NCBI RefSeq assembly: GCF_003387155.1 | Contig: NZ_QUMT01000001.1 | Span: 248,001 to 312,000 of the forward strand | Direction of reading: 5' to 3' | Length of the DNA stretch: 64,000 nucleotides | From: Roseateles depolymerans | GTDB taxonomy: Bacteria > Pseudomonadota > Gammaproteobacteria > Burkholderiales > Burkholderiaceae_C | Shown here: positions 1 through 64,000 of the stretch, piece by piece | Layout of the letters: every line of letters starts with the position of its first letter | Position numbering within the stretch: position 1 is the first letter of the stretch | The notes under the pieces: model-generated | The model's database searches: none | What the model saw: the letters and a program-made list of their open reading frames with translations, nothing else | What the model was told of the DNA's origin: nothing | Translations under genes and position numbers: made by a program

Positions 1-1508
1 AAGCCGGCGTAGCTGCGCCGGCGCCAGCCGGCCAGCGCGTCCGCATGGGACTGCATCAGCACCAGGCAGGCGTACAGCAGCGTCATGCCGGCCGCCGCGA
101 CCCATCCGGCGACGGTGTCGGGCGCATCGATCACGCCGAAGGGCAGCGCATGGCCCAGCAGCGCGGCGCCACACAACGCGGCCACCATGGCGATGCCGCT
201 GAGCCATCGGCGGGTCGCGCTTGGCTGGTCGGACGTTGCGCCGCCGGCGATGGGCGATGCCGACGTCCACAGCAGCGGAGCCCAGGCGAGCGCGAGCACG
301 GCGGTCCACCACATCGGCCAGGCGGGGACCTCCCACAGCGCATGCACCGCCGCGGTCATGCCGCCGATCAGCACCAGCGCCCATCCCGGCGCCATCATCA
401 TGCTCAGCAGCGTGGGCGTGGCGCCGCCGCGCAGTTCCGCGCGCCGTGTCTCGTCCACCACGCTGGACGCCATCAGGAAGGCATGGGCCTTGTAGAGCGA
501 ATGACCCAGCAGGTGCAGCAGCGCCAGCGTGTACAGGCCCAGCCCGCATTCCATGACCATGAAGCCCATCTGGGCCACGGTGGACCACGCCAGCCGCACC
601 TTGATGCTGATGCGGGTGAGCATGACCAGTCCCGCCAGCAGGGCGGTGACCAGCCCTGCACCGACCAGCAGCCAGCGGGCCATGGGGGCGGCCTCCAGCA
701 GCGGCGCGAAGCGGATCAGCACCCATCCGCCCAGGTTCACCACGCCGGCATGCAGCAGCGCGGACACGGGTGTGGGCGCTTCCATCACCTGGATCAACCA
801 GCCGTGCATGGGCAGCAAGGCCGTGCGCAGAAGCACCGCCAGGGCCAGGCAGACGGCGCTGGCCTGCAAGACAGGGGAGGCCGGTGCAGCGGCCAGGTGA
901 TCTCGCAAGGCGGTCAGGGAGCCGCTGCCCACCTCCCAGACGCTCAGCGCTGCCGCCGTCAGCAGCAAGACATCCGCCAGCCGGTCCGCCATTCGCTTCT
1001 TGTGGGCGGCAAGCTGGGCGAAGGGGCGGTCGGCGTAGAAGGTCAGCAGGCGCTGCAGGGCGATGCCGGCCGCGGCCCAGCTTCCGATCAACAGCAGCCA
1101 GTGGTCGGCCAGCAGCAGCAACTGGACAGATGCCAGCACGCCGCTCAGCGCCGCGGCATAACGGGCCTGGCCGCTTTCCCCCTCCAGGTAGCGGGCGGAG
1201 AACACGCCAATGACGGTGCCCAGCAACTGCACCAGCAGGGCCACCCAGGCCCCGCTCAGGCTCAGCGTCATCCACGGCAGGGGCGGGAGGGTGGACGACG
1301 TGGCCAGTTGCAGCCCCAGGCTGATGGCCGCGCTGAGGGTGGCCAGCCAGGAAAGCCGGTGGCACAGCTGCCAGGCGGCGCGCTCATGACGGGGGGCCGG
1401 TCCCTCGGGCCGATACACCGCGCGCCAGGCCGACGCGAGCATCGCAGCCCCCATCAGCACGGCGGGCAGGACCGCACTGGCGACCATCAACAGGGGGACA
1501 AGGCGCAT
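1..1508 (-). CDS. DabB/NuoL-like proton-conducting membrane subunit (partial, 3' end off the window)
   Basis: A highly hydrophobic protein of the NuoL/MrpA antiporter-like family, here about 502 residues with its C-terminus beyond the left edge. Visible family segments are HKKRMADRL, TPVSALLHAGVVNLGG, and STVAQMGFM followed by LLHLLGHSLYKAHAFL, the lysine/histidine core of proton-channel subunits. No complex I genes lie alongside and a LysR gene is divergent, an arrangement known for DabB, the membrane partner of DabA (DUF2309) in the energy-coupled inorganic-carbon (DAB) system. The ATG follows GGAG; a GTG sits just upstream in frame. DabA would lie left of the window, so the DAB assignment is inference. 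A stand-alone NuoL-like antiporter is the alternative. Confidence 0.75.
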   Translation of the reverse strand, partial: MRLVPLLMVASAVLPAVLMGAAMLASAWRAVYRPEGPAPRHERAAWQLCHRLSWLATLSAAISLGLQLATSSTLPPLPWMTLSLSGAWVALLVQLLGTVIGVFSARYLEGESGQARYAAALSGVLASVQLLLLADHWLLLIGSWAAAGIALQRLLTFYADRPFAQLAAHKKRMADRLADVLLLTAAALSVWEVGSGSLTALRDHLAAAPASPVLQASAVCLALAVLLRTALLPMHGWLIQVMEAPTPVSALLHAGVVNLGGWVLIRFAPLLEAAPMARWLLVGAGLVTALLAGLVMLTRISIKVRLAWSTVAQMGFMVMECGLGLYTLALLHLLGHSLYKAHAFLMASSVVDETRRAELRGGATPTLLSMMMAPGWALVLIGGMTAAVHALWEVPAWPMWWTAVLALAWAPLLWTSASPIAGGATSDQPSATRRWLSGIAMVAALCGAALLGHALPFGVIDAPDTVAGWVAAAGMTLLYACLVLMQSHADALAGWRRRSYAG

Positions 1509-1553
1509 CACCGACTCCAGAACTCGAACGGCGCGATGGTGGCGCTTGCCATC

Positions 1554-1581
1554 GGTTCTGTAAAATTCAATGATCAGAACC
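1554..1581. promoter_or_regulatory. Inverted repeat GGTTCTG-N14-CAGAACC between divergent dabB-like and lysR genes
   Basis: Perfect 7-bp arms (1554-1560 and 1575-1581) flank an AT-rich 14-bp centre in the gap between the two divergent genes. The spacing suits a LysR-type dimer covering two half-sites, so this is the likely binding site of the adjacent regulator. The AT-rich centre is unusual in this GC-rich window and may carry a promoter -10 element. Confidence 0.55.
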
Positions 1582-1600
1582 AATTCATCCATCAAACAGA

Positions 1601-2539
1601 ATGTTTGGCGTCGAGCAGCTGAATTTCCGGCACCTGTTCTACTTCTGGCAGGTGGCCCGGACCGGGCACCTCACCCAGGCGGCCCAGCAGCTGCATGTGT
1701 CGCAGTCGGCGCTGTCCAGCCAGATCCGCCAGCTGGAAGACCGGCTGGGCGAGCCGCTTTTCGAGCGCAGTGGACGGCGCCTGGTGCTGACCGAGCGCGG
1801 GCAACTGGTGCTGTCCTATGCCGAGAACATCTTCGGCCTGGGTCGTGAACTGCTCGGGCGCCTGCAGGGCCACAGCGAAGGCGTGGAGCATCTGCGCGTG
1901 GGCAGTGTCGCCACGCTGTCGCGCAACTACCTGGAGAACTGGATCCGGCCGCTGCTGACCGACCCCACGGTCACGCTGTCGCTGGAGTCGGGCTTGCTGG
2001 AAGGCCTGGTCGCACGCCTGCTGGAGCATCACCTGGATGTGGTGCTGGCCAACGAAGCGGTGGCCGCCAGCGCGGACCGTCCGCTGCATTGCCGTTTCCT
2101 TGGCAGCCAGGCGATTTCGCTGGTGGGGGGCGCGAATGAGTGGCGGGGACGAACCCTTCGCATGCCGCAGGACCTGGACGGCCGCGAGCTGGCCCTGCCC
2201 GGTCCGCGCCACGCCTTGCGCGGACAGTTCGATGCGCTGTGCGTGGCGGCCGGCGTGACGCCCCGGCTACGGGCCGAGGTCGACGACATGGCCATGCTGC
2301 GTCTGGTCGCCCGCGACAGTGGCTGGCTGACGGTGCTGCCCGAAGTGGTGGTGCAGGACGAGCTGCGCACGGGGGTGCTGGTGACGGTGGCGCGGTCCAC
2401 CGAACTGCGCGAGAACTTCTACGCCATCACCACCTTGCATCGTCACCGGATGGAACGGCTGGAGCGACTGCTGGCGCATGCGCCGCTGCTGTCGCATGAG
2501 GACAGTCCGTCACCGGCCGATGGGCGAATGCCGACCTGA
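1601..2539 (+). CDS. LysR-family transcriptional regulator (NhaR-like)
   Basis: A 312-residue LTTR. The N-terminal winged HTH covers about residues 8-67 (QAAQQLHVSQSALSSQI recognition region, then LGEPLFERSGR), followed by an effector-binding domain from about residue 95. The opening LNFRHLFYFWQVARTGH resembles the NhaR branch of LTTRs. It is divergent from the DabB-like gene with a 92-bp gap carrying a perfect inverted repeat. In characterised DAB loci a LysR protein responds to CO2/bicarbonate limitation, so control of the neighbour is a reasonable inference. The ligand is not evident from the sequence. Confidence 0.85.
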   Translation: MFGVEQLNFRHLFYFWQVARTGHLTQAAQQLHVSQSALSSQIRQLEDRLGEPLFERSGRRLVLTERGQLVLSYAENIFGLGRELLGRLQGHSEGVEHLRVGSVATLSRNYLENWIRPLLTDPTVTLSLESGLLEGLVARLLEHHLDVVLANEAVAASADRPLHCRFLGSQAISLVGGANEWRGRTLRMPQDLDGRELALPGPRHALRGQFDALCVAAGVTPRLRAEVDDMAMLRLVARDSGWLTVLPEVVVQDELRTGVLVTVARSTELRENFYAITTLHRHRMERLERLLAHAPLLSHEDSPSPADGRMPT

Positions 2540-2704
2540 AGCGGACCGTCGTGGCCAATCCGTTAGCCCGCTGCAACGCGATGGCAGACGATGGCCTCGG
2601 CAGCACGGTCCAAAGACAGCGGAAAGACGGCACATGGCGGCAGAAAGTCATGCTCCCGGAATGGGCGCTCCGGATCGCCGGCCGGCAGTCCGTAGACTGA
2701 CAGG

Positions 2705-3529
2705 ATGAACGTCCTGAACGTGCCCATCCGTTCCGCGTCCGCGGCCCGCTCCAGTTTCCCGGAGAGCTTTGTTCCGCTCGCAGGCTCGGCAGCGGACTGC
2801 GAGTCCTGCGGCCGGGGCGAGCGGGTGGGATTCGACTTCGACTACGCCTTCCAGCCCATCGTGGACCTGCGCGACGCCAGCATCTTTGCCCATGAGGCCC
2901 TGGTGCGGGGGCCCGCCGGGGAGGGCGCGTGGTCGGTGCTGTCCCAGGTGACCGAGCAGAACCGCTACCGCTTCGACCAGGCCTGCCGGGTCAAGGCCAT
3001 CAAGGGTGCGGCGGCATTGGGCATGCAGGTGCCGGTGTCGATCAACTTCCTGCCCAACGCCATCTATCGCCCAGAGCTCTGCATCCGCACGACGCTGGCC
3101 GCCGCGAATACCTACCAGTTGCCGCTGGACCGCATCATCTTCGAGGTGACCGAGGGCGAACGCATCGAGGATGGCCCCTGGTTCGCCGACATCCTCAAGG
3201 AATACAAACGCTTCGGCTTCAAGACGGCCATTGATGACTTCGGCGCCGGCTATGCAGGGTTGAAGCTGCTGGCGGACTTCCAGCCCGACCTGATCAAGCT
3301 GGACATGGACCTGATCCGCCATGTGGATGCGGATGTCTCCCGGCGCCGCATCGTGCGGCACCTGGTGCGCATGTGCCGCGAGATGTCCATCGAAGTGGTG
3401 GCCGAAGGCATCGAAACCGTCGGGGAACGGGATGCCCTGCGGGACGAGGGCATCTACCTGATGCAGGGCTATCTGTTTGCCCGGCCGGCGTTCCGTGCGC
3501 TGGCCACGGTGGAACGGCTCAAGGACTGA
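2705..3529 (+). CDS. EAL-domain cyclic-di-GMP phosphodiesterase
   Basis: A 274-residue cytosolic protein that is almost entirely an EAL domain, predicted to hydrolyse c-di-GMP to pGpG. The catalytic set looks complete: EALVR at 64-68, N114, E147 in FEVTE, DDFG at 177-180, K198, E234 in AEGIE and Q254. A short N-terminal stretch carries a CESC pair (C32, C35) of unknown role. No sensory domain is attached, so control probably comes from expression or partners. It is convergent with a diguanylate cyclase/kinase operon, placing making and breaking of c-di-GMP side by side. Confidence 0.9.
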   Translation: MNVLNVPIRSASAARSSFPESFVPLAGSAADCESCGRGERVGFDFDYAFQPIVDLRDASIFAHEALVRGPAGEGAWSVLSQVTEQNRYRFDQACRVKAIKGAAALGMQVPVSINFLPNAIYRPELCIRTTLAAANTYQLPLDRIIFEVTEGERIEDGPWFADILKEYKRFGFKTAIDDFGAGYAGLKLLADFQPDLIKLDMDLIRHVDADVSRRRIVRHLVRMCREMSIEVVAEGIETVGERDALRDEGIYLMQGYLFARPAFRALATVERLKD

Positions 3530-3538
3530 TCACGGCGC

Positions 3539-6500
3539 TCAGTCGCCGGCCTTCATCTGCGCCAGCAGGGAGGCCAGGTCGCCAGATTCTTGCGCCAGCG
3601 CCGGGGACTCAGGCGACGCTGTCGCCGTGCGTCCCGGTTGCGCGGCCAGTGCCTCCGGCCATTGACGCTCGATGGACTGCACGCACACGGCGCCAAGCCC
3701 TTGAAGCTCTTGCATGGTGGACATTGCCGCGTCCAGGTCCTGGGCGCGCAGCAGCCGCTCTGCCCGTCCTGCGGCCTCCATCACCGCGGTGGCACCCAGC
3801 GATCCGGCCATCGACTTGAGGTCATGCAAGGCCCCAGCGTGGGCCTGCCACTGCGCGGGTGTTGGCATCGGCGTTGACGTTGAGGATCCATCAGCACACA
3901 GCCGTGCATTCCGCATCAGGAGATCCCGGACAGACAAGGCCATGTTGCGCAGCAGATGCACGTCGCCGCTGAGGAGCCGGTGGGCAGCGGCCGTGTTGAA
4001 GCCTTCCAGGTCGGGCCAGCCCTCGGGAACCGGGGGCCGTGCTGGCGACGGTGTCGGTGCCTGTGCCTGGGTTTGGGCCCATGCCGGCGCCGGACGCGCC
4101 TCGGCCTGCGGAGTTGCGGGCAGTGCGGCGATAGTCGCCACGATAGCCGCAGCAGATTCCGCAGCAGATTCCGCAGCGGGAGCCACGGCGGGACCCGCGT
4201 TGAGCGTTGGCAACGGCCGCAGCAACTGCACCAGCGTGTGAACCAGCAGGTCGGGATCAAACGGCTTGCCCACCACCGTGTCCATGCCGGCCTGATGAGC
4301 CTGCGACCGCTCCTCGACGGACACGCCGGCGGTCAGCCCGATCACGGGCAACCGGGCCCTCTGGTCGGCGGGCAAGGCGCGAATCTGTCGCGTCGCCTCC
4401 AGGCCGTCCATCACCGGCATCTGCACATCCATCAGCACCGCATCGAATCCGTGCGCGTCGGCCCGGACCTTCTCGACCGCATCCGCCCCATGCACCGCCA
4501 GCACCACGGTGGCCTCGTCCAGGCTCAGGATGCGGGCCGCCACTTCGCGGTTCAAGGCGTTGTCATCCACCACCAGGATGCGCCGTCCGCGAAGGGCCGC
4601 CGTCTGCGGTGGTGGCGTCACGGCCACGGCGTCCGGTCCGGTGGCGGGCGCCAGGGCTTCGGCCACGGGCAGCTTCAACGACACCTCGAACTCACTGCCG
4701 TCCCCGGGCACGCTGTGCAGGGAGATGGTGCCGCCCATCAGCTCCACCAGCTGGCGCACGATGGACAGGCCCAGCCCGGTGCCGCCGAAGCGCCGGGTGG
4801 TGGACGTGTCCGCCTGGACAAACGGACGGAACAGCAGCGGCTGGATGTCCTCGGCAATGCCGATGCCGGTGTCCTCGACGCGCAGCGTGATCGCCCGTGT
4901 GCCCGCGTCGCTGACGGGCGCCACCGCCACGCGCAGGGTGACGCGGCCCTCCAGGGTGAACTTGATGGCATTGGTGATCAGGTTCAGGACGATCTGGCCC
5001 AGCCGGGTGCGGTCGCCCACGAGCAGCACCTGGTCGATGTCGGGACTGTCGACCACGAATGCGATGCCGCGTTGCTGCGCCGACACTTCGGCGATCGATG
5101 CAATCTCCGTCACCACCTTCTGAAGGCTGAAGGGCGCGGCCTCGAGCACCATTTCCCCGGCCTCGCTCTTGGACAGGTCCAGCACATCGTTCAGCAGGGC
5201 CAGCAGCGCCTTCCCGGCGGTGCGGATGCGCTCCAGCATGCCGGCCTGATCGCCGTCCAGCCGGGTCTTGCTCAGCAGGTGGGCCATGCCGATCACCGCA
5301 TTCATCGGCGTGCGGATCTCATGGCTGATGTTGGCCAGGAAGCGGCTCTTGGCTTCGTTGGCATCGCGCGCTTCCCGCATCGCGTCGTTCAGCATCGCGG
5401 TCCGCTCGCGCACCTGGTCTTCCAGGGACGCATTGAGGTCGCGCATGCGCTGCTCCGCCGCCTTGGCTTCCCGGCCGTCGCGCAGGATCTTGGCGGCGCC
5501 CACCACCTGCCCCTTGTCGTCCCGAATGGCCGAAGCCGTGATGGACACGGGAATCAGGTGGCCCTGTGAATCGCGGCGGGTCGTCTCGAAGACGGTGACG
5601 CGGCCACCGCTGGCCACCGTTTCGCGGATCTTGGCATCTTCCTCTTCGCTGCCGCGTGGCAACAGCAGTTCCGTGGCGGTGTGGCCCTTGGCCTCCTCCT
5701 TGGTGTAGCCGAACAGCCGCTCCGCGCCCTCATTCCAGTCGATGATCACGCCGTCCAGGTCCTGCACGATGATCGCGTCACTGCTGCCCTCCACGATGGC
5801 GGCGCGGCGGGCCAGTTCCAGCCGCTGGCCGCGGGTGCGCTCGGCCAACTGGGCCACGGTCGCCACCAGGGCGGCGATGGCCGCACCCAACAGCCAGGCC
5901 TGCAGCGCTTGCAGCGTGGGGGATTGCTGGTGCAGCGATTCGAGGAAGGCGGGCGTGGGGCGCAGCACGGCCTCCCAGCGGCGTCCATACAGCGGGATCG
6001 ACACCCGCTGCGGCTGCAGCGCCGTGGACACTTCGTCCGCCCGGGAGCCCACGTAGAAGGGCTTGTCCGCGTCGTAGTCGGGATCGAACAGCGACAGCAC
6101 GTAGTGCGTGTCTTCCGAATCGAGACCCGCCAGCACGTCTTCGATCAGCAGCGGGGCGTAGGACCATCCCACCAGTTGCTCTTCGGGTCGATCGGGCTGA
6201 TCCACCGAAGGGCCCGGACGCAACAACGGCAACAGCAGCAGCATGCCGCCTGAGCGCTTGCCACTGGCCTGCACCAGCGTCAGTGGAGGGGTCAGCGTCG
6301 CTTCCCGAGTCTGGGCGGAACGCAGCGCCGCTTCGCGCCGGTGTGGTTCCGATCCAATGTCCAGGCCCACCGCTTCACGATTGCGGGATTCGGGCTCGAC
6401 GAAGGTGATCACAAAACGGTCACCGTCATGGGGTTGCAACTGACGGATGTTGAAGTCCGGCGTGTCCAGTTGCCTGCGGGTGAGCACAAAGGCCGGCTCT

Positions 6501-6877
6501 TCCTCCTGCGGCACGCGCAGCACGATGCCGAACCCACGGGCGCCGGGAAACTCGCGGTCGATCTGACGGGTGGAGGCATAGCGTGAGAAGGCGGCCCGCG
6601 TCAGCTGTCCGTCCGCCGACGCCGCCACGCCGCGGGCGCCGCGCAGGCCGTACTCGTAGCGGTGCATGCGTTCGATGATGCCCAGCGACACTCGCTTGGA
6701 GATCGCGGCGAATCGCTCTTCCGCGTCGATGCGGTTCTGCGTGTTCTGGATGAGATAGCCGAAGACCGCGCAGATCAGGCCGATGGCCGTGATGATGCCC
6801 AGCTGGATCAGTGTCGGGCGCAGGGCCCGGCCGGAGTCCTGGGCGTGCGCTTCGGCCTCGGCGCTGAACGATGTCAT
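3539..6877 (-). CDS. Hybrid sensor histidine kinase, CHASE-PAS-HisKA-HATPase-REC-Hpt
   Basis: A 1112-residue membrane sensor. The order is a TM helix at about 21-44, a periplasmic CHASE-type domain to about 320, a second TM, PAS (about 355-470), a coiled-coil linker, HisKA with SHEIRTPMN, HATPase with NAIKFT, DTGIGIA and GGTGLGLS, REC with DVQMPVMDG, and a C-terminal Hpt with HDLKSMAGSLGA. It can therefore carry a complete internal His-Asp-His relay. A low-complexity Ala/Pro linker separates REC from Hpt. The start chosen overlaps the stop of the upstream response regulator as TGATG; a longer reading from 7057 would lie inside that gene. The final target is probably the co-transcribed REC-GGDEF protein. 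Confidence 0.9.
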   Translation of the reverse strand: MTSFSAEAEAHAQDSGRALRPTLIQLGIITAIGLICAVFGYLIQNTQNRIDAEERFAAISKRVSLGIIERMHRYEYGLRGARGVAASADGQLTRAAFSRYASTRQIDREFPGARGFGIVLRVPQEEEPAFVLTRRQLDTPDFNIRQLQPHDGDRFVITFVEPESRNREAVGLDIGSEPHRREAALRSAQTREATLTPPLTLVQASGKRSGGMLLLLPLLRPGPSVDQPDRPEEQLVGWSYAPLLIEDVLAGLDSEDTHYVLSLFDPDYDADKPFYVGSRADEVSTALQPQRVSIPLYGRRWEAVLRPTPAFLESLHQQSPTLQALQAWLLGAAIAALVATVAQLAERTRGQRLELARRAAIVEGSSDAIIVQDLDGVIIDWNEGAERLFGYTKEEAKGHTATELLLPRGSEEEDAKIRETVASGGRVTVFETTRRDSQGHLIPVSITASAIRDDKGQVVGAAKILRDGREAKAAEQRMRDLNASLEDQVRERTAMLNDAMREARDANEAKSRFLANISHEIRTPMNAVIGMAHLLSKTRLDGDQAGMLERIRTAGKALLALLNDVLDLSKSEAGEMVLEAAPFSLQKVVTEIASIAEVSAQQRGIAFVVDSPDIDQVLLVGDRTRLGQIVLNLITNAIKFTLEGRVTLRVAVAPVSDAGTRAITLRVEDTGIGIAEDIQPLLFRPFVQADTSTTRRFGGTGLGLSIVRQLVELMGGTISLHSVPGDGSEFEVSLKLPVAEALAPATGPDAVAVTPPPQTAALRGRRILVVDDNALNREVAARILSLDEATVVLAVHGADAVEKVRADAHGFDAVLMDVQMPVMDGLEATRQIRALPADQRARLPVIGLTAGVSVEERSQAHQAGMDTVVGKPFDPDLLVHTLVQLLRPLPTLNAGPAVAPAAESAAESAAAIVATIAALPATPQAEARPAPAWAQTQAQAPTPSPARPPVPEGWPDLEGFNTAAAHRLLSGDVHLLRNMALSVRDLLMRNARLCADGSSTSTPMPTPAQWQAHAGALHDLKSMAGSLGATAVMEAAGRAERLLRAQDLDAAMSTMQELQGLGAVCVQSIERQWPEALAAQPGRTATASPESPALAQESGDLASLLAQMKAGD

Positions 6878-7842
6878 CAGTGCGGCTCCACCACGGCGCT
6901 GGCCTGCGCATGGCCCCTCGAGCCCGGCAACGCGCCCGCAGCCGCATGTTCCACCACCTGGTTGCGGCCCGCCGCCTTGGCCGCGTAGAGCGCCCGGTCG
7001 GCCCAGTCGATCAGGTCGCTGGACTGGCATCCAGTCTCGGTGCTGCTGGGCACCCATTGCGCCGCACCGATGCTCACCGTCACCAGCGGCAGCGTGGAGG
7101 ATCGGGCATGCGGCATTTCCAGCGCCAGGATGTCTTCCCGCAGCCGCTCCGCCGCCACTCGGGCGCCCGACAGCGGGGTGTCCGGCAGCAGCATGACAAA
7201 TTCCTCGCCACCGAACCGGGCTGCCAGGTCATTGGCCCGTGTGGAGACGCCGTTCAGCACCTTGGCAATGGCCTGCAGGCAGCGGTCGCCGGCGGGATGA
7301 CCGTAATGGTCGTTGTATTGCTTGAAGTGGTCCACATCCAGCAGCAGCAGGGACAAAGGCGCACCGTTGCGGGACGCTCGCGCCCATTCAATCGCCAGGC
7401 GGTTGTCAAAGGCGGCCCGGTTGGCGATGCCGGTCAGGCCGTCCAGGGTGGCACTGCGGCGCAGCTCGTCGGACAGGCCCTTGAGCCGCAATTGCGTCTT
7501 CACCCGCGCCAGCAAAATGGCTTCATGGACCGGTTTGGCGATGAAGTCCACCGCACCGGCGGTCAGGGCACGCACTTCTGCTTCTGCGTCGTTGTGGCCA
7601 GTGACGAAGATCACGGGAATGTCCTTCAGGTCCGGGTCGTCGCGCATGGCGGCGGAGACCTCATCGCCGGACATGCCCGGCATTTCCTGATCCAGCAGCA
7701 CCAGGTCCGGTCGGGACTTCTTCATCTCGCGCAGCGCGGCCTGGCCGTTGGTGGCAAAAATCACGCGGGCCAGCGGCTCCAGCATCTTGCCCATCAAGGC
7801 GATCAGATGGATGTTGTCGTCGACGATGAGGATCGAATGCAT
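6877..7842 (-). CDS. Response regulator with REC and GGDEF domains (diguanylate cyclase)
   Basis: A 321-residue REC-GGDEF protein of the WspR/PleD type. The receiver has D8-D9, phospho-acceptor D51 in LLDQEMPG, T81 and K103. The GGDEF domain has GGEEF at 211-215 and an intact I-site RAND at 202-205, so product feedback inhibition is expected. It should make c-di-GMP from two GTP when phosphorylated. Its stop overlaps the ATG of the downstream hybrid kinase, which ends in an Hpt domain, so kinase and cyclase form a likely cognate pair. An EAL phosphodiesterase lies convergently 3 kb away. Confidence 0.92.
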   Translation of the reverse strand: MHSILIVDDNIHLIALMGKMLEPLARVIFATNGQAALREMKKSRPDLVLLDQEMPGMSGDEVSAAMRDDPDLKDIPVIFVTGHNDAEAEVRALTAGAVDFIAKPVHEAILLARVKTQLRLKGLSDELRRSATLDGLTGIANRAAFDNRLAIEWARASRNGAPLSLLLLDVDHFKQYNDHYGHPAGDRCLQAIAKVLNGVSTRANDLAARFGGEEFVMLLPDTPLSGARVAAERLREDILALEMPHARSSTLPLVTVSIGAAQWVPSSTETGCQSSDLIDWADRALYAAKAAGRNQVVEHAAAGALPGSRGHAQASAVVEPH

Positions 7843-7998
7843 GCTCTGGTTATCCGGCGCTGTCGTTCACGGGTCGGCCTCGCCAACCCTCGCGGAGCGA
7901 ATGCTCCCATCCGTACGGCCGACGTACGAGAGGCGTTTTGAGGATTCCCCTGTCAGGCGATGCCCTACGTGCAGGCACCGTCTTTGCTGGGGGCGACC

Positions 7999-8487
7999 AT
8001 GTTCGATCTGCAAGTACCGGTGTGGGAACTGCTGGCGCGCGCCGTTCTCATCTATTTCGCGCTGTTCCTGATGGTCCGCCTCTCGGGCAAGCGGACGGTG
8101 GGGCAATTCACGCCGTTTGATCTGCTGGTGGTGATGCTGCTGAGCGAGGCGGTGAGCAACGGACTCAGCGGCGGGGAAGAGTCGGTGACCGGCGCCTGGA
8201 TCCTGGCGGGCGCGCTGATCCTGATGAATGGCCTGCTGGGTTTCATCAGCTCCCGCAGCAAGCCTCTGGAGCGGTGGTTGGAGGGCTCTCCCGTGCTGAT
8301 CGGACGCGACGGCGCGTGGTTCCCGCAGGTGATGCGGCGCCACCGGATCGGCCACGCCGATGTGCAGCAGGCCCTACGCAAGGCGGACTGTCCATTGCCT
8401 CAGATGAAGCTGGCGATTCTGGAGAGCGACGGCAGCATCAGCATTCTCCAGCGCCAAAGCTCGCAGGGGAGCCGGGAAAGCGCCTGA
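7999..8487 (+). CDS. YetF/DUF421-family membrane protein
   Basis: A protein of about 162 residues with two or three N-terminal TM helices and a soluble YetF/DUF421 domain. Recognisable motifs are LSGKRTVGQFTPFD just after the first helix, SEAVSNGL, and the cytosolic segment VLIGRDGAWF followed by HRIGHADVQQALRK. The biochemical role of the family is not established. The ATG at 7999 follows a G-rich stretch and matches the usual family N-terminus; an in-frame ATG at 7960 would add 13 residues. Confidence 0.8.
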   Translation: MFDLQVPVWELLARAVLIYFALFLMVRLSGKRTVGQFTPFDLLVVMLLSEAVSNGLSGGEESVTGAWILAGALILMNGLLGFISSRSKPLERWLEGSPVLIGRDGAWFPQVMRRHRIGHADVQQALRKADCPLPQMKLAILESDGSISILQRQSSQGSRESA

Positions 8488-8514
8488 CGCAACGCCGTCG
8501 GGGGATCCGCAGCG

Positions 8515-9474
8515 TCAGCGGGCTCCCGCCGCTCGTCCTGCCGCCTGGTCATCGCTGCTTCCTCTGAGCGCTGCCGCATCGGCTTCCGCTTCTCCCTCTG
8601 GGTTCCCATCCGTCCGCTCGCGAATGACGGCATTGACTTCGGCGCCGTAGATCAGGGTGGAGGCGGTGACATACAAAAAGACCAGCGTCGCCACCACGCC
8701 TGCAAAGCTTCCGTAGAGAAGCGCCAGCTTGCCCGCACTGCGCAGGGTGTAAGACAGCGTCGCGGCGGCGCCCACCCACAAGGCCGCGCCGACGACGGCC
8801 CCCGGCAGCACCGTGCCCAGGCGTTGCCGAATGTCGGGCAGCCAGCCGTACAGCAAGGCATACAGCACCACCAGCACGGCAAAGGCCGACCCATATCGGA
8901 CACTGTTGCGCAGCCAGACCGTCTCGCGTCCCACGCCCATGTTCTGCTCCAGCGCCTGCCAGACATAGGGCATGACGATCACCGAGCTGAAGGTCGCCAG
9001 AATGCCACCGCCCACCACCACGGTGAACAGGGTGACCTTCAGCCGCGCGCGCCAGAACGGCAGGCCGCGCTCGATGCCATAGGCCCGGTTCAAGGCGGTG
9101 CGCACCGCCTGCATGCCGGATGATGCCGTCCACAGGGTGACGAACAGGCCGATGGCCAGCAGCGCCTGACTGCGCTGGGCCAGCACCTGGTTGATGACCG
9201 GCTGCATGGCGCTGCGCACCAGCGGCGGTGCGTAGTCCACCACCCGGCTGACCAGCGCGGCCGCATCCCCCGGGGAGCCGATGAAGGCCGCGCCCGCCGA
9301 CAACAGCAGCACCAGCGGGAACATGGCCAGCACAGTCGAAAACGCCATGCTGCCGGCCTGGTTCGCACTCTGATGCAGCACGTAGTTCCGCACGGCGGAC
9401 AGCAGCACGCCCACCAGCGGCAGCGTGAAGACGCGGCTGGACAGCTGGCGGATGAGCTTGCGCAGGAAGGCCAT
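8515..9474 (-). CDS. YihY/virulence factor BrkB family membrane protein
   Basis: A 319-residue inner-membrane protein with about six TM helices. Family features are NQAGSMAFSTVLAMFPLVLLL near the N-terminus (residues about 36-56), LWTASSGMQAVRTALNRAYG and LLYGSFAGVVATLVFLYV. Despite the old BrkB and RNase BN names, its molecular function is not settled. The start MAFLRKL was chosen because upstream in-frame residues look non-coding. The C-terminal tail is charged and low-complexity. It is convergent with the YetF-like gene 27 bp away. Confidence 0.85.
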   Translation of the reverse strand: MAFLRKLIRQLSSRVFTLPLVGVLLSAVRNYVLHQSANQAGSMAFSTVLAMFPLVLLLSAGAAFIGSPGDAAALVSRVVDYAPPLVRSAMQPVINQVLAQRSQALLAIGLFVTLWTASSGMQAVRTALNRAYGIERGLPFWRARLKVTLFTVVVGGGILATFSSVIVMPYVWQALEQNMGVGRETVWLRNSVRYGSAFAVLVVLYALLYGWLPDIRQRLGTVLPGAVVGAALWVGAAATLSYTLRSAGKLALLYGSFAGVVATLVFLYVTASTLIYGAEVNAVIRERTDGNPEGEAEADAAALRGSSDDQAAGRAAGAR

Positions 9475-9600
9475 GGCGGAGTGGGGAAGACGTGAGAGTG
9501 CGACAGAGCAACCGGCATGCCGCCCCCTGGGAGTGCGGGGCAGGGCGGCCTGCATCGTGCGACATGAGCCCTGCCCGAAGACTCAGCGCGCGATACTTGG

Positions 9601-11250
9601 ATGATGGATTCGCAAGCGCCGCCGCCCTCCGCTCCTGCTCCGCAACCGCAACCGCAACGGCCGCAGGAGCCGCAACAGCCGCAACAAGTGCCCCAGACGC
9701 CCCAGACGCCCCAGCCGCAGCAGCCGCCCCAGCCGCATCAGCCGCAGCAGCCACCACAGCGGCCCGACGCATTTCAGCCGTCGCCGTCGCCCTCCACTCC
9801 TCACGCGGACGCCGAGCCCGACATCCTCGCCGCCATGCGGCATGACCTGGCCGACTGGCGGCAGTGGCTAGCCCGCACGGTGGTGCTGGTGTACGCGGTG
9901 CTGGCCGGTCTGGCGGTGGTGATGTTCACCTGGCTGAGCGACTGGGCCATTGAAGGCTTCGACCATCTGCGCCAGTGGTCGCCATGGGCGCCGCTGGTGT
10001 GGACACCGTGCTGCGCCGCCGCCCTGGTCTGGCTGACGCGTCGCTTCGCCCCCGGCGCTGCGGGCTCCGGCATCCCGCAGGTGATGGCGGCGCTCTCGCC
10101 GCAGGTGCCAGCAGCCCGCATGGGAATGTTTGTGTCGCTGCGGCTGAGCCTGGCCAAGTTGCTGCTGGTGTCCGGGGGATTGCTGGGAGGGCTGGCCATC
10201 GGACGCGAAGGCCCCTCGGTCCAGATCGCCGCCGGGGTGATGCAGCATGCACAGCGCTGGCTGCCGCGCCGCTCGCCCCTGAATCATGAGGGTCTGCTGG
10301 TGGCAGGCGGCGCCGCCGGCATTGCCGCTGCCTTCAATGCACCGCTGGCGGGTGTCATGTTCGCCATCGAGGAAATGACCCGCAAGATCGAGCAGCGCAC
10401 CAGCGGCCTGCTGATCGCTGCCATCGTGCTCGCGGGCCTCGTGGCGGTGTCGGTGTTCGGCAATGCCAGCTACTTCGGGCGCCTGCGAGTGGAACACCTG
10501 AGCTGGTCCCACCTGTGGCCCGGCCTGCTCACCGTGGTGGCCTGCGGCCTGTTGGGCGGGGTGTTTTCCCGGCTGCTGCAGCGAAGTCTGCTGGGTGGGG
10601 ACGACCGCTTCAGCCGCTTGCGGGCGCAGTACCCGGTGCGTTTTGCCTTTGCCTGCGGTGTGGCGATCGCGGTGATCGGCTGGGTGAGCCACGGGGCCAC
10701 TGACGGCAGCGGCTACGGCTACACGCGGCGGCTGGTGGAAGGCCACCTGGACCTGCCCGTGCTCTACGTCACGCTGCGCATCGTCGCCACCTGGCTGGCG
10801 GTGTGGTCCGGTGTGCCGGGCGGCATCTTTGCGCCGTCGCTGGCCATTGGGGCGGGGATCGGCAGCGACCTGGCTCAACTGGCCGGGCCCGAGGAGGGCG
10901 CGGCGGTGATGATTGCCATCGGCATGACCGCGTTTCTGGCAGCCGTCACCCAGGCACCCATCACCGCCTTCATCATCGTGATGGAGATGGTGGATGGGCA
11001 TGCCATGGTGCTGAGCCTGATGGCGGCGGCACTGATGGCCAGCCTGATGTCGCGCTGGATCAGCGTGCCGATCTATCACCGTCTGGCGCAGGCGCAGTTG
11101 GCGCGACTGGGGCCCGAACCTGTGCCCGGACCGGCGCCCGAGCCAGCGCCCGAACCAGCGCCCGAACCAACGCCCGAACCAACGCCCGGACCCGCGCCCG
11201 AGGCAGAGTCCGCGCTCAGGCCCCCCGAGGATCCGCAGCACAAGGGCTGA
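9601..11250 (+). CDS. ClC-family chloride channel/transporter with Pro-rich termini
   Basis: A 549-residue ClC protein. Selectivity-filter motifs are present in order: GSGIPQV, GREGPSVQ with the gating glutamate, and GGIFAPSLAIGAG. The core has the usual TM count and there is no CBS pair. It probably exchanges Cl-/H+ or another halide. The N-terminus (about residues 5-60) is a Gln/Pro low-complexity tract and the C-terminus (about 504-537) repeats PEPAPEPTPEP-like units built from 12-bp DNA repeats; neither belongs to the family core. No fluoride-specific Fluc-like features are seen. Confidence 0.9.
   Translation: MMDSQAPPPSAPAPQPQPQRPQEPQQPQQVPQTPQTPQPQQPPQPHQPQQPPQRPDAFQPSPSPSTPHADAEPDILAAMRHDLADWRQWLARTVVLVYAVLAGLAVVMFTWLSDWAIEGFDHLRQWSPWAPLVWTPCCAAALVWLTRRFAPGAAGSGIPQVMAALSPQVPAARMGMFVSLRLSLAKLLLVSGGLLGGLAIGREGPSVQIAAGVMQHAQRWLPRRSPLNHEGLLVAGGAAGIAAAFNAPLAGVMFAIEEMTRKIEQRTSGLLIAAIVLAGLVAVSVFGNASYFGRLRVEHLSWSHLWPGLLTVVACGLLGGVFSRLLQRSLLGGDDRFSRLRAQYPVRFAFACGVAIAVIGWVSHGATDGSGYGYTRRLVEGHLDLPVLYVTLRIVATWLAVWSGVPGGIFAPSLAIGAGIGSDLAQLAGPEEGAAVMIAIGMTAFLAAVTQAPITAFIIVMEMVDGHAMVLSLMAAALMASLMSRWISVPIYHRLAQAQLARLGPEPVPGPAPEPAPEPAPEPTPEPTPGPAPEAESALRPPEDPQHKG
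9631..9771 (+). repeat. Gln/Pro-encoding low-complexity tract in the ClC gene
   Basis: Imperfect runs of CCGCAACCG/CAGCCGCCC-like units code for a disordered Q/P segment before the first membrane helix. The unit length is a multiple of three, so copy-number change would keep the frame. Confidence 0.7.
11112..11202 (+). repeat. 12-bp tandem repeats coding a PEPAPEP tail in the ClC gene
   Basis: Degenerate 12-bp units of the form GCGCCCGAACCA are arranged head to tail and encode Pro-Glu-Pro-Ala/Thr repeats at the cytoplasmic C-terminus. Close sequence identity between units suggests slippage-prone DNA. Confidence 0.7.
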
Positions 11251-11278
11251 ACGCATCCCCGGAGGCCCTTTGCGCGCC

Positions 11279-12151
11279 TCAAGCCGCCGTGGCCACCAGT
11301 TCCTTGACCAGTGCCTCATAAGTGCGCAGCGGATGCCCGATCAGCGCCTCCAGCCGCTGCGCCGTGCCGGCTTCAGGCTTCATGCCGTGCTGCTGGATCC
11401 GGTTCATCATCAGCCGCATGTCGTAGGCCATCCAGCCCGGGCCGTATTGCGCCAGCTGCGCTTCGAAGGCCTGCAGGTCGTCCCCGCCGTAGTGGATCTC
11501 GCAGCCCAGCACCTGGCTCCACACTTTCGCCGCCGATTCACCGGTGAACAGCTCCGGGCCGCCCAGGTCCATGGTCAGGCGAGGCAGCGCAGTGTCTGCC
11601 CCGTCGCGGCGCAGCAACTCGGCCACGGCCACATCGGCGATGTCCCGGGTGTCGATCATGGCGACACCCGCGGAGCCGATCGGCATCGGATAGACGCCGT
11701 AGCCCTGGATCACCGACTGAACCTGCCGTTCGTTCTGCATGAAATAGGCCGGACGCAGCACGGTGACCGGCAGGTCCAGCTGTTCGATCATGCGCTCGAC
11801 CGTGTATTTGCCGGTGAAGTGCGGTACGTCGGTGTATTGGTCGGCATGGATGACCGACAGGTAGACGATCCGTTCGATGCCGGCGTCGCGGGCCAGGGCC
11901 AGCGTCTGCAGGCCCTGCGTGACTTCCGCCGGTGTCACGGCATTGATGAGGAAGAGGCTGCGCACGCCGGTCAGGGCCTGCCGCATGGAGGCGACGTCCG
12001 ACATGTCCGCGACGACTTCGCTGGCGCCGGCCGGCAGGGCGGCCTTGCCAGTCTCGCGGACCAGGGCCCGGACACTGGCACCGCGCTGGGCCAGACCTTG
12101 AAGAACGAGGGAACCGATGGTGCCAGTGGCGCCTGTAACGAGGATGGTCAT
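11279..12151 (-). CDS. NmrA/SDR-type NAD(P)H-binding protein
   Basis: A 290-residue atypical short-chain dehydrogenase with the N-terminal Rossmann motif GATGTIGS (about residues 7-14), then VRETGK and SLFLINAVTPAE as in NmrA/QorB-like proteins. These bind NADP(H) and act as quinone reductases or redox-sensing regulators. No catalytic YxxxK pair stands out. The start at MTILVTG is the only one that places the Rossmann strand at the N-terminus. It is divergent from a LysR gene with a palindrome in the 97-bp gap, a common pairing in which the LysR protein senses an electrophile or quinone (inference). Confidence 0.85.
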   Translation of the reverse strand: MTILVTGATGTIGSLVLQGLAQRGASVRALVRETGKAALPAGASEVVADMSDVASMRQALTGVRSLFLINAVTPAEVTQGLQTLALARDAGIERIVYLSVIHADQYTDVPHFTGKYTVERMIEQLDLPVTVLRPAYFMQNERQVQSVIQGYGVYPMPIGSAGVAMIDTRDIADVAVAELLRRDGADTALPRLTMDLGGPELFTGESAAKVWSQVLGCEIHYGGDDLQAFEAQLAQYGPGWMAYDMRLMMNRIQQHGMKPEAGTAQRLEALIGHPLRTYEALVKELVATAA

Positions 12152-12196
12152 GAGAAAACTCCGTGGTGGGGTGGGTTGCGATGACTGAACGATAGG

Positions 12197-12212
12197 TTGT
12201 TGCAAGCAATAA
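12197..12212. promoter_or_regulatory. Palindrome TTGTTGCAAGCAATAA in the divergent nmrA-like/lysR promoter
   Basis: Seven mirrored positions around a central AA, with one mismatch, lie about 45 bp upstream of either start. Shape and place fit a LysR-type (T-N11-A class) site serving both genes. Confidence 0.5.
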
Positions 12213-12248
12213 ACACAGGCGCCAGAATGTGGACGCGCCGTCTCAAAG

Positions 12249-13187
12249 TTGGAACACATGGATCTCAATGCCCTTGCGGACTTCAACCTGGTCGCCACCC
12301 ACGGCGGGTTTGGCCGTGCCAGCCGGGCGAGCCGTCGCTCCAAGGCCACCTTGTCCCGGCGGGTGTCCGAGCTGGAGGAACAGCTTGGCGTGCGGCTCAT
12401 CGAGCGCAGCACCAAGGGCCTGGAGCTGACCGAAGCCGGGCAGTTGCTGCTCAGCCGCACCGAGGGGCCGATGAGCGAGGTCGCGGAGGCGTTTGCGGCC
12501 ACCGCCGAAGGCACGGGTCAGGTGCGGGGGCTGCTGCGGGTGGCGGCGCCGCTGCTGTTCTCGCAACTGGCGATGGGCCGTCTATGCGCGGAGTTCCGCC
12601 AGTTGCATCCGGCCGTCACGCTGGAGGTGGTGGCGGAAGACCGGCTCGTGGACCTGGTCAACGAGCGCTTCGATGTGGCCATCCGTCCCAACCCCCGAAT
12701 GGACAGTGCTCTGGTGGGGCGCTGTTTTGCAACGGACCGGCTCTTGGTGGTGGCCCCAGCGGGCCCTGGGCCGAACATTCCCACAGCACCTGCGACAGCC
12801 CCTGCGACAACCCCTTCGACAACCCCTGCGATGGCGCCTTCGACGGCATTCCCGATCCCCGCCGTGGTCTCGGCCTTCAGCGCCGGGGATACATGGACGC
12901 TGGAGGACGGACGGGTCCTGGCGCCGCAGGTGGTGCTGCGGCTCTCGTCCATCCTCATGGTGCGGGACGCGGTGCTGGCCGGTGCGGGCGTGGCGATGCT
13001 GCCGGAGTCCGCAGTGGCTCAGAGTCTGGCGCGGGGCGAGCTGGTGAGCTGGGGACCGGTGGCCGGGCGAGAGGTGGCGCTGTGGGTGCTGCACACCTCA
13101 CGGAGGCTGGCCAGTCCGAAGGTCAAGGCCTTCGTGGACTTCATGGCCGGGCGCTTTCCTGATGGGCGGCTGGTGCTGGCCGACTGA
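12249..13187 (+). CDS. LysR-family regulator with a Thr/Pro/Ala repeat insertion
   Basis: A 312-residue LTTR. The N-terminal HTH (residues about 3-60) includes NLVATHGGFGRASRASRRSKATLSRRV, and an effector domain follows. At about residues 177-202 there is an unusual low-complexity insert of alternating TAPAT, TTPST and MAPST segments encoded by near-identical 12-bp units, between two strands of the effector fold. Such an insert is not typical of LTTRs and may be a tolerated loop. The gene is divergent from the NmrA-like oxidoreductase and likely regulates it. Confidence 0.85.
   Translation: MEHMDLNALADFNLVATHGGFGRASRASRRSKATLSRRVSELEEQLGVRLIERSTKGLELTEAGQLLLSRTEGPMSEVAEAFAATAEGTGQVRGLLRVAAPLLFSQLAMGRLCAEFRQLHPAVTLEVVAEDRLVDLVNERFDVAIRPNPRMDSALVGRCFATDRLLVVAPAGPGPNIPTAPATAPATTPSTTPAMAPSTAFPIPAVVSAFSAGDTWTLEDGRVLAPQVVLRLSSILMVRDAVLAGAGVAMLPESAVAQSLARGELVSWGPVAGREVALWVLHTSRRLASPKVKAFVDFMAGRFPDGRLVLAD
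12782..12845 (+). repeat. 12-bp imperfect tandem repeat inside the lysR gene
   Basis: About five units resembling CCTGCGACAACC run in frame and create the TAPAT/TTPST insert of the LysR protein. The multiple-of-three unit keeps the reading frame. Confidence 0.65.
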
Positions 13188-13358
13188 GGCCCACCGTCAG
13201 CAATTCCCCGCGACAGAGGGCGCATCCTTGAGACGCTCATCGGTCGGATTCAGCGACTTCATCCGGTTTTCATAGACCCGTTGACAGGCGCTTCCCCGCT
13301 TCACCAACGAGGACTCGGCGCTGCGACCACGTCGGTGCGCCAGCCACGGCCATCGTGC

Positions 13359-14273
13359 TCATGACGACGACTCGGCCGCCACGCCGATGTGCTGCGCCAG
13401 CCCCTCCACCAGCACATCGAAGACCACCCGGCAGCGGGGGCTGTGACGCAGGTCCTCGTGCATGGTGATCCAGGTCTCCAGCGGAATGGTCAGCGCATCG
13501 GGGAGCACCCGCTGCAACGATGGGTCGCGCCGCGCCAGCGCCACCTGGCACAGGCCGATGCCTGCGCCGGCCCGGATCAGGGCGAGCTGGGCCATATCGT
13601 TGTCGGCGCGAAGCTGGAAGCGGTCCCGCGCCAGCATCGGAAACCGTCGCGCCAGTTCGCGGACGTAGGGCACGTCGTTGTCGTAGCCGATGAGCGTATG
13701 GCGCTCGTCCTTGAGCTCGTCCAGCGACTGGGGCGTGCCGTGCCGCGCCAGGTACCGCGCATGGGCATGCAGCCCCACCTCCACAACGCCCACGCGGCGC
13801 GCGATCAGCGCTTCCTGGCGAGGCTGCGTCATGCGGATGGCGATGTCGGCCTCGCGGCGCAGCAGGTCCTGCACCTGGTTGCTGATGACCAGTTCCACCA
13901 CCAGACCGGGATGGGCCTCCCGAAGCGTGGTGAGCAGCGCAGGCAGCACCTCCAGCCCCACCACCTCGCTGGCTGTGACGCGCACAACGCCCCGAATGCC
14001 ATCCCCCTGGCTGCGGGCGGTGCGCTCCAGCGCGGCGGCGGTGCTGTCCATGGCTTCTGCCAGCGGGCGCAGCGCCTGCGCGGCCTCGGTCGGCACCAGG
14101 CCCGCCTGCGTGCGGATGAAGAGCGTCTGCCCTGTGCCTGCCTCCAGGGCGGCCACATGGCGCCCGACAGTCGGCTGCGTCAGGTCCAGGGCTCGCGCTG
14201 CCCGGGACAGGGAGCCTTCGCGCAGCACCGCGAGGAAGGAGCGGTACCACTCCCAGGCAATCGATGAGGTCAT
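13359..14273 (-). CDS. LysR-family transcriptional regulator
   Basis: A 304-residue LTTR. The N-terminal HTH covers about residues 8-65 (FLAVLREGSLSRAARALDLTQPTVGRHVAALE), followed by a full substrate-binding domain ending near ECVFDV-like residues in the last 30 positions. The start MTSSIAWEWYRSF fits the family; upstream in-frame sequence belongs to the opposite-strand gene. It is divergent from the NAD-dependent epimerase-like gene with a 94-bp gap and probably controls it. No inducer can be read from the sequence. Confidence 0.88.
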   Translation of the reverse strand: MTSSIAWEWYRSFLAVLREGSLSRAARALDLTQPTVGRHVAALEAGTGQTLFIRTQAGLVPTEAAQALRPLAEAMDSTAAALERTARSQGDGIRGVVRVTASEVVGLEVLPALLTTLREAHPGLVVELVISNQVQDLLRREADIAIRMTQPRQEALIARRVGVVEVGLHAHARYLARHGTPQSLDELKDERHTLIGYDNDVPYVRELARRFPMLARDRFQLRADNDMAQLALIRAGAGIGLCQVALARRDPSLQRVLPDALTIPLETWITMHEDLRHSPRCRVVFDVLVEGLAQHIGVAAESSS

Positions 14274-14367
14274 GCGCAAATGTATAGCGGCTGGTCGATG
14301 TTCGGTAGTTTTCAGCAAGAGGCGCGGTGTCCAGAATCCATCGCATCCCTTCCAACGGAGTGCCGAC

Positions 14368-15600
14368 ATGACCCCCATCCGCCCCAATGTGTCTGACCTC
14401 ACGCGGGCTGCAGCATCGCTCGATCTTCCCGCCGCGGACGCCACTGGTCGAGCCAGAGATGCGGACAGCCGTGCGCCCGCGCCAACGGTGGCAGACTCAC
14501 CCGCACCCGCACCCGCACCCGCACCCGCACCCGCACCCGCCCCTGCACTCGCCAACAGCGCGCCCTTCGATCCACTGACCTCCCGGACCGTGTTGGTGCT
14601 GGGCGCCACGGGCGGCATCGGCGGCAGCGTTGCACGCCAGCTTCGGGATGCCGGCTGGACCGTGCGCGCGCTGCGGCGCGGCATGACCGTGCCGCAGGAA
14701 CAGCGCGACGGCATCCTCTGGCTGCGCGGCGACGCCATGCACCGGGACGACGTGATGGCGGCCGCCCAAGGCTGCGGCGTGATCGTCCATGCCGTCAACC
14801 CACCCGGCTACCAGCGCTGGAGCGAGCTGGTGCTGCCGATGCTGGACAACACCATGGCCGCCGCCACTGCACAGGGCGCCACTGTGGTGTTGCCGGGCAC
14901 CGTCTACAACTTCGGCCCGGACGCTTTGCCCCGCCCCCGCGAGGACGCGCCGCAGCATCCCGTCACCCGCAAGGGCGCCATCCGGGTGGAGATGGAACGT
15001 CGCCTCCAGCAATGCGCGGAGCGCGGCGCCTTCCGGGTCATCATCCTGCGGGCCGGCGATTTCTTCGGGCCGGGCACGGTCAACAGCTGGTTCACGCAGT
15101 GCCTGGTGACCGCGGGCCAGCCTGTGCGCAAGATCCAGCAACCGGGCCGCGAGGGCGTCGGCCACCAGTGGGCCTATCTGCCCGATGTGGCGGAGACCAT
15201 GAAGCGCCTGATCGAGCAGCGTGCCAGCGGCCCGGCCTTTGCCCGCTTCCATTTCGAGGGCCATTGGGACGCCGACGGCAACCGCATGGCCGAGACCGTG
15301 CGCCGCGTGGTGGCACGCCGCACCGGCCGCACCCCGCGCATGACCCGCTTCCCCTGGTGGGTGCTGCCGCTGGGCGCGCCGTTCGTCACGCTGTTCCGGG
15401 AGATGATGGAGATGCGCTACCTGTGGCGCGAGCCCCTCTACATGTCCGGCGCGGCGCTGGCGCATGCGCTCGGGCGGCAGGGTGTGCCGCACACGGACTG
15501 GGAGCGCGCGGTGGAGGCGTCGCTGGAGGCGGCGGGCTGCCTGGATGTCGGCGTCCAGAGCACGCGGCGACCCGAGATGCCGGCCCGCAAGGCGCTTTGA
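14368..15600 (+). CDS. NAD-dependent epimerase/dehydratase-like protein with an Ala-Pro N-terminal tract
   Basis: A 410-residue protein. The Rossmann motif GATGGIGGS starts near residue 78, followed by an extended-SDR body (VVLPGTVYNFGPDALP, RAGDFFGPG). The canonical YxxxK is not obvious; the TVYNFG region may stand in for it. The first 75 residues are family-atypical and include (Pro-Ala)n from a perfect 6-bp repeat. The start follows GGAG at a good distance. The catalytic substrate is unknown. The divergent LysR gene suggests inducible expression. Confidence 0.8.
   Translation: MTPIRPNVSDLTRAAASLDLPAADATGRARDADSRAPAPTVADSPAPAPAPAPAPAPAPALANSAPFDPLTSRTVLVLGATGGIGGSVARQLRDAGWTVRALRRGMTVPQEQRDGILWLRGDAMHRDDVMAAAQGCGVIVHAVNPPGYQRWSELVLPMLDNTMAAATAQGATVVLPGTVYNFGPDALPRPREDAPQHPVTRKGAIRVEMERRLQQCAERGAFRVIILRAGDFFGPGTVNSWFTQCLVTAGQPVRKIQQPGREGVGHQWAYLPDVAETMKRLIEQRASGPAFARFHFEGHWDADGNRMAETVRRVVARRTGRTPRMTRFPWWVLPLGAPFVTLFREMMEMRYLWREPLYMSGAALAHALGRQGVPHTDWERAVEASLEAAGCLDVGVQSTRRPEMPARKAL
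14501..14536 (+). repeat. Six perfect CCGCAC hexamers coding (Pro-Ala)n
   Basis: Six head-to-tail copies of CCGCAC with degenerate copies on each side, inside the N-terminal extension of the epimerase-like gene. Slippage would change the Pro-Ala count without shifting the frame. Confidence 0.8.
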
Positions 15601-15771
15601 CCCTTGAGGCCGGCGGGGGCCAGCGGCGACATCCTCAATGCTACGGCGAAGGCGAAGGCGAAGGCAGCCACCAGCCGTCCGCAGGCCCTTAAAGGTTCAT
15701 TCCTGCCGCTGGGAGCGTGCAACGCATCGCCCTGCACGCGGCTTCCGGCCGGAAAGCCGCGACAATTGCGT

Positions 15772-17265
15772 ATGACCCGCACTGACTCCACAGGCCCGGG
15801 GGCATCCGCCCCTGCGGCTGCGCCCCTGGCCACCCAGGCCTCCCCGTCCGGCGCCCCATCCGGCCAATCATCCGGCGCATCATCCGACGCCACCTCCTTC
15901 GCCCGCCTGCCGCTGGGGCCCGCCATGCAGGCCACCCTGCAGCAACTGGGCTACCTCACGATGACGCCCATCCAGGCCGCCAGCCTGCCCCTGTCGCTGG
16001 CCGGTCGCGACCTGATCGCCCAAGCCAAGACCGGCAGCGGCAAGACGGCGTCCTTCACCCTGCCGCTGCTGGCCAATCTCAATCCGCGCCGTTTTGCGGT
16101 GCAGGCCCTGGTGCTGTGCCCCACGCGCGAGCTGGCCGACCAGGTCACCCAGGAGATCCGTCGCCTGGCCCGTGCCGAAGACAACATCAAGACGCTGACC
16201 CTGTGCGGCGGCGTGCCCATCCGCACCCAACTGGCCAGCCTGGCCCATGGGGCCCACATCGTGGTGGGCACACCGGGCCGCATCCTGGACCATCTCTCGC
16301 GGGACACGCTGTCGCTGGAGGCTCTGAACACCCTGGTGCTGGACGAAGCGGACCGCATGCTGGACATGGGCTTTGCCGAAGACATCGCCCAGGTGGTGCA
16401 GGCCTGCCCAAAGAACCGGCAGACCCTGCTGTTCTCGGCCACCTATCCCGACGGTGTGGCGTCCCTGGCCGCGCGCTTCATGCGGGACCCGCAGGAAATC
16501 AAGCTCACCGAAAAACATGCCGCCGGCAAGATCCGCCAGCGCTTCTACGAGGTCGAGGAGCAGGACCGGCTGCATACCGTTGGCCTGCTGTTGAACCACT
16601 TCCGCCCGGCCAGCACGCTCGCGTTCTGCAACACCAAGCAGCAATGCCGCGATCTGGTGGCGGTGCTGCAGGCCCAGGGGCTGGCGGCGCTGGAACTTCA
16701 CGGCGACCTGGACCAGCGCGAACGGGACCAGGTGCTGGTGCAGTTTGCCAACCGCAGCTGCAGCGTGCTGGTGGCCACCGACGTGGCCGCGCGCGGCCTG
16801 GACATTGCCCAGCTCGAAGCCGTCATCAACGTGGACATCACGCCCGATGCAGAGGTGCATGTGCACCGCATCGGTCGCACCGGGCGGGCCGATGAGGAGG
16901 GCTGGGCCTTCAGCCTGGCCAGCATGGACGACATGGGCCGGGTGGGCCGCATCGAACAGTTGCAGGGCGCTGCCAGCATCTGGCATCCGGTGTCCGAGCT
17001 CACCGACCAGGCCGGCGGCCAGCCGCTGCTGCCGCCGATGGTGACGCTGCAGATCCTGGGTGGCCGCAAGGAGAAGATCCGCCCCGGTGATGTGCTGGGC
17101 GCGCTGACCAAGGACCTGGGCTTTGACGGCAGCCTGATCGGCAAGATCAACGTCAACGAGTTCTCCACCTATGTGGCGGTGGACCGCAGCATCGCGGACG
17201 CGGCGCTGCGCGGCCTGAATGCCGGCAAGGTGAAGGGTAAATCGGTGAAGGTGCGCCGCCTGTGA
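15772..17265 (+). CDS. dbpA: ATP-dependent RNA helicase DbpA
   Basis: A 497-residue DEAD-box helicase. Motifs in order are the Q motif with TPIQ, AKTGSGKT, PTRELADQ, TPGR, DEAD, SAT, DVAARGLD and HRIGRTGR. The C-terminal 75 residues (ILGGRKEKIRPGDVLGALTK and following) are the DbpA RNA-binding domain that recognises hairpin 92 of 23S rRNA, so the role is 50S ribosome assembly. The first about 50 residues are Ala/Ser/Pro-rich and family-atypical. The start ATG was chosen as the last one before this extension; upstream sequence looks non-coding. Its stop overlaps the GTG start of the next helicase. Confidence 0.95.
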   Translation: MTRTDSTGPGASAPAAAPLATQASPSGAPSGQSSGASSDATSFARLPLGPAMQATLQQLGYLTMTPIQAASLPLSLAGRDLIAQAKTGSGKTASFTLPLLANLNPRRFAVQALVLCPTRELADQVTQEIRRLARAEDNIKTLTLCGGVPIRTQLASLAHGAHIVVGTPGRILDHLSRDTLSLEALNTLVLDEADRMLDMGFAEDIAQVVQACPKNRQTLLFSATYPDGVASLAARFMRDPQEIKLTEKHAAGKIRQRFYEVEEQDRLHTVGLLLNHFRPASTLAFCNTKQQCRDLVAVLQAQGLAALELHGDLDQRERDQVLVQFANRSCSVLVATDVAARGLDIAQLEAVINVDITPDAEVHVHRIGRTGRADEEGWAFSLASMDDMGRVGRIEQLQGAASIWHPVSELTDQAGGQPLLPPMVTLQILGGRKEKIRPGDVLGALTKDLGFDGSLIGKINVNEFSTYVAVDRSIADAALRGLNAGKVKGKSVKVRRL

Positions 17266-18602
17266 ACACCTTCGCTTCCCTGGGACTGTCCCCGGCGCTG
17301 CAACGCGCGGCCGAGGCACTGGGCTTCGAAGCCCCCACGCCCATCCAGACGGCCGCCATCGGCCCCGCGCTGGCCGGCCAGGACCTGCAGGCCAGTGCCG
17401 AAACCGGCTCCGGCAAGACGGTGGCCTATGCCTTCCCGCTGATGCAGCAGATCGATGCCGCGGTGCGTCCGGCGCTGCGCCGCACGCGGTCGCTGGTGCT
17501 GGTGCCCACTCGCGAGCTGGCGGTGCAGGTGGGCGAGACGCTGCGTCAACTCTCGCCGTTCCTCTCCGAGCCGGTGAAGGTGTCGGTGCTGTATGGCGGC
17601 GTGTCCATCAACCCTCAGCTGATGGCCTTGCGGGGCGGCGCTGAGGTGGTGGTGGCCACCCCGGGCCGCCTGCTGGATGTGGTGGAGCACAACGGACTGA
17701 AGCTGTCCGATGTGGGCCTGCTGGTGCTGGACGAAGCGGACCGCCTGCTCGACGCCGGTTTCTCGGACGAGGTGCAGCAGGTGCTGTCCCTGCTGCCGGC
17801 CAAGCGGCAGACGCTGCTGTTCTCCGCCACCTTCCCGGACAGCGTCCAGCAGTGGGCGGACGCCTGCCTGCGAAGCCCCGTGCGCATCCAGGTCGAGGCC
17901 ACCGCGCTGGACCAGGCCCGCATCGAGGAACGCGCCATCCGGGTGGACGACGCCCGTCGCACGCCGCTGCTGCGTCATCTGATCGAAGAGGGTCAATGGT
18001 CCCGGGTGCTGGTGTTCGTCGCCACCCGCTATGCCTGCGACCATGTGGCCGACAAGCTGCACCGCGCCGGTGTGGCCGCGGCTGCCTTTCACGGCGATGC
18101 CAGCCAGGGCGCACGGATGCGGACCTTGTCCGACTTCAAGGCCGGCGCGCTGAAGGTGCTGGTGGCCACCGACCTGGGCGCCCGCGGCATCGACATCCTG
18201 CGGCTGCCGGTGGTGGTGAACTACGACCTGCCGCGCTCTGCGGTGGACTATGTCCATCGTATTGGCCGCACCGGTCGCGCGGGGGAATCCGGCCTGGCCG
18301 TGAGTTTTGTTGGCGAGGCGGCGGAAGCGCATTTCCGGCTGATCGAAAAACGGCAGGGCTACCGCTTGACCCGCGAGACGGTGCCGGGCTTCGAGCCGAA
18401 GGCCGGCGCTGCCATCGGATTGCCGGACTCCGGCGCGGAAGACGGACAGGACGGACTGGGCGCCAGCGCCTCTGCAACCGATGCACCGCGGGGCCTGGAT
18501 CCCAATGGCGGCATCAAGGGACGCCGCCCCAGCAAGAAGGACAAGCTCCGGGCGGCGGCTGCAGAAGCCGCATCGGCCCAGGCCTCCGGCCGGCGCCGTT
18601 AA
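17262..18602 (+). CDS. RhlE-like DEAD-box RNA helicase
   Basis: A 446-residue DEAD-box protein with a GTG start overlapping the dbpA stop by 4 nt (GTGA), so translation is probably coupled. Motifs are TPIQTAAI, ASAETGSGKT, PTRELAVQ, TPGRLLD, DEAD, SATFPD, ATDLGARGID and HRIGRTGRAG. The C-terminal extension (about residues 370-446) is basic and low-complexity (GRRPSKKDKLR), as in RhlE-type helicases. The expected role is RNA remodelling in ribosome assembly or RNA decay. It lacks the DbpA-type RNA-binding domain. Confidence 0.93.
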   Translation: MNTFASLGLSPALQRAAEALGFEAPTPIQTAAIGPALAGQDLQASAETGSGKTVAYAFPLMQQIDAAVRPALRRTRSLVLVPTRELAVQVGETLRQLSPFLSEPVKVSVLYGGVSINPQLMALRGGAEVVVATPGRLLDVVEHNGLKLSDVGLLVLDEADRLLDAGFSDEVQQVLSLLPAKRQTLLFSATFPDSVQQWADACLRSPVRIQVEATALDQARIEERAIRVDDARRTPLLRHLIEEGQWSRVLVFVATRYACDHVADKLHRAGVAAAAFHGDASQGARMRTLSDFKAGALKVLVATDLGARGIDILRLPVVVNYDLPRSAVDYVHRIGRTGRAGESGLAVSFVGEAAEAHFRLIEKRQGYRLTRETVPGFEPKAGAAIGLPDSGAEDGQDGLGASASATDAPRGLDPNGGIKGRRPSKKDKLRAAAAEAASAQASGRRR

Positions 18603-18726
18603 GGCCTTAGGGCGTCAGCGCGTTCGCGCGTTCGGGCGGTCTGTAGAGCGCCCATGGGGCCGGCATCCCCGGTCTGCATGGATCTCCTGAGGAAAACGTC
18701 ACGGCCGGGCTGCGATACTGAGGACC

Positions 18727-20844
18727 ATGATCGACGACGTTCCCCAGACGCCCGTGCTGGCCGAGGGCCATCCCCTGCCACCGGGCCACCCGCGTGTCCA
18801 TCCGCTGCTGCGGGACACCGACTGGGCGTCGACCCCGCTCGGCGATCCGGCGCACTGGCCGGCGTCGCTGCAGGCGATGGTGTCGATGGTGATGGACGCG
18901 GTCGTGCCCATGTGGCTGAGCTGGGGACCGGCGCTGACCATGATCTACAACGCGCCCTATGTGCCGATGCTCGGGGCCAAGCACCCGGCGGCCATGGGAG
19001 CGCCGTTGAAGTCGGTCTGGGGTGAGGTCTGGCCGGATGTCATCGAACTGATCGAAAGCACCTTGTCCGGACAGGGCGTCAACATCGAAAACCTGCCGCT
19101 GCAGGTGGACCGCGACGGCAGTCTGTCCGAGGCCTGGTTCAGCTTCCAGTACACGCCGCTGCGGGACGAGTCCGGCCGCATTCAGGGCCTCGTGTGCAGC
19201 GTGGTGGAGACCACCGCCAAGGTGCTGGAACTGCGCCGCCTGGACGAAAGCGAGCGGCAGTTCCAGACGCTGTTCGAACGCATCGACGAAGGGTTTTGCG
19301 TCATCGAATTCCTCGATGGCCCGCACGGCCCGCTGAGCGACTATGTGCACGTGCTGGCCAACCCGGCTTATGCCGCCAATGCCGGCATCCCCAATGTGGT
19401 GGGCCAGAAGGTGCGGGACATGGTGCCGGACGAAGCCGAGGGCTGGGTCGAGATCTACCGCAACGTGCTGCTCAGCGGCGTGCCTGTCCGCTTCGAGCGG
19501 GAGCTCGAGCGCACCGGCCGGTATCTGGAGCTGGCGGCCTTCCGGGTGGAACCGGTCGAGCGGCGTCAGGTGGCGGTGCTGTTCCAGGACGTCACCCAGC
19601 GCCACCGCACCGACCAGGCCCTGCGGGAGCTGAACGACACGCTGGAGCGGCGCGTCCAGGAAGAGCTGGATCACCGCCTGCGGACCGAAGAAGCGCTGCG
19701 GCAGTCGCAGAAGATGGAAGCGGTGGGCCAGCTCACCGGCGGCATCGCGCACGACTTCAACAACATGCTGGCGGTGGTGGTGAGCTCGCTGGACCTGCTG
19801 GCGCGCAAGTATTTGCGGGACGATGCGCTGGCCATGCGGTACGTGGACTCCGCCCGCAATGCCACCAAGCGTGCGGCCCAGCTGACGCAGCGTCTGCTGG
19901 CCTTCTCACGGCAGCAGCCGCTTCGGCCGTCCGCCTTGAATGTCAACCGGCTGGTGGCCGGCATGTCGGACCTGCTGCGGCATTCCATGGGCGGTGCCAT
20001 CGAGGTGGAAACGGTGCTGGGCGGCGGCCTGTGGCTGACGCATGCGGACCCGAACCAGCTGGAAAACGCCATCCTCAACCTGTCGGTCAATGCCCGCGAT
20101 GCGATGCCCGACGGCGGCCGACTGACGATCGAGACCGCCAATTCGCATCTGGACGAACGCTACGCCTCCGAGCAGGTAGGCGTGGCTGCCGGCCAGTATG
20201 TGATGGTGGCGGTGAGCGATACCGGCGGCGGCATGACCCCCGATGTGGTTGCACGGGCGTTCGACCCGTTCTTCACCACCAAGGAAGTGGGACGCGGCAC
20301 CGGCCTGGGCCTGAGCCAGGTGTATGGCTTCGTCAAGCAGTCTGGCGGGCACGTGCGCATCTACTCCGAGCCGGGGCAGGGCACCACGGTCAAGATCTAC
20401 CTGCGGCGCCTGCTGAATGCGGCGGAAGACGACGTCGCGACCGACACGCCCCCCGTCATGCCGCTCAGTGACGGGCAAGAGACCGTGCTGGTGGTGGAGG
20501 ATGAAGAGTCGGTGCGCCGATCTTCCGTCGAGGCGCTGACGGAGCTGGGCTACCGCGTGCTGGAGGCCAGCGGCGGTGAAGCGGCGCTCAATCTCATCGA
20601 CACCCACCCGGAGATCGCGCTGGTGTTTGCCGATGTGGTGATGCCGGGCATGAACGGCCGCAAGCTGGCGGACGAGGTGCGTCGGCGCCGGCCGTCGCTG
20701 AAGGTGCTGTTCACCACCGGCTACACCCGCAATGCCGTTGTCCACAACGGCGTGCTCGATGCCGGGGTGGAACTGCTGGGCAAGCCCTTCACCCTGGACG
20801 AACTGGCCGCCCGGGTGCGGGCGGTGCTGGACAAGGGCGACTGA
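18727..20844 (+). CDS. Hybrid histidine kinase, PAS-PAS-HisKA-HATPase-REC
   Basis: A 705-residue kinase without clear TM helices, so probably a cytosolic sensor. Two PAS-like domains occupy about residues 30-160 and 175-290, followed by a short coiled coil. HisKA has GGIAHDFNNMLAVV, HATPase has NLSVNARDAM, DTGGGM and GRGTGLGLSQVYG, and the C-terminal REC has VVEDEESVRR and FADVVMPGMNG. It belongs to the soluble PAS kinase group whose DFNN H-box occurs with an attached REC. No partner response regulator is adjacent, so the attached REC may pass phosphate to a distant Hpt. The ligand is unknown. Confidence 0.9.
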   Translation: MIDDVPQTPVLAEGHPLPPGHPRVHPLLRDTDWASTPLGDPAHWPASLQAMVSMVMDAVVPMWLSWGPALTMIYNAPYVPMLGAKHPAAMGAPLKSVWGEVWPDVIELIESTLSGQGVNIENLPLQVDRDGSLSEAWFSFQYTPLRDESGRIQGLVCSVVETTAKVLELRRLDESERQFQTLFERIDEGFCVIEFLDGPHGPLSDYVHVLANPAYAANAGIPNVVGQKVRDMVPDEAEGWVEIYRNVLLSGVPVRFERELERTGRYLELAAFRVEPVERRQVAVLFQDVTQRHRTDQALRELNDTLERRVQEELDHRLRTEEALRQSQKMEAVGQLTGGIAHDFNNMLAVVVSSLDLLARKYLRDDALAMRYVDSARNATKRAAQLTQRLLAFSRQQPLRPSALNVNRLVAGMSDLLRHSMGGAIEVETVLGGGLWLTHADPNQLENAILNLSVNARDAMPDGGRLTIETANSHLDERYASEQVGVAAGQYVMVAVSDTGGGMTPDVVARAFDPFFTTKEVGRGTGLGLSQVYGFVKQSGGHVRIYSEPGQGTTVKIYLRRLLNAAEDDVATDTPPVMPLSDGQETVLVVEDEESVRRSSVEALTELGYRVLEASGGEAALNLIDTHPEIALVFADVVMPGMNGRKLADEVRRRRPSLKVLFTTGYTRNAVVHNGVLDAGVELLGKPFTLDELAARVRAVLDKGD

Positions 20845-20848
20845 GCGG

Positions 20849-20989
20849 TCAGCCGGTTTCCTTGAGGTCCGCAGGAGCCGGCTCGCCCGGGATGGGCGTC
20901 GTCTTGCGCTGCGCCTTTTCCTGCTTCTTCTTCTGCTTGGCCAGCTCACGCTGGCGTTTCTCGTACTGATAGTTGGGTTTGGTGGCCAT
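20849..20989 (-). CDS. Small basic protein of 46 residues
   Basis: A short Lys/Gln-rich protein beginning MATKPNYQYEKRQRELAKQK and continuing with a further basic stretch, then TPIPGEP. The strong GGAGGA ribosome-binding site 8 bases before the ATG supports it as a real gene. Small proteins of this kind are frequent in Burkholderiales, but no function is known to me. The basic helix could bind nucleic acid. It sits tail to tail with the hybrid kinase, only 4 bp apart. Confidence 0.75.
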   Translation of the reverse strand: MATKPNYQYEKRQRELAKQKKKQEKAQRKTTPIPGEPAPADLKETG

Positions 20990-21102
20990 CGCGAAATCCT
21001 CCGGTTGTGTGGGGCGTGCGTTGAAATGCCACAACCGGCCCATCGTAGCGCACGTGGCCGGACTTGCCGCCCGATGTCCGCAAAGAGAAGGAGGTGGGGG
21101 GA

Positions 21103-21936
21103 CTAGCCCTTGAGCATCTGGCTCATCGGCAGCAGCTGCAACTCGCCCGCCATCAGCGATGGCGACAGGGCAGGATCGGACCAGACCAGGAACTCCTGGC
21201 AACGCGCCCTTGCGATCGGGTCCCCTGGCACCGGGGCGAGGGCCGGATGGCACATGAGCAGGTCGCCGTCCTGCGCCTCGGCGAGCCAGGCGTCCACATG
21301 GTGCCGATAGCGATGGGCGTCCGCATCGAAGCCATACACGCCCAGCAATCGCCGGTTCTGCGGAAAGTCCAGGGCGTCGGCGTGATGTTGCAGGCCGCGC
21401 CGTCCCAGCGCATCGATCACATAGGGCTTGAGGCCGCCGCCGCCGGGCCGGGTGGAGCGCAGCCAGGGATGCTGGCCGGGATAACGGGCGGTCAGCGCGG
21501 TGAGCAGCGCGTCCCGCACACCGGGGAACTGATGCACATGCTGGTGGCCGTCCACATAGGCTGGCATGCGGCCCAGGGCCTGCTCGAAGGCATCGAGCTG
21601 CGCATGCACCTCCCGCAGCAGGACCTGCACATCCCTCAGGCCCTGCAGCAGCCAGCCCGTCAGGCTGCGGGCGGGCACGGTCAGCGGATATTCGGTGAGG
21701 TCCAGATGCAGGCCCACGTCCAGATGGGCGGCATCGATCGACCCCAGCGCCAGGGCTCCGGACGCCCATGCCGGCGCGCCCACCATGGCGCTGGTGGCCT
21801 GCAGCCGGCCCATCGCCACCAGGCGCAGCACCGCATCGTTCACCGCGGGATGCAGGCCGAAGTCGTCCGCGCAGATGCACAGGCGCCGCTGCCGCGGGTG
21901 CGTTGCAAGGGTGGGAGGGTCGAAGGCGTGACTCAT
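21103..21936 (-). CDS. ChbG/YdjC-family (NaxD/HpnK-like) carbohydrate deacetylase
   Basis: A 277-residue YdjC-family protein. Metal-site motifs are CADDFGLHPAVNDA near residue 22, DVGLHLDLTE (about 72-81) and YVDGHQHVHQFPGV (about 124-137); the C-terminal MCHP fits the family. YdjC enzymes remove acetyl groups from GlcNAc/GalNAc derivatives. It is last in an operon and overlaps the GT39 gene by ATGA. With GT2 and GT39 partners the closest functional parallels are Francisella NaxD and Bordetella LgmC, which deacetylate polyprenyl-linked hexosamine for lipid A. The specific substrate is inference. Confidence 0.88.
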   Translation of the reverse strand: MSHAFDPPTLATHPRQRRLCICADDFGLHPAVNDAVLRLVAMGRLQATSAMVGAPAWASGALALGSIDAAHLDVGLHLDLTEYPLTVPARSLTGWLLQGLRDVQVLLREVHAQLDAFEQALGRMPAYVDGHQHVHQFPGVRDALLTALTARYPGQHPWLRSTRPGGGGLKPYVIDALGRRGLQHHADALDFPQNRRLLGVYGFDADAHRYRHHVDAWLAEAQDGDLLMCHPALAPVPGDPIARARCQEFLVWSDPALSPSLMAGELQLLPMSQMLKG

Positions 21937-23540
21937 CCGCCGGCGCCGCAGTTCAGCTGGCGCGGGCTCAGCCGCCACAGGGACAGGCCCCGGCGTGTCG
22001 AGACCGGTTCGATGGGCTGCAGCCACGGCAGGGCCGGTGCGTCCCGGGTGGAGGCCACCACCCAGGCGGTGGGGGTCGCGCAGAGCGCCTGCAGCAGGGC
22101 CGGTTCGTCGATCAGGTGCGACGGGTCTTGGGGGGCAAAGCGGCGGGTCTCCGCCAGTTCCTTGCGCCAGTTGTCCCGCGCCATGGGATCTTCAGTGGCC
22201 CAGTCACTCTGCACCCAGACGGGGGCGTCGAGCCCGGCATACATCGGCAGGTCGTAGTCGAACCGGTTGAGCATGAACACCGGTTCACCGGCATGCCGCT
22301 GGGCCCGCAGGTCCTCCGCCAGCGCGCGTGTGGTGCGCAGGGGCGACACCGTCAGGGCGATGACGGTGCCGATGCTCAGCGCCGCCGACAGGCCCAGGCT
22401 CACCCAGGCCCACAGGCGCATGCGGGGCGTGCCGGGTTGCAGCCGCTGCCACGCCAGGGCCACCAGCGCCGCCAGCGGAGGCACGGCCGGCAGGATGTAG
22501 CCCACCAGCTTGGACTGCGGCAGCGAGAAGAACACCACCACGGTCACCAGCCAGATCACCATCAGGGCGGGCAGGCCGGTCTCGTCCCGGGGCTCCTTGG
22601 GCTTTCCGCCCAGATGCCCCAGCGCCAGCCAGGGCAGGGCCGGCAGCGACGCCGCCAGCAGCACCGCCGGGAAGAACCAGAACGGCATGGCATTGTTGAA
22701 GCCGCTGCCGGAGAAACGCTCGAAGTGCTGCACCACGAAGAAGAAATGCAGGAACTCCGGGAAGCGCATCTGCATCAGCCCATACCAGGGCGCGGCCACC
22801 GCCGTCATCACCAAAAGGCCAGGCGGCCAGAACAGCAGGGGAAGATCGCGCCAGCGGCGGCGCCAGGCCAGCCAGGCCAGGATCACCAGGCCCGGCAGCA
22901 CGAACCCGATCAGGCCCTTGGCCAGCACGCCCAGGCCCGCCACCGCATGGGCGGCGAGCATCATCCGTCGCCACGGCAGACCTTGCTGATGCCGCAGCAG
23001 GGCATCGGCCGCCAGGCAGACCGTTGCGCTGACGCAGCCGGCCACCAGCATGTCGAGATTGGCGTATTGGCTGCCCAGCAACATGAGCGGCATGGCCAGC
23101 AGCACCATCAGCGACGCCCGGGCCCATTGCACGCCCGACCAGCGACGCAGCAGCAGCCACAGCGACAGCGCCGATATCCAGCCGCCCAGCAGCGGCGCCG
23201 CCCGCGCGGCCAGCGCGTTCTGGCCGAACAGCGACATCGACGCTTCGGTGATCCAGTAGAAGAGGGGAGGCTTGTGGAAGAAGGGCTCGCCGTTGAGCAG
23301 CGGCACCAGCCACTGGCCGCTGCGCAGGCCTTCCCACGCCACGCCGACGTAGCGGCCCTCGTCCGGGAGTTCCAGCGGACGCAGGCCAGCGCTCCACGCC
23401 AGCCACAGCAGCGACAGGAGGGCCACCCAGGCCAGTTCCCGGCGCAGGCTGCGAGGGCGGTCCCGGTCGATGGCTGCCGCCAGGTCCGGTGAGCCCCTCT
23501 CGCGGTGGGAGGCCACGGTTGCCTTGAGGGTGCTTCTCAT
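21933..23540 (-). CDS. ArnT-like GT39/GT83 glycosyltransferase
   Basis: A 535-residue polytopic inner-membrane enzyme with about 11-12 TM helices. ArnT/PMT-type motifs are LELPDEGRYVGVAWEGL with the catalytic acidic pair, and EPFFHKPPLFYW. A periplasmic C-terminal domain follows the last helix. Such enzymes move a sugar from undecaprenyl phosphate to lipid A or protein. It starts inside the GT2 stop (TGATG) and ends in an ATGA overlap with the YdjC-like deacetylase. The expected donor is a polyprenyl-phosphate hexosamine made by these neighbours. Confidence 0.9.
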   Translation of the reverse strand: MRSTLKATVASHRERGSPDLAAAIDRDRPRSLRRELAWVALLSLLWLAWSAGLRPLELPDEGRYVGVAWEGLRSGQWLVPLLNGEPFFHKPPLFYWITEASMSLFGQNALAARAAPLLGGWISALSLWLLLRRWSGVQWARASLMVLLAMPLMLLGSQYANLDMLVAGCVSATVCLAADALLRHQQGLPWRRMMLAAHAVAGLGVLAKGLIGFVLPGLVILAWLAWRRRWRDLPLLFWPPGLLVMTAVAAPWYGLMQMRFPEFLHFFFVVQHFERFSGSGFNNAMPFWFFPAVLLAASLPALPWLALGHLGGKPKEPRDETGLPALMVIWLVTVVVFFSLPQSKLVGYILPAVPPLAALVALAWQRLQPGTPRMRLWAWVSLGLSAALSIGTVIALTVSPLRTTRALAEDLRAQRHAGEPVFMLNRFDYDLPMYAGLDAPVWVQSDWATEDPMARDNWRKELAETRRFAPQDPSHLIDEPALLQALCATPTAWVVASTRDAPALPWLQPIEPVSTRRGLSLWRLSPRQLNCGAGG

Positions 23541-24799
23541 CAGTGGCTCCTGGGGTGGGAGCCCGTGAGGAAGCCCGTCCTCAAGCCCGTCCCTAAGCCT
23601 GTCCCTAAGCCCACGCCGGCCATCGCGCTCGCCTCCACGCCCGTCATGATGACGGGGGCAACGCTCGGGGTGACGCCCGTGGAAGTGCCCTGCGTGACGG
23701 AGGCCTCCAGCCCCTGTCCCCACTGCTCCTTCACGAGGTAGAGCGGCCGGCCCTTCACCTCCTCGAAGATGCGGCCCACATACTCCCCGACGATGCCCAG
23801 CGACACCAACTGGAGCCCGCAGAACAGCATCAGGCTCACGACGATGGTGGTCCAGCCGCTGACGTTGTGACCGTAAATCAGATACATGGCGGTGAGGTAG
23901 AGGCCGTAGAGCATGGCTGGCACCGCGAGCAAGATGCCGCAGGCACTGACCGCACGCAGCGGCCAGTTGGTGAACGCGGTGAGGCCGTCCAGGGCCAGCT
24001 GCGCCAGCCGCAGCGGGCGGAACTTGCTGTGCCCATGGGCCCGGGCGGCGGGCTGGTAGGGCAGGGCCTGGGTATTGAAGCCGACCCAGGCGTACAGGCC
24101 TTTCATGAACCGATTGCGCTCGGGCAGCGCGAGCAGGGCGTCCACGACGCGGCGGTCCATCAGTCGGAAGTCGCCCGCGTCCGGCGGCACGGCAAAGCGC
24201 GCACCCCGGTTGAGCAGGCTGTAGAACAGGCGCGTGCCCACCCGCTTGAGGCTGCCTTCATCGTCGCGGGAACGGCGGACGGCATAGACCATGTCGGCGC
24301 CCCGCCGCCAGGCCTCCAGAAACTGCGGGATGAGCGCCGGATCGTGTTGCAGGTCCGCGTCCAGCATCATCACCACGTCCCCGCGGGCCTGGACCAGTCC
24401 GGCACTGAGCGCGGCCTCCTTGCCGAAGTTGCGGGACAGGCGCAGCACCTTCAGCCCGCTGAGCCGCGGCTGGGCGGACAACTGGCGCAGCACCTCGGCG
24501 CTGTCGTCCCGGCTGCCGTCGTCCACCACCAGGATTTCCCAGTGCGCGCAGTGCAGTTGCAGCACATCCGCCAGGCGCGGCAGCAGCTCGCGCAAGCAGG
24601 CCGCTTCGTTGAAGCTGGGCACGATGCAGGACATCGTGGGCAGGGCGTCACGCGCCGGCGCGCGAGGGGCCATCGGCGCCAGCGTGGACGCCTGAGGCGC
24701 TGCAAGGCCGCCGCTGAAGCTGCCGCTAAAGCTGCCGCTAACGCTGCCGTTAAGCGCCTCCGACGGCCGGAAATGCCCCGGGGGCAGGAAGGTATCCAT
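23540..24799 (-). CDS. GT2 glycosyltransferase, ArnC/GtrB-like (undecaprenyl-phosphate sugar transferase)
   Basis: A 419-residue GT-A enzyme. The catalytic domain begins about residue 55 with CIVPSFNEAA, then VVDDGSRDDS and the DXD-like LDADLQHDP; two C-terminal TM helices (about 290-350) match ArnC/GtrB. It should load a sugar onto undecaprenyl phosphate at the cytosolic face. The first about 50 residues (SGSFSGS repeats) and the last about 45 (GLGTGLGTG repeats) are low-complexity extensions unlike the family. It is first in the GT2-GT39-deacetylase operon. The start MDTFLPP was chosen because AGGA lies at good spacing. Confidence 0.9.
   Translation of the reverse strand: MDTFLPPGHFRPSEALNGSVSGSFSGSFSGGLAAPQASTLAPMAPRAPARDALPTMSCIVPSFNEAACLRELLPRLADVLQLHCAHWEILVVDDGSRDDSAEVLRQLSAQPRLSGLKVLRLSRNFGKEAALSAGLVQARGDVVMMLDADLQHDPALIPQFLEAWRRGADMVYAVRRSRDDEGSLKRVGTRLFYSLLNRGARFAVPPDAGDFRLMDRRVVDALLALPERNRFMKGLYAWVGFNTQALPYQPAARAHGHSKFRPLRLAQLALDGLTAFTNWPLRAVSACGILLAVPAMLYGLYLTAMYLIYGHNVSGWTTIVVSLMLFCGLQLVSLGIVGEYVGRIFEEVKGRPLYLVKEQWGQGLEASVTQGTSTGVTPSVAPVIMTGVEASAMAGVGLGTGLGTGLRTGFLTGSHPRSH
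23570..23620 (-). repeat. 12-bp tandem repeats coding the GLGTGLGTG tail of the GT2 protein
   Basis: Four degenerate 12-bp units (GGCTTAGGGACA-like on the coding strand) lie just before the stop. They encode a flexible Gly/Thr/Leu tail after the membrane domain. Confidence 0.65.
24712..24755 (-). repeat. 12-bp tandem repeats coding SGSFSGSFSGG in the GT2 N-terminus
   Basis: About three units of AGCGGCAGCTTT-like DNA encode a Ser/Gly/Phe linker before the GT-A domain. This is a second, different repeat in the same gene. Confidence 0.65.
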
Positions 24800-24842
24800 G
24801 GGGGGAATCCTGACTTTGGAAACTGAACGGCCACTGAAGAAA

Positions 24843-24860
24843 GCTGTCAACAGGCTGTCA
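24843..24860. promoter_or_regulatory. Direct repeat GCTGTCA at 11-bp spacing upstream of the GT2 operon
   Basis: Two perfect GCTGTCA copies (24843-24849 and 24854-24860) start 11 bp apart, about one helical turn, 44 bp before the GT2 start in the divergent gap. This layout is typical of OmpR/PhoB-family (including PmrA) operators, which would fit a lipid A modification operon. The sequence itself does not match the enteric PmrA box. Confidence 0.35.
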
Positions 24861-24917
24861 CGAAGCTTGCGAAGACCGGCGGGTGATACCCTGTGATCTA
24901 CATCCGCTTGTCATCTG

Positions 24918-25865
24918 GTGGTCGTGCCGGCTTCCTCTTTTTCATCGTCCCCCTTCGTTGGCTTTTTGCGCCGATGGTTCGGTCGCCTGGTGCGACTGCT
25001 GCTGGTCCTGGTGGGAGCGCTATTGCTCCTGGCCGTTTGGTCCGTGCTGATCGAGCCCCGCTGGGTGGCCCAGCGGCGGTTCGACGTCTCGGTGTCGGGC
25101 TGGGACGGACCGCCGGGCTTGAAGGTCGCGGTCGCCTCCGACTGGCACATGGGCCAGGATGCCTTGCGCAGCGTGATGACCCTGGACCGCGCCCGGGCCA
25201 TCGTGGCGGACATCAATGCGGCGCAGCCCGATGTGGTCCTGCTGCCGGGTGACTTCATCTTCGGCCGCGGGGAGGACGGCACCACGCCCGAGCAGGTGGC
25301 CGAGGTGCTGGGCCAATTGCGGGCCACCCACGGCGTGTATGCGGTGCTGGGCAATCATGACTGGTGGACCAACGGTCCGCGGTTCACCCAGGCGCTCAGG
25401 GCGGCCGGCGTGACCGTGCTGCAGAACGATGCCGTGCCGCTGCCGGGCACGTCGGTCTGGGTGGTGGGCATCGGTGACCGCATGACCGGCCACAGCGATC
25501 CCGTCCAGGCGCTGCGCCGCGTGCCGGCTGGCGCCGAGACCCTGACGTTCATGCATGACCCGGCCAGCGCGCGCCAGTTGCCGCGCGATTCGGGCCTGAC
25601 GGTGGCGGCCCATACCCATGGCGGACAGGTCTGGATTCCCTTCCACGGCTCCATCGTGGCGCCGCATGGCTGGCCGGTGAAGCAGACCCACGGCTGGGTG
25701 CGGGTGAACCGGCGCACCCTCTACATCACCAGCGGATTGGGCGTGAGCATCTATCCGGTGCGACTGAACATGCGGCCGGAGTGGGTGATGTTCACAATCA
25801 AGGCCGCCGTGCGGCCGGACGAGACGGCCGGTGCACCAGGCGGGCCCACGGCCGCCCGGAGCTGA
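24918..25865 (+). CDS. Metallophosphoesterase, YaeI/UDP-DAG-type, membrane anchored
   Basis: A 315-residue calcineurin-like phosphoesterase with one N-terminal TM helix (about residues 24-45) that anchors it at the inner membrane. The five metal motifs are present: SDWHMG, LPGDF, LGNHDWW, FMHDP and AAHTHGGQV. The family hydrolyses phosphodiester or pyrophosphate bonds of lipid-linked or other substrates; here the substrate is unknown. The start used is GTG; another in-frame GTG lies two codons downstream. It is divergent from the lipid A-type glycosyltransferase operon. Confidence 0.88.
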   Translation: MVVPASSFSSSPFVGFLRRWFGRLVRLLLVLVGALLLLAVWSVLIEPRWVAQRRFDVSVSGWDGPPGLKVAVASDWHMGQDALRSVMTLDRARAIVADINAAQPDVVLLPGDFIFGRGEDGTTPEQVAEVLGQLRATHGVYAVLGNHDWWTNGPRFTQALRAAGVTVLQNDAVPLPGTSVWVVGIGDRMTGHSDPVQALRRVPAGAETLTFMHDPASARQLPRDSGLTVAAHTHGGQVWIPFHGSIVAPHGWPVKQTHGWVRVNRRTLYITSGLGVSIYPVRLNMRPEWVMFTIKAAVRPDETAGAPGGPTAARS

Positions 25866-25866
25866 T

Positions 25867-26514
25867 TCAGCCCGACACGACGCGCTCGCCCAGCCACTTG
25901 AGCTGGCGCAGCGGCTCCTCGCTGGCGCCGGTGAACTGCGTCTGCACGATCGCGCCGTCCACCGCCAGGGCCAGTGCCGCGGCCTGACGCTTGCGCTGCG
26001 GCGACGCCGGCAGCAACGTGCCGATGGCCTCCCGCATGTCGTCCTTGTGCTGCGCGGTCAGGGACACGGCCTCGGGCAGCGAGGTGCCCATCTCGCTGAC
26101 GCTGTTGAGAAAGGCGCAGCCCCGGAAGGTGGGCGACGCCAGCCATTCCCGCAGCGACTCCACCAGCGCCGGCACCCCCTGGCCGCCGTGCCGCTGCAGG
26201 GCATCGGTGAACCAGCCCATCCAGCGCTCATGGCGAAGCGCCAGGTACTGCACGATCAATTCGTTCTTGCTGGGAAAGTGCCGGTAGAAGGTGACCTTGG
26301 TGACGCGGGATTCGGCAATCACGCGGTCGATGCCGGTGGCACGAATGCCGTCCCGGTAGAACAGGTCATGGGCCGTGTGCAGGATGCGGTCGCGCGCGGA
26401 CAGCTGGTCCAGCGTCGCCGGATCGACTAGCAGCCCGGGAGGGGTGATCGCGGTGCCGGACCGGTCAGGCTCGGGCGCTGATCGGGGTGTTGGGGAAGGG
26501 CCGGATGAAGACAT
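25867..26514 (-). CDS. TetR-family transcriptional repressor
   Basis: A protein of about 215 residues. An extended Pro-rich N-terminus leads to the TetR HTH (ILHTAHDLFYRDGIRATGIDRVIAESRVTKVTFYRHFPSK, about residues 42-80), followed by a helical ligand domain. Start codons are possible at 26544, 26523 and 26514; the last two leave operator 1 untranslated. It is divergent from an NTF2-like gene with two near-identical palindromes between them, indicating autoregulation and control of that gene. Its stop lies 1 bp from the convergent phosphoesterase stop. Confidence 0.88.
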   Translation of the reverse strand: MSSSGPSPTPRSAPEPDRSGTAITPPGLLVDPATLDQLSARDRILHTAHDLFYRDGIRATGIDRVIAESRVTKVTFYRHFPSKNELIVQYLALRHERWMGWFTDALQRHGGQGVPALVESLREWLASPTFRGCAFLNSVSEMGTSLPEAVSLTAQHKDDMREAIGTLLPASPQRKRQAAALALAVDGAIVQTQFTGASEEPLRQLKWLGERVVSG

Positions 26515-26524
26515 GCAGATCATT

Positions 26525-26542
26525 GTAGACAAGTCTGTCCAC
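26525..26542. promoter_or_regulatory. TetR operator 1, GTAGACA-AGTC-TGTCCAC
   Basis: A palindrome with 7-bp arms and one mismatch lies directly before the tetR start. It shares its sequence with operator 2, 38 bp away, so a TetR dimer bound here would block the tetR promoter. Confidence 0.75.
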
Positions 26543-26562
26543 ATGCTCTAGAGTTCGGGCAC

Positions 26563-26580
26563 GTAGACAAGTCTGTCTAC
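26563..26580. promoter_or_regulatory. TetR operator 2, GTAGACA-AGTC-TGTCTAC
   Basis: Perfect 7-bp arms around AGTC lie 17 bp before the NTF2-like start codon. It repeats operator 1 almost exactly, which strongly suggests the divergent TetR protein represses both directions. Confidence 0.8.
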
Positions 26581-26596
26581 ATTGAAAGGACTTCTC

Positions 26597-27064
26597 ATGG
26601 ACACCCGCCCGCCCCTGCCCCCGTTCACCCGTGAATCCGCCATCCTGAAGGTCCGTCTGGCCGAAGATGGCTGGAACAGCCGGGATCCCGCCCGCATCGT
26701 GCTGGCCTACAGCCCGGATACCCGCTGGCGCAACCGCGCCGAGTTTCCGCGGGGACGCGATGAAGCCCGCGCCCTGCTTGAGCGCAAGTGGATCCGTGAG
26801 CTGGACTACCGGCTCATCAAGGAACTCTGGGCGTTTGATGGGCGGCGCATCGCCGTGCGGTTCGCCTACGAATGGCATGACGACGCCGGGCAGTGGTATC
26901 GCAGCCATGGCAACGAGAACTGGGAATTCGATGACCAAGGCCTGATGACGGACCGGCACGCCAGCATCAATGACCAGCCCATTCGTGAAGCCGATCGGAA
27001 GTTCCACTGGCCGCTGGGTCGTCGTCCCGACGACCATCCGGGCCTGAGCGATCTGGGGCTCTGA
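26597..27064 (+). CDS. NTF2-like (SnoaL/DUF1348-type) protein
   Basis: A 155-residue protein of the nuclear transport factor 2 fold. Family cues are [52 protein letters not shown], and the end [15 protein letters not shown]. This DUF1348 pattern is widespread in proteobacteria next to TetR regulators. A polar cavity suggests a small-molecule enzyme or binder; the substrate is unknown. The ATG follows AAAGGA at good spacing; an upstream TTG would lengthen it by five residues. Confidence 0.88.
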
Positions 27065-27116
27065 CGCGGTCAGGCCCCGGTGTGCGGCGTCAGCCGCACG
27101 GACGTCACAGCAGCCC

Positions 27117-28487
27117 TCACAGCAGCCCTGAGCGCTTGACCTGGTGATATCGGTTCACCAGCGTCGCCGCCAGGGCCTGCGGCTCCACGTCCACCGACAG
27201 CCGATCGCGCTCCACCACGCGGGCAAAGGCGTCCTGCCGGGCCTGCGAGAGCATGTGGGCGCTGGCCACCGTCACCGCATCCTCGGTGCTGTGGATCGGC
27301 TGCTCCTGCATCACGCCCAGGGCGGTTTCCCGCAGGCTGGCCAGCAGCACCAGATGCCGGCGCCGCAGCAGCGCCAGCGCCGGACGCAGTTCCGGCGCGT
27401 CCTCGTCGCGGAAGTTGGTCAGCACGATGATCAGCGAGCGGCGGCGCAGCCGCTTGGACATGTCCTCGGCCGCCGCCAGGTAGTCGGAGTGGTGATGCCC
27501 CGGCTGCAGGTCGTGCATCTTGTTCATCAGCGCATTGAGTGTGCCCATGCCCTTGCGCGGTGCGCAATCGCGGCGGTCGGTCTCGGCGGTGCCGAAGGTC
27601 ATCGCGCCCACCTCGTCCCCTTCCTGCAGGGCGACATAAGCCAGCAGCATCATTGCGTCCAGCGCATCGTCGAAGTGGCTGGTGCCGCGCTGACCGTCCG
27701 ACCCTTCGTCGGCCCGCATCCGGCGACCGCAGTCCAGCAGGAACATCACGCACTGGTCCCGCTCGTCCTGATACTCCCGCACCACCGGCTTGCGGTGCCG
27801 CATCGAGGCTTTCACGTCCAGGTGGCGCAGCGGATCTCCGCGGCGGTATTCCGCCAGTTGCCGGAAGTCCGTGCCCTGGCCCCGCTGCACGAAGTTCTTG
27901 ATGCCCATCTGCGCCAGCCGGCGATCGCCAGACAGCCACGCATACCGCGCCAGCGCGGCAAAGTTGGGATAGACCCGCAGCCGCTGGGCATCGCCCACCG
28001 TCTGGCGGACCTCGAAGAGACCGGCCCGCGTGCGCCACAGCAGTTGCGTGCGGCCGATGGTGGCAATGCCGCGCTGCCGCGCGATGACCCGAAAGCGCAG
28101 CGGCGTGCGGGTCTGCGGGTCCACCGTGAGGGACAGGGGCAGCCCTTCGAAGTCGAACAGCGGGTCGAGTTCATCGAACACCTGCAGCTGCCAGGCCAGC
28201 GGTCCGTCGTTCACCACGTCCAGTCGCAGCTCGGTCGAGGCATTGATGGCAAAGGCGGCCGGCAGGCGGCGCTCCACCCGTGGACCGGCCTGCGCCCACA
28301 GCCGCAGGCTGCGCCACAGGTCCGCGGCCGCCAGGGCGGCCAGCAGGGCCAGCAGGCCCAGCCCCGCAGGACCGGCCAGGGCCACCGGCACGCCCGCGGC
28401 CAGCACGGCCGTGAAGGCCAGGCACAGGCCCAGCAGCACCCACACGGCCATGCGGGTGGGCAGGATGACGCGGCGCACGGTGTTCAT
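27117..28487 (-). CDS. DUF58 domain protein
   Basis: A 456-residue protein. Two N-terminal TM helices (about 10-55) are followed by a beta-rich stretch and the DUF58/VWA-like core with RRGDPLRHLDVKASMRH and a MIDAS-like LDCGRRM. It is last of the operon and starts in a TGATG overlap with moxR. MoxR-DUF58 pairs are widespread; the ATPase is thought to act as a chaperone inserting metal or remodelling VWA partners, but the precise role of this locus is not established. Confidence 0.9.
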   Translation of the reverse strand: MNTVRRVILPTRMAVWVLLGLCLAFTAVLAAGVPVALAGPAGLGLLALLAALAAADLWRSLRLWAQAGPRVERRLPAAFAINASTELRLDVVNDGPLAWQLQVFDELDPLFDFEGLPLSLTVDPQTRTPLRFRVIARQRGIATIGRTQLLWRTRAGLFEVRQTVGDAQRLRVYPNFAALARYAWLSGDRRLAQMGIKNFVQRGQGTDFRQLAEYRRGDPLRHLDVKASMRHRKPVVREYQDERDQCVMFLLDCGRRMRADEGSDGQRGTSHFDDALDAMMLLAYVALQEGDEVGAMTFGTAETDRRDCAPRKGMGTLNALMNKMHDLQPGHHHSDYLAAAEDMSKRLRRRSLIIVLTNFRDEDAPELRPALALLRRRHLVLLASLRETALGVMQEQPIHSTEDAVTVASAHMLSQARQDAFARVVERDRLSVDVEPQALAATLVNRYHQVKRSGLL

Positions 28488-29467
28488 CAGAGGCGCGGCG
28501 CCTCCACGCTCTGCAGCGCGGCCTGAAGCAGCTCATCCATGTCGCGGCCTTCGATCTGCGCATCCGGCGCCATGGTGACGCGATGGCGCAGCACGGCCAG
28601 CGCCTGGCGGGCGATGTCGTCGGGCGTGATGAAGTCGCGGCCGTTGATCAGCGCCACTGCGCGGGCCGCACGGACCAGCGCCACGCTGGCGCGCGGACCG
28701 GCGCCGAATTCCAGGCCCGGCCAGTTGCGCGTGGCCCGCACCACTCGCACGGCGTAGTCGATGACCTTGGTGTCGGCATGCACCAGGCCAGCCAGGCGCT
28801 GCAGTTCCTGCACCTGCACGTCGTCCAGCACCGGCTGCACCGCATCCAGCGGCAGTTCGTGGCCGGCGCGGCCGGTGGTCACCAGTTCCACCACCGCGGT
28901 TTCTTCCGCATGGGTGGGGTAGCCGATCAGGATCTTCAGCAGGAACCGGTCGAGCTGCGCTTCCGGCAGCGGATAGGTGCCTTCCGTGTCCACCGGATTC
29001 TGGGTGGCCATCACCATGAAGGGCCGCGGCAACGCCAGCGTCTGGCCTTCCAGGGTGGCCTGGAATTCCTGCATCACTTCCAGCAGCGCGCTCTGGGTCT
29101 TGGCCGGTGCGCGGTTGATTTCATCGGCCAGCAGCAGATTGGTGAAGACCGGGCCCTTGCGCACCCGCAGCCGCCCCAGGCCGCCGCCGGTGTCGTCCAG
29201 CACGCTGTGGCCGATGACGTCGGCCGGCATCAGGTCCGGCGTGAACTGCAGCCGCGCATATTGCAGCCGCACCGCTTGCGCCAGCGCCCGGGCCAGCAGC
29301 GTCTTGCCCAGGCCCGGCACCCCTTCCACCAGCACGTGACCGGAGGCCACCACGGCGACGAGCAACTGCTCCACCACGGCGGTCTGGCCCACCACGGCCT
29401 TGCTGATTTCCTGACGCAGCGCATGCAGCCATTGCGTTGCCAGCTTGAGCTCTTCGGGCTTGATCAT
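28487..29467 (-). CDS. MoxR-family AAA+ ATPase
   Basis: A 326-residue AAA+ protein. Walker A is GVPGLGKT (49-56), Walker B is LLADEINR (D115, E116), sensor 1 lies near MATQNPVDTEGTYPLPEAQLD, and the AAA lid is C-terminal. The length matches the MoxR family. It overlaps DUF4350 by ATGA and DUF58 by TGATG. Known MoxR proteins assist assembly of VWA-containing partners or complexes; here the partner is presumably the DUF58 protein. Confidence 0.95.
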   Translation of the reverse strand: MIKPEELKLATQWLHALRQEISKAVVGQTAVVEQLLVAVVASGHVLVEGVPGLGKTLLARALAQAVRLQYARLQFTPDLMPADVIGHSVLDDTGGGLGRLRVRKGPVFTNLLLADEINRAPAKTQSALLEVMQEFQATLEGQTLALPRPFMVMATQNPVDTEGTYPLPEAQLDRFLLKILIGYPTHAEETAVVELVTTGRAGHELPLDAVQPVLDDVQVQELQRLAGLVHADTKVIDYAVRVVRATRNWPGLEFGAGPRASVALVRAARAVALINGRDFITPDDIARQALAVLRHRVTMAPDAQIEGRDMDELLQAALQSVEAPRL

Positions 29468-30843
29468 TGAGGAGGTCTTTCTTGTTGATGGGTCTGGAGA
29501 CGGCGGCGCGCCTGTTCAAGAATCTGCAGCCGCGCCGGCAGCTCCGCACGGGTGCAGAACTTGGCGGACAGTGCCGCCAGCAGGTCGTGTTCGGAAACGC
29601 CCGTGGCCTGCGCGATGCGACGCGCTCGCTCGGGCAGCGGGTGGCGGGCGTAGTCGACCAGCCGCCGGGCGGCCGTGCTTTCCAGCGCACGCTGCTGCGC
29701 CAGCATCAGCGCTTCGCTGCCGTGGCGGTAGAGATAGTGGCCCATGCCGCGCACCTGCTCGGCGATGGAGCGGCGCAGGCGCGGAGGCACCGGCAGGCCG
29801 GGACCGAAACGCACGGCGCGACGCCACAGCGCAGCCGCCAGCGCGAGGGCGCCCAGCACCACCGCGATCCAGCCTTGATGCCACAGCCACGGCATCAGCG
29901 CTTCCCGTTTCTCGTTCAGGAAGAACCAGACGGTGGCGCCGGGTTCGACTTGCAGGGCCGAGGTCAGCAGCACGGCATGGTCACAGTCCAGCAACTGGGT
30001 GTCCATGAAGGCGCGCGGGGCGACGTTGAGCACCGTCACCGTGCCTTGGCCCATGTCCACTCGCAGGCCCTGGGTGCCCGGTGCCTGGTGCACCGCCCAG
30101 CTCGCGCGGCGGTTGCCGACGATCTTCACCCGCAGGTTGGGCTGGAACAGGCTGCATTGGTTCCAGGCGGACAGCCTGATCATGTCGGAGGCAGCGGCCT
30201 GCGATGCCGCCGTCGCCGGGGCGGCTGCGCTGGCGGCCGTCGCGACACCCACGGGCGGGCGTGCGGAGGGCGCAGGCGGCGTGGTTGCAGCGTCCTCTTC
30301 GTCGGCCTCGTCTTCATCGGTGGCGCTGTCGTCGTCACAGTCCTCGTCGCATTCCTCGTCGTCTTCCGGCGCGGCTTGGCCCCGCTGGGCCGACGGGACG
30401 CTCGGCGCGGCAGCGGGTACGGGGGGAGCGGCCGCACGGGAACCGCTGCGCGGCACTTCATTGACGAACTCGTTCTTGATCGGCACCCATTCATCCAGCG
30501 GCGTCTCACGCCAGGTCGATGCCGTCAACAGGACCAGATGACCGCCGTGCTCCACCCAATTGCGCAGTTTCTCGGCGCGGTTCGGGACCACGGACCAGTC
30601 GTCCGACAGCATGACCAGCCGGGCCGTCGGCGGCGGCAGCTGTTCCAGCGTGTCCCGATGCTCCGCCGTCGCGCCCAGCTGGCGCAGCAGCTGCTCGGCG
30701 ACATAGACGGGATTGGTCTTGGCTTCGCCGTGCGCGCCGCGCCAGATGCTGCGTTCGGCCCATTCGGTGTTCTGGGTCAGCCACAAGGCCCCCAGCGCGA
30801 TCACGATCACAGCCACCAGCCACAAGGCGCGTTCGCGGTTCAT
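29464..30843 (-). CDS. DUF4350 domain membrane protein
   Basis: A 459-residue protein. TM helix 1 is at about residues 7-22, followed by a periplasmic DUF4350 domain (PVYVAEQLLRQLGATAEHRDTLEQLPP, NWVEHGGHLVLLTAS). A strongly acidic low-complexity stretch (DDEECDEDCDDDSATDEDE-like, about 170-190) and an Ala/Pro linker are inserted. A second TM at about 325-345 leads to a cytosolic C-terminus. ATGA overlaps are present on both sides. It is part of the MoxR/DUF58 operon and no catalytic role is known. The acidic insert looks lineage-specific. Confidence 0.88.
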   Translation of the reverse strand: MNRERALWLVAVIVIALGALWLTQNTEWAERSIWRGAHGEAKTNPVYVAEQLLRQLGATAEHRDTLEQLPPPTARLVMLSDDWSVVPNRAEKLRNWVEHGGHLVLLTASTWRETPLDEWVPIKNEFVNEVPRSGSRAAAPPVPAAAPSVPSAQRGQAAPEDDEECDEDCDDDSATDEDEADEEDAATTPPAPSARPPVGVATAASAAAPATAASQAAASDMIRLSAWNQCSLFQPNLRVKIVGNRRASWAVHQAPGTQGLRVDMGQGTVTVLNVAPRAFMDTQLLDCDHAVLLTSALQVEPGATVWFFLNEKREALMPWLWHQGWIAVVLGALALAAALWRRAVRFGPGLPVPPRLRRSIAEQVRGMGHYLYRHGSEALMLAQQRALESTAARRLVDYARHPLPERARRIAQATGVSEHDLLAALSAKFCTRAELPARLQILEQARRRLQTHQQERPPQ

Positions 30844-31658
30844 GCGGCAGCTCCTTCGCCCAGGTGGGCATCAAAGCCGGCGCAGAGCTGCTCGAAGTCC
30901 AGCGGATCCAGGTCTCGACCGGCGTAGGCCACGGTCTGCCAGCCTCCCACCAACCGCGACAGGAACTGGTGGGCGGACGGCGCCAGGCGTGGCTCGGACA
31001 GGCTGAGACAGTCGCTTTCGGTGCTGGCGGCACGGATCGGCACCGCATGCACATGCACCAGCCGCGACAACGCGCCGCGATACAGCAGCGACAGGGCCGC
31101 CCGCGCTTGACCCTGCTGCCACAGATCGCGGGCGGCGGCGCCAATGCTGTCGGGCAGGCTTTCGGGGCGGATGTCCAGCGAGCCGACATGGGTGGGGGCG
31201 ACAGCGGCCACCACCGGCGCACCGCCGCGCAGCTTCAGCCACTCGCGCAGCCGCAGCAGCACCCAGACGAACAGCGCGGCGCCGACCAGCCACATGGCGA
31301 TCCGCAGGCCGGTGCCCAGGTTTTTGATCAGCTCCACCCACCACTCGGCCATCGAGGATTTGGCCGGCTCGTCCTTCTTGCGGGCGTTGTCGTCCTTGAA
31401 TCGAAGGTAGCGGGTCTTCTCCTGGCCCCCCAGCAGCGGGTCCGCAGCCACGGCCGAGGCGGCGGCTTGCACCTGGCTGGCGGCTACGGGCTTCGGCGTC
31501 AGCATCACCACACGGCTTCCGGACTTCTGCGCGGGTTCGCCGTCGCCCGCGTCCGCGGCGTGGGCCTGGGGACTCGGCAGCACCGCCACCGTCATCAGCA
31601 TCAGGGCGAGCATCAGCGGCAGGACCCGCAGACTTGCAAAACCCTCACGCAAACGCAC
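30840..31658 (-). CDS. DUF4129 domain protein with signal peptide
   Basis: A 272-residue protein. An N-terminal signal or anchor (about 10-35, ending SPQAHA) is followed by a periplasmic part, a TM helix near 150 and the C-terminal DUF4129 domain (LSLLYRGALSRLVHVHA, ESDCLSLS). A GTG start was chosen because AGGAG lies seven bases upstream; an in-frame TTG at 31676 would add six residues. It overlaps the upstream gene by 14 nt and DUF4350 by ATGA. DUF4129 proteins accompany MoxR operons and transglutaminase-like genes; function is unknown. Confidence 0.85.
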   Translation of the reverse strand: MRLREGFASLRVLPLMLALMLMTVAVLPSPQAHAADAGDGEPAQKSGSRVVMLTPKPVAASQVQAAASAVAADPLLGGQEKTRYLRFKDDNARKKDEPAKSSMAEWWVELIKNLGTGLRIAMWLVGAALFVWVLLRLREWLKLRGGAPVVAAVAPTHVGSLDIRPESLPDSIGAAARDLWQQGQARAALSLLYRGALSRLVHVHAVPIRAASTESDCLSLSEPRLAPSAHQFLSRLVGGWQTVAYAGRDLDPLDFEQLCAGFDAHLGEGAAA

Positions 31659-32391
31659 GGCGGAACTCCTGTTCAACGTCCCACGCCTCCAGCGCCACGC
31701 GCCGGTTCAGGTACATCGCAAAACCGGCGGCCACGTAGAAGGGCTCCAGGAACAGCACGACGGCGGTGTAGATGCCGGCCGTCAGCAGGTCCTTGATCAC
31801 CGCGCGGCCTTCTTCGTTGCCCAGATGCAGCAGCCAATCCATCACCTGGTTGCGGCTGTCCTCCGGGGCCATCCACCACACCAGGCCCAGCAGGCCATAG
31901 AGCAGCACGGCCTCGGCATGGGCAAAGGCCACCTGCAAGGCGGTGGCGGCGCCGCGGTTGTCCTTGAGCATCAACGTCGTGCGCTTGCGCCGCCGGCTGC
32001 CGGTCTGGCCTTCCAGTTGCTCGATCGGCTGGGTGTAGGCGCGCCAGGGCGAGAAACGTCGCCACAGCAGCGTGCGAAAGAACTGGCCCCCCCACACCAT
32101 ACGGCGGGCGGCCCACAGGTCCGACCAGTGGGTGGCCTGGCCGAACACCGCGCGCGACAGCACGAACAGCAAGGTGCGGTCCATCCAGGGCTTGAGCCAG
32201 AAGATCAGGAACACCGGCAGCCAGTCGGCCACCTCCACGGCGCACATCGCCAGGAGGGCCACCGCCAGCAGCACCGGCGCAAAACAGCGCCAAAGCGACC
32301 TTGCATGGTGTCGCACCAGCGCCAGGCCCAGGTCGCATGCTTCGTAAGGGCTGCGCGGACGCAGCATGACCGCCAGACCTTCAACCCGCAC
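31645..32391 (-). CDS. Polytopic membrane protein of the MoxR operon
   Basis: A 248-residue protein with about four or five hydrophobic segments and a basic loop (QTGSRRRKRTTLMLKDNRGAA-like region around residue 130). I do not recognise a named domain. It lies in the same position as membrane proteins in related MoxR-DUF58 operons, between SpoIIM and DUF4129 genes, with an 11-nt overlap into the former. A GTG start with GGGGA upstream is used; an ATG at 32367 is a possible alternative. Confidence 0.75.
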   Translation of the reverse strand: MRVEGLAVMLRPRSPYEACDLGLALVRHHARSLWRCFAPVLLAVALLAMCAVEVADWLPVFLIFWLKPWMDRTLLFVLSRAVFGQATHWSDLWAARRMVWGGQFFRTLLWRRFSPWRAYTQPIEQLEGQTGSRRRKRTTLMLKDNRGAATALQVAFAHAEAVLLYGLLGLVWWMAPEDSRNQVMDWLLHLGNEEGRAVIKDLLTAGIYTAVVLFLEPFYVAAGFAMYLNRRVALEAWDVEQEFRRAFA

Positions 32392-33349
32392 GATGCATTC
32401 CCCGTCCCATCAATCCCAACCACAGCACCACCAGCAGCCAGCACAGTCCGGCCACCAGGAACTTCACCCACGGCTCCACCCAGGCCGCCGAGGACCAGAA
32501 GGCTTCGAATCCGGCCGCCACCAGCAGCAGGAAGAAGGCTGCGTAGATGATCGGAATCGACTCTCGCGCGGCGACCTTCAGGGCCTCCAGCCGGCTGCGC
32601 CGACCCGGCGAGAGCCAGCTCAGCCCGATGCGCAGGCCCGCAGCCCCGGACAGCACGATGCCGGTCAGCTCGAAGGCCGAGTGAGTGGCCACGAAGGGCC
32701 AGAAGTTGTGGCCCAGGCCGTCGCGCTGCAGGTAACCGGCCACGGTGCCGATCTGCAGGCCGTTGAACAGCAGCACGAAGGCGCTGCCCACGCCGGCCAG
32801 GATGCCGGCGCCGAAGCAACGAAGTCCGATGCCGATGTTGTTGAAGATGTAGTAGCCGAACATCTGCCAGTCGGTGCTGGCTTCGCGCAGGCGGCCCACG
32901 GCGGAACTGCCGTCCGCGTACATGGAGGACATCCGTCGCAGCTGCTGGGCGTCCATCACCCGCAGCGCGAAGTCCGGCGTCAGCCAGGCCATCAGGAAGC
33001 TGATGACCAGCGGCACGGTGAACAGCAGGAAGGCCAGCAGCACATAGCGGCGCTGGTCGCGGACTGTCTGCGGCAGCTTGACGCGCAGCAGATGGCCCAG
33101 CGCGGCCAGGCCATAGTCCTGCCGGCGATAGAGGATGCGGTGCGCGTCTTGCGCCAACGATTCCAGCCGCGCCATCAGATGGATGGGATACGCACGGGAC
33201 TGCGCCAGCGCCAGGTGCTCACAGACGCGCCGGTAGCGGGAGGCCAGCAGGGCGCCGTCCACCGGCTTGCCGGCCTCGGCCACCTTCAACTGCTCGGCCA
33301 GAGCGTCCCACATGCCGCCATAGTCGGCCTCGAAACGGATCGGGGTCAT
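32381..33349 (-). CDS. Stage II sporulation protein M-like (SpoIIM/DUF95) membrane protein
   Basis: A 322-residue protein with a cytosolic N-terminal about 100 residues and five or so TM helices. The SpoIIM family signature is visible in FGYYIFNNIGIGLRCFGAGI and THSAFELTGIVLSGAAGLR. In non-sporulating bacteria these proteins are found in MoxR/RDD operons, with function unknown. The start overlaps the RDD gene stop as TGATG. Confidence 0.87.
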   Translation of the reverse strand: MTPIRFEADYGGMWDALAEQLKVAEAGKPVDGALLASRYRRVCEHLALAQSRAYPIHLMARLESLAQDAHRILYRRQDYGLAALGHLLRVKLPQTVRDQRRYVLLAFLLFTVPLVISFLMAWLTPDFALRVMDAQQLRRMSSMYADGSSAVGRLREASTDWQMFGYYIFNNIGIGLRCFGAGILAGVGSAFVLLFNGLQIGTVAGYLQRDGLGHNFWPFVATHSAFELTGIVLSGAAGLRIGLSWLSPGRRSRLEALKVAARESIPIIYAAFFLLLVAAGFEAFWSSAAWVEPWVKFLVAGLCWLLVVLWLGLMGRGMHRAG

Positions 33350-34068
33350 CAGCGCTTTCCCATCAACCACTGGGCGACGCCCAGCAGGCGCTCGGACGGG
33401 CTGCGAGGCGCTTCATCCGGGGCCGGTGCCGGCAGCACGGAGGTGGCCAGCAGGGCCAGTTCCTCGAAGCGCTGCGGTGTCAGGCGCCGGGCACGACCGG
33501 CCCAGGCGCGGATGGCGGCCTGTTCCTGCGGGTTCAGCGGCCGGGCAGGTGCCAGGCTGGGGGCTTGGGGCGGCACGTCATGCAGCACGACCGGGGCCGC
33601 ATAGACCACGAGGGTGCCGGCCGCCAGGTCCCCCAGACGCTTGCACTCGCGGTTCAGCAGCAGGGTGATGATGCCGAAGGCATACCCCAGCGGCAGGAAA
33701 TCGGCCGCGCGCAGCAGGTTGCGGGTGACGGACGCCGCGGGCGTGATCGGCAGGCCGGTGTCCATCACCACCCGCAGGCCGAAGATCCGTTTGCCGGGCG
33801 TGGCGGCGGCGCGGCCCAGCTCGAAGAAGATGGGGTAGATCCACTCGACCGCGAACATGGCGATGAGCAGCAGCCCGATGCCCATGCGGCCCAGCGGCGC
33901 CAGCGCGAGCGCCAGGCCGGCATCGATCAGCAGGCGGATCAGCAGGTCCACCAGGAAGGCCATGCTGCGCGAGACCAGTCCGGCCGGGCGCAGCGACAGC
34001 ACGATGCCCTCCGGCGTCTCGACCGGCGCGAGCGTGTCGACCCGCAGGTCGGAGACGGCAACGGTCAC
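33349..34068 (-). CDS. RDD-family membrane protein
   Basis: A 239-residue protein. The RDD domain occupies about residues 25-160, with RSMAFLVDLLIRLLID, TPGKRIFGLRVVMDTG and ECKRLGDLAAGTLVVY, the usual Arg/Asp placement in TM helices. The C-terminal about 70 residues are cytosolic and Pro/Ala-rich. It has a GTG start, 2 bp after the neighbouring RDD stop. The role of RDD proteins is uncertain; some act in Na+/H+ exchange. Confidence 0.87.
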   Translation of the reverse strand: MTVAVSDLRVDTLAPVETPEGIVLSLRPAGLVSRSMAFLVDLLIRLLIDAGLALALAPLGRMGIGLLLIAMFAVEWIYPIFFELGRAAATPGKRIFGLRVVMDTGLPITPAASVTRNLLRAADFLPLGYAFGIITLLLNRECKRLGDLAAGTLVVYAAPVVLHDVPPQAPSLAPARPLNPQEQAAIRAWAGRARRLTPQRFEELALLATSVLPAPAPDEAPRSPSERLLGVAQWLMGKR

Positions 34069-34070
34069 GC

Positions 34071-34580
34071 TCAGGCTTTGATGACTTTCGTATCAGCGAT
34101 GGTGTCGTGCAGACACTGGCGCGAGCTGCGGAAAATCAGCAGCGAATCGATGATGCCGTAGAGGGAAGAGAGGACGAAGCTGATGGAGGTCAGGTAGCCC
34201 ACGCCGTAGCGCAGGCCCAGCAGGCGGGCAGCACTGGCCGGGCTGCCGTCTGTGCGCACGATGCGGATGCCGCAAAGCATCTTGCCCAGGGTCTGGCTGC
34301 GTTGCACCAGGCACCATCCTTGCACCACCAGGAACAGCGGGTAGCCGACGAGCAGTGCGCCCACGTTCAGGGCGAAGAAGCTTTCGTCCTTCGGGGTCAG
34401 CAGGGCATTGACGACCGGCACATTGGTCAACGCCCAGGCCAGCGCGGCCAGGATGAGGCCATCCACAATGGCCGCCAGCAGGCGCGTTCCGCGGTCCGCC
34501 AGGACCGGGTCGTTGGTTCCCGTCACGTCTTCGACGTGCGCTTGCGGTGCCGCAAATCGTTGGTCTGCACTTCCCGACAT
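34071..34580 (-). CDS. RDD-family membrane protein (first gene of the MoxR operon)
   Basis: A 169-residue protein. Three or four TM helices carry the RDD motifs DRGTRLLAAIVDGLILA, SQTLGKMLCGIRIVRTDG and RQCLHDTIADTKVI. It is the first of eight genes running with overlaps or 2-bp gaps to 27117. Two RDD genes in tandem suggest a hetero-oligomer or duplication. The promoter must lie in 34581-34850, shared with the divergent tautomerase; no motif is obvious. Confidence 0.87.
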   Translation of the reverse strand: MSGSADQRFAAPQAHVEDVTGTNDPVLADRGTRLLAAIVDGLILAALAWALTNVPVVNALLTPKDESFFALNVGALLVGYPLFLVVQGWCLVQRSQTLGKMLCGIRIVRTDGSPASAARLLGLRYGVGYLTSISFVLSSLYGIIDSLLIFRSSRQCLHDTIADTKVIKA

Positions 34581-34850
34581 CTCAACTCCCTCGAATGTTT
34601 GTTGGGGCGCATTCTGTCAGTGAAGGCAGGCGCCCGCCATGGGTGAAGATGCGCAAAACGCTCACCACTCCGGGGGATTGAGCAGCGCTCTTTCATAGGC
34701 GCTGTTGATGGGTTTGTGCAGGAAGTCACGAATGGCAGGGCCCGCGCGTGGGTCACCGGCGGCCCATCGTGCGGGCGCCTCGTCCGCTGGCGAAGGCTCG
34801 CCATGCAGGGGCTCTTGCACAATGTCGGCTCCCAACCGAGAGACCGCCAT

Positions 34851-35042
34851 ATGCCGACCTTGCGCGTAGAACTTTTTGAAGGCCGCACGCCGGAACAGAA
34901 GGCCGAATTGGCCAAGGAACTCACCGCCGCCTGTGTGCGGGTGCTGGGCGGCAGTCCGGATGCGGTGGATGTGCTGTTCTTCGATGTCGCTCGCCAAAAT
35001 TGGGCCACCGGGGGGGTGCTTTGGAGCGATAAGCAGAAATGA
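34851..35042 (+). CDS. 4-oxalocrotonate tautomerase-family protein
   Basis: A 63-residue protein starting MPTLRVELFEGRTPEQKAEL. Pro-2, exposed after Met removal, is the catalytic base of the 4-OT family, and the C-terminal VLFFDVARQNWATGG fits. It is typical of the small DmpI-like tautomerases in length. Substrate is unknown. An upstream in-frame ORF start at 34716 was rejected because the family begins at Pro. Directly after the stop lies a strong hairpin element. Confidence 0.85.
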   Translation: MPTLRVELFEGRTPEQKAELAKELTAACVRVLGGSPDAVDVLFFDVARQNWATGGVLWSDKQK

Positions 35043-35069
35043 TGGATCCCGCCGGGAGGCGGGATCCAT
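35042..35069. terminator. 12-bp stem with GGGA loop immediately after the tautomerase stop
   Basis: Arms 35042-35053 and 35058-35069 are perfect complements around GGGA. There is no T-tract, so it may slow transcription or protect the RNA end rather than terminate alone. Its 3' arm overlaps the left arm of the 45-bp repeat, so the two structures compete. Confidence 0.6.
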
Positions 35070-35195
35070 GCAAACGGGCGCCCTGCGGGCGGGCCGGGGC
35101 CTGTTTGCTCCATGTCCTCCGTCGCCTTCGGCTCCTCCCCCTTGACTTCCGCAAACAGGCCCCGGCCCGCCCGCAGGGCGCCCGTTTGCATGGAT
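35064..35195. repeat. Perfect 45-bp inverted repeat (35064-35108 / 35151-35195)
   Basis: The arms match over all 45 positions and flank a 42-nt centre, between the convergent tautomerase and katG stops. The arms are GC-rich with ATCCATGC at the outer ends and CTGTTTGC at the inner ends. It could be a bidirectional terminator, a REP/BIME-like or miniature element. No direct target duplication is evident at the borders. Confidence 0.9.
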
Positions 35196-35223
35196 GAGCA
35201 TCTAACGGAGAGCCTGCCCCGGC

Positions 35224-37440
<2,217 letters not shown>

Positions 37441-37573
37441 TCAGCATCCCGCACATCGGTGACACATCAGTGATGCAGGCGAGGGGGCAGGTTACGACGA
37501 CGAACTTGCGTTGTGACCACAACAGTTTCAATGGCGGCGATAGCGACAGGGGTTAGCCGACAAAGACGCGAAA

Positions 37574-37592
37574 CGGCTCATCGGATGAGCCG
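37574..37592. promoter_or_regulatory. Fic operator 1, CGGCTCA-N5-TGAGCCG
   Basis: Palindrome with 7-bp arms (8 with the flanking T-A) centred at 37583, the first of three in the fic promoter. Same core as operators 2 and 3. Confidence 0.75.
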
Positions 37593-37601
37593 TAAATCTC
37601 G

Positions 37602-37630
37602 ATATTCGGCTCATGATGTGAGCCGAATAT
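37602..37630. promoter_or_regulatory. Fic operator 2, 12-bp arms ATATTCGGCTCA-N5-TGAGCCGAATAT
   Basis: Perfect 12-bp arms centred at 37616, exactly 33 bp from operator 1. It is the longest and most AT-flanked site, so possibly the highest-affinity one. Confidence 0.8.
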
Positions 37631-37635
37631 TCAAG

Positions 37636-37662
37636 GAATCGGCTCATTTCTTGAGCCGATTC
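37636..37662. promoter_or_regulatory. Fic operator 3, 11-bp arms GAATCGGCTCA-N5-TGAGCCGATTC
   Basis: Perfect arms centred at 37649, again exactly 33 bp on. A half-site CGGCTCA at 37673-37679, within the start codon region, continues the same 33-bp register. Confidence 0.8.
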
Positions 37663-37669
37663 GGCTAAT

Positions 37670-38884
37670 ATGCGGCTCATGTACATCTGGCAGCGGCCTG
37701 ACTGGCCGAGTTTTCGCTTTGACAGCACCGCGGCGCTTCCCGAACTGGCTGAGGCACATCGGGCGCTGGGCGAACTGGAAGGCCAAGCCCATGCCATCGG
37801 CATGGATGCTGCCAACCAGGTGACGCTGGATGCTTTCTCCAAGGAAGTGGTGGCCACTGCCGCCATTGAAGGGGAAGCGCTGGCCGCCGAGGTCGTCCGG
37901 TCCTCCGTCATGCGGCGCCTGGGGCTCTCGGACGAAGGCGTGGCCGACCGGCATGTGGACGGCCTGGTGGACATCGTCAACGACGCGGTGACCGCCCTCG
38001 ACCAGCCCCTGGATGAAGATCGTCTTTGCCGCTGGCAATCGGCCTTGTTCCCGGGAGGCACGTCCGGCATCGTGCGCATTGCCGTGGGGCGCTATCGCGA
38101 CCATGAGGACCCGATGCAGATCGTCAGTGGCCAGCCCGGTCGGGAGGTCGTGCACTATCAGGCCCCGCCGTCCCACGCCGTGCGGGCGGAAATGGAACGT
38201 TTCCTGGCCTGGTTCGCCGACACGACGCCGTCCAGGCTGCTTACGTCTGATCGGGTGGCCACGCCGCTGGATGGACTGGCCCGTGCCGCCATCGCGCATC
38301 TCTGGTTTGAAAGCATCCATCCGTTCGAGGACGGCAATGGCCGGCTGGGCCGTGCAGTGATGGATCTGGCGCTGGCCCAGCACCAGGGCGGCTCCGTGCG
38401 GCTCTACAGCCTGTCGGGGCAGTTGCTCGCGTCCCGCAAGGCGTATTACGACCAGCTCAACCAGGCCCAGCGCGGCGATCTGGATGTGACGGCCTGGATC
38501 CGGTGGCTGGTGCAGCAGTTCGCGGCGGCCTGTCGGCACGCCACCGGCGTCATCCGAAGCGCCCTGGTCAAGCGCGCCTTCTGGGACCAGCATGCCCACC
38601 AGATGACGCAGGAGCGGCAGCGCAAGGTCGTCCAGCGTCTTCTGGACGACGGCGATGGCGGCTTCCAGGGCGGGCTCAATGCCGACAAATACATGAAGAT
38701 GACAGGCACCTCCAAGGCGACCGCCACCCGGGACCTGATGGCGCTGGTGGCGGCGGGCGTGCTCCGGTCGTCGGGTGCAGGGCGCGCCGTTCGCTACTAC
38801 GTGAACGTGCCGGGCTGGACGCACGGCATCGATCAGTCCTCCACCGCGCCGCCCGCCGACAGCTCGGCCCAGTCCAGTTCCTGA
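37670..38884 (+). CDS. Fic-domain protein (AMPylator-type) with DUF4172-like N-terminus and wHTH C-terminus
   Basis: A 404-residue Fic protein. The N-terminal segment resembles DUF4172 (YIWQRPDWPSF). The inhibitory helix motif is T63-x3-E67-G68, and the core motif HPFEDGNGRLGR spans 217-228 with catalytic H217. This predicts self-inhibited AMP transfer from ATP to a protein hydroxyl. The C-terminal about 60 residues (GTSKATATRDLMALVAAGVL) are a winged HTH, suggesting the protein also binds DNA. Upstream are three palindromes phased at 33 bp. Start codons at 37670 and 37679 are both possible. It overlaps the convergent antiporter gene by 52 bp. Confidence 0.9.
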   Translation: MRLMYIWQRPDWPSFRFDSTAALPELAEAHRALGELEGQAHAIGMDAANQVTLDAFSKEVVATAAIEGEALAAEVVRSSVMRRLGLSDEGVADRHVDGLVDIVNDAVTALDQPLDEDRLCRWQSALFPGGTSGIVRIAVGRYRDHEDPMQIVSGQPGREVVHYQAPPSHAVRAEMERFLAWFADTTPSRLLTSDRVATPLDGLARAAIAHLWFESIHPFEDGNGRLGRAVMDLALAQHQGGSVRLYSLSGQLLASRKAYYDQLNQAQRGDLDVTAWIRWLVQQFAAACRHATGVIRSALVKRAFWDQHAHQMTQERQRKVVQRLLDDGDGGFQGGLNADKYMKMTGTSKATATRDLMALVAAGVLRSSGAGRAVRYYVNVPGWTHGIDQSSTAPPADSSAQSSS

Positions 38885-40395
38885 ATCAGCACCCGGTAGG
38901 CGTGGTCGCCGATCACGTCCTGCTCCCGCAGCTCGACCGCTTTCTGGCGCGCCACCTCGATCGCCTGGCGGCGCAGCGGGCCGCCGGGCACTTCCTCCAG
39001 GGGCGTCTCGCCCCGGTCCTTGGCATTCATGTCCACCACCGCCTGGTATTCCTTGCGCAGCAGGGCCGCCGGAAACGAGGTGTCGTTTTCAATCGAGGCC
39101 AGCAGCGCCTGGTAGATTTGGATGCGCCCGTTGCGGACCTCCTGCCCGACCGGGTCGTTGTCTTCCATGCGCAGCCAGCGGATCAGCGGCTTGAGGGTGA
39201 AGCCCTGCATCACCAGCGTGCCGAAGACGACGCCGAAGGCGCTGAGCAGAATCAGGTCGCGATACGGGAAGGGTGACCCATCCGGCAGGCGCTCCGGCAC
39301 GGCAAAGGCCGCTGCCAGCGTGACGATGCCCCGCATGCCGGCCCAGGACAGCACCATGCCCCCGGCCCAGGCCGGATGCGTGCGAGCGCTGTCCGCCAGC
39401 GCGCCGTGCCGCGAGGTGAAGGCACTGTAGGTCATCACCCAGGCCACCCGGGCCGCGATGGTCACGCCCAGCACGACGGTGGCGAAGATCAGCGCCTCCT
39501 CATGGGTGCCGGAGGCGCCCAGCCGCTGCCAGATCGGTCGCAATTGCAATCCGATCAGCACAAAGGCAAAGGCATTGAGCACAAAGACCACGGTCTCCCA
39601 CACCGCAAAGATGGGCACCCGCAGTCGAGCCGGAATGGTGGTGCCGCCGCCGCGCGAGCTGGTCATGGCAAAGGCCACCATGGTCAGGATGCCGGACAGC
39701 CCCAGCTTCTCCGCCACGATCCACACGCCGAAGGTGCAGCAGAACTGGATCACCAGCGCGGTCGGGGCATGGGCGCTGTGCCGGGTGAGTGGACGCAGCA
39801 AATAGCCGAACACCACACCGGCCACCACGCTGCCCACGACGGTCATCAGCAGGATGGGCGCCAGGGTGCCTGGACCCGGCATGCCGGCCATCACCGTCAT
39901 CAGGGCCAGCCGGTAGATCAGCAGGGCGCTGGCATCGTTGAGCAGGCTTTCGCCCTCCAGGACATTGAGCACCTGGTAAGGCAGGCGCAGCTGCCGCATC
40001 ACGGCCGTGGCGGCCGCCGCATCGGGCGGTGCCACGATGGCGCCCAGCACCACCGCCACGGGCCAGGGCATGTCGGGAATGAGCCAGCGGCTCACCACCG
40101 CCACCACCACCACGGTGGTCCCCACGGCCGCCAGCACCAGGCCCGCCACCGGCCGCCAGTTGGCCTTGAGGTCGCGCTTGGAGGCGTCGTAGGCAGTGTC
40201 CATCAGCACCGGCGCCACAAAGAGCGCCAGGGCCAGTTCAGGGTCCAGCGTCCAGGTCGGGCTGCCCGGCCAGAACGCCAGGGCCATGCCGCCCAGCGCC
40301 AGCAAGGCCGGTGCTGGCGCGCCGAGGCGCCGCGCCAGCATGGCCAGCAGCGCGGCCCCCAGGAGCAGGGCGATGATCCATTCGAAGGTGTGCAT
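38833..40395 (-). CDS. CPA1-family Na+/H+ antiporter (NhaP/YjcE-like)
   Basis: A 520-residue protein with about 12 TM helices. The exchanger core shows VAPPDAAAATAV and LEGESLLNDASALLIY, the ND-containing motif of CPA1 proteins with paired acidic residues, followed by MAWAGMRG-like WAGMRGIVTLAAAFA. A cytosolic C-terminal about 110 residues is helical and charged. It exports Na+ (or K+) in exchange for H+. The start MHTFEWIIALL is chosen over an upstream reading. Its 3' end overlaps the Fic gene tail to tail. Confidence 0.9.
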   Translation of the reverse strand: MHTFEWIIALLLGAALLAMLARRLGAPAPALLALGGMALAFWPGSPTWTLDPELALALFVAPVLMDTAYDASKRDLKANWRPVAGLVLAAVGTTVVVVAVVSRWLIPDMPWPVAVVLGAIVAPPDAAAATAVMRQLRLPYQVLNVLEGESLLNDASALLIYRLALMTVMAGMPGPGTLAPILLMTVVGSVVAGVVFGYLLRPLTRHSAHAPTALVIQFCCTFGVWIVAEKLGLSGILTMVAFAMTSSRGGGTTIPARLRVPIFAVWETVVFVLNAFAFVLIGLQLRPIWQRLGASGTHEEALIFATVVLGVTIAARVAWVMTYSAFTSRHGALADSARTHPAWAGGMVLSWAGMRGIVTLAAAFAVPERLPDGSPFPYRDLILLSAFGVVFGTLVMQGFTLKPLIRWLRMEDNDPVGQEVRNGRIQIYQALLASIENDTSFPAALLRKEYQAVVDMNAKDRGETPLEEVPGGPLRRQAIEVARQKAVELREQDVIGDHAYRVLIQELDWAELSAGGAVED

Positions 40396-40486
40396 GAGCG
40401 CCGTTCGGAGCGGCCCGTGCGGGCCGCGTGCGCCTCTTGGGCAAGAGGGGTGCCGCCCCGTCATGAAGCAACGCCATAATCCGCCC

Positions 40487-40640
40487 GACTCCTGTTCGCC
40501 AAGCCTGTCGGAGGCTCTGGCTTCCGGGCCGCGGGGCATCCCCGTGGCATCGCATTGAGTGACGCATTCCGGCGCGAGATCCGCCTTGCGCTTCGCGCAA
40601 CACAGAACTCGCAGGACCGGCTCGTTGGCAGACGGGAGTC
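40487..40640 (+). ncRNA. Candidate retron msr-msd region upstream of the reverse transcriptase
   Basis: A 10-bp pairing (with two G-T wobbles) between 40487-40496 and 40631-40640 closes a segment with three nested hairpins: 40498-40521, 40528-40548 (9-bp stem, CAT loop), and 40569-40620 (CCGG/CCGG and GCGAG/CTCGC stems around a TTGCGC/GCGCAA tip). Retron RNAs have this layout: a1/a2 repeats enclosing short msr hairpins and a longer msd hairpin, upstream of the RT. The G at 40498 just after a1 could be the branching base. High GC makes chance stems likely, so this is a hypothesis. Confidence 0.4.
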
Positions 40641-40701
40641 ACCTTTTTGGCGCGGCGGCAGTCCGAACCGGCCCGTCCCTGTTGACTTGCCCTCGACCGT
40701 C

Positions 40702-42078
40702 ATGACTTCCTCGGCGTCCCTGACCTATCCCCGCTGGATTGCGCTGGCGCTGGCCCGCGCCTTCCAGACGGACGACGACGCGCCGGGCGGTCGCAGCCCC
40801 CAGGCGCTGCTGGGCCGGGGCATGGCCTGCGTCGGTGAGGAGCACCGGCGTTGGCTGCTGCCGCTGTGCCAGCACCTGGCGAGCTTGAGCGCACCCGTCT
40901 GGCTCGGCATGACGCCGCGCACCCTGGCCGAGCATCTGGATCAGCGTCCTGAATTCTTCGACGCTTGGGATCCCGCGGGTCCGCGCCTGCAGGTGCGTCG
41001 GCTGTTGCTGCGCCCGGCCCGCATGACGCCGCCGCCCTTTGCGCTGGAAGATCTGCCCCTGCCTGCCTGGCACACCGTGGCGGACCTGGCGGCCGGATTG
41101 GGGATCGACCTGTCGATGCTGGACGTGCTGGCCGGACCCGCACAGCGCTATCGGGAGGCGGAGGCACGGCCTCATCGTCCCCATGTGCAGGCCATTCGCC
41201 ACTACCGCGCCGTGCTGGTGCCCAAGCGGCGGGGCGGCCTTCGTTTGATCGAGGCGCCGATGCCCGCGCTCAAGGCGGTGCAGCGACGTTTGCTGCGCAG
41301 CCTGCTGGACCTGGTGCCGGTGCATGAAGCCGCCCATGGGTTCGTCGCGGGACGCAATGTGGCCAGCCACGCCGGGCTGCATGCCGGGCAGGACTGGGTG
41401 TTCCGCTTTGACCTGCAGGACTTCTTTCCCGGCATCGGTGCGGCCCGCATCCGGGCCCTGTTCCGCACGCTCGGCATGGAGGAAGCGGTGGCCGAATACC
41501 TCACCACGCTCTGCACCGTTCGCACGCCGCGAGCGGTCCGGGAGCGTCTGCAGGATGACGGCGGCTTGACGTGGATCGACACCCGCCGGCTCGCCGCTCC
41601 CCACCTGCCGCAGGGCGCCCCCACCTCGCCCCAGCTCGCCAACCTCTGTGCCTTCCGGCTGGACCTTCGCCTGGACGGCCTGGCGGCGCGATTTGGCGCG
41701 CAGTACTCCCGCTATGCCGACGATCTGGTCTTCTCCGGCGCCGGCACACCGGCGCTGGATGCGGTCACCCTGCATGCCTGGGTGAAGGCCATCGTGGAAG
41801 AGGAGGGCTTTCGGCTGCGCCCGGACAAGACCCGCTTGATGCGCGCCGGCGGCCGGCAGACGGTGACAGGCCTGGTCGTGAACGAGACCCCGCACATCGC
41901 GCGCGCCGACTACGATCGCCTGCGCGCCGAGATGCATCGCCTCGGCCGCGAGCCCGCCGTGGACCTGTCGCTGCGGGCGCCCCTGCTGGGCCGGCTGGCC
42001 TGGGCGCGTCAGTTCGTGGCGCCTACCCGCGCAGCCAAGCTGCAGCGCCTCTTCGATGCCATTTCCTTCGTTCAGTAG
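40702..42078 (+). CDS. Retron-type reverse transcriptase with N-terminal extension
   Basis: A 458-residue RT. The palm carries FRFDLQDFF (D237), LPQGAPTSPQLAN (302-314) and the catalytic YADD (338-341). VTG at 388-390 matches the retron-specific VTG motif, and HAGLH at 223-227 sits where retrons carry NAxxH, here with His for Asn. An N-terminal extension of about 165 residues precedes the fingers, as in the long RTs of myxobacterial Mx162-type retrons. A structured segment lies 61 bp upstream. No intron maturase, integrase or Cas domain is seen. A group of non-retron unknown RTs is the alternative. The ATG is used rather than an upstream TTG. Confidence 0.88.
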   Translation: MTSSASLTYPRWIALALARAFQTDDDAPGGRSPQALLGRGMACVGEEHRRWLLPLCQHLASLSAPVWLGMTPRTLAEHLDQRPEFFDAWDPAGPRLQVRRLLLRPARMTPPPFALEDLPLPAWHTVADLAAGLGIDLSMLDVLAGPAQRYREAEARPHRPHVQAIRHYRAVLVPKRRGGLRLIEAPMPALKAVQRRLLRSLLDLVPVHEAAHGFVAGRNVASHAGLHAGQDWVFRFDLQDFFPGIGAARIRALFRTLGMEEAVAEYLTTLCTVRTPRAVRERLQDDGGLTWIDTRRLAAPHLPQGAPTSPQLANLCAFRLDLRLDGLAARFGAQYSRYADDLVFSGAGTPALDAVTLHAWVKAIVEEEGFRLRPDKTRLMRAGGRQTVTGLVVNETPHIARADYDRLRAEMHRLGREPAVDLSLRAPLLGRLAWARQFVAPTRAAKLQRLFDAISFVQ

Positions 42079-42087
42079 ACTCCCCGC

Positions 42088-42765
42088 ATGATCACCGTTC
42101 ACCACCTCAACAATTCCCGCTCGCAGCGGGTGCTGTGGCTGCTTGAAGAGCTGGGCCTGCCCTACGAAATCAAGCACTATCAGCGCGACCCGCAGACGAT
42201 GCTGGCACCCCCCGAACTGCGAAGGGTGCACCCCCTGGGCAAGTCGCCGGTCATCACCGACGGCGAGCTGGTGATCGCCGAATCGGGCGCCATCCTGGAA
42301 TACCTGGTGGACCGGTATGGCGAGGGACGCTTCAAGCCGGCTCCCGGCACCCCCGAGGCGCTGCGCTATCGCTACTGGATGCACTATGCCGAAGGCTCGG
42401 CCATGCCGCCGCTGCTGCTCAAGCTGGTCTTCGACCGCATAGAGTCCGGCCCGGTCCCGTTCTTCATCAAGCCGATTGCCAAGGCGATTGCGGGCAAGGC
42501 GAAGTCGTCGTTTGTGCTGCCGCAGATCGCCAACCACATGAACTATCTGGAGGCGGAGCTGGGCAAGAGCGAATGGTTTGCCGGAGCGTCGTTCACCGCG
42601 GCCGACGTGCAGATGAGCTTCCCGCTGGAAGCGGCGGCGGCGCGGGGCGGTGAAGCGGCGCGGCAGCCGCGCATCACGGAGTTTCTGGCACGCATCCATG
42701 CCCGGCCGGCCTACCAGCGTGCGCTGGAAAAAGGCGGACCTTACGCCTTGCTCGGCAAGTCCTGA
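42088..42765 (+). CDS. Glutathione S-transferase
   Basis: A 225-residue GST. The N-terminal thioredoxin-fold domain has MITVHHLNNSRSQRVLWLLEELGLPYE and the cis-Pro GKSPVITDGELVIAESGAILEYL motif that binds the glutathione gamma-glutamyl group; an alpha-helical C-terminal domain contains WFAGASFTAADVQMSF (N-capping motif). A Ser near residue 10 is the likely catalytic group. It conjugates or reduces electrophiles. It begins 9 bp after the RT stop, but there is no evidence it is a retron effector. Confidence 0.92.
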   Translation: MITVHHLNNSRSQRVLWLLEELGLPYEIKHYQRDPQTMLAPPELRRVHPLGKSPVITDGELVIAESGAILEYLVDRYGEGRFKPAPGTPEALRYRYWMHYAEGSAMPPLLLKLVFDRIESGPVPFFIKPIAKAIAGKAKSSFVLPQIANHMNYLEAELGKSEWFAGASFTAADVQMSFPLEAAAARGGEAARQPRITEFLARIHARPAYQRALEKGGPYALLGKS

Positions 42766-42883
42766 GTGACAGAGGGCTGACGGGCGGTGCGCGGTTCCTA
42801 TGAGCAGGCACGCGCGGATGGAGACTGACTACACTGCCGGGCCCTGCTGACCTCCCTGGTGCCCTGTTCCGGCGCCGCGCCCC

Positions 42884-43813
42884 ATGCAAGCCCTGCTCGA
42901 CCACATTGCCACCCTGGACCGACCGACTCAGGCGGTGCGCCTGTTCCACGGCCGTGGTGGCCGTTATCCCGGTCATGAGCAATGGGCCCTGGATGCCTTC
43001 CCGCCGGTGCTGCTGCTGACCAGTTTCGCGCCCGTGCCCGACGAGCAGTTGCAGACCCTGGATGCCGCCCTGCACCGCCGCTGGGCCGAGATCGCCCCGG
43101 GCGAACCGCTGAACTGGGTGTTCCAGCAGCGCGATGAATTCCGGGTGACCAACCGCCTGATGGCCGGCCAGGTGCCCGACCCGCATGAGGTGGACGAAGA
43201 CGGCACCCGCTTTGGCGTGCATCTGCTGCATGGGCAGAACCACGGCTTCTTCCTGGACATGGCGCAAGGCCGCCGATGGGTGCGGCAGTGGGCCCAGTCA
43301 CGTCCTGGCGGCAAGGTGCTCAACCTCTTTGCCTACACCTGTGCCTTCTCGGTGGTGGCCTTGCAGGCGGGAGCCTCGGAAGTGGTCAATGTGGACATGG
43401 CCTCCGGGGCGCTGTCCATCGGACGGCGCAATCATCAGCTCAATGGCGTGTCGCAGGGGGCCCAGTTCCTGGCGCACGACATCTTCAACTCCTGGGCCAA
43501 GATCCGCCGCGGCGGTCCCTACGACCTGGTCATCATGGACCCGCCCAGCTTCCAGAAAGGCAGCTTCGTGGCGACCAAGGACTATGCGCGCCTGATCCGG
43601 CGCCTGCCCGAGCTGGTGGCGCCGGAAGGGCAAGCCCTGGTGTGTCTGAACACGCCCAAGCTGGACACGCAGTTCCTGCGTGACCTCATCCGCACCGAGG
43701 CGCCGGACTTCGACGTCGTGGAGCGGCTGCCCAACCCTGCCGCCTTCGAGGATGTGGATCCGGAGCGGGCGCTGAAGGTGCTGGTGGTGCGACCCGCCGC
43801 CCCGCGCTCATAA
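42884..43813 (+). CDS. RlmI/RlmK-like SAM-dependent methyltransferase
   Basis: A 309-residue methyltransferase. The SAM-binding segment is VLNLFAYTCAFSVVALQAGA, followed by the acidic VDMASGA and the catalytic/binding IMDPPSFQKG (DPPS, the NPPY-like motif of m5C/m2G enzymes). The N-terminal about 100 residues differ from the PUA domain of RlmI. A role in rRNA base methylation is the best inference. Its stop overlaps the convergent hybrid kinase stop by 6 bp. Confidence 0.82.
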   Translation: MQALLDHIATLDRPTQAVRLFHGRGGRYPGHEQWALDAFPPVLLLTSFAPVPDEQLQTLDAALHRRWAEIAPGEPLNWVFQQRDEFRVTNRLMAGQVPDPHEVDEDGTRFGVHLLHGQNHGFFLDMAQGRRWVRQWAQSRPGGKVLNLFAYTCAFSVVALQAGASEVVNVDMASGALSIGRRNHQLNGVSQGAQFLAHDIFNSWAKIRRGGPYDLVIMDPPSFQKGSFVATKDYARLIRRLPELVAPEGQALVCLNTPKLDTQFLRDLIRTEAPDFDVVERLPNPAAFEDVDPERALKVLVVRPAAPRS

Positions 43814-45670
43814 CATCGCCAGGCCCGTATCGCCGAAGCGGCTTTCGGGGAAGCCCTGCGCGGCCAGGGCGGTCAGCTCGGCCAGTTCCTCATAGGAGCG
43901 GGCCTTCTGCAGCACCGCCATCTGCCCCAGGGACGCCGCGGCCGCCTCGAGCTCTTCCGACACAAAACCGGTGGTCACCACGATCGGCAGCGACGGGTCG
44001 ATCGCCCGCGCCGCCACCGCCAGCTCCGCACCGTTCATGTTGGGCATGTTGAAGTCGGTCACCAGCACCTGGAAGCGGCCGGGCGTGGACTGCATGGCCG
44101 CCAGGAACTCGTCCGGCGACGCAAAGGCCGTGACCGCAAAACCGGCCTTGAGAAGCAACTGCTCGACCATCATCAGCACGATCGGGTCGTCGTCCACATA
44201 GGCCACCGGCTCGCCATGACCGGGGCGCATCGCTTCCTGCAGGGCCTCGACCTTGACCGGCCCCTGGGATTCCACCACGGGCAGGTAGACCATGAAGCAG
44301 GTGCCGACGCCCGGTGTGGAGCGCACATCGATGGCGCCGCTGTGCGCGTCCACGATGCCGTGCAGCATGTGCAGGCCCAGGCCGGTGCCCTGGCCGCGCG
44401 GCTTGGTGGTGAAGAAGGGCTCGAACAGGCGCGCCTTGATGGCCTCGGTCATGCCCACGCCGTCGTCTTCCACGCACAGCTCCGCATATTGCGTGGGCGC
44501 CAGTTGCCCGATGGTGCAGACCCGCGGCGTATGCACAGTGACGCAGCGCAGCCGGATGTGGATGGTGCCCTGGCTGCCTTCCATCGCCTGCCAGGCATTG
44601 GTGCAGAGATTCAGCACCAACTGCTGCATCTCCGACGGACTGACGGTGGCCACGCAGGACTCGTCGCCCAGGTCCACCTGCAGCCGCACCGACGAGGGCA
44701 GGGTGGCCTTGAGCAGGTCCACCGCCTCGCGCACCAGCGGCTGCAGCGGCTGGCGACTGAATTCCTCGCCGCCGCCCCGCGCGAAGGCCAGGATGCGCTC
44801 GACCAGTTCCCGTGCCCGGGAACCGGCGCGGCGGATCTGGTCCATGTGCCCGCGCAGCGGCGAGCCGGCGGGGGCGTCATCGGCCACCATGCCGGCGTGA
44901 CCCAGGATGGCGGCCAGGATGTTGTTGAAATCGTGGGCGATGCCGCCGGCCAGGGTGCCCAGGCTCTCCATCCGCTGGGCGCGCAGCAGCTTGTCTTCCA
45001 GCTGCTGGCGGGCGGCTTCATCGGCCTTGCGGCTGGTGATGTCGATCAGCAGGACGATGGCCCCGTCCTCGCAGGGGAAGGCGCGGAACTCGAACCACTT
45101 GTCCAGGCGTTCGATGTGGTCCTCGAAGGCGTAGGGCCGGCCCGCCAGCAGGGCAGGACGCGCTTCACCGTCCAGCCGCTGCAGGGCGCTGGCGGGGAAA
45201 CACTCGTGATAGGGACGCCCCACCAGGGAATGGCGCGAACGCTGGGTGGCATGTTCAAAGGCGGTGTTGACGAACTCCACCATGCCGTCCGAGCGCAGCA
45301 GGATCAGCGCATCGGTGAGGTATTCGAGGGCGGCCAGCAGCTTGTCACTCAGCGGCCGCTCCCGGGCCAGCGAGACGCAGCGCGCCGTGGCGTCCAGATA
45401 GGTCTGCACCGTCTGCGTGGCGGTGTGGAAGGCGCGCATCTCGTCGCGGGTGAGCGTGCGGGGCTGCGCGGCCATGACCCGCAGCTGGGCCGAGGCATGT
45501 TCCCAGTCCACGTCCAGCGCGGCCAGCACTTCGCCTGCGGAGCCCTGACCGCGGGCCACCACCTGACCGTCCCACACCAGTTCGCAGGCCTGCGCACCGC
45601 AGGCCTGGGCCACGCTGTCCAGCAGCGCCGTGAGAACGCGTGGGTCGCCTGGAACGACGCGCGCAAGCAT
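43808..45670 (-). CDS. Hybrid sensor histidine kinase, PAS-HisKA-HATPase-REC
   Basis: A 620-residue soluble kinase. The N-terminal about 120 residues are unassigned (MLARVVPGDPRVLTALL), then PAS (about 125-220), HisKA with GGIAHDFNNILAAILGHAG, HATPase with NLCTNAWQAM, DDGVGM and GQGTGLGLHMLHG, and REC with VAYVDDDPIV and VLVTDFNMPNMNG. It shares the DFNN H-box with the kinase at 18727, so the two are related subfamily members. No partner regulator is adjacent. It was placed as cytosolic because no TM segment is seen. Confidence 0.9.
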   Translation of the reverse strand: MLARVVPGDPRVLTALLDSVAQACGAQACELVWDGQVVARGQGSAGEVLAALDVDWEHASAQLRVMAAQPRTLTRDEMRAFHTATQTVQTYLDATARCVSLARERPLSDKLLAALEYLTDALILLRSDGMVEFVNTAFEHATQRSRHSLVGRPYHECFPASALQRLDGEARPALLAGRPYAFEDHIERLDKWFEFRAFPCEDGAIVLLIDITSRKADEAARQQLEDKLLRAQRMESLGTLAGGIAHDFNNILAAILGHAGMVADDAPAGSPLRGHMDQIRRAGSRARELVERILAFARGGGEEFSRQPLQPLVREAVDLLKATLPSSVRLQVDLGDESCVATVSPSEMQQLVLNLCTNAWQAMEGSQGTIHIRLRCVTVHTPRVCTIGQLAPTQYAELCVEDDGVGMTEAIKARLFEPFFTTKPRGQGTGLGLHMLHGIVDAHSGAIDVRSTPGVGTCFMVYLPVVESQGPVKVEALQEAMRPGHGEPVAYVDDDPIVLMMVEQLLLKAGFAVTAFASPDEFLAAMQSTPGRFQVLVTDFNMPNMNGAELAVAARAIDPSLPIVVTTGFVSEELEAAAASLGQMAVLQKARSYEELAELTALAAQGFPESRFGDTGLAML

Positions 45671-46218
45671 GCAGCCCCTTTCAAGAGGTCATTGGGAGAA
45701 CAAAAGATGCCAAGAGACGCGAGTTCTACGCCGTACGCGGCGGAGCAATTCGCGGGCCCGCTGCCGCGAATCCGGGACAGCGGCGAACCGTGGAAATACC
45801 TAATAGCCGATTGTCCGTATCGCCGCCTTCCGGAATCCAGAAGGGTGTAAGCGGAGGTGACAAGGCTGTTCGTGAATCGGTCGGGTGTGCCGATTGAGAG
45901 AAGTGGCTCCACGAGAACGCTGCGGATGCCGAGTGTTGTCAGGCCATTCCGGTGGCGATGGCGCACTTATATCCAACCCGCTGCGACGGTGTGGTGCGTG
46001 CAGTGCCAAGCCTGTGCAAGCTGGACCACACGTCTGTGGTGCATGCGGCGCCTTGGCAGTGCAGACGGCGGCGTGTCACTGATTCATGCGCAGCAAGGCA
46101 GCGACAGGATCCAGCGCCGGACATCGCCGGGCATCGCCGGACAGAGGCTGTCAAATTTGGCGACACCCTGATCCGGCGACGGAGGCGCGCCACTGCGCGA
46201 CCTCCGTGTCCCCTGGCC
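45671..46218. other. Intergenic stretch without a supported gene
   Basis: 548 bp between the kinase start and the csgG-like stop, both on the minus strand. I see no convincing ORF on either strand. It contains near-identical ATCGCCGG copies around 46120-46140 and a hairpin near 46179. The AT-richer first 200 bp probably hold the kinase promoter. Confidence 0.5.
46179..46207 (-). terminator. Hairpin ACGGAGG-CGCGC-CACT-GCGCG-A-CCTCCGT after the csgG-like gene
   Basis: A 12-bp stem with one bulged A and a CACT loop, 12 bp beyond the stop codon of the csgG-like gene on the minus strand. There is no T-tract, so it may be an RNA-stabilising or Rho-assisted end. Confidence 0.45.
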
Positions 46219-47157
46219 TTACTTGGTGGTGGTCGAACCGGGCTTGGGTGCCGGCTTCTTGGCGGCCGGCTTGGCGGCCGGCTTGGCTGCGGGCTTGGCC
46301 GCAGCCGCATCCGCTTCCTGCGACGCAGCGGTCGTGCCGCCCGACACGCCCAGTCGGCCGCCGGTGCCCAGGCCGCCCTTGACCTGCTGCGCCTTGTAGT
46401 TGCGCAGGGCCTTGACCATCTGGTTGAAGGAGTCGGCAAACGCCGCCGTCACCACCTTGCCGGCCGGGGTCTTGGCATAGGCGCCGCCGCCCACTGCGGT
46501 GTTGGCGAACAGGCCGCCGCCCAGCACGCCGAAGTCAAAGTTCTTGGCGGTGCCTTCAGCCGCGGAGATCTGCACGCCCGAGCGGTTGTCCACCAGCAGC
46601 AGCGTGGTGGAGGCTTCGTTCTGGTTGACACTGGCGGCCACGGCCGTGATCAGGCCGATGGCGCCGGTCCCGATGCCGCCACCGCCACCACCGGTCTTGC
46701 CGGAGAACTGGACTTCGGGGCTCAGCGTGTAGTCGGCCGCCACGATCTGGCCCTGGCCGAAGTTGCTGCCGGCACGGGTTTCGCCCGACTGCATCAGGGC
46801 GCGTTCACGTTCCATGTTGGCGAAGGCCTTGCCGCGTTCCACCACCACGAAGCAGTTGCTCTGCTGGACCATCAGCCGGATGACCGGCAGGGTCGAGCCC
46901 AGTTGACGCTCACGCATCTGCGACCACCACGGTGCGGCCGGATCTTCGTACAGGGCCAGGGTGCCCAGGGATTCGTCGCAGTGTTCCAGCTTGGAGTTCT
47001 GGTTTTCGGCGGTGGAGCCCCCGGCAGCGCCGGAGACGGTGCCCTTGTTCTCGCCCATGGTCGGCGCGGTGGCCAGGCAGCCGGCCAGCAGCAGCGGCGA
47101 GAGCAGGAGAGCGGGCGTCAGGACCGACCGGGCCAGGGGAGCAAGGACTGCGGACAT
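46219..47157 (-). CDS. CsgG/HfaB-family lipoprotein
   Basis: A 312-residue lipoprotein. The lipobox LLAGC places the mature N-terminus at Cys-27. The CsgG-like body has VVVERGKAFANMERERALMQSG, AADYTLSPEVQFSG, a Gly-rich loop, then LLLVDNRSGVQISAAEGTAKN and the repeated-hydrophobic FADSFNQMVKAL. The C-terminal 30 residues repeat AKPAAK from 12-bp units. CsgG forms the outer-membrane pore for curli; HfaB anchors holdfast. No csgA/B/E/F is nearby, so the exported substrate is unknown. Confidence 0.85.
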   Translation of the reverse strand: MSAVLAPLARSVLTPALLLSPLLLAGCLATAPTMGENKGTVSGAAGGSTAENQNSKLEHCDESLGTLALYEDPAAPWWSQMRERQLGSTLPVIRLMVQQSNCFVVVERGKAFANMERERALMQSGETRAGSNFGQGQIVAADYTLSPEVQFSGKTGGGGGGIGTGAIGLITAVAASVNQNEASTTLLLVDNRSGVQISAAEGTAKNFDFGVLGGGLFANTAVGGGAYAKTPAGKVVTAAFADSFNQMVKALRNYKAQQVKGGLGTGGRLGVSGGTTAASQEADAAAAKPAAKPAAKPAAKKPAPKPGSTTTK

Positions 47158-47271
47158 AGGATTCCTCCAGAGGGGTTCTTCAGGGAACAGGGAACAGAGA
47201 ACAGGCGAAAGGACGGCGGGGGCAGCCCAGGGGCCACCGCGCCGAGGGATCAGTGAGGGTGGGAAACGGCG

Positions 47272-47664
47272 TCAGGGCGCTGGCGTGGCGGGCGCAATGC
47301 CGTAATAACCACCGACCGGCTGGCCATGCGGATTGCCGATCCAGATGCTGGTGCCGAAGACGTCTGCGCAGCCGCCCCAGGCGATTTCGGTGCCTTTGGG
47401 CTCCTTGCTGCCGGTCTGGGTGTAGAGCGTCACGGTGCTGTCGGACGGGCCGATCGTGTAGCAGACCCGGGCCCAGACGGCACGCGGCGCATCGGTCAGG
47501 ACCGACGCCGCCGACTCGGTGATGCCGTCCGACGCCTTCACCACCCACTTGGTGCCGCGATTGGGCCCCGGGTTGTAGCTGAAGACGTAAGGCACCTGGG
47601 CCAGCACGCCGCAGGACACCGCGGTCAGCGCCGCCGCCCACCAGACTCGCAAGGGAATACACAT
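47272..47664 (-). CDS. Secreted hypothetical protein
   Basis: A 130-residue protein. A signal peptide ends at about residue 23 (MCIPLRVWWAAALTAVSCGVLAQ). The mature protein has two cysteines (near CYTIG and GGCADVF) and Tyr/Gly-rich segments (YVFSYNPGPNRG). No known domain was recognised. It lies 115 bp upstream of the csgG-like gene on the same strand, so it may be a cargo or partner of that pore, which is speculative. A longer upstream reading was rejected because it lacks a signal peptide at its N-terminus. Confidence 0.6.
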   Translation of the reverse strand: MCIPLRVWWAAALTAVSCGVLAQVPYVFSYNPGPNRGTKWVVKASDGITESAASVLTDAPRAVWARVCYTIGPSDSTVTLYTQTGSKEPKGTEIAWGGCADVFGTSIWIGNPHGQPVGGYYGIAPATPAP

Positions 47665-47979
47665 GGTCTTCTTGCCCGAATTGCTTTTAGTTGCAAAGAA
47701 GTTTAGGGACGCACCACAAAAAAGCATTAGGACGAAGGTCACATTGCGGGGGATGGCGGACCCTGGGGTGTGGCGGCGCTGCGACGACGGTTTCATCAAG
47801 TTTTGTGACCGTTTCGGCATCGGCGGGTCCGGAGTCGGGGTAAACCACGGGCTGTCGCTGGATCCGTCCGGCATGCGCCCGTGCGGCGATGGCGTCGGCT
47901 TGCAGGCAGGGTGGGGTGACCTCAGTTAAGGGTCCTTGCACGGATCGCCCCCGTCTTTTCCCTCCATTCCGAGAATTCC
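47665..47979. other. Divergent intergenic region, no gene seen
   Basis: 315 bp between the secreted hypothetical gene and the OYE gene. It is AT-richer near 47680-47730 and may carry promoters for both. No clear operator or hairpin was found. Confidence 0.45.
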
Positions 47980-49083
47980 ATGTCAAGTCTGTTTTCCCCT
48001 TTCACCCTGAAGAGCGTCACCTTGCGCAACCGCATTGCCGTGCCGCCGATGTGCCAATACAGCGCCGACAACGGCTTGATCAATGACTGGCACCGCGCCC
48101 ATTACGCCGGCCTGGCGCGTGGCGGGTCGGGACTGGTGATCGTGGAAGCCACCGGCGTCCTGCCGGAAGGTCGCATCACGCCGGGATGCGTGGGCCTGTG
48201 GAGCGACGAGCACGCCCAGGGTCTCGCGGAGATCGCGGCCTCCATCAAGGCGGCCGGTGCCGTGGCCGGCATCCAGATCGCGCATGCCGGGCGCAAGGCC
48301 AGCGCCAACCGTCCCTGGGAGGGCGACGACCATATTCCCGCTGGCGACCCCCGGGCCTGGACCCCGATGGCGCCGTCCGCCGTGGCCTTCGGCAAGCATC
48401 TGCCGCGGGTGCCGCAGGCGATGACGGTGGAAGACATCCAGCGCGTGCAGGACGCCTTCGTGGCCGCGGCCCGCCGCGCGCGCGACGCCGGTTTCCAGTG
48501 GCTGGAACTGCACTTCGCGCACGGCTATCTGGCGCAGAGTTTCTTCTCGGTGCATGCCAACCAGCGCACGGACGCCTACGGCGGCAGCGCCGCCAACCGC
48601 GGCCGCTTCCTGCTGGAAACGCTCAAGGCGGTACGCCAGGTGTGGCCGGAGTCGCTGCCGCTGACGGCGCGTTTCGGCGTCATCGAATTTGACGGCCGTG
48701 ATGAAGAGACGCTGGCCGAAGCCATCGGGCTGACGCGCCAGATGCGAGACGAAGGGCTGGACCTGCTCAACGTCAGCGTGGGCTTCTCCACGCCGGATGC
48801 GCAGATCCCCTGGGGCCCGGCCTTCCTCGGGCCGATCGCGGAGCGGGTGCGTCGTGAAGCCGGTCTGCCGGTGGCCTCGTCGTGGGGCATCGACACGCCC
48901 GAGCTGGCCGAGCATGCCGTCTCGTCAGGCCAGATGGACCTGGTGATGGTGGGACGCGCCCAGCTGGCCAATCCGCACTGGCCGTATCACACGGCCATGA
49001 AGCTGCAGCAGGACCGTCCGGCCTGGGTGCTGCCCGCGCCTTATGCCCATTGGCTGGAGCGCTATAAGTCCGCGTCCGCCTGA
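47980..49083 (+). CDS. Old yellow enzyme family NADH:flavin oxidoreductase (YqjM/XenA-like)
   Basis: A 367-residue TIM-barrel FMN enzyme. The N-terminal Cys in PPMCQYSA tunes the flavin as in the thermophilic-like (YqjM/XenA) class. IQIAHAGRKAS and ELHFAHGYLAQSFF supply substrate and FMN contacts, and DLVMVGRAQLANP is the C-terminal phosphate site. It reduces activated alkenes or xenobiotics with NAD(P)H. It is monocistronic. Confidence 0.93.
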   Translation: MSSLFSPFTLKSVTLRNRIAVPPMCQYSADNGLINDWHRAHYAGLARGGSGLVIVEATGVLPEGRITPGCVGLWSDEHAQGLAEIAASIKAAGAVAGIQIAHAGRKASANRPWEGDDHIPAGDPRAWTPMAPSAVAFGKHLPRVPQAMTVEDIQRVQDAFVAAARRARDAGFQWLELHFAHGYLAQSFFSVHANQRTDAYGGSAANRGRFLLETLKAVRQVWPESLPLTARFGVIEFDGRDEETLAEAIGLTRQMRDEGLDLLNVSVGFSTPDAQIPWGPAFLGPIAERVRREAGLPVASSWGIDTPELAEHAVSSGQMDLVMVGRAQLANPHWPYHTAMKLQQDRPAWVLPAPYAHWLERYKSASA

Positions 49084-49133
49084 GGCCAGTCGGCACGGCA
49101 GCGCGGTCAGCAGGGCCGGTGATGTCGTGAAGA

Positions 49134-49664
49134 TCAGTAGGTGATGGTCACCGTCACCGTGTCGCTGTAGTCGCCCGGCACCGCCTGCGCCACCGAGGGC
49201 AGGCGGCCATAGATGGTCAGCTGCTGGGTGTTGCCGCTGCCGGTGCCGGTGTAGACGCTGCTGTTGGTGCCATTGCCCCAGACCTGGCTGCGCGCCGCAT
49301 CCAGATACAGCTGGTAGGCCAGGCTGTGGGTGCCGCTTTTCATGGCACGCGACCCGAAGGCATTGAGCCCGCCGGCATTGGCGCCGGCGCTCAGTGCGAC
49401 GCTGTAAGGCGTGGTGCGGGTGCAGGTGACCGCCAGCGTGGTGCTGGCATCGATGGCGCCGGTGGTCTGCAGCGGGTCAATGGCGGTGCCGAAGTTGAGC
49501 GTGTTGCCGGAGACATTGCAGGCCACCACGATGGTCGCGCCCACTTCCAGGCTGCCGCTGGCAGTGCTGGGGGCTGCCAGTGCCGGGAGGCACAGGAGGG
49601 GGGCGGCGCACAGGGCGGCTGTCAGTCGTGAAGCGGTTGTCAGGAGTCGGAGCACGGGGTTCAT
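49134..49664 (-). CDS. Spore coat protein U (Csu-type) pilin subunit, divergent copy
   Basis: A 176-residue secreted SCPU-domain protein. A signal peptide of about 34 residues ends at ALAAP. Mature features are VACNVSGNTLNFGTAIDP, VTCTRTTPYSVALSAG, and the C-terminal strand GDYSDTVTVTITY that ends in Tyr, the usual donor strand. It is divergent from the main pilus operon and 60 percent similar by eye to the subunit at 49987, so it likely co-assembles with it. The start follows no strong SD but gives the only signal peptide. Confidence 0.88.
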   Translation of the reverse strand: MNPVLRLLTTASRLTAALCAAPLLCLPALAAPSTASGSLEVGATIVVACNVSGNTLNFGTAIDPLQTTGAIDASTTLAVTCTRTTPYSVALSAGANAGGLNAFGSRAMKSGTHSLAYQLYLDAARSQVWGNGTNSSVYTGTGSGNTQQLTIYGRLPSVAQAVPGDYSDTVTVTITY

Positions 49665-49986
49665 GAGAAGGAAGAAGCGGGCTTCTGTCCTGACACCCAG
49701 ACCTGGGCTGCGAGGCACGTTGAATTGATAAAAAGGATTGGAACGCAAACGTACAGGCGAAGCCATGCCCAATGTCACGGATCGGCCACCCCCAACCGGG
49801 GGACAAGCGGGGAATCGACCGACCCGTGTCAAAGTTTGCTGCACTGCGGTGTCAGGCATTGCCGTACAGCGGTTGTCTCCCTGATGAAACGCCGCTGACC
49901 CGCAAGCGGCTTGCATTTCAGCGCTGCCGCTTTTAGCCTGCACCTGGACACATCAAGGACGGGCCCATGAGCCCGACCATTTGCCT
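49665..49986. other. Divergent pilus promoter region
   Basis: 322 bp between two oppositely oriented SCPU genes. No ORF is convincing. A promoter in each direction is expected; no clear operator was seen. Confidence 0.45.
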
Positions 49987-50505
49987 ATGCGTTGGCTCAG
50001 TCCTGCATTCAAGGGTATGGCGCTGACGGCGGTTGCGCTGGGTGCCACTGTCATGGCGCACGAGGCGAACGCCGGCACGGTGAACAGCTCGCTCGGATCC
50101 TCGGTGCTGGTGACCAGTGCCTGCACGGTCTCCGGCAGCACCCTCAATTTCGGCAATGCCTTGAATCCGGTCAATGCGGGCGCGGTGGACGCCACGTCCA
50201 CCCTGACTGTGCAATGCACGGCGACCACGCCCTACACCCTGTCGCTCAATGCTGGCGTCAATGCCGGCAGTGCCACGAATTTCGCGGGTCGACTGCTCAA
50301 GAGCGGCAGTTACACCCTGCCTTATCAGCTGTATGTGGACAGCGGGCGCAGTTCCGTGTGGGGCAATGGCACCGCAAGCGCCACCTACAGCGGTCTGGGC
50401 ACCGGCAACACGCAGAGCGTGACCATCTACGGACGCCTGCCCTCGCTCACCGGCATGGCCCCGGGGGTCTATACCGACACGGTCACGGTGACGATCAGTT
50501 ATTGA
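49987..50505 (+). CDS. Spore coat protein U (Csu-type) major pilin subunit
   Basis: A 172-residue SCPU protein. The signal peptide ends near HEANAG (about residue 29). The fold cues are SACTVSGSTLNFGNALNP, VQCTATTPYTLSLNAG and the C-terminal VYTDTVTVTISY. It is first of the chaperone-usher operon and probably the main pilin of an archaic (sigma-type) pilus. An ATG two codons after a TTG is used as the start. Confidence 0.9.
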   Translation: MRWLSPAFKGMALTAVALGATVMAHEANAGTVNSSLGSSVLVTSACTVSGSTLNFGNALNPVNAGAVDATSTLTVQCTATTPYTLSLNAGVNAGSATNFAGRLLKSGSYTLPYQLYVDSGRSSVWGNGTASATYSGLGTGNTQSVTIYGRLPSLTGMAPGVYTDTVTVTISY

Positions 50506-50541
50506 GGCCCGCGGTCCCCACCGCGACCAAGGAGGACATCG

Positions 50542-51300
50542 ATGGCGAAACTCGAAGAAGTTCCCGTCACAAGCACCTGGCGCCGGCGCCTGGGCGCGCT
50601 GCTCGCTGCCGCAGGGCTGATGACCAGCCTGAGCGTCTGGGCGGCGGACGTCAGCATCATGCCGGTCAATGTGCATCTGGACCGGCAGAACGACCGGGCC
50701 ACGGTGCAGGTGGTCAACAACGGCAATGACGTGGTGGTGATGCAGGCCGAAGCCATCGCCTGGACCCGTCAGGCCGGACAGGACCTGGATGCGCCGACGC
50801 AGGAGCTGATCGTCAATCCCCCCATCTTCACCTTGCAGCCTGGCCAGACGCAGATCCTGCGGCTGGGGCTGCGGCGCACCCCCGACCTGCAGCAGGAGGC
50901 CACCTACCGGATGGTGCTGCGGGAAGTGCCGGTGGCCCGGGCCAGCGAGAACCGCGTGTCCGGACAGGTGCGGGTGCTGGTGGCCTTGCGGGTGCCGGTG
51001 TATGTGGCGCCCAACCAGGTCCGGCGTGAGCAGACCTGGCAGGTGCAGCGCACCGCCAGCGGCGAGACCGTCGCCACCGTGGCCAACAACGGCAATGTGC
51101 ATATGAAGGTCAGCGAATTGCGGCTGGCCGGCGCGACGGGCGACAGCAAGGTGCTGGCCGTGTCCGGCGGACAGAGTGTGATCTTTCCCGGCGAGCAGCG
51201 CACCTTCCGCATTGCCACCCCGTCCAATCCCTCCGGCACGCTCCAGGTCATGACTGACCAGGGCCTGCAGCATGTCGCGCTGGGCGCGGGCACGCAGTGA
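50542..51300 (+). CDS. Periplasmic pilus chaperone (PapD/CsuC-like)
   Basis: A 252-residue chaperone of two Ig domains. After a signal peptide ending at about residue 36 (SLSVWAAD), the G1/F1 pattern shows NPPIFTLQPGQTQILRLGLRR and TYRMVLREVPV. It donates a strand to pilin subunits in the periplasm and hands them to the usher. Strong SD AAGGAGG. Overlaps the usher gene by 29 bp. Confidence 0.92.
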   Translation: MAKLEEVPVTSTWRRRLGALLAAAGLMTSLSVWAADVSIMPVNVHLDRQNDRATVQVVNNGNDVVVMQAEAIAWTRQAGQDLDAPTQELIVNPPIFTLQPGQTQILRLGLRRTPDLQQEATYRMVLREVPVARASENRVSGQVRVLVALRVPVYVAPNQVRREQTWQVQRTASGETVATVANNGNVHMKVSELRLAGATGDSKVLAVSGGQSVIFPGEQRTFRIATPSNPSGTLQVMTDQGLQHVALGAGTQ

Positions 51301-53701
51301 GTGGTGGAGCCTGCTGCTGGCCGCGCCCCTGGCAGCGGTCGGACAGACGTCGGCTGAAGACTTGCAGCGCACGCTGGAGCGCCTGGCTGCCGAGCGGGCC
51401 GCCGCCGCGCCGCGCTTCGGCGAAACCCTGCTGCTGGGCCTGCGGGTGAACGGCCAGGCCCAACCCCAGACCGTTCGTGCCGTCCGGGTGCCCGAAGGCC
51501 TGGCGCTGCCGCAGACGCTCTGGCAGGAGCTGCAGCTGCGCCCCCCTTCGACGCCGCCGCGCATGATCGACAACGAGCTCTTCCTGGTCCTGAGCGATGC
51601 GCCAGGCGCGCTGGTGCGATGGCGCATCGAGGAGCTCAGCCAGACCCTGGAGCTGGAGGCCCCGCCGCAGGCCTTTGGCGATCAGAAGATCGAGCTGGAC
51701 CGGATGGCCACCCAGGTGACCTTGCCGGCCCAACTGGGTCTGTTCACCAACTACGACCTGCAATGGCAGCGCCGCGTGGGTGGCGAGGGCAGCCTGGACG
51801 GGCTGGCGGAACTGGGGCTGCTGACCGGGCGTGGGGATCTCAACCATCTGATGCTCTACCGCAGTTCACGCGGCTGGACCCGTCTGGACACCCGCTGGAC
51901 CTGGGACCGCCCCGAGCAGCTGGCCACGCTGCGGCTGGGCGACGTCATCAGCGATGCCGGCAGCTGGGGGCGGGCGCTGCGCATGGGCGGCGTGCAATGG
52001 GCCACGGACTTCAGCCTGCGACCCGGCTTCCTCAGCTTTCCGCTGCCGACCCTCAAGGGCGAGGCCAGCCTGCCCTCCACCGTGGACGTCTTCGTCAACA
52101 ACAGCCAGCGCTTGCAGGGGCGTGTCCAGCCTGGGCCATTCGACATCAGCGACCTGCCGCTGGTGACCGGCCAGGGCGAGATCCGGACGGTGGTCAAGGA
52201 CCTGCTGGGCCGGGAGCAGGTGGTGGTGCAGCCCTACTACATCAGCCCGTCGCTGCTCAAGCCGGGCCTCACGGCCTACAGCGTCGAGCTGGGATGGGTG
52301 CGGGAGAACTACGGCACCCAGAGCAACCGCTACGGCCAGGGCCTGACCCAGCTGACGTGGCGGCGGGGCATCAACAGCGGCTTCACCGCCGAAGGCCGCG
52401 GCGAACTGGCGGCAGATCAGCAGACCGTGGGCGCTTCCGGCCTGTGGCTGCTGCAGGACTGGGGCACGCTCAACCTGTCTGCCGCGGGCAGTCGCAGCCG
52501 GGATGCGCAGGCCCGCAGCGGGTGGCTGGGCACGCTGGGGGTGGAACGGCAGGGGTTCGGATGGAGCGGGGCGGTCGAGGTGCGACGGGCCTCGCCGGGC
52601 TTTGTGCAGCGGGGACAGCCGGTGTCGCCTCGCTGGAGCGGATCGGCCACCGTGGGGACGCAGTGGCAGGGATGGGGGCTGGGGGCCGGGCTCGTTTACC
52701 AGGGCACGCTGCAGCGGCCGTCGCCGGAGGGCTTCATCAATCCGGGCACCCGGCTGTGGACCTTCAATGCCGGCCGCGGCCTGGGCGCCTGGGGGTATGT
52801 CGGGCTGTCGATGCTCAAGGCGGGCCATGGTGGAGGCACCGCGGTGTCGGTCTTCTGGACCTTGCCGATCGGGGATCACCAAAGCGTCTCCACCAGCTGG
52901 CAGGGCCAGCGCGGCGGCGGGCAGCCGGCGCAGGACCAGTGGCAACTGCAGTTCCAGAACAACCCGCCGCCCGGTGAGGGCCTGGGCTATCAGGCGCTGG
53001 CGGAGTCCGGCGGGCGTCGACAGTTGCAGGCGCAGTGGCAGGATCGGCATGTGGCGCTCAGCGGCGGCATTGCCCGCGCGCAAGGGCGCACCGATCTGCG
53101 GGCGGGGATCGGCGGCGGGTTGGCCTGGCTGGACGGCAGTGTGTATGCCGGTCGGCGCGTGGACGGCGGTTTTGCGGTGGTGGAAGTGGCGGACCAGCCG
53201 AATGTCCGCGTCACCCACGACAACCAGGTGGTCGCCCGCACCGACCGCAGCGGCCGCGCCTTCCTGCCCACCTTGCGCGGCTACCAGGTCAACCGGGTGG
53301 GGGTGATCGCCGATGACCTGCCGCTGGACGCGGACATCGAATCGCTGGACCTGCAGGTGACCCCGGCGGCGCGTCGTGCGTCGCTGATCCGGTTCCCGAT
53401 CGGGGTCAGCCGCACCGCCACCTTCACGCTGGTGGATGAACAGGGCCATCCTGTGCCGGCCGGCGCCGACCTGCGCCCGGTGGGCCAGATGCGCAGCTTC
53501 CCGGTGGGCCTGGACGGGCGGGCGTTCGTGGCCGGCCTGGGTGCGGCGCCCGGGCCGCACCGGCTGGACGTCCGCTGGCCAGGAGGGGGCTGCGAGGCCA
53601 GCATCGAGCTGCCCAAGGCAGATCGTGAACTGCCGGATCTGGGGCGGGTGACCTGCAAGGCGCTTGCGCCCCCACCGTCCTCAACCAGGAGCGACCCATG
53701 A
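51272..53701 (+). CDS. Fimbrial outer-membrane usher (CsuD/FimD-like)
   Basis: A 809-residue usher. The N-terminal domain carries the subunit-chaperone docking region, followed by a 24-strand beta-barrel with a plug (SLPSTVDVFVNNSQRL) and YSVELGWVRENYGTQSN, and C-terminal domains with FPIGVSRTATFTLVDEQGHPVP. The length is normal for archaic ushers. It starts inside the chaperone gene and overlaps the next gene by ATGA. It is expected in the outer membrane, threading pilin to the surface. Confidence 0.93.
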   Translation: MSRWARARSEWWSLLLAAPLAAVGQTSAEDLQRTLERLAAERAAAAPRFGETLLLGLRVNGQAQPQTVRAVRVPEGLALPQTLWQELQLRPPSTPPRMIDNELFLVLSDAPGALVRWRIEELSQTLELEAPPQAFGDQKIELDRMATQVTLPAQLGLFTNYDLQWQRRVGGEGSLDGLAELGLLTGRGDLNHLMLYRSSRGWTRLDTRWTWDRPEQLATLRLGDVISDAGSWGRALRMGGVQWATDFSLRPGFLSFPLPTLKGEASLPSTVDVFVNNSQRLQGRVQPGPFDISDLPLVTGQGEIRTVVKDLLGREQVVVQPYYISPSLLKPGLTAYSVELGWVRENYGTQSNRYGQGLTQLTWRRGINSGFTAEGRGELAADQQTVGASGLWLLQDWGTLNLSAAGSRSRDAQARSGWLGTLGVERQGFGWSGAVEVRRASPGFVQRGQPVSPRWSGSATVGTQWQGWGLGAGLVYQGTLQRPSPEGFINPGTRLWTFNAGRGLGAWGYVGLSMLKAGHGGGTAVSVFWTLPIGDHQSVSTSWQGQRGGGQPAQDQWQLQFQNNPPPGEGLGYQALAESGGRRQLQAQWQDRHVALSGGIARAQGRTDLRAGIGGGLAWLDGSVYAGRRVDGGFAVVEVADQPNVRVTHDNQVVARTDRSGRAFLPTLRGYQVNRVGVIADDLPLDADIESLDLQVTPAARRASLIRFPIGVSRTATFTLVDEQGHPVPAGADLRPVGQMRSFPVGLDGRAFVAGLGAAPGPHRLDVRWPGGGCEASIELPKADRELPDLGRVTCKALAPPPSSTRSDP

Positions 53702-54303
53702 CTCAATGCTGGACATCCCGACGCGACGGCCTCGGACCCGAAGGTGCGCCGTGGCCGGAGCGGGGGGGCTGGCAGGACAGGCAGCGCTGGCGGCATTGGT
53801 GGCGTAGGCAGTATCTGCGGCTGTGCACCACCCTCCTGGCCGGACTGCTGGCCGCCGGGGGCGCGCAAGCCCTTTGCCTGCCGGCGGTCTGCACCTGCTC
53901 GGTGGTGGTGACCAACATCGTCTTTGCCGCCTACAACCCACTGGCCTTTGGCAACACCGACTCCACCGGCAGCGTCAAGGTGACCTGCGGGGGTGTCGCG
54001 GGCCTGCTCGTGCCCTTCACCATCGACCTGGGCAAGGGCGGCGGGACCAGCTTCAGCACGCGCCGCATGGCGTCCGGCGCCAACACCCTCTCCTACAACG
54101 TCTATCTGGACAGCAACTACACGACCGTCTGGGGAGACGGCACGTCCGCCACCAGCCGGGCGTCCGGCTCCGTCCTGCTGGATGCCCTGGGTCTGACGCC
54201 GGGCCTCACCTTCACCGTGTATGGGCGGATTCCCGGTCGGCAACTGACGGTGCCGCCAGGGACGTACACGGACAACCTGACCGTGACGGTGACCTACCAA
54301 TAA
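53698..54303 (+). CDS. Spore coat protein U-domain protein, possible tip subunit
   Basis: A 201-residue protein. About 38 hydrophilic residues precede a signal-like helix (LCTTLLAGLLAAGGAQA), then an SCPU domain (CTCSVVVTNIVFAAYNPL, VKVTCGG, TYTDNLTVTVTYQ). Five or six cysteines suggest disulfides. It is last in the pilus operon, where Csu loci put the tip adhesin CsuE, but CsuE has two domains and this has one. An internal ATG or GTG could be the real start, since a 38-residue pre-signal stretch is long. Confidence 0.82.
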   Translation: MTQCWTSRRDGLGPEGAPWPERGGWQDRQRWRHWWRRQYLRLCTTLLAGLLAAGGAQALCLPAVCTCSVVVTNIVFAAYNPLAFGNTDSTGSVKVTCGGVAGLLVPFTIDLGKGGGTSFSTRRMASGANTLSYNVYLDSNYTTVWGDGTSATSRASGSVLLDALGLTPGLTFTVYGRIPGRQLTVPPGTYTDNLTVTVTYQ

Positions 54304-54373
54304 GCCTGGCAGGACGCCTGCTGGAACGCCTGCAAAGAGCACCGGTCAGCAAAAATCCCGATGCACAGCAGGG

Positions 54374-54404
54374 ACACGAAGTTCGTGCACCACGAACTTC
54401 GTGT
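54374..54404. promoter_or_regulatory. 14-bp palindrome operator of the RHH/PIN pair
   Basis: Arms 54374-54387 and 54391-54404 pair perfectly across CAC. Each arm also contains the near-palindrome CACGAA-G-TTCGTG, so there are four half-sites spaced for two RHH dimers, 12 bp before the antitoxin start. Confidence 0.8.
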
Positions 54405-54416
54405 AGCATCCTTCCC

Positions 54417-54638
54417 ATGAAGAACGTGACCGTGACCATGGAAGACAGCGTCGCCGAATGGGCGAGGCTGGAAGCCGCACGGCGCAACACCAGCGTGTCG
54501 CGACTGGTCGGTGAATTGCTCGCCGAGAAGATGCGGTCCGACGATGCGTACGAGCGCGCCTTGCAGGACTGGCTCCATCGTGAACGCACCTGGGCGTCCG
54601 ACGGCGGGGACTATCCCGGCCGCGAGCTGGCCGGATGA
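54417..54638 (+). CDS. Ribbon-helix-helix (CopG-like) antitoxin
   Basis: A 73-residue protein. The beta strand MKNVTVTMEDSVAEWARLEA followed by RRNTSVSRLVGELL is the RHH fold of CopG/VapB/ParD-type antitoxins. A charged C-terminus would clamp the PIN partner. The palindrome just before it fits self-repression. It overlaps the PIN gene by ATGA. Confidence 0.85.
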   Translation: MKNVTVTMEDSVAEWARLEAARRNTSVSRLVGELLAEKMRSDDAYERALQDWLHRERTWASDGGDYPGRELAG

Positions 54639-55138
54639 CGACCATGGCCACCGCCCTCCCGACCGTTGCCCTGACCAGCCCGGTGTTCGTGGACACCTCC
54701 GTCCTGATCCAGAGCGAGGACGGCGCCTTCCCCGATCGCCGCGCCCAGGCCATGCGCTGGCTGCAGGTGCTGTGGCAGCAGCGGCTGGGCCGCGTGTCCA
54801 GCCAGGTGCTCAACGAGTTCTACCGCACCATCACCACCCGCATCCAGCCGCCCATGCCCAATGGCGATGCGCGGGCCGAAGTGCGGCGCTACCAGCGATG
54901 GTCGCCGTGGGCCATCGACCACGCCACGGTGGAATCGGCCTGGTCGCTGGAGAGCCGCTTCAACCTCCCTTATCTCGACGCCCTCGTCGTGGCCGCTGCC
55001 AAGGTGCAGGGCTGCGACCTGCTGCTGAGCCTGACGCTGCCGCATCAGCAGCTCTATGACAGCGTCACCATCCTCAACCCGCTGCTGGTCCAACCGGCCG
55101 AAATGGCCGAATTGACCCGCGCTGAGCGTTCCGCATGA
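54635..55138 (+). CDS. PIN-domain protein (VapC-like toxin) overlapping hisC
   Basis: A 167-residue PIN protein. Acidic residues D20 (FVDTSVLI), E61 (LNEFYRTI) and D115 (YLDALVVAAA) are present. The fourth acidic position, usually S-E-D before the Q/G region, reads LLSLTLPHQQ here, so the metal site may be weakened. The RHH gene precedes it (ATGA) and its own stop overlaps the hisC ATG, coupling it to histidine synthesis. It may be an active or domesticated RNase. Confidence 0.8.
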   Translation: MTTMATALPTVALTSPVFVDTSVLIQSEDGAFPDRRAQAMRWLQVLWQQRLGRVSSQVLNEFYRTITTRIQPPMPNGDARAEVRRYQRWSPWAIDHATVESAWSLESRFNLPYLDALVVAAAKVQGCDLLLSLTLPHQQLYDSVTILNPLLVQPAEMAELTRAERSA

Positions 55139-56238
55139 CTGCCTTCCTGACCCGAGCTCTCGATCACATCCGCGACGATGTCCGCGCCCTGCATGCCTAT
55201 CAGGTGCACAGCGCCGCCGGCCTGCTCAAGATGGATGCGATGGAGAACCCCTACCGTCTGCCCGAGGCGCTGCAACAGGCGCTGGGGGAGCGCCTGGGAC
55301 GGGTCGCCATCAACCGGTATCCCGGCGAGCGCACCGGGGAACTGGCGCAGGCGCTGGCGCGCCATGCCGGCATGCCGGCGCACAACGGCATCATGCTGGG
55401 CAATGGCTCGGACGAGCTGATCTCTCTGCTGTCGCTGGCGGTGGCGCGTCCCGGCGCGACGGTGATGGCCCCGGTGCCGGGCTTCGTGATGTACGAGCTG
55501 TCGGCGCGTTACCTCGGACTGAATTTCGTCGGCGTGCCGCTGACCGCGGATTTCGAGCTGGACGAGGCCGCCATGCAGGCCGCGATCCAGGCGCATCAGC
55601 CGGCGCTGCTGTACCTGGCCTATCCCAACAACCCGACCGCCAACCTGTGGAATCCGGACGTCATCGAGCGCCTGGTGCAGGCCGCGCCCGGCCTGGTGGT
55701 GATCGACGAGGCCTACCAGCCCTTTGCCGCCCGCAATGCGATGGGCCTGCTGGACCGCTACGAGCATGTGCTGGTCATGCGCACGATGAGCAAGTTCGGC
55801 CTGGCCGGTGTCCGCATCGGCTACCTGATGGGGCACGCCGAGGTGGTGCACCACGTCGACAAGCTGCGCCCCCCCTACAACATCAGCGTGCTCAATGCCG
55901 AGGCCGGTCTGTTCGCGCTGGAGCATGCCGACGTCTATGAGCAGCAGGCTGCCGAGCTGCGGGCCGAGCGGGCCCGCCTGCTGACCGAGCTGGCAGGCCT
56001 GCCCGGCGTGGTGGCCTTCCCCAGCGAGGGCAACATGATCCTCACCCGAGTGCCCGATGCCAACGCCGTGCATGCGGGGCTGAAGGCCCGTGGCGTGCTC
56101 ATCAAGAATGTCTCCGGCATGCACCCGCTGCTGGCCGGCTGTGTCCGGCTGACGGTGGGCACGCCGCAGGAGAACCACACGATGCTCACTGCCTTGCGCG
56201 GCGTGCTGGCGGACCTGGCCCCTTCTGTGGCACCCTGA
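55135..56238 (+). CDS. hisC: Histidinol-phosphate aminotransferase HisC
   Basis: A 367-residue class I/II aminotransferase. PLP Lys lies in TMSKFGLAGVRIGYL; the AYPNNPTANLW and MVIDEAYQPF segments bind cofactor and phosphate. It converts imidazole acetol phosphate to L-histidinol phosphate, the seventh enzymatic step. It starts inside the PIN gene by ATGA. A 120-bp gap separates it from hisB. Confidence 0.95.
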   Translation: MTAFLTRALDHIRDDVRALHAYQVHSAAGLLKMDAMENPYRLPEALQQALGERLGRVAINRYPGERTGELAQALARHAGMPAHNGIMLGNGSDELISLLSLAVARPGATVMAPVPGFVMYELSARYLGLNFVGVPLTADFELDEAAMQAAIQAHQPALLYLAYPNNPTANLWNPDVIERLVQAAPGLVVIDEAYQPFAARNAMGLLDRYEHVLVMRTMSKFGLAGVRIGYLMGHAEVVHHVDKLRPPYNISVLNAEAGLFALEHADVYEQQAAELRAERARLLTELAGLPGVVAFPSEGNMILTRVPDANAVHAGLKARGVLIKNVSGMHPLLAGCVRLTVGTPQENHTMLTALRGVLADLAPSVAP

Positions 56239-56358
56239 GCACAGGTTCACGAGATCCCGCACAGCCCAAGGCCCACCCAAGCATCGCCCCGGCCCACCGC
56301 ACGTTTTGTCCCTTTTCTCCGTTTTGTCCCTGACGACTGACCCGCCCCTGGAATCAAC

Positions 56359-56952
56359 ATGAGCGAACGCATCGCCGAAGTCCGCCGCGACACCAAGGAA
56401 ACCCAGATCCGCGTCCGAGTGAACCTGGACGGCACCGGACAGGCCCATCTGTCCACCGGCATCGGGTTTTTTGACCACATGCTCGACCAGATCGCCCGTC
56501 ACGGCCTGATCGACCTGGACATCGACGCCAAGGGCGACCTGCACATCGACGGCCACCACACGGTCGAGGATGTGGGCATCACGCTGGGCATGGCGGTGGC
56601 GCAGGCCATCGGCGACAAGAAGGGCATCACCCGCTACGGCCACAGCTATGTGCCGCTGGATGAAGCGCTGTCGCGCGTGGTGGTGGACTTCTCCGGCCGC
56701 CCGGGCCTGGCGATGGATGTGAAGTTCACCGCTGGCGCCATCGGGGCCTTCGACACGCAGCTGACCTATGAGTTCTTCCAGGGCTTCGTGAACCATGCGC
56801 TGGTGTCCCTGCATGTGGACAACCTCAAGGGCCACAATGCCCACCACCAGTGCGAGACGATCTTCAAGGCCTTCGGCCGTGCGCTTCGCATGGCCATGAC
56901 GCCGGACCCGCGCTCCGCCGGTGTGATCCCCTCCACCAAGGGGACCTTGTGA
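56359..56952 (+). CDS. hisB: Imidazoleglycerol-phosphate dehydratase HisB
   Basis: A 197-residue monofunctional IGPD. The metal-binding histidine motifs are [24 protein letters not shown] and a matching pair FFQGFVNHA and [10 protein letters not shown]. It dehydrates IGP to imidazole acetol phosphate. Its stop overlaps the hisH ATG as TGATG. The bifunctional phosphatase fusion of enterics is absent. Confidence 0.96.
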
Positions 56953-57605
56953 TGACAAGCCCCCGCACCGTCGCCGTGGTGGACTACGGCATGGGCAACC
57001 TGCGCTCGGTCTCCCAGGCGGTGCAGCATGCCGCCGAGGGCCAGGGCGTGCAGGTGGTGATCACCGCCCGCCCGGAAGAGGTGATGGCCGCCGAACGGGT
57101 GGTGCTGCCGGGCCAGGGCGCCATGCGCGACTGCATGCGCGAGCTGAGCGACTCGGGCCTGAAGGAAGCGGTGCTGCATGCCGCCGCCAACAAGCCGCTG
57201 ATGGGCGTGTGCGTGGGCATGCAGATGCTGCTGGACCACAGCGAAGAGCAGGACACGCCGGGCCTGGGCCTCATTCCGGGCCGGGTGCAGCGCTTCCAGC
57301 TGAACGGCCAGCGCCAGCCCGATGGCAGCCGTTACAAGGTGCCGCAGATGGGCTGGAACCGCGTGCACCAGATGCGGGCGCATCCGGTGTGGGGCGATGT
57401 GCCCGACGACAGCTGGTTCTACTTCGTGCACAGTTTTTATGCCCGCACCACCGCCACCGAGCACAGCGTGGGCGAGAGCGACTACGGCTTGCGCTTTACC
57501 TGCGCCGTGGCGCGGGATAACATTTTTGCCACTCAATTCCACCCTGAGAAAAGTGCCGCGTTCGGGCTTTCGCTCTATCGCAACTTCCTGCACTGGAAGC
57601 CTTGA
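56952..57605 (+). CDS. hisH: Imidazole glycerol phosphate synthase glutaminase subunit HisH
   Basis: A 217-residue class I glutamine amidotransferase. The nucleophile is C87 in [11 protein letters not shown]197 and E199 in QFHPEKS complete the triad. It feeds ammonia from glutamine to HisF. Confidence 0.95.
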
Positions 57606-57701
57606 TCCCTTGATCCCTGCCCCTGCATCGCTCAACACCGGATCATTCCTGCGCTGTTCTCAGTCCCCCTTTCCTCCACCTTCCACCACCCGCATTCGGC
57701 C

Positions 57702-58445
57702 ATGCTGCTGATTCCCGCGATTGACCTCAAAGACGGCAAGTGCGTCCGCCTCAAACAAGGCGACATGAACGACTCCACCACCTTCGGCGAAGACCCCGCC
57801 GAGATGGCGCGTCGCTGGCTGGATGCCGGCGCCCGTCGCCTGCATCTGGTGGACCTGAACGGTGCCTTCGCCGGCAAGCCCGTGAATGAAGGCGCCATCA
57901 AGGCGATTCTTCGCGAGGTGGGCGACGAGATCCCGGTGCAACTGGGCGGCGGCATCCGGGACCTCGACACCATCGAGCGTTACCTGGATGACGGCCTGTC
58001 CTACGTCATCATCGGGACCGCCGCGGTGAAGAACCCGGGGTTCCTCAAGGACGCCGCGTCCGCCTTTGGCGGCCACATCATCGTGGGCCTGGATGCGAAG
58101 GACGGCAAGGTCGCCACCGACGGCTGGAGCAAGCTCACCGGCCATGAAGTGGTCGACCTCGCCCGCAAGTTCGAGGACTACGGCATTGAAGGCGTCATCT
58201 ACACCGACATCGGTCGGGACGGCATGCTCACCGGCATCAACATCGACGCCACGGTGCGCCTGGCCCAGGCGCTGAGCATTCCGGTGATCGCCTCCGGCGG
58301 CCTGTCCAACCTGAAGGACATCGAAGCGCTGTGCGCCGTCGAATCCGAAGGCGTGCAGGGCGTCATCTGCGGCCGGGCCATCTACACCGGCGACCTCGAC
58401 TTCGCCACCGCCCAGACCCGGGCGGATGAACTGAACGGGAACTGA
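57702..58445 (+). CDS. hisA: ProFAR isomerase HisA
   Basis: A 247-residue TIM barrel. Catalytic D8 lies in [29 protein letters not shown] supplies the second Asp, and two phosphate loops have GGGI and ASGGL. It isomerises ProFAR to PRFAR. A 96-bp gap separates it from hisH. Confidence 0.96.
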
Positions 58446-58449
58446 GCAC

Positions 58450-60714
<2,265 letters not shown>

Positions 60715-60746
60715 GGGTCTATCTTCCACGTGTCAGACACGGCGCT

Positions 60747-61373
60747 TCAGCGCTGCGTCGGACCCAGGATGTTTGTCGGGTTGTTCGCCACGTTGTTCCC
60801 CGCGTCCCGCTGAGTGCTCGCAGCTGGCGTCGTGTCGAAGGTCCAGCGCTCTGCATAGCGGGGCGGTGACGGCCATTCACAAGCGGCTGGGGTCCGGTCG
60901 GGATGCTCGGACACCCAGCGGCGCGCCAGCATCCAGCCGCCGTGGCTGACCACCATGCCGCCTGCCTTGGCGCCGTGCCAGCCGCTCGCTCTTGCCAGCA
61001 GCATCTGCAGGCTCTCTCCACCGCCAGGGTGACTGCCGGCAAAATCGGCCACCCAGGCATCCATCGCCGCTTTGGGGATGTCCGACCACGGGCGGCCGTC
61101 CCAGTCGCCGAAATCCAGTTCCAGCAGCGCCGCATCCTGGTGATGTCGCCAACCCCATCGCCGCAGCCAGCGGCCCACGTCGGCGCATCGGCGCAGTGGC
61201 GAGGTCCAGATCTCATGCGGCAGTCGATGCCGGCGCGCATGCGCCTGGATGCGTCGTGCCAGTCGCTTGGCGCGTCGGGCGGGCACCGGCAGATCACACC
61301 GGGCGCCCACGCACAGGCCCTTGGCGCCCGTTGGCCGCGGATGGCGCCAGACGCTGAATGTCTCTCCGCTCAA
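60747..61373 (-). CDS. cobC: Histidine phosphatase family protein, probable alpha-ribazole phosphatase CobC
   Basis: A 208-residue phosphatase. The catalytic His lies in VWRHPRPTG, a variant of the usual RHGxT; EIWTSPLRRCADVGR and ELDFGDWDGRPW are family signatures and VVSHGGWM carries the second His. A TTG start overlaps the cobS stop (TTGA), so translation is coupled. It should remove phosphate from alpha-ribazole phosphate in cobalamin assembly. A general phosphatase is the alternative. Confidence 0.8.
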   Translation of the reverse strand: MSGETFSVWRHPRPTGAKGLCVGARCDLPVPARRAKRLARRIQAHARRHRLPHEIWTSPLRRCADVGRWLRRWGWRHHQDAALLELDFGDWDGRPWSDIPKAAMDAWVADFAGSHPGGGESLQMLLARASGWHGAKAGGMVVSHGGWMLARRWVSEHPDRTPAACEWPSPPRYAERWTFDTTPAASTQRDAGNNVANNPTNILGPTQR

Positions 61374-62158
61374 AAGTAGGCCCCCAGCCCCAGGCAGGCC
61401 AGCAGCGCGCCCACTTCCACCACCTGCTGGGTGGCACCGAGGTTGTCCCCGGTGTAGCCGCCCAGGCGGCGTTCCAGCAGGGACTGCATGAAGAAGGTCA
61501 GGCCCGCGCCGGTCACGATGGCGCCCAGCAGCAGCGGGATGTCGTCCGGCAGCAGCCAGGCCCACAGCCCGCTGGCCAGCACCACCGTGCCCATCGCCAT
61601 CCCCAGTTCTGCGCCGCCGATCTGGGTAGCCAGCGGCTTGGCCTTGGCATGGGCGGCATCCCCGGCATAGGGCAGGGCATGCATCAGCCAGACCGGCGCC
61701 GCGCGCGACGCCAGATGGGCCCAAAGCAGGGCGGTCAGGGCCAGGGTGGGATCGGCATCGGCCAGTCCGACCAGGGTGGCGGCTTTCAGGCCCAGCATCA
61801 GGAACAGCCCCAGGGCGCCGTAACTGCCCAGGCGCGAGTCCTTCATGATCTCCAGCGCCCGCTCCCGGCTCACCGCACCGCCCAATCCATCGCAGGTGTC
61901 GGCCAGTCCGTCCTCGTGGAAGCCGCCGGTCAGCCAGATGCTGGCGGCCATCGCCAGCACCACGGCGACGCTGTTCGGGAACACCAGCATCGCCAGCCAC
62001 AGCACGGCGGCGGACCACAGGCCCACCACCGCGCCGACGAGCGGAAAGTACCGTGCCGACTGGTGCAGCCATTCGGGCTGGAAACCGGTCCAGCCGGGGA
62101 TGGGCACGCGGGTGAAGAATTGCAGCGCGATGAAGAAGAGGCGGACTTGATGCAGCAT
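61370..62158 (-). CDS. cobS: Adenosylcobinamide-GDP ribazoletransferase CobS
   Basis: A 262-residue membrane enzyme with about six or seven TM helices. Family motifs are ALQFFTRVPIPG, YFPLVGAVVG and GGFHEDGLADTCDGLGG with acidic residues for metal binding. It joins alpha-ribazole to adenosylcobinamide-GDP at the inner membrane. The upstream cob genes lie outside the window. Confidence 0.95.
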   Translation of the reverse strand: MLHQVRLFFIALQFFTRVPIPGWTGFQPEWLHQSARYFPLVGAVVGLWSAAVLWLAMLVFPNSVAVVLAMAASIWLTGGFHEDGLADTCDGLGGAVSRERALEIMKDSRLGSYGALGLFLMLGLKAATLVGLADADPTLALTALLWAHLASRAAPVWLMHALPYAGDAAHAKAKPLATQIGGAELGMAMGTVVLASGLWAWLLPDDIPLLLGAIVTGAGLTFFMQSLLERRLGGYTGDNLGATQQVVEVGALLACLGLGAYF

Positions 62159-62321
62159 GATGCCGGCCGCGTCGGCGACCGAGGACGGAGAGAACGGGCG
62201 GCATGATACGGCGCGGCCTGGTTGCCGGTTGGCTTGTTGGCCTGTTGGCCTGTTGGCCCCGTAGACGTGGCGCTAGCGGCTTGGCAGTCCCGCGGTGTGG
62301 GATCGCCTCGCGGCCGGGGCG

Positions 62322-63308
62322 CTAGCGGCCTTGCTGGATGGGAGCCGCGGCGCCGGTTTGCGACAGCAGCAAGCGCTCATAGGCAATCGCCACATTCGCG
62401 CAGAAGATCTGCAGCAGCTCCTGCCCTTCTTCGTCGATCGGCTCGGAGAAGCGCATGTACAGCAGGCTCTCGTTGCCGGTGTGGGTGCGGTAGTACCCGA
62501 TGAAGCACTCCCCGTCAGCATGACTCTGCCGGGTGGCCAGTGCCTGCTCCATCGCGCCTTTCACATCCGCAGGCAGATGCGCCACCTCCGATTCGTCCAG
62601 CAAGCCCTGGAATTCCGAGGTGGCGGCCAGCACCCGCAGGGCGCCTTCCCCCTGGGAGGCCGCATAAGCCGCCATCCGGCTCGCACACAGCCCTTGCACT
62701 TCCAGCCCCAGCAAATGGGCCAGCTGATCCAGCAGCGCCGAGGCCAGATGCCGCAGGCTGCCCGCATCGTGGATCTGCGTGATGGCCTCGATGGAGCGGC
62801 GCAGCGCCTGCCGGGCATGGTCCAGCGTGATGATGTCCCGATAGGAGCGCAGCGAGGAGTAGAAGACCGTGATCAGCTTGCGCTTGGTCAGCTCGGTCTT
62901 TTCCTTGTAGTCGTTGATGTCGTAGGACTTGATCACGTCCTCTTCCGGCGCCTGCCCCGGCTGCCCGGTCCGCAGCACGATGCGCACATGGCGGTTGCCC
63001 AGGTCTTCGCGGATGTAGCGGGCCAGGTCCAGCCCGGCGTGCTCGGACTCCATCACCACATCCAGCAGCACCAGGGCCACGTCCTGCCGGCTCCGCAGCA
63101 GGTCACGCGCTTCAGTGGCGGTGTAGGCATTGAGGAACTGCAGTTTGCGGCCGGCAAACTCGAAGTCATCCATCACCAGTTGCGTCACCTGGTGCACGGC
63201 CGGGTCATCGTCGACCACCATCACGACCCAGGGGGACAAGGGACGTGAGCGGTGACTGCCAGCGGCGTCGTCGGGCAGTTCGTCGGCGAAGACGAGATCG
63301 GTGTTCAT
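62322..63308 (-). CDS. Response regulator with REC and DUF3369 domains
   Basis: A 328-residue protein. The N-terminal receiver has VVDDDPAVHQ and phospho-acceptor D in LVLLDVVME, and the C-terminal DUF3369 domain begins SYDINDYKEKTELTKRKLI. DUF3369 usually precedes an HD-GYP c-di-GMP phosphodiesterase domain, but here the protein stops without one. The role is unclear; it may be a regulatory stub. The start MNTDLVF is used. Confidence 0.85.
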   Translation of the reverse strand: MNTDLVFADELPDDAAGSHRSRPLSPWVVMVVDDDPAVHQVTQLVMDDFEFAGRKLQFLNAYTATEARDLLRSRQDVALVLLDVVMESEHAGLDLARYIREDLGNRHVRIVLRTGQPGQAPEEDVIKSYDINDYKEKTELTKRKLITVFYSSLRSYRDIITLDHARQALRRSIEAITQIHDAGSLRHLASALLDQLAHLLGLEVQGLCASRMAAYAASQGEGALRVLAATSEFQGLLDESEVAHLPADVKGAMEQALATRQSHADGECFIGYYRTHTGNESLLYMRFSEPIDEEGQELLQIFCANVAIAYERLLLSQTGAAAPIQQGR

Positions 63309-63485
63309 GAGGCCTCCCTGCGGACGTCGATGGCGGCATGGCGCGCCCGCTTTTGTGTGGCTCTGGATTATGCGGATCCGCCGCAAGTTTCAGAAGCGAA
63401 CTCCGTCAAGATGCAAAGGGCAAGTCATCCCGGGCCGGTGGGGAGGCGGTTCATGGTTTACCCGCGTCGGCGTTGACCACGAAGT

Positions 63486-63521
63486 TGGTACCGGTATCAT
63501 CAATCCATGGTAACGGTACCA
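63486..63521. promoter_or_regulatory. Pair of LacI-type operators upstream of the MFS gene
   Basis: TGGTACCGGTATCA (63486-63499) and TGGTAACGGTACCA (63508-63521) are near-identical 14-bp palindromes with the central CG of LacI-family sites, centred 22 bp apart, before the MFS start at 63561. A LacI-type sugar-acid repressor is expected nearby. Confidence 0.65.
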
Positions 63522-63560
63522 GCTGGCGTCAGACCGGCTCACCCGACCCCAGGAGACAAC

Positions 63561-64000
63561 ATGCAGATTTCGCTTTCGGCGTCCTCGGGCGCCACCAGCA
63601 GTCGGGCCCGCTTCGGCATCCTGGCGATGCTGTTCGTGGTGACGGTCCTCAACTATGCGGACCGCGCGACTGTCGGGGTCGCCGGCCCGGTGCTGTCCAA
63701 GGAACTGGGCATCAGCTCGGTGCAGATGGGCTTCATCTTCTCGGCCTTCAGCTGGTCGTACGTGGCCGGACAACTGCCGGGCGGCTGGCTGCTCGACCGG
63801 TTCGGCGCCAAGAAGGTCTATGCCTGGAGCATCCTGCTGTGGTCGCTGTTCACCATGCTGCAGGGCGCCGTTCACTACTTCGATGCCGCCACCGCCGTCA
63901 TCGCGCTGTTTGCCCTGCGTTTCATGGTGGGCCTGGCCGAATCACCGTCTTTCCCCGCCAACGGCCGCATGGTGGCCGCCTGGTTCCCGGTGGCGGAACG
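63561..64000 (+). CDS. MFS transporter, anion:cation symporter family (sugar-acid type), partial
   Basis: The first about 146 residues of an MFS protein cut by the right edge. LNYADRATVGVAGPVLSKELG, AFSWSYVAGQLPGGWLLDRFGAKK and RFMVGLAESPSFPAN match the ACS family (GudP/galactonate-type transporters). The GLAESPSFPANGRM stretch is the motif of helix 4. Strong SD AGGAG. Operators of the LacI type sit upstream, fitting control by sugar acids. The exact substrate cannot be told. Confidence 0.9.
   Translation, partial: MQISLSASSGATSSRARFGILAMLFVVTVLNYADRATVGVAGPVLSKELGISSVQMGFIFSAFSWSYVAGQLPGGWLLDRFGAKKVYAWSILLWSLFTMLQGAVHYFDAATAVIALFALRFMVGLAESPSFPANGRMVAAWFPVAE

What the first reader, a model, noticed from the sequence alone, without database searches (positions are those of the whole stretch)
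40487..42078. Possible undescribed retron: long RT with a structured upstream RNA candidate
The RT has FRFDLQDFF, LPQGAPTSP, YADD and the VTG motif, with HAGLH in place of NAxxH, and an N-terminal extension of about 165 residues. Just upstream, a 10-bp end pairing (40487-40496 with 40631-40640) encloses three hairpins, the layout of a1/msr/msd/a2. No integrase, maturase or Cas gene is close, and the next gene is a GST, so any effector may be the N-terminal extension or absent, as in Mx162-type loci.
Basis: partly seen in the sequence, partly recalled or inferred. Interest (0 to 1): 0.85.

Follow-up and report, generated by a model that had tools for sequence, protein, structure and literature searches.

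The report
Unassigned retron type without effector
A stretch of a bacterial chromosome carries a reverse transcriptase and, just before it, a folded RNA with the layout of a retron (a bacterial element that makes small single-stranded DNAs), and the same RNA-enzyme pair recurs in widely separated bacteria, which marks a family of retrons that has no assigned type and no visible partner gene.

Summary
A 458-aa RT (40702-42078) follows a 163-nt structured RNA (40481-40643) placed directly behind a -10 box. The RNA has the retron layout: a1/a2 closing stem, a G in AAGC as likely primer, two msr hairpins (one with a 9-bp stem and 3-nt loop) and one msd hairpin. Covariance models found it at 103 of 104 homologous RT loci; all 88 placed by script lie on the RT's strand, upstream, with massive covariation. 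Searches with the RNA model and with PADLOC's RT_other profile picked the same 4 of 398 Pseudomonadota genomes; in 195 Myxococcota genomes the RNA marks the 20 strongest of 28 RT matches.

The RT is a retron RT but not type XIII (Mx65, Mx162): it forms its own clade, matches PADLOC's unassigned RT_other/RT_outgroup profiles best, and the RNA models miss Mx65 and Mx162. The genome that holds Mx65 carries a member as a third RT. No neighbouring gene is widely conserved, so an effector is absent, in trans, or the fast-evolving 118-aa N-terminal part. DNA synthesis is untested, structure prediction never ran, and the main classification paper was not held, so 'undescribed' is unproven.

The parts
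40475..40480 (+). -10 promoter box CATAAT, directly before the conserved RNA block; it puts the transcript start at about the first base of a1 (inferred)
   Evidence: Sequence; CATAAT at this place in the 13 close homologues, while further upstream diverges. No clear -35 in the window itself; TTGAC occurs within 45 nt upstream in 34 of 88 homologous loci against 4 of 88 for stretches taken 200 nt further up.
40481..40643 (+). Retron-type non-coding RNA (msr-msd), 163 nt, as modelled
   Evidence: Covariance models R1/R2, found at 103 of 104 family loci; covariation; no Rfam match at gathering thresholds.
40487..40502 (+). a1 arm (GACTCCTGTTCGCCAA)
   Evidence: Pairs with a2; helices 1 and 2 are 95.3% and 98.8% paired over 89 sequences, all 15 pairs with double changes.
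40503..40503 (+). Putative priming guanosine (G of CAAGC), at the inner end of a1
   Evidence: G in 81 of 89 aligned RNAs, 4 gaps, 4 other letters. Assignment by analogy with the AGC rule (PMC6868368 section 6).
40509..40526 (+). msr hairpin SL1 (stem 40509-40515/40520-40526, 4-nt loop)
   Evidence: Helices 4 and 5: 90.8% and 96.5% paired, all 8 pairs with double changes.
40528..40548 (+). msr hairpin SL2 (9-bp stem, 3-nt loop, GGGG-NNN-CCCC top), candidate RT-recognition hairpin
   Evidence: Helix 6: 98.5% paired, 7 of 9 pairs with double changes, top GGGG/CCCC nearly invariant.
40549..40624 (+). Predicted msd template region (76 nt between SL2 and a2), with the msd hairpin at about 40569-40620; predicted msDNA about 56-76 nt
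   Evidence: Helices 7-10 (the lower part, helices 7 and 8, is paired in only 70-71% of cells); spacing SL2-to-a2 is 71-82 nt in all 89 RNAs. Ends of the DNA are inferred, not shown.
40625..40640 (+). a2 arm (TTGGCAGACGGGAGTC)
   Evidence: Pairs with a1.
40702..42078 (+). Retron-family reverse transcriptase, 458 aa
   Evidence: Pfam RVT_1; PADLOC RT_other 390 bits, RT_outgroup 376, RT_XIII 306; tree; both Asp of YxDD invariant in 63 of 63 aligned sequences, the window's included; dN/dS 0.17-0.25 in three pairs.
40702..41055 (+). N-terminal extension, residues 1-118, no known domain, fast evolving
   Evidence: No Pfam match above cut-off and no PDB sequence relative below E 0.2; mean identity to the window's copy 29% against 49% for the rest; dN/dS 0.23-0.42 in three pairs.

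Best explanation
This is a retron of a type that is not assigned in the profile libraries I could search, belonging to a clade distinct from type XIII. Shown by sequence: a structured RNA behind a promoter-like box, with a1/a2, two msr hairpins and an msd hairpin, beside an intact retron-family RT; the RNA-RT pair stands at nearly every family locus examined. Inferred: the RT binds the RNA, probably through hairpin SL2, starts DNA synthesis at the 2'-OH of G40503, copies the msd region from about 40624 towards 40550-40570, and leaves a branched RNA-DNA molecule with about 56-76 nt of hairpin DNA. Inferred more weakly (about even odds): the RT-msDNA complex acts as a sensor or guard against phage, as in other retrons, with the N-terminal part or an unlinked protein as output.
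For: RNA layout and covariation. RNA at 103 of 104 family loci: 89, L234, 13 of 14 more (missing in L135). Same strand and upstream in 88 of 88 placed by script. RNA/RT co-occurrence: same 14 of 60 relatives, same 4 of 398 Pseudomonadota genomes, 20 of 195 Myxococcota genomes, the 20 strongest of 28 RT matches; 2 of those 4 and 5 of those 20 RNAs had gone into model R2. RT is retron-like by profiles and tree. Catalytic residues invariant and purifying selection. A hairpin with a stem of 8-9 bp and a 3-nt loop is what the RTs of Ec86 and Ec73 are reported to need (PMC6868368 section 6).
Against: No msDNA has been looked for. NAxxH has N in only 6 of 63 sequences and VTG has T in 38 of 63, although both motifs also vary among known retrons. 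No effector neighbour was found, which is unusual for defence retrons. The AGC primer context is not kept in the three alphaproteobacterial rows printed, and 8 of 89 RNAs lack a G at the aligned place. In the Myxococcota set, de novo folding did not recover a1/a2 as the outer stem. One family locus has no RNA match (L135). No match among phage records and only large Burkholderia replicons among plasmids; near the locus only a Fic protein and, weakly, a methyltransferase match PADLOC models besides the RT itself.
Confidence: 0.9

Rival explanations
1. It is simply a type XIII retron (Mx65/Mx162 kind), divergent in sequence.
For: RT_XIII is the third-best PADLOC profile (306 bits); shared extended N-terminus; Mx65 also lacks the Asn of NAxxH (PMC6868368 section 7).
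Against: Separate supported clades (family 96/83, XIII 92/90), though the order of branches among retrons is not resolved there. Mx65, the 485-aa Mx162-like RT and one long Roseateles RT (L047) score best with RT_XIII, six family members with RT_other. R1/R2 miss the six Mx65- and Mx162-like loci searched, L228-L233. N-terminal profiles show no similarity.
Confidence: 0.06
2. The RNA is not an msr-msd but the template or regulator of a non-retron RT, as in class 2 DRT systems, or a structured 5' leader of the RT mRNA.
For: DRT2 and other DRTs also pair an RT with a non-coding RNA (abstracts seen). The RNA precedes the RT on the same strand.
Against: RT groups with retrons, apart from the DRT2 and group II rows (Drt2 NCBIfam 33 bits against a 390 cut-off). 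The RNA shows the specific retron set: closing a1/a2 stem, G at its inner end, 9-bp/3-nt hairpin, one msd hairpin at nearly fixed spacing.
Confidence: 0.05
3. The retron works with the downstream glutathione S-transferase as effector or co-transcribed partner.
For: GST starts 9 bp after the RT stop in the window, and follows the RT in all 5 loci of this sub-group.
Against: The 8 other congeners with the RT have it elsewhere, with no match to this GST in the stretches of up to about 6 kb on each side, and in 7 of them the GST orthologue was found standing without the RT (none matched in G014). GSTs near the RT in two Undibacterium records and a Burkholderiales MAG are upstream and 48% identical. 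GST dN/dS 0.02-0.06, a housekeeping pattern.
Confidence: 0.03
4. A decayed or domesticated retron that no longer makes DNA.
For: One congener has only a remnant (L046); one order-level copy has an in-frame TGA (G042).
Against: RT dN/dS 0.17-0.25, both catalytic Asp invariant in 63 of 63, and compensatory changes keep the RNA fold.
Confidence: 0.05

Closest known systems
Type XIII retrons, Retron-Mxa2 (Mx65) and Retron-Mxa1 (Mx162)
   Same: Long RT with N-terminal extension and RNA upstream; about 42% identity over the RT core.
   Different: Other clade, other best PADLOC profile, N-terminus without detectable similarity, RNA not matched by R1/R2.
PADLOC RT_other (PDLC02949) and RT_outgroup (PDLC03740)
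   Same: Best matches, over nearly the whole RT in most members tested. My inference: these profiles were built from this family or close to it.
   Different: The library gives a protein profile with no type; the RNA, its structure and its linkage to the RT were worked out here. I could not see whether the original classification paper lists an RNA for it.
E. coli defence retrons (Ec86, Ec78, Ec67, solved structures)
   Same: RT similar in sequence (best PDB hit Ec86, E 1.3e-29); msr-msd anatomy.
   Different: No toxin or effector gene found beside the RT. Identity to my labelled references of the St85, I-C, II-A, III-A and XI kinds (copies from viral contigs and relatives' genomes, not the E. 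coli proteins) is 26-32%.
Retron-Sda1 and Retron-Bth1
   Same: Lone or atypical retron RTs outside the 13 types, reported in PMC12548924 (passages).
   Different: Sda1 has a III-A1-like RT with HipA/DUF3037; the Bth1 RT is interrupted by a group II intron. Not compared by sequence here.

Membership tests
Retron (general) | RT of the retron lineage | tested here: met
   Tree with retron types against one group II and one DRT2 RT, 96/98; PADLOC and NCBIfam profiles, though no NCBIfam retron model reaches its curated cut-off.
Retron (general) | Region X NAxxH and region Y VTG | tested here: inconclusive
   xAxxH: His in 63 of 63, Asn in 6 of 63; VTG Thr 38 of 63, Ala 22 of 63. Known retrons vary here too.
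Retron (general) | msr-msd RNA beside the RT, closed by complementary 5' and 3' ends (a1/a2, 8-30 nt) | tested here: met
   103 of 104 loci.
Retron (general) | Priming G at the inner end of a1, usually in AGC | tested here: met
   G in 81 of 89, AAGC in 57 of 89; context not kept in the three alphaproteobacterial rows printed. That this G primes is not shown.
Retron (general) | 1-3 msr hairpins (7-10 bp, 3-10 nt loops) and one long msd hairpin | tested here: met
   SL1, SL2 and msd helices.
Retron (general) | Branched 2'-5' linked msDNA | not testable with these tools
   Needs RT-DNA sequencing.
Retron (general) | Effector gene or fused effector domain | tested here: not met
   No neighbour family shared by more than 8 of 84 loci; N-terminal part has no known relative. 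A review notes retrons without clear effector association (PMC8867640, passage), so this marks defence types rather than retrons as such.
Retron type XIII | RT inside the Mx65/Mx162 clade and best match to RT_XIII | tested here: not met
Retron type XIII | Same msr-msd family as Mx65/Mx162 | tested here: not met
   R1 and R2 give no match in L228-L233; absence of a match is weaker than a match.
PADLOC RT_other / RT_outgroup | Best profile match | tested here: met
   RT_other 390-553 bits in 6 of 6 members tested, above every other profile listed.

The most novel reading that the evidence does not exclude
A whole retron type, spread over at least four bacterial phyla by record titles (Pseudomonadota, Myxococcota, Planctomycetota, Acidobacteriota; many of the records are metagenome bins) and carried as a third retron by Myxococcus xanthus, consists of one RNA and one protein only: its N-terminal part is a built-in effector or sensor that is held in check by a 56-76-nt msDNA, kept on the chromosome outside phages and small plasmids.
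Probability: 0.3. Interest if true: 0.8.

Novelty: new variant of a known kind. Interest (0 to 1): 0.62.

Why it matters
It gives a profile label without a type (RT_other/RT_outgroup) an RNA, a structure and a testable product, and a covariance model with which the family can be found. It adds a predicted third msDNA to M. xanthus, a species in which msDNA was studied early. An effector-less, chromosomal retron group would bear on the open question of whether all retrons are defence systems. Short msd hairpins from high-GC hosts could also be useful for making DNA donors in such hosts.

Tried and rejected
Rejected: membership of type XIII. Rejected: GST as a conserved partner. Rejected: an Rfam family for the RNA (no match at gathering thresholds in the whole window). 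Led nowhere: looking for an empty insertion site between the antiporter and GST genes in congeners; none of the 9 GST loci fetched had the antiporter within 6 kb. The first neighbour script used a crude gene finder that favoured antisense ORFs and found the RT in only 77 of 103 loci; it was replaced, which used 84 of 88 loci (4 dropped for short flanks; the window was not among the 88). The classification paper (doi 10.1093/nar/gkaa1149) is not held; what I say of the 13 types comes from passages of PMC12548924 and the PADLOC labels. Ten literature searches listed no paper that I could recognise from title and start of abstract as describing this RNA; that is not proof that none exists. A scan of viral contigs gave 52 RT relatives, the best 41% identical and over the RT core only; nine of them, taken as controls (L141, L142, L144, L146, L149, L151, L163, L164, L169), had no R2 match.

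Rows dropped before counts: L061-L064 and L090 (same places as L032, L034, L036, L042, L045), L046 (remnant) and L051-L056 (short fetches of the places of L241-L246) are not in the 104. L211 (RNA found by R2, family member by blastp) is also outside the 104; the other 36 non-family RT loci had no match. The 104 are the window, L031-L045, L065-L140 without L090, and L234-L246. L228 was taken as Mx65 because its contig number and coordinates (G490:C27:37959-39242) equal those printed for Mx65 in PMC8934634 Table 2 (passage) and give a 427-aa frame; the name M. xanthus DSM 16526 for G490 rests on that. L231 as Mx162 rests on its 485-aa frame, a length I recalled.

Full report
What was checked first. 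The RT ORF is 40702-42078 (+), 458 aa. It carries FRFDLQDFF, LPQGAPTSP, YADD, VTG and HAGLH as reported. The pairing 40487-40496 / 40631-40640 is real and closes the minimum-energy fold of 40487-40640, which is more stable than all 200 shuffles (z = -4.41; the longer stretch 40450-40702 gives z = -2.83). Rfam has no family for it at gathering thresholds.

The RNA in relatives. Of 15 congeneric genomes, 12 have a full-length RT homologue; with the window's own genome and one genome of another genus that makes 14 of 60 relatives at about 55% identity or more. Aligning the DNA upstream shows a block that starts directly after a CATAAT box and ends at GGGAGTCACC or its like, while the flanks differ in sequence and length. 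RNAalifold on the plain MAFFT alignment of 14 gives 39 pairs, 18 with changes on both sides; against shuffles, 95.4% of cells pair (mean 86.1%) and the covariation score is 0.327 (mean 0.139), reached by 0 of 500 shuffles. The pairs include a1/a2, the inner GCCAA/TTGGC, hairpin SL2 and the msd hairpin; SL1 was misaligned by one column there and appears in the smaller alignment.

Reach of the RNA. Model R1 was built from 7 Roseateles-group RNAs. Over 98 family loci it gave 89 matches at E 0.002 or better, with L234 found in another run. Model R2, built from those 89, then found 13 of the 14 family loci still without a match, L135 being the exception. That is 103 of 104 family loci. In the script that placed 88 of them (the window and the later 14 were not in it), 88 of 88 lie on the strand of the RT and upstream. 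The distance from RNA end to the first in-frame ATG, GTG or TTG is -37 to +33 nt in 83 and 56, 70, 136, 143 and 450 in the other five; this is a mechanical measure, and the true start is often later (58 nt after the RNA in the window). Read by eye, the coordinates of the other 14 are also upstream on the RT strand, with the largest gap, about 465 nt, in L130. On the 89-row alignment, which is fitted to the model and so leans towards it, 48 of 51 pairs have double changes, 92.7% of cells pair (shuffled 65.0%), the score is 0.614 (shuffled 0.153), and sliding the partners by 1-3 columns drops it below 0.09. As a check free of the model, I aligned raw upstream DNA of four lineages with MAFFT and folded each on its own: Burkholderia/Paraburkholderia (16), Planctomycetes/Acidobacteria (11) and Alphaproteobacteria (11) each gave an outer stem, two hairpins and an msd hairpin; the Myxococcota set (9) gave the hairpins but not the outer stem. 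Those four folds have no shuffle control.

RNA and RT go together. Among 60 relatives, R1 finds the RNA in exactly those 14 genomes, once each; two more distant RTs (G040, G042) have it when their loci are searched directly (L045, L044). Among 398 Pseudomonadota genomes, R2 and PADLOC's RT_other profile at E 1e-100 or better pick the same 4, with the RNA abutting the RT. Among 195 Myxococcota genomes, RT_other matches 28 and R2 matches 20, which are the 20 genomes with the strongest RT matches. Of the 8 weaker ones, one (G460) has the RNA on direct search and 7 do not (no match in L312, L314-L319, nor in L320, a second locus of G489). Scores of that size are close to what a type XIII RT gives with this profile (L047, 6.9e-104). 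R2 was trained on 2 of the 4 and 5 of the 20 RNAs, so the searches are independent only in part.

What kind of RT. PADLOC ranks RT_other 390 bits, RT_outgroup 376, RT_XIII 306 for the window; the NCBIfam retron models score 168-182 bits, below their cut-offs but far above the group II model's 48. Mx65 was identified as L228 from coordinates printed in PMC8934634 (passage) and an Mx162-like 485-aa RT as L231; both, and the long second RT of Roseateles (L047), score best with RT_XIII, whereas five other members of this family score best with RT_other. In a 52-row tree the family is one clade (96/83, 24 rows), type XIII another (92/90, 9 rows), and the retrons are split from the group II and DRT2 rows (96/98); branches inside the retrons are poorly resolved and several end branches are long. 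The genome that holds Mx65 and the Mx162-like RT carries a family member as a third RT (L236) with the RNA upstream (G490).

Anatomy and mechanism. Following the rules in PMC6868368 (sections 6 and 7 read whole), a1 is 40487-40502, the G of CAAGC at 40503 is the likely primer (G in 81 of 89), SL1 and SL2 are msr hairpins, the msd template lies between 40549 and 40624, and a2 is 40625-40640. SL2 has a 9-bp stem and a 3-nt loop, the kind of hairpin that the Ec86 and Ec73 RTs are reported to need. The distance from SL2 to a2 is 71-82 nt in all 89, so the DNA should be short, about 56-76 nt. All steps of synthesis are inferred.

Partner gene. Among 84 loci, no ORF family within 2.5 kb is shared by more than 8 loci; that one is GST-like, in the Roseateles sub-group and four other records, and the next are lineage-specific neighbourhoods. 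The GST after the RT is found in 5 of 5 loci of the window's sub-group but not in the 8 other congeners. The N-terminal 118 residues have no Pfam or PDB sequence relative, no profile similarity to type XIII N-termini, lower identity than the rest (29% against 49%) and dN/dS 0.23-0.42 against 0.13-0.20 in three pairs, so they evolve faster yet under constraint. That fits an effector, a sensor or simply a less constrained RNA-binding arm. There is no match at E 1e-40 in 50,697 phage records, only 3 Burkholderia replicons of 0.9-1.3 Mb among 72,556 plasmid records at E 1e-50, and 52 weaker relatives (41% or less) in viral contigs. Near the locus, one Fic protein matches PADLOC's SoFic (10 proteins scanned), and the methyltransferase after the GST matches mad2 at 1.5e-17, probably as a generic methyltransferase.

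Verdict. The finding is right in substance: a retron with all RNA parts in place and an RT of its own clade. It is a new variant of a known kind, since the RT clade already has unassigned profiles in PADLOC. How it acts is open; defence is my best guess for function at about even odds, retron biochemistry at 0.9.

Noticed in passing
L236:5932-7257 (G490:C5, with L228 and L231 in the same genome): The genome identified by coordinates as M. xanthus DSM 16526 carries, besides Mx65 and an Mx162-like RT, a third retron RT of this family with its RNA upstream.
   Followed up: partly
L046:5866-6137: A congener (G010) keeps only the 5' part of the RNA fused to short pieces of the RT: a deletion remnant of the locus.
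   Followed up: partly
L047, L048, L050: Several genomes of the genus and family hold a second, longer RT (638-700 aa as translated) that scores best with RT_XIII (tested for L047 only) and has, by eye, a hydrophobic, membrane-like C-terminal tail, possibly a fused effector.
   Followed up: no
window 37670-38884 (+): Fic-domain protein with DUF4172, matching PADLOC's SoFic model (E 2.5e-49), one gene away from the RNA-RT unit; a homologue lies at the same place in L031.
   Followed up: no
L044 / G042:C1:2685801-2687102: The RT homologue in this genome has one in-frame TGA although its RNA is found; decay, recoding or sequencing error not resolved.
   Followed up: no
L074, L075, L077, L078, L079, L082: Acidovorax members align with the window RT only from residue 99 or later; their N-terminal part looks different, so the extension may be exchangeable within the family.
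   Followed up: no
L034: In this locus (Roseateles sp. YR242) about 1.6 kb lies between the antiporter gene and the RT, where the other four loci of the sub-group have about 0.3 kb.
   Followed up: no
L067: A contig labelled Desulfobulbus MAG carries a copy 54% identical to the window RT, closer than expected for its label; possible transfer or binning error.
   Followed up: no
L130:5371-5542: RNA about 465 nt upstream of the start chosen for the RT, an unusually wide gap; a mis-chosen start or an insertion was not told apart.
   Followed up: no
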